DNA of 36,346 nucleotides from an uncultured Prochlorococcus sp. (GTDB lineage: Bacteria; Cyanobacteriota; Cyanobacteriia; PCC-6307; Cyanobiaceae): positions 1 to 36,346 of the forward strand of contig CACIYC010000012.1 in the NCBI GenBank assembly GCA_902590775.1, read 5' to 3'. The position numbers and the translations under genes were made by a program. Shown piece by piece: positions 1 through 36,346 of the stretch. Under the pieces are notes generated by a model. That model did not search any database. It was not told the DNA's origin and saw only the letters and a list, made by a program, of their open reading frames with translations. Each line of letters begins with the position of its first letter. Position 1 is the first letter of the stretch.

Positions 1-3724
<3,724 letters not shown>

Positions 3725-3733
3725 GTTTCCGAC

Positions 3734-3739
3734 TATAAT
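3734..3739 (+). promoter_or_regulatory. Candidate -10 element of hli
   Basis: A perfect TATAAT lies 10 bases after the rpoC2 stop and 24 bases before the hli ATG, which would give a 5' leader of roughly 18 bases. There is no good -35 hexamer 17 bases upstream (TGTCAG). This is common for inducible promoters, but it also means the call rests on one hexamer in AT-rich DNA. Confidence 0.4.
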
Positions 3740-3754
3740 TTTGTATATTGTTAG

Positions 3755-3919
<165 letters not shown>

Positions 3920-3930
3920 TTTCTCCAATA

Positions 3931-4977
3931 TTGGAAAGTCATAACCTTAAGTTGCTAGGCCTAAGCCAAAGTCAACTTGAAAATATAGCTATTCAAAATG
4001 GTGAATCTGCTTTTAGAGGAAGACAAATATATCAATGGATATATCGCAGAGGCATTAGTAAAATTGACGATATAACTGTATTACCTAAGAAATGGCGCAA
4101 TTCTTTACTGGAAAAAAGAATAACAGTTGGAGCTCTGAAAGAAATTAATCGATTGAAATCTGAAGATGGAACGATCAAGTTATTGCTTCAATCTGAAGAT
4201 AATGAACTGATAGAGACAGTTGGGATACCTACTCGAAATCGCCTAACAATTTGTGTGTCTAGTCAAATTGGTTGCTCAATGGGGTGTCGTTTTTGTGCAA
4301 CAGGGAAGGGTGGTCTTCAACGTTCGCTAAAGACATCTGAAATTATTGCTCAATTTTTTGCAATTAAGAAAGCTTTTAAAAGGGCCCCATCTCATGTCGT
4401 TTTCATGGGCATGGGTGAACCTCTTTTAAATATAGGTCAAGTTTTAGAGTCGATTAGATGTTTTAATAAGGATCTAGATATTGGTCAGCGTAGAATTACA
4501 GTAAGTACTGTAGGTGTAATTAACCAATTACCGAAACTTGGAGAGCTTGCGATAGATTGCCTTGGCTCTGCACAATTTACACTTGCAGTCAGTTTGCATG
4601 CACCAAATCAAGAACTTCGTGAAGCATTGATACCATCTGCAAAGCAATATACATTAGACTGTCTTTTAAAGGATTGTCGACATTACATACATTTAACAGG
4701 AAGGAGAGTTAGTTTTGAATATATTCTTTTAGGAGATTTAAATGATCAAGTCGAACATGCCGAAGAACTGGCTAATCTTGTTGGGGGTTTTCAGAGTCAT
4801 GTGAATCTAATTGCCTACAATCCTATAGTGGAAGAGACTTTCCAAAGACCTAGTAAGAATCGTATTTATAAATTTATGGATAGATTAGAAGAACGTGGAG
4901 TTGCAGTCAGTTTTCGCAAAAGTAGAGGGCTCGATAAAAATGCAGCTTGTGGACAACTGCGACGTTTGCATATCTAA
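3931..4977 (+). CDS. rlmN: 23S rRNA (adenine-2503-C2)-methyltransferase RlmN
   Basis: A radical-SAM enzyme that methylates A2503 of 23S rRNA and, in some bacteria, A37 of certain tRNAs. The CxxxCxxC iron-sulfur motif is C115, C119, C122 ([12 protein letters not shown]). It is followed by MGMGEPLLN and, near the end, the cysteine of NAACGQL that forms the covalent methyl-carrier intermediate. The length of 348 residues is normal. The start is a TTG at 3931; no ATG or GTG lies nearby in frame and the N-terminal sequence ([10 protein letters not shown]) matches the family from this point. It starts 11 bases after hli, so the two may share a transcript. Confidence 0.95.
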
Positions 4978-5027
4978 TTCAATGATAAGACGTTTAAATA
5001 GATTCATTCTTTCATTAACAAGATTAT

Positions 5028-6791
5028 ATGGCATTGATAGATTGGTTCATTTTGTTTTTTTATCTAGCTTTCATAGTTGTTTTAGGTATTTCCTTCTCTA
5101 GAAGGAATCGTGATGAGGCTGAATATTTTGTTGCTGGCCGCCGATTAACTGGATGGCTTGCAGGAGCTTCTATGGCTGCAACGACTTTTTCAATTGATAC
5201 TCCTCTTTATGTGGCTGGTTTAATTGGAACCAGAGGTTTGGCTGGTAACTGGGAGTGGTGGAGTTTTGGCCTGGCGCATGTTGCCATGACAGTGATTTTT
5301 GCACCTATGTGGAGAAGGAGTGGTGTTTTGACAGATGCTGCCTTTACTGAATTGCGTTATGGCGGCTCTGCTGCGGCTTGTTTGCGAGGTACGAAGGCTT
5401 TTTTACTTGCAGTCCCTGTCAATTGTATAGGTATTGGATATGCTTTCTTAGCAATGAGAAAAGTTTCAGAAGCACTTGGGGTTGTAGATGGACATCAAGT
5501 TTTTGGACTAGTTACGGACACAATTTTATTGCTTATAATTGTTGCTCTTTTCATGTTGATATATACAGCGATAGGAGGCTTATGGGCTGTTGTAATTAAT
5601 GATTTCATTCAATTATTGCTAGCACTTGTTGGTGCTTTGACTCTCGCATTTGCTGTTGTGCATGCATCGGGAGGAATGTCGCAAATGCTTTTGAAATTAG
5701 AAGAGCTTCACCGACCTGAGGTGCTTTCGTTTGTACCATGGTTTTGGGATGAAGATGGTTTTCAATGGTTAAAGAGTGCAGGAATAAGTACAACAACGTT
5801 TATGGCGTTCCTATCCCTTCAATGGTGGAGTTTTAGAAGAAGTGATGGTGGAGGAGAGTTTATACAGCGTTTATTGGCTACTAAAAATGAACATCACGCT
5901 CAACTTGCAGGATGGATTTTCCTAATTATTAATTATATTTTACGTAGTTGGCTTTGGATTGTTGTTGGACTTTCTGCACTTGTTTTGCTTCCTTCCCAGC
6001 AGGATTGGGAGCTTAGTTATCCCATTCTTGCTGTTCAATATCTCCCACCAGTTGTCTTAGGCATAGTTGTAGTGTCTTTGATAGCTGCATTTATGAGTAC
6101 TGTAAGCACCTCATTGAATTGGGGGGCGAGTTACTTAACGCATGATCTGTATAAAAGATTTTTGCGGCCTCAAGCAAATCAGGAAGAATTGATTTTTGTT
6201 GGTCAAATGACATGTGTATTGCTTCTAATTATTGGGATACTTACTGCTTTAGTAAGTGACAGTATTGGTTCAATATTTCGTTTGGTCATCGCAATCGGTA
6301 CTGGTCCAGGTGTTGTTCTTGTGTTGCGTTGGTTTTGGTGGCGAATTAATGCAATGGCTGAGTTGGCTGCGATGCTTGCTGGTTTTTTTATTGGAGTTGC
6401 AACTTCTATGGTTCCTATGCTTCGGATAGAAGATTATGGGATTAAATTATTGGCCACAACACTTCTCACTGCAATAGTTTGGTTAATTGCTTTAGGGCTA
6501 ACCCCACCTGAATCCGATGAAGTTTTGGAGAATTTTGTTCGATTAGTAAAGCCTCCAGGTCCTGGTTGGAAACAATTACGAGAACGTTTTGGTGTTCTCC
6601 CAGTTGATTCCTTGCAGACTTTAATAATTAGATTCTTTCTTAGTGTTGGAATACTTTTTGGAATGCTTTTTGGATGCGGAGGCTTTTTGCTTCATATGGA
6701 AAGAGAAGGTTGGATAGGATTGGTTGTAGCTGTTTTTTGTATGCTAGGGATTAGAAAAAATGCTTTATCTAAAGTTTTTTCTTTGCATTAA
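5028..6791 (+). CDS. Sodium:solute symporter family (SSS) transporter
   Basis: A 587-residue polytopic inner-membrane protein with about 13 hydrophobic segments. The N-terminus (FSRRNRDEAEYFVAGRRLTGW then ASMAATTFSIDTPLY) is the typical first-helix and Na+-site region of the SSS superfamily, and the central FMSTVSTSLNWGASYLTHDLY is the conserved helix with the serine and threonine ligands. The sequence does not reveal the substrate; relatives carry sugars, amino acids or other organic solutes. A C-terminal extension after residue 490 adds two or three hydrophobic segments. It starts 50 bases after rlmN. Family confident, substrate unknown. Confidence 0.9.
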   Translation: MALIDWFILFFYLAFIVVLGISFSRRNRDEAEYFVAGRRLTGWLAGASMAATTFSIDTPLYVAGLIGTRGLAGNWEWWSFGLAHVAMTVIFAPMWRRSGVLTDAAFTELRYGGSAAACLRGTKAFLLAVPVNCIGIGYAFLAMRKVSEALGVVDGHQVFGLVTDTILLLIIVALFMLIYTAIGGLWAVVINDFIQLLLALVGALTLAFAVVHASGGMSQMLLKLEELHRPEVLSFVPWFWDEDGFQWLKSAGISTTTFMAFLSLQWWSFRRSDGGGEFIQRLLATKNEHHAQLAGWIFLIINYILRSWLWIVVGLSALVLLPSQQDWELSYPILAVQYLPPVVLGIVVVSLIAAFMSTVSTSLNWGASYLTHDLYKRFLRPQANQEELIFVGQMTCVLLLIIGILTALVSDSIGSIFRLVIAIGTGPGVVLVLRWFWWRINAMAELAAMLAGFFIGVATSMVPMLRIEDYGIKLLATTLLTAIVWLIALGLTPPESDEVLENFVRLVKPPGPGWKQLRERFGVLPVDSLQTLIIRFFLSVGILFGMLFGCGGFLLHMEREGWIGLVVAVFCMLGIRKNALSKVFSLH

Positions 6792-6843
6792 GGTTTAATT
6801 TTCAGAATGTACAGCAAAATAATTAAATAAAGATTTTTTTCTC

Positions 6844-6969
6844 TTGACCTTTCTTAGAACCACAATTTTACCGTTAATAATCGTTACTCTCTTTGGACTG
6901 GCTTTGTTGGCTGTTACAGCACGCATTTGGCTGCCAGGAGACATGATGGCTCCAGCACCAGTTGGTTAA
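6844..6969 (+). CDS. Small single-helix membrane protein, unknown function
   Basis: A 41-codon frame opens at TTG 6844 and ends with TAA at 6967-6969. The product has one hydrophobic helix (ILPLIIVTLFGLALLAVTAR) followed by a short polar tail IWLPGDMMAPAPVG. Its size and layout are those of the small one-helix subunits attached to cyanobacterial photosystems, cytochrome b6f or NDH-1, but I cannot match it to a named subunit. No ATG is available between the upstream in-frame stop at about 6820 and the TTG. It lies between the symporter and the HEAT-repeat gene, ending 33 bases before the latter. Coding status rests on the helix and the ordered tail, not on a homologue I can name. Confidence 0.6.
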   Translation: MTFLRTTILPLIIVTLFGLALLAVTARIWLPGDMMAPAPVG

Positions 6970-7002
6970 TCAGAAGTGTCTTCTTCTGGCTAATATCATC
7001 AT

Positions 7003-7812
7003 ATGAAAGAAGAGACCTTCAATTCAACTGATGAGGGACTGAAAAGTCTTGCGATTGATCCTGATGTTCTTGCAAAGGAATTAGCAGCTGAACTTCAGGG
7101 GGACCCTTTGGATGAGATTGATTTAGATAGCTTTGATTCAGATAGAAGTAAGATTTTGAATGAATGTCAATTGGGGTTGAATTGGCTTAAGCAGGGCCAT
7201 GAGGAACGTTTGCAGGGACTGAGAGTCTTTTGTGAGCATAGAGATTCACGTGCACTTGCCTTATTGATTCCTTTGTTGTCAGAACCTTGTCCAGTAGAAC
7301 GGATGAGTGCTGTTTATGCATTAGGTAGGAATCCTTCTCCACTAGCAATTAATAAACTTCTTGAATTATTAGAAAAGGATGGAAATGCTTATGTTCGAAA
7401 AGCAGCGGCATGGAGCTTAGGTAATTATTTAGACTCTTCTGTGATGAAACCCTTAATTAGAGCTTTGCATCATGATGTTGCTGCTGTTCGTTTGTGGGCA
7501 GCGAGCTCGCTTGCAGAAGTGGGTTCTATTTCTATTGAAAAGGCTGAAACTGTTGTATCAGAGCTGCTCCTTAGCTTGCGAATAGATCAAGAACCTCTAG
7601 TAAGAAGTAATTGTATTTGGTCCCTTGGCCGTCTTTATGACAATTTGCAGTTCTCGCTGAAGGTTGAGGTATCTGAAGGCCTTTTTATTGTTTTATTAAA
7701 TGATTTAGAACCTTCTGTCAGGTATGAAGCAAGAATTGCGTTGGAACAGATAAAAGATCCTGATGTGGTAATAAGGTTGAAAACCCTTTTAGAAGATGGT
7801 TCTTTGTTCTAA
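7003..7812 (+). CDS. HEAT-repeat protein
   Basis: A 269-residue soluble all-helical protein. From about residue 65 it is a run of HEAT / PBS-lyase-type repeats of about 31 residues (for example SAVYALGRNPSPLAINKLL and KAAAWSLGNYLDSSVMKPL). The first 60 residues are acidic and not repeated. HEAT arrays make protein-protein contacts. Relatives include bilin lyases (CpcE), NblB-type factors and the IscA-interacting protein IaiH of Synechocystis. A bilin-lyase role is not supported here because nothing around it concerns phycobiliproteins. The neighbouring ferredoxin makes an iron-sulfur link possible, but this is inference from context only. Confidence 0.88.
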   Translation: MKEETFNSTDEGLKSLAIDPDVLAKELAAELQGDPLDEIDLDSFDSDRSKILNECQLGLNWLKQGHEERLQGLRVFCEHRDSRALALLIPLLSEPCPVERMSAVYALGRNPSPLAINKLLELLEKDGNAYVRKAAAWSLGNYLDSSVMKPLIRALHHDVAAVRLWAASSLAEVGSISIEKAETVVSELLLSLRIDQEPLVRSNCIWSLGRLYDNLQFSLKVEVSEGLFIVLLNDLEPSVRYEARIALEQIKDPDVVIRLKTLLEDGSLF

Positions 7813-7898
7813 AATCAATTCTTAATGTTTCCTTGTATCAATTGAAGCAACTATTTGCCTTGGTTTTCTATATCATTTAGTTCATTTAAATTTCTTTG

Positions 7899-8108
7899 AT
7901 GCCTCAACGCACTTTGCGATTCAGAATTCGCCAGGATGGTTTTGTTGAGGAAACTGTCGAAGGGATTGTTGGTCAGTCATGTTTAAAGCTGACTGAGAAG
8001 CTCGAATCTGCCTTGGGTAGTGTAGAGCGCACAGAATTGACTTCTGAGGCTTATGCATGCCAAGAAGATCAAGTTCAGTTAATGCCAGAACAAATTAACG
8101 CTATTTAA
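7899..8108 (+). CDS. DUF2997 small protein
   Basis: A 69-residue protein with the DUF2997 pattern: a basic beta-strand start (MPQRTLRFRIRQDGFVEE), a segment GIVGQSCLKLTEKLESALG with one cysteine, and an acidic tail. I chose ATG 7899 over the TTG immediately before it because family members begin MP.. or MR... Function is unknown. The stop codon directly abuts the ATG of the Ycf35 gene at 8109, so the two are almost certainly co-translated. In cyanobacteria DUF2997 and DUF1257 genes are commonly adjacent (recalled, not searched). Confidence 0.88.
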   Translation: MPQRTLRFRIRQDGFVEETVEGIVGQSCLKLTEKLESALGSVERTELTSEAYACQEDQVQLMPEQINAI

Positions 8109-8501
8109 ATGTCTCATTTCAGCACAATTAAAACTAAGTTACGCAAGAAAGAACCTCTTCTTCAGGCTTTACTGCATCTTGGTTATGTTCCACAAGAAGG
8201 GGATAATCAGGTTCGCGGATATCGTGGCCAAACTGTTAATGCAGAATTAGCAGTGAAGATGTCTGAGGGAGGTGATATAGGTTTTAAATGGAATTCAAAC
8301 ACCAAAGCCTATGAACTTGTTACCGATTTGGATCTTTGGAAACAGTCAATACCTGTTGATAGATTTATTTCAAAGTTAACCCAACAATATGCTTTGAGTA
8401 CTGTGCTCTCCGCTACTGAGGAAGAAGGATTTCAGGTTGCTGAAAGAAAAAATAATGTTGATGGATCTATTGAGTTAGTTGTGACACGATGGGATTCTTG
8501 A
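8109..8501 (+). CDS. ycf35: Ycf35 / DUF1257 protein
   Basis: A 130-residue protein of the DUF1257 family, called Ycf35 in red-algal plastids. It begins MSHFSTIKTKLRKKEPLLQA, has the middle segment GYRGQTVNAELAV and GFKWNSNTKAYELVTD, and ends with an ELVVTRWDS-like strand, all typical. No catalytic motif or cofactor site is visible and the function is unknown. It follows DUF2997 with no gap and precedes the ferredoxin gene by 20 bases, suggesting one operon. Confidence 0.92.
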   Translation: MSHFSTIKTKLRKKEPLLQALLHLGYVPQEGDNQVRGYRGQTVNAELAVKMSEGGDIGFKWNSNTKAYELVTDLDLWKQSIPVDRFISKLTQQYALSTVLSATEEEGFQVAERKNNVDGSIELVVTRWDS

Positions 8502-8521
8502 TTCCTTGACTATTTGTTTTT

Positions 8522-8881
8522 TTGACTAATGATCCTTCAATAGCTTTTCAGGTAAAAGCTTTAGATGAAAATAGACCGAATGGTAAAGAGCCTGTACTTG
8601 GAGGTAAGTTACGTTCAAAAGCCGTTTGGGTAGATGAATCTTTATGTATTGGATGTACTTATTGCAGTTGTGTTGCTACTAATACTTTTGTGATGGAGAA
8701 AGTTAATGGTCGTGCAAGAGCAATTCGTCAGGATGGCGATAAGACAGATCTCATTCAGGAAGCTATTGATACTTGTCCCGTAAATTGTATTGAATGGGTT
8801 CGATTTGAGGACTTACAGGAGTTGCGTATCAAATTAGCTTCCAAACCTATTAGACCTCTTGGGTTACCTCCATTGAGATAA
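8522..8881 (+). CDS. [4Fe-4S] ferredoxin
   Basis: A 119-residue ferredoxin with one visible cluster-binding set: CIGCTYCSC in the middle and CPVNCIEWV about 40 residues later, giving CxxCxxC...CP. The extra cysteine two residues after the third is a feature of this cyanobacterial/plastid group. The N-terminal 35 residues (including LGGKLRSKAVWVDESL) and the C-terminal 25 residues lack cysteines. It is probably a small electron carrier. The start is a TTG at 8522 with no ATG alternative near. It follows ycf35 by 20 bases and precedes the aldo/keto reductase by 24. Confidence 0.92.
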   Translation: MTNDPSIAFQVKALDENRPNGKEPVLGGKLRSKAVWVDESLCIGCTYCSCVATNTFVMEKVNGRARAIRQDGDKTDLIQEAIDTCPVNCIEWVRFEDLQELRIKLASKPIRPLGLPPLR

Positions 8882-8905
8882 AACATAACTTAGAAGGAAT
8901 TAGAT

Positions 8906-10120
8906 ATGAGGAAATATCTCCATGATTTGCCTACTCGTCGCTTTGGACGTACCGAGATTAATATGCCTATTTTATCAATTGGTGGAATGCGATTTCAGCA
9001 GAGTTGGAAGGACTTAGCAATGGATGAGGTTACTCAAGCTAACCAGAAAAATTTAGAGAAAATACTTAAATTTGCTGTGAAGAATCACCTTGATCACTTT
9101 GAAACTGCAAGGCATTATGGTACTTCAGAGGTCCAACTTGGCTATGCCATGAACAGTGTGCCTCATGTAAAACGAATTGTTCAAACTAAAATTCCCCCAA
9201 ATGAAGATGCCAATGTTTTTGAAAAAGAGCTTGAGCGAAGTTTCTTAAAGTTGCGATGCAAAAAACTTGACCTACTTTCTATACATGGACTTAATCTTCC
9301 AGAGCATTTGGATCAGACTATTCGACCAGGCGGATGTTTAGATGTAGTACGTAGATGGCAAGAAAATGATCTAATAGGCCATGTTGGATTTTCGACTCAT
9401 GGCTCTACAGATTTAATTGTTCAAGCTATTAAGACAAATATGTTTGATTATGTAAACCTTCATTGGTATTTTATCTTTCAGGATAATGAACCTGCATTGG
9501 AGGCAGCCAGGAAATTTGATTTGGGAGTTTTTATTATTAGCCCAACCGATAAAGGAGGACATTTACATACGCCATCAGAGAAGCTTCAGAATTTATGCAC
9601 ACCTCTTCATCCAATAGTTTTTAATGATCTTTTTTGTTTGAGTGATCCAAGAATTCATACGATAAGTGTTGGTGTTTCATCTATAGAAGACTTTTTTCTG
9701 CATTTCGCTGCAGTTCATTTGCTTCCTAAGGCTCATGACTTTGTACCGAATATAAAGGAACGTCTAACTTCAACCGCTAATTTAGAATTAGGAGAGGATT
9801 GGATGAAAACATGGAGTACAGGCCTCCCTATGTGGAATGAGACGCCTGGTTCAATAAATATTCCTATATTGATGTGGCTTTACAACCTCTATAGGGCTTG
9901 GGATATGGAAACTTTTGCAAAAGCAAGGTATAGATTACTTGGGAATGGGAGTCATTGGTTCCCAGGTGCAAATTCTGATGGTTTAGATGTCGATGTTACA
10001 GAGCATTCTCTGAGGAGAGTTCTCAAGTTTAGTCCTTGGCCAGATCAAATTATTGAACGATTACGTGAACTAAGAGATAAATTTAGTGGAGGTTCATCTG
10101 AAAGACTTTCAAGAGCTTAA
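8906..10120 (+). CDS. Aldo/keto reductase family oxidoreductase
   Basis: A 404-residue protein whose first 290 residues match the AKR barrel: RRFGRTEINMPILSIGGMR at the start, then the active-site segment HFETARHYGTSE (Tyr71), Lys in VQTKIPP, and His in SIHGLN. At the position of the usual catalytic Asp (DTAxxY) this protein has Glu66. From memory this substitution is shared by a group of cyanobacterial AKRs (ETARxYG). The C-terminal 110 residues (NETPGSINIPILMWLYNLYR and HWFPGAN) are conserved in the group and carry no cysteine cluster. Substrate unknown. A good Shine-Dalgarno (AGAAGGA) precedes the ATG. Its end overlaps the convergent rsmG by four bases. Confidence 0.88.
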   Translation: MRKYLHDLPTRRFGRTEINMPILSIGGMRFQQSWKDLAMDEVTQANQKNLEKILKFAVKNHLDHFETARHYGTSEVQLGYAMNSVPHVKRIVQTKIPPNEDANVFEKELERSFLKLRCKKLDLLSIHGLNLPEHLDQTIRPGGCLDVVRRWQENDLIGHVGFSTHGSTDLIVQAIKTNMFDYVNLHWYFIFQDNEPALEAARKFDLGVFIISPTDKGGHLHTPSEKLQNLCTPLHPIVFNDLFCLSDPRIHTISVGVSSIEDFFLHFAAVHLLPKAHDFVPNIKERLTSTANLELGEDWMKTWSTGLPMWNETPGSINIPILMWLYNLYRAWDMETFAKARYRLLGNGSHWFPGANSDGLDVDVTEHSLRRVLKFSPWPDQIIERLRELRDKFSGGSSERLSRA

Positions 10121-10860
10121 TCCTCTAAAGGCTTTTTATATGGTATCCCTACAGATCTAGGGAATCTTGAGGGACATTTTCCTATGGGAGCAAGACGAAT
10201 AACATGCCTTATCCCTCGCTTTTCAGGTAATTGAAGAGTATCAATTTTTTTAATGTTGGCTTGAAGCGGATCAAGTGCTTTAAATAAGGCTTGTTGCTCA
10301 GTTTTTTTCCATTGTCCTTTGTAAAGAATTGCTTGCCCAGACGGTTTTAATAGAGGGATTAAATATTCAGCTAGAACAGCTCCTGGTGCAACGGCTCTTG
10401 CGACACCTAAATCATATTTACCTCGAAAAACCAAGTCCTGTCCTGTTAGCTCTATCCTTTCAGTTCGAATATAGACTCTAGAATTCAGATTAAGCTCTTT
10501 TACGATCTCTTTAATTATATTGGTCTTTTTAGACATCGAATCAACTAATGTTATTGAAGAGTGGGGTAAAGCTATAGCAATAGCTAATCCTGGTAAGCCA
10601 CAACCTGTCCCTACATCAATAATATTTAGATGTTTAGATTTTCTTTGTAGATCATTAGTTATAGGCCAAAGGCTATCAAGAATTTGGGAGATCCAAAAAT
10701 CATTCCCCTCAATAAGTCGAGTTAAGTTTATTTTTTTATTCGATTCTCTTAGCAATTCTTGAAAATAAGTAAATTGGTTTAGCTGTTCCTTTGATGGTTC
10801 CCAATTGAGTTGTTCCCAGATTTGATTTGTTTGACTTTTCAATACAGAATTACGTGACAT
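10117..10860 (-). CDS. rsmG: 16S rRNA (guanine-527-N7)-methyltransferase RsmG
   Basis: A 247-residue SAM-dependent methyltransferase, formerly GidB. Motif I is IIDVGTGCGLPGLAIAI, starting near residue 80. The N-terminal helix region includes NLTRLIEGNDFW and ILDSLWPI, characteristic of RsmG. The VARAVAPGAVLAEYLIPLL segment and a lysine-containing YKGQW motif follow. It makes m7G527 in the 530 loop of 16S rRNA. The gene is monocistronic on the minus strand and divergent from the J-domain gene, with only 61 bases between the two starts. Confidence 0.95.
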   Translation of the reverse strand: MSRNSVLKSQTNQIWEQLNWEPSKEQLNQFTYFQELLRESNKKINLTRLIEGNDFWISQILDSLWPITNDLQRKSKHLNIIDVGTGCGLPGLAIAIALPHSSITLVDSMSKKTNIIKEIVKELNLNSRVYIRTERIELTGQDLVFRGKYDLGVARAVAPGAVLAEYLIPLLKPSGQAILYKGQWKKTEQQALFKALDPLQANIKKIDTLQLPEKRGIRHVIRLAPIGKCPSRFPRSVGIPYKKPLED

Positions 10861-10921
10861 GGTTAAAAGGATGTTTAATTAGAATTCATTTGATAGAACA
10901 TCTGATTGATTCTTATTGTAG

Positions 10922-11431
10922 ATGACTGTTTCTAGGAGTGCTTATGAACTTTTGGGAGTTGTGGAAACTGCCGATTTGCAAAATATTAAGAAAGCATTTC
11001 ATCGCTTAAGTAAGCTTTTACATCCAGATACGACTTTGTTACCTGTGGATGAGGCGGCGTCTCAATTTCGTCAAATCTGCGAAGCATATGAAGTGCTCTC
11101 TGATCCTATAAAGAGAGAAGCATATGACAAGACTTTAGAGAAAAGGAATTGGATTATTGACCAGGATCCAGAACAATTAGAAATTTTCAGCAGTTCGTCA
11201 GCTAAGTCAATAGTTACTGACGGAAATCGCAGACCTTTTTCAGGAGGTGAGTTATTTTCTCTGTTACTTTTGTGTATTGCTCTATGCATTAGTCTATTGT
11301 TAGCAATTATGTTTGCTGTATTAGATGGTAAAGAATTGCAGGTTAGGCCAAGTTGGCTACAGACAAATCAATCAAACGTTAATAGTACAACCACACAGTT
11401 TATTAATGATGTCAATTCTACCTCCAGCTAA
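10922..11431 (+). CDS. J-domain (DnaJ-like) membrane protein
   Basis: A 169-residue protein with an N-terminal J domain (residues about 5-70): AYELLGV, the HPD tripeptide in LLHPDTT, and YEVLSDPIKREAYD. A hydrophobic stretch near residues 107-131 (LFSLLLLCIALCISLLLAIM) makes one membrane helix. There is no G/F region or zinc finger, so this is a type III co-chaperone that would bring DnaK to a membrane site. The last 25 bases overlap the start of the DUF3143 gene in another frame, suggesting translational coupling. Confidence 0.9.
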   Translation: MTVSRSAYELLGVVETADLQNIKKAFHRLSKLLHPDTTLLPVDEAASQFRQICEAYEVLSDPIKREAYDKTLEKRNWIIDQDPEQLEIFSSSSAKSIVTDGNRRPFSGGELFSLLLLCIALCISLLLAIMFAVLDGKELQVRPSWLQTNQSNVNSTTTQFINDVNSTSS

Positions 11432-11690
11432 CACACCATTAAATCAGCATTCTTTACGAGCTCTTGAATTGTGGTTGAATAGCCTTGGAGCAGAAAAGAA
11501 TAATGATAATCCTTGTATTTGGAATTGGGTGATGCCTCAATGGTCAGCTGAAATATATGTCAGACAAGATGAGTTAATGGTTATTTGGGGAGATAAAGAA
11601 GGTGAGAGTGACAAAAAGTTTAGTCAATTTAGTTTTCCATATGGACTACCTCGCCAGGATGTGGAAGCAGCTTTAAGGCATGGGCCATAA
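11409..11690 (+). CDS. DUF3143 protein
   Basis: A 93-residue protein beginning MSILPPANTPLNQHSLRALE, which matches the usual start of cyanobacterial DUF3143 proteins (PPxNTPLxxHxLxxLE). Conserved features are the WNW and EIYVRQDELMVIW strands and the C-terminal FPYGLPRQDVEAAL. An ATG immediately upstream at 11406 could also be used. The frame stays open further upstream but that part would lie wholly inside the J-domain gene and does not look like the family. Function unknown. The gene ends three bases before the convergent bioA. Confidence 0.85.
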   Translation: MSILPPANTPLNQHSLRALELWLNSLGAEKNNDNPCIWNWVMPQWSAEIYVRQDELMVIWGDKEGESDKKFSQFSFPYGLPRQDVEAALRHGP

Positions 11691-11693
11691 GAC

Positions 11694-12965
11694 TTAGGCG
11701 CTTTCTATGCTTCTAGTGATAATTTTATAGCAATGTTCTAATTGAGTATCTGTAATACAAAGTGGTGGTAATAGATATATGACATTTCCTAAGGGTCGAA
11801 TAAATACATTATGTTTTAATGCATAGTCTTTGATAGCTTTACCAGCAGCATTTAGATAGCCATCTTGCGCATTGGTTTGTAAATCAAATGCCGCAATTGT
11901 TCCTGTCAGTCTGATTTTCTTGATTTTTGGATGCTTTGAAAGCTTTTTAAGATGTGGCAAATGTCTTAACTCAAAGTTTGTAAATGCATTTGGGTTTTTT
12001 TCCAAAAGATCTAGGCTGGCATTTGCTGCAGCACAACCAAGAGGGTTGGCTGTAAAACTATGTCCATGCCAGAAGGTTTTTCGTGGATCATCGTCAAGAA
12101 AATTATTAAAGATTTTTTGACTTGCCATGGTTACACCCATGGGTAGACATCCACCAGTTAGTCCTTTTGATAAAGCAATAAGATCGGGCGAAAGCTTTCC
12201 ACGTTTTGAGGCAAATAATGATCCAGTTCTTCCAAAACCAACCATTACCTCATCAGCTATTAATAATGCTTTTGATTGATGAATAATCTTTTGAATTTTT
12301 TCTAAAAATTCAGGCCTAACCATTGTCATTCCTCCTGCTCCTTGAATAAGTGGTTCCAGAATTAATGCGACAGTAGGTGTCTCAAGTAAAGATTCAAGTT
12401 TTGTGATTGTTTCTTGTTCTCGTTTTTCTACTTCTTGATCATCCCACCATGTTGCTGGCCAAGGAATTCTCCTAACAGGAAAAAGCATTTTTTCAAATGG
12501 TTCATTAAAGAGGTTTCGCTCCCCTACGGACATTGCACCAAAAGTATCACCATGGTAAGCCCCCTCAAATGCAATGATTTGCTGCCTAGGCTCTCCTTTG
12601 TTGTACCACCATTGGAAGGCAAGTTTTAGGGCCACCTCAATAGCAGTGGAACCGTTATCAGAAAAGAATAATTTTTGAAGACCAGTAGCTTTGCTCAGTC
12701 TTTGTGCAAGTTTTTCTGCCTGTAGATGAGTGAAATCTGCAAAAATTACTTGTTCTAATTGCTTCGCTTGGTTGTATATAGCTTCTGCGATATAAGGGTT
12801 GGAATGTCCATGAAGAGTAACCCACCAACTACTAATCGCATCAATAATGGGATCACCATTTTCTCTAAAAAGAAGAGCACCTTTAGCACTTGTTATTTGC
12901 TGAGGTGGCTTAGATGAGGTGATCTGTGTAAAAGGAGGCCAGATATTTGTGTGCCACTTGTCCAT
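11694..12965 (-). CDS. bioA: Adenosylmethionine-8-amino-7-oxononanoate aminotransferase BioA
   Basis: A 423-residue class III PLP aminotransferase converting 8-amino-7-oxononanoate (KAPA) to 7,8-diaminopelargonate with SAM as amino donor. Visible landmarks are HGHSNPYIAEAIYNQA, the phosphate-binding DNGSTAIEVALKLAFQWW, AYHGDTFGAMSVG, the aspartate in ADEVMVGFGRTG and the PLP lysine in LIALSKGLTGG. The N-terminal WPPFTQ is BioA-specific. It lies 114 bases downstream of bioD, with a candidate promoter in the gap, so it may be transcribed on its own as well as with the bioFKCD unit. Confidence 0.96.
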   Translation of the reverse strand: MDKWHTNIWPPFTQITSSKPPQQITSAKGALLFRENGDPIIDAISSWWVTLHGHSNPYIAEAIYNQAKQLEQVIFADFTHLQAEKLAQRLSKATGLQKLFFSDNGSTAIEVALKLAFQWWYNKGEPRQQIIAFEGAYHGDTFGAMSVGERNLFNEPFEKMLFPVRRIPWPATWWDDQEVEKREQETITKLESLLETPTVALILEPLIQGAGGMTMVRPEFLEKIQKIIHQSKALLIADEVMVGFGRTGSLFASKRGKLSPDLIALSKGLTGGCLPMGVTMASQKIFNNFLDDDPRKTFWHGHSFTANPLGCAAANASLDLLEKNPNAFTNFELRHLPHLKKLSKHPKIKKIRLTGTIAAFDLQTNAQDGYLNAAGKAIKDYALKHNVFIRPLGNVIYLLPPLCITDTQLEHCYKIITRSIESA

Positions 12966-13001
12966 TTTTAGAGTTTAATGACTTTATATGATTTTTCATT
13001 A

Positions 13002-13007
13002 ATTATA
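13002..13007 (-). promoter_or_regulatory. Candidate -10 element of bioA
   Basis: On the minus strand this reads TATAAT, 36 bases before the bioA start codon. The matching -35 position, 17 bases further, reads TGCAGA (weak) and overlaps the inner copy of a direct repeat. It is the only consensus -10 I noticed between bioD and bioA. Confidence 0.45.
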
Positions 13008-13026
13008 GTGATTGGTTTTAAAGCTC

Positions 13027-13053
13027 TGCATTAGACATTATGCAATTAGACAT
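13027..13053 (-). repeat. Short direct repeat upstream of bioA, candidate operator
   Basis: On the plus strand, TGCATTAGACAT (13027-13038) is followed after two bases by TGCAATTAGACAT (13041-13053), identical except for one inserted A. The copies touch the -35 position of the candidate bioA promoter. They do not resemble the known operators of BirA, BioR or BioQ. The repeat is plain in the sequence; a regulatory role is inference. Confidence 0.5.
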
Positions 13054-13079
13054 GAAATCGTTTTTGAAAAATATTCTCA

Positions 13080-13739
13080 TCAATCGACGTGATCTCTAAT
13101 GATATTGGATAGACGTATGCTGAGATTTTGATTTAACCATTGTTCGGCAAGACTTTTTGCTGAAAGATTTCTTAATCTCGGTAATTGCGCAATTATTGGA
13201 ATTTCCCCAAATTGCTCTATTGTTTTTGGATTGTCTTTATGCAATTCTCCATTAAAGATAATTCCTAGTATTGGAATTTTTCTTTTGTTTAGTGCTTCAA
13301 TTGTTAGTAAACTATGATTTAGAGTCCCTAAGCCACTTTTTGCTACAAGAATAACCGGTAGCATCCATTCCTTAAGAAGATCAATTTGCAGGTAATCTCG
13401 AGTTAATGGGACCATGACTCCTCCAGCCATCTCTATTATTAAAGGTTGATTACTCATAGGTAGACGTATTGACTTAGGTTCGATAACTTTCTTCTCTAGT
13501 TCAGCTGCCCAGTGAGGTGAAACAGCAGCTTTAAATTTATATAGCTCAGGAAGATACCTTTCTTTGGGAAGATTTAGTAGTTTGCATACTGTGTTGGTGT
13601 CTCCTCCATTTTTGAAACCACTTTGGATAGGCTTCCAATAAATTGCATTTAAGCCTTGCACTAAAAGGCTGCTGATTACAGTTTTACCAATATCTGTATC
13701 CGTTCCACAAATTACTATTCTTGACAAATTTGATTTCAT
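13080..13739 (-). CDS. bioD: Dethiobiotin synthetase BioD
   Basis: A 219-residue ATP-dependent carboxylase that closes the ureido ring of dethiobiotin. The P-loop is CGTDTDIGKT (residues 11-20), followed by the YWKPIQSG substrate lysine motif and EMAGGVMVPL. I chose the ATG at 13739 rather than an upstream in-frame one at 13769: it places the P-loop at the usual distance and forms an ATGA overlap with the bioC stop. It lies in the bioF-bioK-bioC-bioD coupled series. Confidence 0.95.
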   Translation of the reverse strand: MKSNLSRIVICGTDTDIGKTVISSLLVQGLNAIYWKPIQSGFKNGGDTNTVCKLLNLPKERYLPELYKFKAAVSPHWAAELEKKVIEPKSIRLPMSNQPLIIEMAGGVMVPLTRDYLQIDLLKEWMLPVILVAKSGLGTLNHSLLTIEALNKRKIPILGIIFNGELHKDNPKTIEQFGEIPIIAQLPRLRNLSAKSLAEQWLNQNLSIRLSNIIRDHVD

Positions 13740-14491
13740 TTTTGTGCCAGAAGTATTTGAACTAACCATGTGAGCTTTGGGAAACGATTATTTTGTGAAG
13801 TTGACCAAAACTTAGTAACTTTTCTCCACTCGCCAATTGTAAGAGATGCATATGGAGACGTTTGAGCACCAACTTGGACTAATGATTTTAATAGTGCACT
13901 AACTTTTGGTGCATCTTGAGTGAAGTTTTCTAAAAGTTGTAATTGAATTTTTTCTTTATTGATGACTTTTGTTAAGGAATCGTGAGATGGGAATGTCATT
14001 GCTGTGCAATTTACATTCGCTTTGTTTGATGCTTCATACCATTCAGGGAAGCTTCCTTTTACGGGTAAGGCTATTGCTAGCCATCCACCAGGAGCTAATG
14101 CAGCGAACCATTCTTTTAATCTTTCCTCTGGTTTATGAAGCCAATGTAGTGCAAAATTAGAGGCAATTAATTTGGGTGATTCTTTAAAGAGAGGAAGCCC
14201 TAAGTTTAAGTCAAAAAGTTTTGTTAACTTATTTGGAGCATGTTGTTTCAGCATCTTTATGGAAGCATCTACTCTTAGAACAGATTGATGGGGATTTTTT
14301 CCTTCTAGTGCATTAGCTAATAGACCTGTACCTGAACCTAAATCAAGCCATAGTCCAGGTGGAATAATATGTTGAGAGCAATGTTCTGCAAGTTTGGTAG
14401 CAAAGAACTTTTGAAGCAAAGCGTTTTTATTATATTCTGATGAAGCCTTTTCAAAGTTTGGAATGATAAGGCCTTCCCAATTTTTTTCCAT
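13736..14491 (-). CDS. bioC: Malonyl-ACP O-methyltransferase BioC
   Basis: A 251-residue SAM-dependent methyltransferase with motif I LDLGSGTGLLANALEG, then LRVDASIKMLKQH and ASNFALHWLHKPEERLKEW, followed by APGGWLAIALPVKGSF. The FALHWL segment and the opening FEKASSEYNKNALLQ are typical of BioC. It methylates malonyl-ACP so that the disguised ester can be elongated to pimeloyl-ACP methyl ester by the fatty-acid machinery. The start overlaps the bioK stop by one base and the stop overlaps the bioD start by four. Confidence 0.92.
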   Translation of the reverse strand: MEKNWEGLIIPNFEKASSEYNKNALLQKFFATKLAEHCSQHIIPPGLWLDLGSGTGLLANALEGKNPHQSVLRVDASIKMLKQHAPNKLTKLFDLNLGLPLFKESPKLIASNFALHWLHKPEERLKEWFAALAPGGWLAIALPVKGSFPEWYEASNKANVNCTAMTFPSHDSLTKVINKEKIQLQLLENFTQDAPKVSALLKSLVQVGAQTSPYASLTIGEWRKVTKFWSTSQNNRFPKLTWLVQILLAQK

Positions 14492-15210
14492 TAGTTTGAC
14501 TTCAACCAGGCACTAATTTCACTTATCAGATCAGTTAAATTATTCATGAAATGACCTTGATCTTTAATTTCCCAATGTATAGGCTTTTTGTAAAGATATT
14601 TCTGGAGATCTTCGATTAGTGAAATTCTACTAGAAGAACAAATGATTGCATCATCTGCAGCATTGATTACTAGCACTGTTGAGTGTTTATTGAGACTTGA
14701 AGGTAATTTTCTTGTATTGATCAGTAGTTCGAGGTCAGCTTTAAGCCGTTGTCTTCCTTCATGTGATACTCCCGATTGGAAACGTTCTTTCCCTAAAATT
14801 ATTTGACTATTTAAATTTTTCTTTGCCTTCAGAGCAAATTTTAAAAGCATTTTGTTCTCATTTTCTGTCCCTAGATTTCTTTGCATTCCATCAAGAGCTA
14901 TCTTAATAGCTCTATTTTCTATGCCCTTTGGTATGAAACGACTAAAACTATTTAGTAAAATCAAATGTGTTGTTTCATATAAGATTTCTGGTGAGACCAG
15001 ATGAATACCAAGAGAGTGACAAAAAAGGACTCTTTTGATTTTATTGCTACTATTATTAACTTGCTTCCAAGATGGCTCTGATACTTCGATATAACCATAA
15101 CCTCGCTCAATATTTTGCCAAATCCATCCATGTAGTTGAAAGTCTTGTTGCCAATTCTTCCAAAAAGTACTATCACTGTACCAGCCATGCATAGCTATAA
15201 CTTGATTCAT
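14491..15210 (-). CDS. bioK: Pimeloyl-ACP methyl ester esterase, BioK type
   Basis: A 239-residue alpha/beta-hydrolase embedded between bioF and bioC. The first strand and oxyanion region are IAMHGWYSDSTFWKNW. The nucleophile is Ser66 in CHSLG, where the first glycine of the usual GxSxG is Cys. The acid is an Asp of INAADDAI and the base is the His of DQGHFM. Its position in the biotin operon and its divergence from BioH agree with BioK, the esterase described from marine Synechococcus/Prochlorococcus that removes the methyl group and ends chain elongation. The name rests on context and recall, as I ran no alignment. ATGA overlap with bioF upstream. Confidence 0.85.
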   Translation of the reverse strand: MNQVIAMHGWYSDSTFWKNWQQDFQLHGWIWQNIERGYGYIEVSEPSWKQVNNSSNKIKRVLFCHSLGIHLVSPEILYETTHLILLNSFSRFIPKGIENRAIKIALDGMQRNLGTENENKMLLKFALKAKKNLNSQIILGKERFQSGVSHEGRQRLKADLELLINTRKLPSSLNKHSTVLVINAADDAIICSSSRISLIEDLQKYLYKKPIHWEIKDQGHFMNNLTDLISEISAWLKSN

Positions 15211-16355
15211 TTCTTTTCGCCAAGGTGATGAATGAATTTTTTCAAAGTATTGGTTGGTAGGTTCTTTCTGATTACAATTCGCAAACGAGAAGTCCCTTCT
15301 GGAACAGTAGGTGGTCTTATTGCAATAGTTAAAAGACCGTTGGCCTCAAGTTGACGTTGTTTTGAAAGAGATTCATTATCAGTGCCGAGTATAAGAGGAA
15401 TTATGGGCCCAATTCCTTTAGAGGTAGTCCAACCTTCTTTTAGGAGTGCTGTTCTCCAGGAGAGGGAATCCTTTTGGAGTGTTTGCATCCAATGCGGATT
15501 CTTTTTTATTAGCTTCAATCCGGCCAAAGCTCCTGCGGCTAAAGGAGGAGCAAGAGCAGTGGTGTACTGAAAAGCACCGCTTGCTTGAATAATTTGCTCA
15601 CCAATTTCATGGTTTGTAGCAAGAAAAGCACCACCGCTTCCAAACGCTTTACCAAATGTCCCACTTATCATTGTTATTGGATCAGAAATGCCAAAACACA
15701 TACCTCTACCTTTGTCTCCTAATACACCAATGGCATGTGCTTCATCCACTAAAAGCATGGCTTTATAGCTTCTACAAAGGGCAGCAATTTTTTTTAAGTT
15801 AGGGCAAGTCCCTTCCATACTAAAAAGACTTTCAGTAATTACCAAAGGACGATAATTTGGTTTTACTTGGATACATTCTTTAATTAGTTTTTCAAGGTCA
15901 TTAATATTGTTGTGAGCAAAACGTTTTATTCTTGTGCCACTAGCTTTTATTCCAACTAATAAAGAGTGATGTATCAATTTGTCTGCTATCACAGTCGTAT
16001 GACGATTTGCCAAGATATTCACAGCAGCAATATTTGCTTGAAATCCACTGGGGAAGAGTAAGACTTTATCGACCTCTAGCCATTCACTAAGCTCTTTTTC
16101 AAGTTTATTATGTATAGGTCTGCTTCCAGTTACAAGCCTTGAACCTCCAGCTCCCAATCCTTCTGAGAGCATGGTTGAGTGAGCCGCTTCTATAAGTTCT
16201 GGATTTTGACTAAGCCCAAGATAGTCATTGCTAGCAAGATCGATAAGTGAGACGTTACTTTCCTTGTTCTTTAAGGGAAGAACTAATTCACAATCCTTTT
16301 TGCCAGGTTGCCAGGTCCTGATTTTACGTAACCTTGTTGCAGAATTTTTTTTCAT
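15207..16355 (-). CDS. bioF: 8-amino-7-oxononanoate synthase BioF
   Basis: A 382-residue PLP enzyme of the alpha-oxoamine synthase family that joins pimeloyl-ACP and alanine to make KAPA. Landmarks are DLASNDYLGLSQNPELIEAA, GAGGSRLVTGSRPIHNKLE, the PLP-contacting LLVDEAHAIGVLGDKGRG and the Schiff-base lysine in SGTFGKAFGSGGAF. It is the first gene of the minus-strand biotin operon. A 148-base gap separates it from the divergent helicase, so the operon promoter should lie there, but I see no clear consensus on that strand. Confidence 0.96.
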   Translation of the reverse strand: MKKNSATRLRKIRTWQPGKKDCELVLPLKNKESNVSLIDLASNDYLGLSQNPELIEAAHSTMLSEGLGAGGSRLVTGSRPIHNKLEKELSEWLEVDKVLLFPSGFQANIAAVNILANRHTTVIADKLIHHSLLVGIKASGTRIKRFAHNNINDLEKLIKECIQVKPNYRPLVITESLFSMEGTCPNLKKIAALCRSYKAMLLVDEAHAIGVLGDKGRGMCFGISDPITMISGTFGKAFGSGGAFLATNHEIGEQIIQASGAFQYTTALAPPLAAGALAGLKLIKKNPHWMQTLQKDSLSWRTALLKEGWTTSKGIGPIIPLILGTDNESLSKQRQLEANGLLTIAIRPPTVPEGTSRLRIVIRKNLPTNTLKKFIHHLGEKK

Positions 16356-16459
16356 AGATGTATTTTGCTTCGATATTCATGGATTGTTGTTATTTTTTTG
16401 ATATTTTTTATTTGCATGCCTTTCTTGAGATGAAATTATTAGTTCAGGAGATTAGATTG

Positions 16460-16479
16460 TCTCATTAGGATTAGTGAGA
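16460..16479 (+). promoter_or_regulatory. Hairpin or operator in the leader of the RNA helicase gene
   Basis: TCTCATTA, loop GGAT, TAGTGAGA: an eight-pair inverted repeat with one G-U pair and a four-base loop, ending 24 bases before the helicase ATG. There is no following T tract, so it is not a terminator. It could be an RNA hairpin in the 5' leader or a protein-binding dyad. Confidence 0.4.
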
Positions 16480-16503
16480 TGAGCTTTGAGGTAAATAAAA
16501 CAC

Positions 16504-19302
16504 ATGACTTTTGATGTGACTGAAAAAAACTTGGAAGTTGCAAAAATTTTTCCATTTTCATTGGATAAGTTTCAACTCCAAGCTATAGATGCTCTAAATC
16601 AAGGTCATTCTGTCGTTGTTAGTGCTCCCACTGGTTCTGGTAAGACATTAATTGGTGAATACGCTATCTATAGGGCTATTGCTCATGGCCAAAGAGTTTT
16701 ATATACAACTCCTTTAAAGGCTCTTTCTAATCAGAAGCTTCGTGATTTTCGCAATCAATTTGGATATGAAAATGTTGGACTTTTGACAGGGGATCTAAGT
16801 ATTAATAGAGGCGCCTCAATCACTGTTATGACTACTGAGATATTTAGAAACATGCTATATGCAGCAGGTGATGAGAAGGATGATCCGCTTGTCGATGTTG
16901 AGACAGTTGTGTTAGATGAATGTCATTATATGAATGATTCTCAACGTGGGACTGTTTGGGAAGAGTCGATAATTCATTGCCCTTCCACAGTGCAATTAGT
17001 TGCACTCTCAGCAACTATTGCGAATGCAGCTCAGCTTACGGATTGGATTCAATATGTACATGGACCTACCGAATTAATTTTTAGTGATTTTCGTCCTGTC
17101 CCCTTAAATTTTAACTTTTGTAGTGCTAAAGGGTTGCATCCCTTACTCAATGATTCCAAAACAGGATTACATCCGAATTGCAAAGTTTGGAGAGCTCCTA
17201 AAGGGCAAAGAAGAAAAAGTAGATCTTCCAAACCATTACAGCCTGAATCTCCTTCAATAAATTTTGTAGTTAGAGAAATTGCGAGGAGAAAAATTCTTCC
17301 TGCTATTTACTTCATCTTTAGTCGACGTGCTTGTGATATGGCTGTGAAAAACTTATTGAAAGAAGTGGATTTGGTTTCGACTAAAGAAAAAGAACAAATT
17401 GAGTTCTATTTAAGTTCTTATATGAAAGAACATCCTGAGGGTGTTCGCAAAGGTATACATCTGGATGCTTTGAAACAGGGGATTGCATCTCATCACGCAG
17501 GTGTTTTGCCAGCCTGGAAAGAGTTGATTGAGGAATTATTTCAACAAGGCTTATTGAAAGTTGTTTTTGCGACAGAGACTTTGGCAGCAGGTATCAATAT
17601 GCCTGCCCGAAGTACGATTATTTCCACACTTTCAAAACGAACAGAAAATGGTCATAGACCATTGTCAGGCAGTGAGTTCTTGCAGATGGCAGGAAGAGCT
17701 GGTCGACGAGGACTTGATTTACAGGGCGATGTTGTGACTGTGCAAACTCGTTTTGAGGGTTTTCGAGAAGCTGGTCACCTGGCCACTTGTTCACCTAATC
17801 CATTAATTAGTCAATTTACGCCAAGTTATGGAATGGTTTTGAATCTCTTGCAGCGTTATGACCTTGCAAAGGCAAGAGAGTTGGTTCAAAGAAGTTTTGG
17901 TTGTTATTTAGCAAGCTTAGATATGCTTGATGAAGAAGAGGAACTAGAGGATTTAAGGAATCAGTTGCTAAAACTTGAAGATGTTGCAGGTGATGTTCCA
18001 TGGGATGACTTTGAGGACTATGAAAAACGTAGAAGTCGCTTGAAGGAAGAAAGGCGCTTATCGAGGATTCTGCAAAAACAAGCATCAGAAACTCTTGCTA
18101 ATGAGCTGACATTAGCATTGCAGTTTGCAAGCATTGGATCATTAATTAGCTTGAAAATCTCATCACTACAATCCAAAGTTATTCCAGCAGTTATTGTCAA
18201 AAAAATTGATGGACCTTATCATTTACCACTACTATTATGCCTTACTTACTCGAATATCTGGGTTCTAATATCCTGTAAGTCGGTAGTTTGCTTACACGCA
18301 GATTTAAATTGTTTGGATGTTAAATCTTCAATGCCTCCAAATCTAAAGCGTGTTGGAGAAATTAGTTATGGTGAAATTTCGAGTGAGTCGATTGCTAATT
18401 CTATCGCTCAGATTTCTAGAACTTATGATATGACTACACCTCAGTATGATCTTGCAAGCGAGGTTAGTGCACAAGTTAAATTAGTTAAAGATTTAGAAGA
18501 TGAATTAACTCAGTTACCTGCTCATCAATGGGGTGATCGTAAGAAACTTAAGAAGCATCGTAGACGTATGGAAGAGCTTAAAATTGAAATTAGTGAGCGA
18601 CAACAAGCAATATATAATCGTTCAAATCGTCATTGGGATACATTCTTAGAATTATTAGAGATATTACAGTATTTCGGATGTATGGATGATCTTAAGACTA
18701 CAGAAATTGGAAAAACTGTTGCTGTTTTAAGAGGAGATAATGAACTATGGATAGGCCTTGCCCTGATGAGTGGTCATTTAGATGAACTGCAGCCTAAACA
18801 GTTAGCTGCAGTTTTGCAGGCTATTAGCACTGAAATAAATCGGCCAGATTTATGGACAGCTTTCTCGAGTTCTTCTAAATCGATAGAAGCTTTGAATAAC
18901 CTTTCAAGTCTTAGGCGTGAATTAAAGCTCTATCAAGAGCGATTCAATTTAAATATTCCAATTTGGTTTGAACCTGAATTAATGGGATTAGTAGAGAAAT
19001 GGGGCACTGGCATTACATGGGATGAATTAATTTCCAATACTTCACTAGATGAAGGTGACGTAGTAAGGGTTATGCGCAGAACCATTGATTTATTGGCTCA
19101 AGTTCCTCATTGCATAGCAATTAGTCAGAAGCTCAAACGTAATGCTGCTATAGCGTTGAAAGGATTGAATCGTTTCCCTGTACGTGAACTCGACGATCTT
19201 CTGAAAGAACAAATAGAACCTGACAGAAAATCTAATCCAGCGACAGAACGTTTGAGTAATAAAAGAAAAAAGATAAATATTGTAGATGACAATTCTTATT
19301 GA
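16504..19302 (+). CDS. Ski2/Mtr4-like DEAD/DEAH-box RNA helicase
   Basis: A 932-residue superfamily 2 helicase. Walker A is APTGSGKT (residues 41-48), motif II is DECH (138-141), motif III is LSATI, and motif VI is QMAGRAGRRG (about 394). These, with the SRRACDM segment and the ATETLAAGINMPAR motif, place it in the Ski2-like group. The region after residue 600 has a helical KKLKKHRRRMEELK arm and a C-terminal DSHCT-type domain (GDVVRVMRRTIDLLAQV). Cyanobacteria and plant plastids (ISE2-like) have such helicases for RNA processing; the exact substrate is not evident. The last seven bases overlap the end of fumC. Confidence 0.92.
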   Translation: MTFDVTEKNLEVAKIFPFSLDKFQLQAIDALNQGHSVVVSAPTGSGKTLIGEYAIYRAIAHGQRVLYTTPLKALSNQKLRDFRNQFGYENVGLLTGDLSINRGASITVMTTEIFRNMLYAAGDEKDDPLVDVETVVLDECHYMNDSQRGTVWEESIIHCPSTVQLVALSATIANAAQLTDWIQYVHGPTELIFSDFRPVPLNFNFCSAKGLHPLLNDSKTGLHPNCKVWRAPKGQRRKSRSSKPLQPESPSINFVVREIARRKILPAIYFIFSRRACDMAVKNLLKEVDLVSTKEKEQIEFYLSSYMKEHPEGVRKGIHLDALKQGIASHHAGVLPAWKELIEELFQQGLLKVVFATETLAAGINMPARSTIISTLSKRTENGHRPLSGSEFLQMAGRAGRRGLDLQGDVVTVQTRFEGFREAGHLATCSPNPLISQFTPSYGMVLNLLQRYDLAKARELVQRSFGCYLASLDMLDEEEELEDLRNQLLKLEDVAGDVPWDDFEDYEKRRSRLKEERRLSRILQKQASETLANELTLALQFASIGSLISLKISSLQSKVIPAVIVKKIDGPYHLPLLLCLTYSNIWVLISCKSVVCLHADLNCLDVKSSMPPNLKRVGEISYGEISSESIANSIAQISRTYDMTTPQYDLASEVSAQVKLVKDLEDELTQLPAHQWGDRKKLKKHRRRMEELKIEISERQQAIYNRSNRHWDTFLELLEILQYFGCMDDLKTTEIGKTVAVLRGDNELWIGLALMSGHLDELQPKQLAAVLQAISTEINRPDLWTAFSSSSKSIEALNNLSSLRRELKLYQERFNLNIPIWFEPELMGLVEKWGTGITWDELISNTSLDEGDVVRVMRRTIDLLAQVPHCIAISQKLKRNAAIALKGLNRFPVRELDDLLKEQIEPDRKSNPATERLSNKRKKINIVDDNSY

Positions 19303-20693
19303 TCAATATTCGTCATTAAATCGGGATTGACAATCTCATCAAACATCTCCTCACTTATATAGCCTAGGGTTTGTGCTGCTTCACGAAGAGTGATATTTTT
19401 TTTGTGAGCATAGTGTGCAATTTTGCTGGCTTTTTCATATCCAATCGTTGGAGTTAAGCTTGTTACAAGCATTAGAGACTGTTGAACATTATTTGTGATT
19501 TGGTCGATATTTGCTTTCATGTTTTTTACCATTGAGATTCTTGAACTCTTGCAAGCATTCGTAAGAAGCTCAATACTTTCTAAAAGGTTAAATCCAATTA
19601 AAGGTTTGTAAGCATTCATCTGCAAATGACCAGCGCTACCGGCCATCGTCACAGCAGAATCAAGAGCGATAATTTGAGTACAGACCATTGTCATAGCTTC
19701 GCATTGTGTAGGATTAATTTTCCCAGGCATTATTGAGCTACCAGGTTCATTCTCTGGTAGCAATAGCTCTCCAATTCCTGTTCTTGGCCCACATGACAAT
19801 AGACGTATGTCATTGAATATTTTCAGTAAGGAGACGGCCAACATCTTTAATTCGGACATTGTATGAACTAAGCCATCATGACTAGCCATGATGGCAAATT
19901 TATTGGGAGCCGGTTGAAAAGCAAGTTTTGTTGAGGTGGCAATTTCGCTGGCAATTTTCTCTGAAAATCCTGACGGAGCATTTAAACCAGTTCCTATAGC
20001 AGTTCCTCCTAAAGGTAGGAGGTAAAGTTCATTAAGACTTTCATTTATTCTATTTTGAGCTGCTAATAGTTGATCTCTCCAAGCAGAAACTTCTTGACCA
20101 AGTGTGAGTGGTACGGCGTCTTGTAGGTGTGTGCGCCCAGTCTTAACAATATTTCCCCATTCTAAAACTTTATTGTCAAAGGCTTTAATAAGTTGACCTA
20201 GCTCTGGTAAAAGGTTGAAAATTATTTCTTGTACAGTGGCTATTTGAATTGCTGCTGGGAATACATCATTTGTTGATTGCGAGCAATTTACATGATCATT
20301 GGGATGTAATGGTTGATGACTACCGATAGGATAACTATTTTTTTTTGATGCAATATTACTAATTACCTCATTAACATTCATATTTGTATGTGTACCGCTT
20401 CCTGTTTGCCAGACACTTAATGGAAACTGTTCGTCATGATGACCCTCGCTTATTTCATTGCATGCATTGATTATAAAATCTTTCTTTTCTTTGCTAAGTA
20501 CTCCTAGGTGCCAATTTGTGATTGCAGCAGCACTTTTGATTCTTACCAATGCATATATTAGTTTTATAGGGATTTTATTTTTTCCTATTGCAAAATTAAT
20601 AAGAGATCTTTGTGTTTGCGCTCCCCATAGTGCATCGTTAGGTACTTCTATTGTGCCCATGCTGTCATTCTCTAGCCGAAATGATTCAGTCAT
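19296..20693 (-). CDS. fumC: Fumarate hydratase class II
   Basis: A 465-residue member of the aspartase/fumarase superfamily that interconverts fumarate and malate. Signatures are GSGTHTNMNVNEVIS, the catalytic-base region KTGRTHLQDAVPLTLGQE, and the superfamily loop GSSIMPGKINPTQCE near residue 317. The start MTESFRLENDSMGTIEVP is standard. It neighbours purB, another member of the same superfamily that releases fumarate, on the same strand and 64 bases away. Confidence 0.97.
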   Translation of the reverse strand: MTESFRLENDSMGTIEVPNDALWGAQTQRSLINFAIGKNKIPIKLIYALVRIKSAAAITNWHLGVLSKEKKDFIINACNEISEGHHDEQFPLSVWQTGSGTHTNMNVNEVISNIASKKNSYPIGSHQPLHPNDHVNCSQSTNDVFPAAIQIATVQEIIFNLLPELGQLIKAFDNKVLEWGNIVKTGRTHLQDAVPLTLGQEVSAWRDQLLAAQNRINESLNELYLLPLGGTAIGTGLNAPSGFSEKIASEIATSTKLAFQPAPNKFAIMASHDGLVHTMSELKMLAVSLLKIFNDIRLLSCGPRTGIGELLLPENEPGSSIMPGKINPTQCEAMTMVCTQIIALDSAVTMAGSAGHLQMNAYKPLIGFNLLESIELLTNACKSSRISMVKNMKANIDQITNNVQQSLMLVTSLTPTIGYEKASKIAHYAHKKNITLREAAQTLGYISEEMFDEIVNPDLMTNIDQ

Positions 20694-20757
20694 TTAATTT
20701 TGGTTGAAGGTATGACAAGTATCATTAAACATGAGATTCAGTAACTGTGTATAACTA

Positions 20758-22053
20758 TCAAAGATCAAGACGTTGCCAAATCACATCTAGATTTAATTGA
20801 TGTATTTCTGGACTAAAGCAATTATTGAGTTCTTTCGTGGAGAGGATTTCGGTAATATCTTTATCAGAATCAAGGTTGGCTCGAAAATCACCTGTTTCTG
20901 TATTCCAGGCAGCGTGTGCATGTTTTTGGACTAATTTATAAGCATATTCTCTTTGCATTCCTTTTTCAACAAGAGCTAAAAGGACACGTTGACTAAAAAC
21001 AACTCCACCATAAACATTCATATTTTTTGTCATATTGTTTTTATAGATTCCAAGTTCTTGAATAATTTCACTCATCTCTCTCAACATAAAGTGAAGAGTA
21101 ATAGAGGTATCTGGCAGCATCATTCTTTCTGTAGAACTATGGCTTATATCCCTTTCGTGCCATAGAGCAACATTTTCTAGAGCGGCAATGACATAACTTC
21201 TCAGTACTCTTGCCAGACCACTAATTCGTTCACTACGAATTGGATTCCTTTTATGGGGCATAGCTGAACTTCCCTTTTGTCCTTTTGCAAAACCTTCTTC
21301 TACTTCAAGCACATCTGTTCTTTGAAGGTTTCGAATCTCTGTTGCAAATCTATCTAATGAAGAACCTATCAAGGCAAGTGTTTGTACATAGCTAGCATGG
21401 CGATCTCTAGAAATGACTTGAGTGCTTGCTATATCAGGTGTTAATTCCAATTGAGCACATGCAATTCTTTCTATCTCAGGATCAGTATTTGCATAAGTTC
21501 CCATGGCCCCACTGATTTGTCCGACTGAAATATCTTTTTCTAATTGTTTTAGCCTTTCTTGATTTCTAATAGTTTCAGCTAACCAGCCAGCTAACTTAAA
21601 TCCAAAAGTGATTGGTTCTCCATGTATGGCATGCGATCTACCAATCATGACTGTGTTCTTATGTTCTTGTGCTTTTAATCGGATTGCATCCTCAAGTACT
21701 TTTGTTTCTTTGATTAGTAATTTTACAGAGGCTTTTAATTGCAAAGCTAGTCCAGTATCTAGTACATCACTACTTGTCATTCCAACATGAATGAACCTGC
21801 CTGAGTCTCCAATATTTTCATTTAAATTGGTGAGGAAAGCGATAACATCATGTCGCACTTCTGATTCAATCTCAAGAATACGTTGAGGGTTGAACTTGGC
21901 TTTTTCGCGAATGTCTCTGATCCCAGTTTCAGGAATTTTTCCGAGTTTAAAGTTGGCTTCGCAAGCAGCAATCTCAACATCAAGCCATGATTGGAACTTG
22001 GCTTGATCAGTCCATATTGTTCCCATCTCAGGGAGTGTGTAACGATCAATCAA
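20758..22053 (-). CDS. purB: Adenylosuccinate lyase
   Basis: A 431-residue fumarase/aspartase-superfamily enzyme acting twice in purine synthesis: it splits SAICAR and adenylosuccinate, releasing fumarate. Signatures are HVGMTSSDVLDTGLALQL, the histidine in GRSHAIHGEPITFG, and the catalytic serine loop GSSAMPHKRNPIRSE near residue 262. The start MIDRYTLPEMGTIW is canonical. It lies 19 bases downstream of the small gene at 22073-22300 and was probably transcribed with it. Confidence 0.97.
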   Translation of the reverse strand: MIDRYTLPEMGTIWTDQAKFQSWLDVEIAACEANFKLGKIPETGIRDIREKAKFNPQRILEIESEVRHDVIAFLTNLNENIGDSGRFIHVGMTSSDVLDTGLALQLKASVKLLIKETKVLEDAIRLKAQEHKNTVMIGRSHAIHGEPITFGFKLAGWLAETIRNQERLKQLEKDISVGQISGAMGTYANTDPEIERIACAQLELTPDIASTQVISRDRHASYVQTLALIGSSLDRFATEIRNLQRTDVLEVEEGFAKGQKGSSAMPHKRNPIRSERISGLARVLRSYVIAALENVALWHERDISHSSTERMMLPDTSITLHFMLREMSEIIQELGIYKNNMTKNMNVYGGVVFSQRVLLALVEKGMQREYAYKLVQKHAHAAWNTETGDFRANLDSDKDITEILSTKELNNCFSPEIHQLNLDVIWQRLDL

Positions 22054-22072
22054 AGGAACTTAATTCTTTTTC

Positions 22073-22300
22073 TTAAGCTGATTTTAGTCGCTCATGTTCA
22101 ACTTCCCAATGAATATATTGGCCCCAAGTTTGTTGTCTTACTAAACAGCGCCCTCCTTTACAAGAAATTAATAGAAAAGGTGGCAAATCATTGGGTTGAT
22201 TTTTTAATATGACAAAACTGCCTGGTTGAAACAACTCAAGGATTTTGGCCGCTTTTTGCTTTGGAACTAATTGCAGAAGCCTTGCAGCAGTTCTTTCCAT
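22073..22300 (-). CDS. Conserved small basic protein, unknown function
   Basis: A 75-residue soluble protein, MERTAARLLQLVPKQKAAKI at the start, then a predicted beta-rich part (GSFVILKN and FLLISCKGGRCLVRQQTWG) with two cysteines, ending with a charged WEVEHERLKSA. I recognise no named domain. The pattern of a short helical start followed by strand-forming segments, and its position 19 bases before purB on the same strand, support it being real. Confidence 0.72.
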   Translation of the reverse strand: MERTAARLLQLVPKQKAAKILELFQPGSFVILKNQPNDLPPFLLISCKGGRCLVRQQTWGQYIHWEVEHERLKSA

Positions 22301-22429
22301 TTTTTGAGGTTCTTAGAGTTGTACTCAATACGTCCTTAAGGGATGTATAGAATAGATCTTCTATGAGATTTTGGAAATTCCCTTAGTTCTGCGGTTTTTA
22401 TTCGGTTTTTTGTTTGCTTATATGACGGT

Positions 22430-23596
<1,167 letters not shown>

Positions 23597-23610
23597 TTAA
23601 TAAGGTTTTC

Positions 23611-23838
23611 TCAGATTTTGCTACAAGCTGTAATTGAAGGTACGGAATTTATTATTAATCCAGCCTGATTTGCATCATTAGCAAGCATTTCTGCATCGCT
23701 TTTACTTAAAACAACCTTTTGAGATGAAATATTTTCCCAATCGCTAGTTTCGAAATGAGTTTGTAGCCAAAGCATTCCATGAATGCTGGTAACCCTTATG
23801 TGAGTTTGATTAGCAGAAGGAACTAGCCAAAGATCCAT
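23611..23838 (-). CDS. Small protein upstream of glnB, unknown function
   Basis: A 75-residue soluble protein starting MDLWLVPSANQTHIRVTSIH, with LWLQTHFET and a C-terminal part VLSKSDAEMLANDANQAGLI that looks helical. I recognise no domain. I chose the ATG at 23838; an in-frame ATG at 23862 would add eight mostly charged residues encoded by a purine run, and that codon overlaps the expected -10 position of the NtcA-type promoter. Same strand as glnB, 41 bases upstream, so the two probably form one unit. Confidence 0.75.
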   Translation of the reverse strand: MDLWLVPSANQTHIRVTSIHGMLWLQTHFETSDWENISSQKVVLSKSDAEMLANDANQAGLIINSVPSITACSKI

Positions 23839-23888
23839 GATTTTTTTTTTACCTTCTACCATTAGTAGTCTTAGGGAGATTATTGTTT

Positions 23889-23902
23889 GTAATTGATGAT
23901 AC
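23889..23902 (-). promoter_or_regulatory. NtcA-type binding site (GTA-N8-TAC)
   Basis: The sequence GTA ATTGATGA TAC is a perfect match to the NtcA consensus palindrome. On the minus strand, about 22 bases downstream, lies TACTAAT (23861-23867), which can serve as the -10 of a class II NtcA-activated promoter. The start of transcription would then fall near 23854, 16 bases before the small gene's ATG. The opposite orientation, towards queF, lacks a -10 at the expected distance. Confidence 0.55.
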
Positions 23903-24035
23903 AGATTTGATTATTTTTTTGAAAAAGATTTCTTTTAAACAGTTGGCTGGTTAAAAAAAATTAATTTGTTTTTAAACTTGTAATTGAGAAATAAAGAATT
24001 ATCTTTTATAAAGTTCTTCTGCTGTAGGGGTTTTC

Positions 24036-24431
24036 GTGGAGAAAAATGATACCGAGCTTTATGGTGAACGATTAATTTCTGAATCAGATATTAGTTGTTT
24101 TCCTAATCCAGCTATGGAGAGAGACTATGAAATTTCAATAGTATTTCCAGAATTTACTTGCCAATGTCCTTTTTCAGGTTATCCAGATTTTGCTGAAATT
24201 CGCTTGTCATATCAGCCATTTCAAACAATTCTAGAGCTTAAGTCTTTAAAGCTTTATATCAATAGCTATCGTTCTATGAAAATTTCGCATGAAGAAGTTG
24301 CAAACAAGATACTGAATGATTTTGTCGTGGCGTCAAACCCTTCTTGGATGCAAATTGAAGCTGATTTCAACCCTAGAGGTAATGTTCATACCGTTGTAAG
24401 AGTAAGTCATGGCTCTAGAAAAACTGTTTAA
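24036..24431 (+). CDS. queF: NADPH-dependent 7-cyano-7-deazaguanine (preQ0) reductase
   Basis: A 131-residue type I (short) QueF that reduces preQ0 to preQ1 in queuosine synthesis. The catalytic cysteine is Cys44 in CQCPFSGYPDFA, with Asp51 as the proton donor. The family motif ELKSLKLYINSYR begins at Glu67. The start is a GTG at 24036, the only usable codon before the conserved region. I looked for a preQ1 riboswitch in the 170 bases upstream and saw none. The gene's end overlaps the end of convergent ccs1 by four bases. Confidence 0.95.
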   Translation: MEKNDTELYGERLISESDISCFPNPAMERDYEISIVFPEFTCQCPFSGYPDFAEIRLSYQPFQTILELKSLKLYINSYRSMKISHEEVANKILNDFVVASNPSWMQIEADFNPRGNVHTVVRVSHGSRKTV

Positions 24432-25717
24432 CTGGTTACAATTACTTTTAAAATTGATGGGAATTGAGTAGCAAATCCTGATAAGTTCCTATTAGATAAA
24501 CCACCAATATGAACTATATTATTATCTTCCTCAGCAATTATCCAAAGTTGCTTTGTTGAGATAATACTAAGAATACTTCCAATTAAAGTAATAGAAAAAC
24601 CAAGATAAACTATTGGAACACCAGGATCATGCTTTATAAGTATACCGCTACTTGGTAATACATTTATGATTTTTAGTTTTTTCTCTCCAATTGGGATTGA
24701 ATCACCACCTGGCCTTGTTACCCCAATAGAATTTCCTTGTTGATTGAAAATCGCTATTGGACCTTGTTCATTTGAAAGTGTTAATAAAAATGGTTCAAAT
24801 GTTTTATCAATTGTAGGAACTAATACTCCCCATACCTGTTGACCAAGCTCATCAATTTTTTGAAGTGGAAGTTGCAACTTTGGACTATTATCTATTTGAA
24901 TTGTTATTGCAGCAAGTGACCAATCAGCTTGATAAATAGTTATTCCTTGAAAGCGCAATGGATGATTGACGCTTATTTCTTTCTTATAGATCTTCTCATT
25001 AATATTGTTACTTATAATAAGATTTGATCTGAATTGTTCTGCCTCACCATTTGGTCCTCTATCAATTTCAAATTGATTGAGTTTTAAATTGATTTTATTT
25101 ATTCCGTCAGGACTTAAAAGGCTTAAAGATCTATCTGGTGCGAGAAATTTTTCTAATCTTTCACCTTTTAAAGCACCAAAAGTAGCTCCAAACATAAGTA
25201 GTATTAGACCAAGATGAACTAAAGGAGGTCCTACTCTTCCTATAACTCCTTTTCGAGCTGCTAATCTAGATGAATTCTTTTTCACTTGCCATCCATAGTT
25301 GATAAGATAATTTTCAACTTTACTTATATTATTAGAAGGTTTATTAACTTTGAAAGTTTGCGAAATCACCAATCTTTGTATTTGCTTAGGATCTTTATAG
25401 TCAACCCAAGCGATTGCTTTTTTTAGTGTTGGCCATTGCCTTCTCCAGCTGCATACTATTAATGATATTGAAAGCCAAAAAATAAGACCTAAAAACCAAA
25501 AGCTTGAATAGACATGATCCAATTGCAGATCAATTAATAAATCACCATTTATCAATCCAAGGAATTTATTGGTTGCAAATTTTGATAAGTAGATTGATGA
25601 TGGTTCGTTTTGAGGAATTGCTGTGCCAATGGCACTTCCAATTGCAATTAAAATAAATAGGACAATGGCCACTTTTAAACTTGCTAACCAATTAATTAGC
25701 CTGCTTAAACCTTTCAT
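24428..25717 (-). CDS. ccs1: System II cytochrome c biogenesis protein Ccs1 (ResB)
   Basis: A 429-residue thylakoid-membrane protein of system II cytochrome c maturation. Three hydrophobic segments lie in the first 190 residues (LKVAIVLFILIAIGSAIG, FWFLGLIFWLSISLIVCSW and PPLVHLGLILLMFGATFGA, the last with a conserved His), then a large lumenal domain and a fourth segment near the end (VYLGFSITLIGSILSIIS). With CcsA it carries haem across the membrane and attaches it to apocytochromes f and c6. It lies four bases downstream of ccdA on the same strand, a functional pair. Confidence 0.94.
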   Translation of the reverse strand: MKGLSRLINWLASLKVAIVLFILIAIGSAIGTAIPQNEPSSIYLSKFATNKFLGLINGDLLIDLQLDHVYSSFWFLGLIFWLSISLIVCSWRRQWPTLKKAIAWVDYKDPKQIQRLVISQTFKVNKPSNNISKVENYLINYGWQVKKNSSRLAARKGVIGRVGPPLVHLGLILLMFGATFGALKGERLEKFLAPDRSLSLLSPDGINKINLKLNQFEIDRGPNGEAEQFRSNLIISNNINEKIYKKEISVNHPLRFQGITIYQADWSLAAITIQIDNSPKLQLPLQKIDELGQQVWGVLVPTIDKTFEPFLLTLSNEQGPIAIFNQQGNSIGVTRPGGDSIPIGEKKLKIINVLPSSGILIKHDPGVPIVYLGFSITLIGSILSIISTKQLWIIAEEDNNIVHIGGLSNRNLSGFATQFPSILKVIVTS

Positions 25718-25721
25718 CTTT

Positions 25722-26441
25722 TTATATCCATCTTGAAAAAAGGCTTAATAATCCAATTGTTAAAAACATAACCCCGCTTAATGTTGGCACCCATTGACTA
25801 AATGCTCGCATAGATAACATTTTGGGAATTGTTGCAGCAGTTGTACCTGCAATTAAAAGAGGAATCACTTGCCCTGAGCCAAATGCTGTAAGAAGTATTA
25901 TTCCTGTTGCAGGATTCCCATTTTCAGCAATCCAAGTAAGCAGAACTGCTAAGACTGGTGTTGTGCATGGTGAGGCTGCTAACCCAAATGTCATTCCTGC
26001 TGCAATTGGGGCTAGAGGCTTTGGAGTTTTCTCTTCCAAAAAATTTAGACTGGGTCCATTAGGAAGTCTTATTTTAAAAATCCCAAGAAGATTAAGTCCC
26101 ATGAGAATAGTTATTATTGGTACAAGAAGTCCTATAGCCGAAGGCATTTTTCCATATATTTTTCCAAATAAACCACTCAAACTTCCTAAAATGACTAAAG
26201 AGAGAACAATCCCACTGCAAAAAATTAGACTTCTTATGAACGGATTTTGCTTTTGATTAAAACCTGCTAGATATGCAACCGTAACTGGTAATAGTGATAA
26301 AGAACATGGGCCAAGACTAGTTAGTAGACCACTAATGAATACAATTGCTAGTGTTAAAGCATTCGGATACTCTAATCCATGGCTGATTAATTGCTCGCTA
26401 GTGCGAGCTAGATCAGATATCGCAAGTTCTAAAGAAGTAAT
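25722..26441 (-). CDS. ccdA: Cytochrome c biogenesis / thiol-transfer protein CcdA, start codon unclear
   Basis: A polytopic membrane protein that passes reducing equivalents across the thylakoid membrane to keep apocytochrome cysteines reduced. The two conserved cysteines are in LGPCSLSLLPVTVAYLAGF and AASPCTTPV. The frame stays open from a stop at 26475-26477, but it contains no ATG, GTG or TTG until a TTG at 26180, inside the protein and after the first essential cysteine. I give the ATT at 26441 as a provisional start (239 residues). An ATG at 26458 is one base out of frame: a single lost G (ATGGTTCCA read as ATGTTCCA) would restore MVPLAAITSLELA. Identity is firm; the start is not. Confidence 0.9.
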   Translation of the reverse strand: MTSLELAISDLARTSEQLISHGLEYPNALTLAIVFISGLLTSLGPCSLSLLPVTVAYLAGFNQKQNPFIRSLIFCSGIVLSLVILGSLSGLFGKIYGKMPSAIGLLVPIITILMGLNLLGIFKIRLPNGPSLNFLEEKTPKPLAPIAAGMTFGLAASPCTTPVLAVLLTWIAENGNPATGIILLTAFGSGQVIPLLIAGTTAATIPKMLSMRAFSQWVPTLSGVMFLTIGLLSLFSRWI

Positions 26442-26483
26442 AGCTGCTAATGGAACATGGTAAAAATTTAAGCTTTAAAATCT

Positions 26484-27722
26484 CTAGTTGAATTTCTTTT
26501 TTATTTTTAATCCACCAATTAATCCAGTGGATTCAAGAGCACATCTAAGTAATAGTCCACCGATGAGAAAGCTCGAAAGTAAAGAGTTTCCGCCATAGCT
26601 AATGAAAGGGAGAGGCAGGCCAGTTGTTGGCATTGATCCAGATGTAACTGCTAAATGCATTATTGATTGTCCAATAAGCATTGTAATGCAACCAATTGAT
26701 ATTAGCTTTGTGTAATTGTTCTGACTTCTTAAAGATATTCTCAATCCCAGAAAAGCAATCAATATTAAAAATGTCATAAACATGAATGAACCTGCAAATC
26801 CAAATTCTTCTGCAAAAACAGAAAATATAAAGTCAGTATTTAAGAAAGGCAAATATAAAAGTTTTTGGGTAGACAGTCCATAGCCTTCACCAAACCATCC
26901 ACCAGAACCTATAGCTAGTAAACTCTGAATTAGTTGATATCCATTGCCTTGAGGGTCTTCCCATGGATTAATGAATGATGTAACCCGCTTTAGCTGATAA
27001 GTATGCCTTGCAATGCTATATCCGCCGATGGCTATACCTAGAAATGCAGCTGAAAAAAGATTTTGAAACTTGATTCCTGCAGCTAAAGCAATCATCCATA
27101 TTAGGATGCCCAATAATGCAGCAGTACTAAGATTTGGTTGCTTTAGAATTAAAAGAATTAAGAGGCCAAAAAGACTTAATTCCATAAGCTTTTGGCCATT
27201 TTTTATTCGTTCCCATTGTGCAAAAAGATATGCTGATTGCAGAATTATAAAAGGCTTAACTAATTCAGAAGGTTGAATTTGAATTGGGCCAACAATTAAC
27301 CAACGAGAAGCACCATTAATAGTACTTCCAAATACAAGAGTTGCTCCAACTAAGATTATACAAAAAATTAAGCATAATTTTGAGACCTTAAGCCATTTTT
27401 TTAAATTGATTGAAATGGCTAGCCATGCAATTGTCCAACTTGCTAATAGCCACAAAAGTTGTCTTTTGATGAAATAACTTCCGTCCCCCATTTCTCTACT
27501 TGCTACCCACCAACTAGCAGAACCAAGTATAAAAAGACCAGCAATACTCCAAAAAACCATAAGAGCTAATAATAATCTTGCTTCAGAAGGCCAAACTTCC
27601 CATGGAAGTGGGATAAGTCTTTGCCAGAAGGGAATCTTTTCTACTTTTCTTGCAAGGTATGCGTTAGATATCGTGGCATAGTTATCGCCTGGACCAATTC
27701 TTTTTGCTGAGGGGCTTCTCAA
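26484..27722 (-). CDS. ftsW: Cell division SEDS glycosyltransferase FtsW
   Basis: A 412-residue polytopic SEDS-family protein with about ten hydrophobic segments. Landmarks are GLFILGSASWWVA, the Asp/Arg/Lys loop around FIKRQLLWLL, INGASRWLIVGPIQIQPSELVKP (split here as INGASRWLIVG and IQIQPSELVKP), NPWEDPQGNGYQLIQSLLAI, and the end segment TGLPLPFISYGGNSLL. The GSASW start of helix 2 fits FtsW rather than RodA, though paralogues can be confused. It polymerises septal peptidoglycan. The start is a TTG at 27722, bounded by an in-frame stop three codons upstream. Confidence 0.92.
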   Translation of the reverse strand: MRSPSAKRIGPGDNYATISNAYLARKVEKIPFWQRLIPLPWEVWPSEARLLLALMVFWSIAGLFILGSASWWVASREMGDGSYFIKRQLLWLLASWTIAWLAISINLKKWLKVSKLCLIFCIILVGATLVFGSTINGASRWLIVGPIQIQPSELVKPFIILQSAYLFAQWERIKNGQKLMELSLFGLLILLILKQPNLSTAALLGILIWMIALAAGIKFQNLFSAAFLGIAIGGYSIARHTYQLKRVTSFINPWEDPQGNGYQLIQSLLAIGSGGWFGEGYGLSTQKLLYLPFLNTDFIFSVFAEEFGFAGSFMFMTFLILIAFLGLRISLRSQNNYTKLISIGCITMLIGQSIMHLAVTSGSMPTTGLPLPFISYGGNSLLSSFLIGGLLLRCALESTGLIGGLKIKKKFN

Positions 27723-28066
27723 AGCCTTTTATAGAAATAACTTTTCCTATTGAGCCGTCTAAAACGCATTTTGCCAAGTCCTGAATAAAACAATATATTT
27801 TTTTATATAGATTTGAAAAAAAAATTAATTAGCTCGAAAATATTAAAATTTTTTATTGCTTTAATTTTGTATGCAATATTTTTATTGCACCCTTAAAAGT
27901 ATTTTTTGTTAGCTCTTATAGTGAAAAATTTGTTTTTTTAATATAAGCATTATTTTTGCAAGGAGAACTTTTGGCTTTAATAGCTCATATTTTCGAGGAG
28001 CAACGTAAAAGATAATGATGTTTTTAAAGCAGTTTTAGCTTATATCACGGTTTTTTTACCTACTGC
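27723..28066. other. Intergenic region between divergent ftsW and the ATP synthase operon
   Basis: A 344-base, very AT-rich gap with many A and T runs and no convincing gene. It must hold the promoters for ftsW (minus) and the atp operon (plus). The clearest candidate for atp is TATAGT at 27917-27922 with TTAAAA 18 bases upstream (27893-27898). A SD-like AAGGAG near 27960 is followed by a 14-codon TTG frame that I do not believe. No tRNA, terminator or repeat was seen. Confidence 0.6.
27917..27922 (+). promoter_or_regulatory. Candidate -10 of the ATP synthase operon
   Basis: TATAGT, five of six matches to TATAAT, with TTAAAA 18 bases upstream as a poor -35. It would give a leader of about 135 bases before atp1. 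In such AT-rich DNA this is a weak call. Confidence 0.25.
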
Positions 28067-28582
28067 ATGGTAGATTCCGCGGGCCTTTGGAGCATTCAGC
28101 CCTTGCTGGTATCCAAGTTTGTTTCTTTTAGAAAGCACTCTCCTGATGGGGAGAGCTGTATTAGTGCAAATTTAGAAACCACTAAGTCATTAAAGCCTTC
28201 AATTGAACTTGAATCGACCCAGAGAAATTCTGGTGATTACATTAATGAATATTCGTCGCTTCAGCTGCGCATATTCAGGATTACTTTGTTCTTAACAGTA
28301 TTTTCATTTCTGTTTACGACCATTGTTTTTGACTTTTCTGCCGCTATTAGTCTTTTAATAGGGGCTTTTTCAGGGATACTGTATTTTCGGCTTTTAGCTA
28401 AAAGTATTGGTTCTCTTGGAAAAAATTCTTCTTCAGTCAGCAAGTTTCAATTGATTGTTCCGGTATTACTGGTTTTGGTAGTTTCAAAATTGCCTGACCT
28501 TCATTTGATACCAGCTTTAATGGGTTTTTTGCTTTACAAACCATCTTTGATTCTTCAATTTTTGCTTGAGCCGAAAGCTTAA
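28067..28582 (+). CDS. atp1: ATP synthase protein I (Atp1/UncI)
   Basis: A 171-residue protein heading the ATP synthase operon. The first 65 residues are polar and poorly conserved. From SLQLRIFRITLF on there are four hydrophobic segments (about residues 70-88, 92-110, 123-140 and 144-160) typical of UncI/Atp1, which helps assemble the c ring but is not part of the finished enzyme. The ATG at 28067 is the first available after an in-frame stop at 28025; the true start could be a later TTG, since the polar N-terminal part is unusually long. Confidence 0.85.
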   Translation: MVDSAGLWSIQPLLVSKFVSFRKHSPDGESCISANLETTKSLKPSIELESTQRNSGDYINEYSSLQLRIFRITLFLTVFSFLFTTIVFDFSAAISLLIGAFSGILYFRLLAKSIGSLGKNSSSVSKFQLIVPVLLVLVVSKLPDLHLIPALMGFLLYKPSLILQFLLEPKA

Positions 28583-28631
28583 ACAAATAAAGAAAACTTT
28601 TTAGATGGTTTTGGCTTGACTTAGACACAAT

Positions 28632-28645
28632 GTCGCTTTAGCGAC
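28632..28645 (+). promoter_or_regulatory. Hairpin between atp1 and atpB
   Basis: GTCGC, loop TTTA, GCGAC: a perfect five-pair stem followed by TTTTAATTTTTTT. It sits 17 bases before the atpB start. The short stem and T-rich tail resemble a weak terminator or processing site that could lower atp1 relative to the structural genes or expose the atpB start. Confidence 0.4.
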
Positions 28646-28661
28646 TTTTAATTTTTTTAAA

Positions 28662-29387
28662 ATGGGTACCTCTCCATTTGATTTACCTTTTGCTGCATTA
28701 GAGGTTGGAAAACACCTTTATTGGCAATTAGGGAACATAAGGATTCATGGACAGGTCTTTATGACCTCATGGATTCTTATTGGTGCATTGTTGACTCTTG
28801 TTGTAGTTGGCACCAAGAAGATGGAACGTGATCCAAAAGGTGTTCAAAATCTTCTTGAATTCCTTTGGGATTACATACGTGACTTGGCTCGCACTCAGAT
28901 TGGAGAAAAAGTCTATAGAGACTGGATGCCATTTATAGGGACTCTTTTCTTGTTCATTTTTGTGAGCAATTGGGGAGGTGCTCTAATACCTTGGAAGCTA
29001 ATTGAACTCCCTAGTGGAGAATTAGGAGCTCCTACGGCGGATATTAATACAACCGTCGCGTTAGCTCTTTTGGTGTCACTTTCATATTTTTATGCGGGCT
29101 TGAGCAATAAAGGATTGCGTTACTTCGAGTATTACGTACATCCAACGCCAATTATGCTCCCATTTAAAATTGTGGAAGATTTCACCAAGCCACTTTCACT
29201 TTCCTTCCGTTTATTTGGAAATATTTTGGCAGATGAACTTGTTGTTGCTGTTCTAGTTTTTCTAGTACCTCTTGTTCTTCCTGTTCCAGTAATGTTCCTT
29301 GGCTTATTTACTAGTGCTATTCAAGCCTTGATTTTTGCAACTCTTGCTGCTTACTACATCGGTGAAGCAGTAGAAGAGCATCATTAA
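28662..29387 (+). CDS. atpB: ATP synthase F0 subunit a
   Basis: A 241-residue membrane subunit forming the proton half-channels beside the c ring. The essential arginine is in [16 protein letters not shown]. Other landmarks are [30 protein letters not shown] and the C-terminal [20 protein letters not shown]. Called atpI in plastid-style naming. It lies 79 bases after atp1 with a small hairpin between. Confidence 0.97.
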
Positions 29388-29804
<417 letters not shown>

Positions 29805-29823
29805 AAAATTTCTTATCAAACAA

Positions 29824-29867
29824 GAGGATGATCTTTAATCAAAGTTAATTGTTTTTGGATCTTCCTC
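29824..29867 (+). promoter_or_regulatory. Long stem-loop just after atpE
   Basis: GAGGATGATC (29824-29833) pairs with GATCTTCCTC (29858-29867) with one mismatch across a 24-base loop, starting 19 bases after the atpE stop. There is no T tract after it. It could protect the 3' end of an atpE message from exonucleases. Confidence 0.5.
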
Positions 29868-29897
29868 AAAACTGATTTGAAAATTAAGTTTCCTAGC

Positions 29898-29921
29898 TCT
29901 TAAGACCCTTTAAGATTTTTT
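29898..29921 (+). terminator. Candidate partial terminator between atpE and atpF'
   Basis: TCTTAAG, loop ACCC, TTTAAGA: a seven-pair stem with one G-U pair, followed directly by six T. This is the layout of an intrinsic terminator, though the stem is AT-rich and so should be leaky. It ends 22 bases before the ATG of the b' gene. Leaky termination would leave extra atpE message. Confidence 0.5.
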
Positions 29922-29943
29922 CAATCTCACTCACCCCTGATAG

Positions 29944-30405
29944 ATGACCAGCTTGCTTTTGTTTGGTGCTAGTGAGGGAGGTCTATTCGACTTTGATGCA
30001 ACCCTGCCGCTTATGGCTGCTCAGGTTGTTCTCCTCACATTCATCCTTAATGCTCTTTTCTTCAAACCCGTTGGTCGGGTAGTTGAAGAGAGGGAAGATT
30101 ATGTTCTTTCTAGTCGAAGTGAAGCTAAGAAACAGCTTGCAGAGGTAGAAAAGCTTGAAAATGATTTAAAAAATCAGTTAAAGGAAGCTCGAAAGGCTGC
30201 GCAAAAGGTTGTTACTGAGGCAGAAGAAGATTCTGAAAAGCTTTATAAAGAAGCTTTGTCCTTAGCCAATTCTGAAGCTAATGCTTCTAGAGAAAAAGCT
30301 AGGCGAGAGATTGACGCGCAAAGAGACTCTGCTCTCAATCAGCTCAAGTCAGATGCCGACAAACTCGGCGATTTGATAGTGAAAAGATTACTAGCAGCTA
30401 AATGA
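29944..30405 (+). CDS. atpF': ATP synthase F0 subunit b'
   Basis: A 153-residue peripheral-stalk subunit, one of the two different b-type subunits of photosynthetic organisms. One membrane helix near residues 20-42 ([20 protein letters not shown]), then [19 protein letters not shown] and a long charged coiled coil to the end ([20 protein letters not shown]). Called atpG in cyanobacterial/plastid naming. Its end overlaps the atpF start by four bases (ATGA). Confidence 0.95.
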
Positions 30406-30917
30406 ATTACTCTCTAATTTTTGCAACTGAAGGCTTTGGTTTAAATCTCAATTTATTTGAGACAAATATTTTGAATCTTGCTGTTGTTGCTTTTGGACTC
30501 TATAAATTCCTTCCAAATTTCTTGGGAAGTATGCTTGAGAGGCGTCGTTCTGCGATATTGCAGGATTTAAAAGATGCTGAAGATCGTTTATCAGAGGCAT
30601 CAATTTCTCTAAAACAAGCAAAAGAAGATCTTGCTTCTGCTGAAAAGAAAGCAGAACAGATTAGAAAAGATTGCAAAGAAAGAGCTGAGGCAATTCGATT
30701 AGAAAGTGAGAAAAGAACCGTTGTTGAAATGGCACGTGTCAAACAAAGTGCTGCATCAGATCTTAATTCAGAGGCAGCGAGAGTAAGTGATCAATTACGT
30801 AAAGAAGCAGCCAGACTGGCTATTGAAAAAGCCCTCTCATCTCTTTCGGGGAGCCTCGATGAAAAGGCACAAGATAAGTTTTTAAGACAATCCATCAAAA
30901 ATATAGGAGATAATTGA
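30402..30917 (+). CDS. atpF: ATP synthase F0 subunit b
   Basis: A 171-residue peripheral-stalk subunit. After a short N-terminal part it has one membrane helix ([20 protein letters not shown]), then [20 protein letters not shown] and a coiled coil rich in Ala, Lys and Glu to residue 150. It pairs with b' and with delta at its C-terminus. It overlaps the b' gene by four bases and the delta gene by one (TGATG), so the series is translationally coupled. Confidence 0.96.
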
Positions 30918-31465
30918 TGCCACTTCTAAATACTATTACTACTCCTTACGCGGAAGCATTCCTTCAAGTCGCTGAGAGTCGAAATGAAATTGAAGATGTA
31001 GTCGCTCAATCAAAATCAGTATTGGATCTTTGGAATCAATCTTCAGATTTTAGTGAGGCTATGTCTTCGCCGATTATTGAGATTGCTACTAAGAAGGCGA
31101 TACTTGAGAAAATTTTTTCTAAGGAAGTTACTCCTTCTTTCCTTAATTTGCTAAAGCTATTAGCTGATCGCCAAAGAATAGGGTTTCTCAACTTTGTGCT
31201 TGAGAGACTTCTAGAGCTTTATAGAGAACAACGAAAGATTGCTCTTGCTTCTGTTACTTCAGCTATTGCTTTAACTGAGGAGCAGCAGACAGAGATCCTA
31301 AAGACGGTTCAATCTGTTGCGGGCACTGACAATTTGGAATTAGACCTAAAAGTTGATTCCAGTTTGATTGGTGGATTTGTTATCAATGTTGGCTCTAAGG
31401 TCATTGATGCAAGCCTATCTGGCCAGGTGCGAAGATTGGGTCTTGCGCTGGCAAAGGTAAGCTAG
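30917..31465 (+). CDS. atpH: ATP synthase F1 subunit delta
   Basis: A 182-residue subunit joining the peripheral stalk to the top of the alpha/beta head. The N-terminal helical domain starts LNTITTPYAEAFLQVAESR and contains LLKLLADRQRIGFLNFVLE; the C-terminal part has the family signature VDSSLIGGFVINVGSKVIDASL. I chose ATG 30917 over the TTG one codon earlier because AGGAGA (30905-30910) is at the right distance and the stop of atpF overlaps it. Named atpD in some cyanobacterial annotations. Confidence 0.96.
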   Translation: MPLLNTITTPYAEAFLQVAESRNEIEDVVAQSKSVLDLWNQSSDFSEAMSSPIIEIATKKAILEKIFSKEVTPSFLNLLKLLADRQRIGFLNFVLERLLELYREQRKIALASVTSAIALTEEQQTEILKTVQSVAGTDNLELDLKVDSSLIGGFVINVGSKVIDASLSGQVRRLGLALAKVS

Positions 31466-31538
31466 CCAGAACATCTCTCCCTTCTAAATTCCTTACCTCC
31501 TTTTTCCACTCTCCTCCTAACAATTACATTCTCTTCTC
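31466..31538 (+). promoter_or_regulatory. Pyrimidine-rich leader of atpA
   Basis: A 73-base gap made mostly of C and T. It lacks any Shine-Dalgarno before the atpA ATG. Instead it contains ACCTCCTTTT (31495-31504) and TCCTCCT (31512-31518), both resembling the anti-Shine-Dalgarno end of 16S rRNA itself. Unstructured pyrimidine leaders can favour ribosomal protein S1 binding; that role is inference. Confidence 0.45.
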
Positions 31539-33056
31539 ATGGTTTCCATACGCCCCGATGAAATCAGTTCAATTCTGAAGAAACAGATTGCTGATTATGA
31601 TAAGTCTGTTTCAGTAAGCAATGTAGGAACCGTTCTTCAGATCGGTGATGGAATTGCAAGAGTCTATGGTCTGGAACAGGCTATGGCTGGAGAGCTAGTT
31701 GAGTTTGAAGATGGTACTGAAGGTATTGCGTTAAACCTAGAGGATGACAATGTTGGTGCCGTCTTAATGGGTGAAGGCATTGGGATTCAAGAAGGCAGTA
31801 CTGTGAAAGCAACTGGCAAGATTGCCTCAGTCCCTGTTGGTGATGCCATGTTAGGAAGGGTTGTGAACCCTCTTGGTCAACCTGTAGATGGTAATGGTGA
31901 AATTGCTACAAGTGATTCTCGTCTTATTGAATCGTTGGCACCGGGAATAATTAAAAGAAAATCGGTACATGAACCGATGCAAACAGGCATTACTTCTATT
32001 GATGCAATGATTCCTATTGGTAGGGGGCAGAGAGAATTGATTATTGGAGATCGTCAAACAGGGAAGACAGCTATTGCTATAGATACAATTATCAATCAAA
32101 AAGGACAGGATGTTGTATGCGTATATGTAGCAGTTGGCCAAAAGTCTGCATCAGTTGCTCAAGTGGTTGAAGTTTTGCGTGAAAAAGGAGCATTAGAATA
32201 CACAATTATTGTTAATGCAAGTGCTTCAGAAGCAGCAGCATTGCAATACCTTGCACCTTATACAGGAGCAGCTATAGCCGAACATTTTATGTATCAAGGT
32301 AAGGCAACTTTGGTTATTTATGATGATTTAACTAAACAAGCCCAGGCTTATCGTCAAATGTCTCTTCTCCTTCGTCGTCCACCTGGTCGAGAGGCTTATC
32401 CTGGGGATGTTTTTTATTGCCATAGTCGTTTACTTGAAAGGGCTGCAAAACTTTCTGATGCGATGGGTGGAGGTTCTATGACTGCATTACCTATCATTGA
32501 AACACAGGCAGGAGATGTATCTGCATATATTCCTACTAATGTGATTTCAATTACCGATGGTCAAATCTTCTTGAGTGCTGATCTTTTTAACTCAGGTTTA
32601 AGACCTGCTATTAATGTTGGTATTTCAGTTAGTCGTGTTGGTGGCGCCGCGCAAACTAAAGCTATTAAGAAGATTGCAGGTACTTTGAAATTAGAATTGG
32701 CTCAATTTGATGAGCTTGCTGCCTTTTCACAATTTGCATCTGATTTAGATGAAGCTACTCAGCAACAACTTGAAAGAGGTAAACGTTTAAGAGAACTTCT
32801 TAAGCAAGCGCAATTTACGCCATTAAACCTTGCAGAACAGGTTGCAGTTGTTTATGCAGGTGTTAAAGGATTAATAGATGAGGTCCCTGTTGAACAAGTC
32901 ACTCAATTTGCTGCTGAATTACGTGAATATTTAAAAACTAGTAAACCAGATTATATAAGTAAGGTTTTAACGGAGAAGAAGCTTAGTGATGAGATTGAGT
33001 CAGACCTTAAAGAATCAATAAACGAGGTTAAATCCTCGATGTTGGCATCAATTTAA
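31539..33056 (+). CDS. atpA: ATP synthase F1 subunit alpha
   Basis: A 505-residue non-catalytic nucleotide-binding subunit of the F1 head. The P-loop is GDRQTGKT (170-177); the ATP synthase alpha/beta signature follows near residue 360 ([14 protein letters not shown], with the arginine finger). The N-terminal delta-binding helix begins [15 protein letters not shown]. Length is exactly that expected. It follows delta after the pyrimidine-rich leader. The beta and epsilon genes are elsewhere, as usual in cyanobacteria. Confidence 0.98.
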
Positions 33057-33085
33057 TTTAAGGGTATCCAGGAGATTTTAATTTA

Positions 33086-34036
33086 ATGGCAAACCTAAAG
33101 GAAATTAGAGACAGGATTGTTTCTGTAAAAAACACACGCAAGATTACAGAGGCAATGCGTCTTGTCGCAGCCGCAAAAGTCCGTCGTGCTCAGGACCAGG
33201 TGCTTAAAAGTCGTCCATTTGCTGATCGTTTAGCACGAGTTCTCGAAAACATACAGTCTAGGATGCAATTTGAGGTTGCAGACTCTCCATTGCTTAAAAC
33301 TCGAGATGTGAAAAATGTCACTTTGGTTGCAGTGACTGGTGATCGAGGCTTATGTGGAGGCTACAACACAAATGTTATTAAGAGGACAGAACAACGTTAT
33401 GGAGAGCTTAAAGATCAGGGCTTCGAAACCACTTTGGTTTTGATTGGTCGGAAAGCAATAACTTATTTCCAGAATAGAAGTAACCAGTATAAAATCCGAG
33501 CTTGTTTTCAGGATTTAGAACAAGTACCTACATCTATAGATGCTGAAGAAGCTACTAGTGAAGTTTTATCTGAATTCCTTTCAGAAAGCACTGATAGGGT
33601 TGAGATTGTTTATACAAAGTTTATTAGCTTAGTTAGTTGTAATCCAGTTGTTCAGACTCTTCTCCCTCTCGATCCTCAAGGAATTGCTCAAGAAGATGAT
33701 GAAATCTTTAGAATTACTACTAAAGATAGTCGTCTTGTAATTGAGAAGGATGTTGCTCCAGCAAATGAAGAACCTAAGTTGCCTTCTGATGTTGTATTTG
33801 AGCAAAGCCCTGATGATTTGCTAAATTCTCTTCTCCCTCTTTATTTGCAGAACCAGCTTTTAAGAGCATTGCAAGAAGCAGCTGCTTCAGAATTAGCTAG
33901 TAGAATGACTGCAATGAATAATGCTAGTGACAATGCTAAGGAATTAGCTAAGACTTTGAACCTTACATATAATAAAGCTCGCCAGGCTGCAATTACTCAA
34001 GAGATACTTGAAGTTGTTGGTGGAGCTAGTGTATAA
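33086..34036 (+). CDS. atpG: ATP synthase F1 subunit gamma
   Basis: A 316-residue central rotor shaft. It starts [20 protein letters not shown], has the central strand [16 protein letters not shown], and ends with the helix [20 protein letters not shown], all typical. Residues about 195-250 hold the insertion found in photosynthetic organisms, but the redox cysteine pair of plant chloroplast gamma is absent, as normal for cyanobacteria. AGGAGA precedes the ATG. Called atpC in plastid-style naming. Confidence 0.97.
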
Positions 34037-34071
34037 GAGATTGATTTTCTATCGTAAGTCTAGGTGTAAAT

Positions 34072-34263
34072 GTGAGACTTAAGTCTCTAGAAATAAATAT
34101 TGAATGGCCTGCCAATGTGCCATTAGCATCGTTACGATCTTTTGTAAGAGATAAATTGAGAGAACTTGGGGAACCTTTGAGATGGGCAATTACAGATATT
34201 AGTATTTCGAAAGAAATTGATGGTTCACGAGAATTGCATATAGAAGCTGTTGTGATTGTCTAA
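34072..34263 (+). CDS. Small conserved protein after atpG, unknown function
   Basis: A 63-residue soluble protein starting at GTG 34072. It reads as a strand (LKSLEINIEWP), a helix (LASLRSFVRDKLRELGEPLRWA) and two strands (ITDISISKE and ELHIEAVVIV), a compact alpha/beta fold. No known motif. It lies 35 bases after the gamma gene and overlaps the next gene by eight bases, so it is probably co-transcribed with both. I recall similar small genes at this position in marine picocyanobacteria but have not checked. Confidence 0.75.
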   Translation: MRLKSLEINIEWPANVPLASLRSFVRDKLRELGEPLRWAITDISISKEIDGSRELHIEAVVIV

Positions 34264-35368
34264 AATCTTGAATTTTTCCACCCCATTGCCCACTCTTTTC
34301 CTGATTCCTACTGGAATTGGTTGTGAGATTGGAGGTTACGCTGGAGATGCTATTCCATTTGCGCGCTTGCTCGCTGCTGCAAGTGGGTGTTTGATTACTC
34401 ATCCAAATGTAATGAATGGAGCTTCTTTATATTGGAATGATGAGCGAATTCAATATGTTGAAGGATATGGGTTGGATCGATTTGCTTGTGGTGAATTCTT
34501 TTTACGACTAGTTCACCGACAAAAAGTTGGTGTATTAATTGATGCAGGCCTGGAACCGGAATTACGTCAACGACATATGCAAGTTATTGATGCTTGTAGG
34601 GCTACTTTAGGATTGGACATTGGACCAGTGGTTACGACAGAGTCGCCTCTTGAAATATCTATAAAAGCTTATTCAAGTGGTGCAAGCTCTGGGGAGATAG
34701 ATTGCTTAGACTCATTATTAAAAGCAGGAGATAAATTGAAAGAAGAGGGTGCTACTGCTATAGCTGTAGTGACAAGGTTCCCTGAAAGTTTAGGATCCAA
34801 AGCATTAGATGCCTATAGAGAAGGGGAAGGCGTGGATTTGCTCTCTGGTGCTGAGGCTGTCATTAGTCATGCATTAGTGCGACATTTGTCTATTCCATGT
34901 GCACATGCTCCTGCTTTAAACCCATTACCCCTTAACAACCTTTTGGACCCTCGTGCGGCTGGAGAAGAATTGGGGCATACATTTTTACCCTGTGTTTTAG
35001 TTGGGTTGAGTCGTGCTCCTGATTTGATACCTAAAAGTTCTCATCACATGATGACTGCTGGCTATCAATCAAATTTGATCAGTATTGATGATTTATGTGC
35101 AGTGATTGCACCTAAGGGAGCTCTTGGTGGAGAGGCCGTTTTAGCATGCATTGAGAGAAGTATTCCATTGATTGTTGTATCTAATCCTGGAGTTTCAAAT
35201 ATTGACTTGGAATCTTTAGGCTTAACAACTGAAAATGAAACTTCTAGTTCTAGGCAAATTTTTTCTGTAGATAGTTATCTAGAAGCGGCTGCTCTGTTGA
35301 TTGCTTTTAGAGAGGGTTTAGCTATTACTTCTTTAAGAAGACCTATAGCTAAAGTTCCGAAGATTTAA
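34256..35368 (+). CDS. DUF3326 protein
   Basis: A 370-residue protein of the DUF3326 family, common in cyanobacteria and plants and without known function. Typical segments are LIPTGIGCEIGGYAGDAIP at the start, ITHPNVMNGASLYW, the central VVTRFPES region, CAHAPALNPL and the glycine-rich KGALGGEAVLACIERSIPL near the end. The start is probably the TTG at 34256, which overlaps the upstream small gene; another TTG at 34268 is also possible. The GGYAGDA segment suggests a nucleotide- or sugar-binding Rossmann-like fold, but I would not assign a reaction. Confidence 0.88.
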   Translation: MSKILNFSTPLPTLFLIPTGIGCEIGGYAGDAIPFARLLAAASGCLITHPNVMNGASLYWNDERIQYVEGYGLDRFACGEFFLRLVHRQKVGVLIDAGLEPELRQRHMQVIDACRATLGLDIGPVVTTESPLEISIKAYSSGASSGEIDCLDSLLKAGDKLKEEGATAIAVVTRFPESLGSKALDAYREGEGVDLLSGAEAVISHALVRHLSIPCAHAPALNPLPLNNLLDPRAAGEELGHTFLPCVLVGLSRAPDLIPKSSHHMMTAGYQSNLISIDDLCAVIAPKGALGGEAVLACIERSIPLIVVSNPGVSNIDLESLGLTTENETSSSRQIFSVDSYLEAAALLIAFREGLAITSLRRPIAKVPKI

Positions 35369-35378
35369 AAATGTGTGA

Positions 35379-36346
35379 TCATTTTAAGCATGCCATTGGA
35401 TGTCTAGGATGAAGACCAAGTGCCTTTGCAACACCAGGATGACATACTGAACCACCTATTGTATTAAGTCCTGAAATCAATTCAGGCCTTTCAGTTATTG
35501 CTGATTCAAGACCACGACCTGCAATACCAAGAATATATGGCAGGGTTACACTAACTAGTGCTTCGGTCGAGGTGAATGGTACTGCACCAGGCATATTGCT
35601 CACAGCATAGTGTTGTATGCCTTTAATGTTTATAGTCGGTTTTGTGTGTGTGGTTTCAACACTTGTTGCAATACAACCTCCTTGATCAATAGAAACATCA
35701 ACTATTACAGAATTGCGTTTCATTTGTGCAACCATACTTTCATCTACGAGTGTAGGGGCTCTGTCTCCTGGAGTTAGGATTGCTCCAATGATGAGATCAG
35801 CTGAGGGAATTAATCTTTCTAATAGACCTCTACTGCTAACTATGCTTTCTAGTCTACCCCTTCTGTAGGCTTCTAGTTTTCGTAATCTCTCCGGTGATCG
35901 ATCTAGTAGCATTACTTCTGCATCCATTGCAGCCGAAAGTCTTGCTGCATTCCAACCTACATTTCCTGCTCCAAGAACAATAACCCTTGCAGGTCTTACG
36001 CCTGTACATCCTCCAATGAGGATACCTCTTCCACCATTTGGCTTTTCAAGTAAATGAGCCCCAATTTGAGCAGCTAATCTTCCCGCAATTTCACTCATTG
36101 GAGCAAGCAATGGTAGACTTCCATCCTCCATTTGCACTGTTTCATAGGCTATACTTGTCGTACCTGCTTTTAACAAAGCCTCGCCAACATTTGGATAAGC
36201 TGCTAGATGTAGATATGTAAATAGGACCATATCTTCACGCAGGAGATCAAATTCTTCTTTTTGAGGTTCTTTGACTTTTACGATTAGATGAGCTGCCCAA
36301 GCTTGATCCCGATCGACAACTTTTGCCCCTGCCTCAGTAAAAGCTT
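35379..36346 (-). CDS. ald: Alanine dehydrogenase, N-terminal part outside the window
   Basis: The C-terminal 322 residues of alanine dehydrogenase, which interconverts L-alanine and pyruvate plus ammonia with NAD. The frame is open to the right edge, reading AFTEAGAKVVDRDQAW then VKVKEPQKEEFDLLRED before LFTYLHLAAYP; residues lost are roughly the first 50. The NAD-binding fold starts ARVIVLGAGNVGWNAARLS, with the acidic residue after the second strand, and the catalytic-domain motif AVSNMPGAVPFTSTEAL follows. The stop is a TGA at 35379-35381, ten bases from the convergent DUF3326 gene. Confidence 0.96.
   Translation of the reverse strand, partial: AFTEAGAKVVDRDQAWAAHLIVKVKEPQKEEFDLLREDMVLFTYLHLAAYPNVGEALLKAGTTSIAYETVQMEDGSLPLLAPMSEIAGRLAAQIGAHLLEKPNGGRGILIGGCTGVRPARVIVLGAGNVGWNAARLSAAMDAEVMLLDRSPERLRKLEAYRRGRLESIVSSRGLLERLIPSADLIIGAILTPGDRAPTLVDESMVAQMKRNSVIVDVSIDQGGCIATSVETTHTKPTINIKGIQHYAVSNMPGAVPFTSTEALVSVTLPYILGIAGRGLESAITERPELISGLNTIGGSVCHPGVAKALGLHPRHPMACLK

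Follow-up and report, generated by a model that had tools for sequence, protein, structure and literature searches.

A stretch of 36,346 nt from an uncultured Prochlorococcus sp., called the window here, holds a gene for a 75-residue protein between an NtcA-type site and glnB, the gene for PII. What is this protein, and what might it do at the head of an apparent PII operon? Our preferred answer, to which we assign a probability of roughly one half as a whole, is that it is a small effector, induced by NtcA, that acts in the PII/nitrogen-assimilation network and has been borrowed by phages.

The promoter ahead of the small gene and glnB

The features of the locus are collected in Table 1. In the window, 41 nt separate the stop codon of the small gene from glnB. 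We drew homologs of the small gene from 28 of 60 relatives, 275 of 400 genomes of the family (183 of the 251 good-quality ones) and the best 80 of 279 confirmed GenBank contigs. Host loci numbered 179, comprising 166 with the small gene and 13 fetched for PipX, DUF1830 or glnB; dropping identical loci left 113 distinct loci. Because the searches return best matches first, this sample favours window-like sequences, and related genomes are not independent.

Table 1 Positions in the window of the small gene, its predicted promoter and its neighbours
Feature	Position	Strand	Remarks
NtcA-type site GTA-N8-TAC, GTATCATCAATTAC	23902-23889	minus	6/6 match
-10 region ACTAATGG	23866-23859	minus	TAAT-G conserved across loci
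Predicted transcription start, A	23854	minus	predicted from column conservation; 16-nt leader
Small conserved gene, 75 aa, core HGMLWLQTHF....W	23611..23838	minus	ATG at 23838
glnB (PII), second gene of predicted operon	23231..23569	minus	PF00543, 4.1e-32
queF, divergent neighbour, context only	24036..24431	plus	TIGR03139, 1.8e-39
tlyA, convergent neighbour, context only	22430..23242	plus	TIGR00478, 7.4e-77

The sequence-only reading had described the NtcA-type site as a perfect palindrome. This is correct for the six defining bases, but the N8 between them lacks symmetry. The sequence GTAN8TAC occurs seven times in the window against 3.7 expected, and 6 of 100 shuffles reach seven. The extended pattern GTAN8TAC-N18..28-TAATRG has three matches genome-wide (in a 1.24-Mb assembly, 67% complete) versus six for a reversed-pattern control. 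Judged from such counts, the site is no better than chance in a single genome; its significance comes from conservation. A site with at least five of the six bases, ending 47-55 nt before the start codon, is present in 112 of the 113 distinct loci (6/6 in 41 of them), and the lone exception, locus L181, has four. As a control, 19 other 9-nt registers each give such a match in 0-4 of the 113 loci. Mean column conservation across these loci is 0.89 at the six site bases versus 0.51 in 25 flanking bases.

The same reading had pointed to TACTAAT about 22 bases downstream. We located it at 23867-23861, 21 nt past the site, with TAATGG at 23864-23859 as the conserved portion. TAATNG lies 24 nt past the site in 94 of the 113 loci and 25 nt past it in 2, and is absent at 18-27 nt in 17, several of which have a TTATAT-type sequence in its place. 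In the columns for the five defined bases of TAATNG, conservation is 0.93-0.97 (113 loci), and the hexamer xxTAAT sits 22 nt past the site. The column at +48 from the site start is an A in 69% of the 113 loci, whereas most neighbouring columns have values of 35-48%. Taking this A as +1 puts the centre of the site at -41.5. A centre at -41.5 with a -10 region about 22 nt downstream is the class II NtcA layout, as the sequence-only reading had proposed along with a start near 23854, here predicted from the favoured A. The literal class II -10 form is TAN3T, which ACTAAT at this locus does not match.

In 100 of the 113 loci, the gene directly downstream of the small gene is glnB, in the same orientation (gap 18-69 nt, median 39 nt). 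queF diverges upstream of the small gene in 98 of the 113 loci, and tlyA converges downstream, likewise in 98. Both the gene order first described (site, 75-residue gene, glnB) and the check proposed for it, conservation of site and order in related strains, thus held up. We infer that the small gene and glnB are cotranscribed from one promoter. An 83-residue frame from 23862 was rejected as the longer form of the small gene; it would begin within the -10 region, and almost all homologs have their initial MD at the position of 23838. A second GTA-N8-TAC, at 23630-23643 in the 3′ end of the small gene, was considered as a separate glnB promoter. It has at least five of six matches in 5 of 100 loci and six in one, and by this comparison is a chance match. 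A further 75-residue ORF, at 22073-22300 on the minus strand of the window, has no Pfam or NCBIfam match.

The promoter is probably ancestral to glnB, because the site persists at glnB copies that lack the small gene ahead of them. Main glnB genes that lack the small gene (L035, L037, L038) or from which it has been relocated (L032, L034, L036) have a site with at least five of six bases in all six loci, 51-120 nt upstream, and in several there is an equally spaced TAATGG-like element. The small gene thus sits between glnB and its probable promoter, an arrangement that insertion or loss of the small gene could each give. Rfam yielded no leader RNA element above threshold across 22000-25500 of the window (best E 0.83), and none in loci L001 and L125 or in L032 and L034-L038, the glnB loci from which the small gene is absent or has moved. 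A glnA/glutamine RNA in the leader is unsupported, given no match above threshold in this region or the loci searched.

The genome of the window encodes NtcA (TIGR03697, 360 bits), which would bind at 23889-23902. In the available part of PMC5767323, Prochlorococcus NtcA is reported to bind GTAN8/9TAC specifically at the glnA promoter in vitro, and glnB to rise strongly in nitrogen-starved MED4 but not to be induced in MIT9313. Nitrogen-starved WH7803 is reported to raise glnB 2.06-fold (PMC9430850, in part). For SS120 treated with azaserine, an excerpt of PMC5451487 gives a 1.35-fold decrease of PII (P 0.08), although NtcA rises. By the SS120 and MIT9313 results, NtcA activation of the promoter does not extend to all strains and conditions. 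It is probably NtcA-dependent, with strain differences. From its place between this promoter and glnB, the small gene would be expected to respond to nitrogen together with glnB.

The small protein and its predicted fold

No Pfam or NCBIfam model matches the small protein at E<=1, and in a Pfam comparison of 55 homologs no match was better than E 0.014. Outside the family Cyanobiaceae, the relatives search recovered no copy in 23 genomes, and there was no credible copy at the class level. One class-level match (G423, E 6e-4, in a 22-residue frame) was dropped as chance. By these searches, the protein represents an undescribed family that is confined to the Cyanobiaceae. Within them, six absences of the gene (G001, G007, G010, G031, G033, G034) are probably assembly gaps, because glnB is also missing or truncated there. 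We found no description of the small gene in a search of the text of papers by phrases and by possibly wrong locus tags. The NtcA regulon lists of Tolonen 2006 and Su 2005 may well include it.

Differences at the three codon positions average 24.9, 17.1 and 38.2 per pair (1,500 pairs of 75-residue genes). Since change is biased to third positions, the ORF is, on this comparative evidence, protein-coding and under constraint. Ten residues are invariant in 24 diverse members: D2, G21, W24, Q26, H28, F29, W34, D55, A59 and G60. The family has a median length of 75 residues and a median pI of 4.9, and we consider that this acidity makes a nucleic-acid role less likely.

AlphaFold2 predicts the order strand-strand-helix-helix-strand-helix-strand for the protein of the window (pLDDT 82.7), in which the first two helices are short and the third is long, and the same core for a phage copy (pLDDT 92.7). 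Among solved structures, both models come closest to the N-terminal domain of T4 UvsW, a domain of the UvsW/XPB fold, with a Z of 5.8 that falls in the uncertain range, where values below 8 may reflect a common arrangement (rmsd 4.6 over 70 residues for the window model and 3.3 over 61 for the phage model; 11-13% identity). With the phage model, this Z of 5.8 compares with 2.3 for the next unrelated entry, and the Foldseek E-value is 1.9. No confident structural relative of the predicted models was found in the PDB. Structural matches in BFVD are mostly small uncharacterised phage proteins (E about 0.01-0.04). Among them are three small uncharacterised Caudovirales proteins, A0A6J5RL21, A0A6J7WT39 and A0A6J5NQW9 (TM 0.64-0.72, E 0.015-0.04, 9-16% identity), which are possibly distant relatives.

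Copies away from glnB and in phages

In 13 of the 113 loci, glnB is not directly downstream of the small gene, yet the site stands in the usual register in every one of them. Five of these relocated copies adjoin amt1, found by tblastn (L024, L025, L179, L180, L184), and four adjoin urease genes, read by eye (L027, L167, L169, L174). No nitrogen gene was recognised near the remaining four (L170-L173). In genome G172 the small gene occurs twice: L168 precedes glnB, and L169 adjoins urease genes. In cyanobacteria, the activity or expression of PII, the ammonium transporter and urease is tied to PII and NtcA. An upstream ORF resembling a sugar epimerase or dehydrogenase is shared by L171-L173, and two matches to the small family each also occur in G209, G238, G254, G275 and G282.

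Some larger-genome relatives without the small gene (L041, L042, L043) have a second PII that is 53-66% identical to that of the window. It lies directly downstream of an amt-like gene in the first two loci and near a divergent one in the third (amt identified by eye). Among genomes that are at least 95% complete, two or more PII matches were counted in 40 of 44 without the small gene versus 14 of 57 with it, a comparison confounded by clade and genome size. The count was made by hand, on the first 76 of 125 genomes inferred to lack the gene and on 62 chosen from the 275 that have it.

Five contigs from uncultivated phages carry the small gene in a scan of 2.9 million viral contigs. Three protein-based viral scans added no further contig, and of the 18 stretches from a broader pattern scan, those that scored as relatives came from these five contigs alone. 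Since two of the five encode an identical small protein, there are four distinct phage versions. A tblastn search with two of the phage proteins gave no match in 50,697 phage records at E<=0.01, and PHROGs gave nothing below E 0.18 for the small protein.

In three of the contigs (L162, L164, L165), the small gene lies within a T4-like replication cluster. Neighbours tested against PHROGs are a clamp loader, RegA, PurS and PurM in L162 and a DNA polymerase in L164; the ORFs of L165 were identified by reading. A manA RNA (RF01745) is found upstream at L162:2691-2885 and L164:2480-2682 (117 and 182 bits). The small gene comes first after this RNA in L162 and second in L164, following a PurS-like ORF. 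The T4-like cyanophage cluster that manA RNA precedes comprises the small gene, a PurS-like ORF, hsp20 and purM. Another contig, L163, has the order psbA, hli, small gene, transaldolase (talC), and L166, at 52% GC, carries a baseplate gene. The psbA, hli, transaldolase and baseplate neighbours also have PHROGs matches.

As a host-type gene inside phage contigs, the small gene qualifies as a cyanophage auxiliary gene. The L162 protein shares 77% identity with its counterpart in Prochlorococcus AH-321-J03 and 75% with the one in HNLC1, so this copy looks like an acquisition from a host. The phage copies have no NtcA-type site in the host register and are therefore expressed by other means. PII was not seen in the phage stretches read. 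An available part of PMC2864571 reports manA RNA as a cis-regulatory riboswitch candidate in cyanophages, and cyanophages have been proposed to exploit NtcA and 2-oxoglutarate (PMC3037559, in part).

Proposed function of the small protein and relation to known systems

The preferred reading can be set out as a mechanism. A class II NtcA promoter, centred at -41.5 with a start at 23854, would drive an operon of the small gene and then glnB, and under nitrogen shortage 2-oxoglutarate-loaded NtcA would raise both. The small protein would be a lineage-specific effector within the PII/nitrogen-assimilation network, most likely one that binds and adjusts either PII or one of its clients (Amt1, urea or ammonium assimilation). 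Such a stand-alone effector could be captured by cyanophages and run from their own promoters, with a manA RNA leader in the T4-like contigs, and the phage-borne copy might then steer the nitrogen supply of the host. We favour a stand-alone effector on PII or a client because nitrogen neighbours recur and because viruses use the gene without the operon. Whether PII or a client, the molecular target is a conjecture.

The conserved promoter and the neighbours glnB, amt1 and urease genes (the last by eye) support the view of the sequence-only reading that the small protein may belong to the nitrogen response. Its further suggestion, a partner of PII or NtcA, fits the gene context, but in a mirror-tree of 92 paired loci (partial r 0.352 with glnB and 0.330 with tlyA) PII was not singled out. 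We also considered a nitrogen-stress protein whose target lies outside the PII network (an enzyme, the antenna or nucleic acid), with adjacency to glnB reflecting promoter sharing and not partnership. We regard this as possible but doubtful. It agrees with a promoter that seems ancestral to glnB, with the copies L170-L173 away from recognised nitrogen genes, with co-divergence that is no stronger for PII than for tlyA and with phages that carry the small gene and have no PII in the stretches read. However, copies that have moved retain an NtcA-type site of their own, and nine of these 13 adjoin amt1 or urease genes. Improbable, in our judgement, is a feedback role within the regulon, in which the protein would modulate NtcA or the step between NtcA and PipX. 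Neither ntcA nor pipX was recognised beside the small gene in the loci read, there is no homology to PipX, and the genome encodes both PipX and NtcA. In favour of this role, the gene is a probable NtcA target, and exploitation of NtcA by cyanophages has been proposed.

Two further explanations fare much worse. The small ORF lies between promoter and glnB at a short median gap and could be a leader that tunes glnB translation, with the peptide itself unimportant. Ten invariant residues, the third-position bias, the copies relocated away from glnB, the phage copies and a confidently predicted fold make this very hard to credit. We give equally little credence to a chance site in an ordinary constitutive promoter. 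Such a promoter would suit the chance-level frequency of the pattern in this genome alone and the lack of glnB induction reported for MIT9313 (PMC5767323, in part), but not a site held in one register in 112 of 113 loci and retained by all 13 relocated copies.

PirA and the GS inactivating factors are described as missing in Prochlorococcus and marine Synechococcus, and PII phosphorylation as missing in Prochlorococcus, in the available part of PMC8092223. A fuller version of the preferred reading, which we hold only tentatively, is that an undescribed picocyanobacterial family is expressed together with PII, has PII or PII clients as its direct target and takes over the role of the missing PirA and GS inactivating factors. 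In this version, unrelated cyanophages captured it several times, and some apparently express it behind manA RNA to seize host nitrogen regulation. A conserved gene in the PII operon is a concrete candidate for nitrogen tuning in picocyanobacteria. Its carriage by phages offers a testable route for the proposed cyanophage use of the NtcA/2-oxoglutarate response (PMC3037559, in part), and manA RNA gains a possible nitrogen-linked cargo gene of host type. Together, these observations suggest that part of nitrogen control has gone unrecognised and has been borrowed by viruses.

Several known proteins invite comparison. T4 UvsW is a helicase, and its N-terminal domain is the nearest structural neighbour of the predicted models, at a Z of 5.8 in the uncertain range. 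CP12 acts on the Calvin cycle, and we know of no sequence relation between it and the small protein. However, the CP12 of cyanophages is likewise a small host metabolic regulator carried by phages (PMC7760959, in part). PipX (PF12058) is also a small cyanobacterial protein of the PII-NtcA network, but the small protein has no PF12058 match (Pfam, E<=1), and PipX is encoded separately in the same genome (L029). The same applies to the DUF1830 proteins (PF08865), which we take to be the family of PirC: the small protein has no PF08865 match (Pfam, E<=1), and a DUF1830 protein is encoded elsewhere in the genome (L030). PirC resembles it in being a small protein of the PII network, one that is reported to be released from PII under nitrogen starvation. 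Kinship with PipX or PirC-type proteins, which the sequence-only reading had brought up, is thus not borne out at E<=1 in Pfam or NCBIfam. PirA is another small PII-interacting nitrogen regulator, here contrasted by description; it is reported to be wholly absent from marine picocyanobacteria (PMC8092223, in part), the home of the small-protein family. A further protein for comparison is NirP1, a protein of about 80 residues that is controlled by NtcA and acts on nitrogen assimilation (PMC10907346, in part). NirP1 is described there by one invariant Cys and three Trp and as not found in Prochlorococcus, whereas in the small family two Trp but no Cys are invariant (24 and 55 sequences). Small nitrogen-control proteins as such were already known; new here are a protein family of putative function in this control, its operon arrangement and its carriage by phages.
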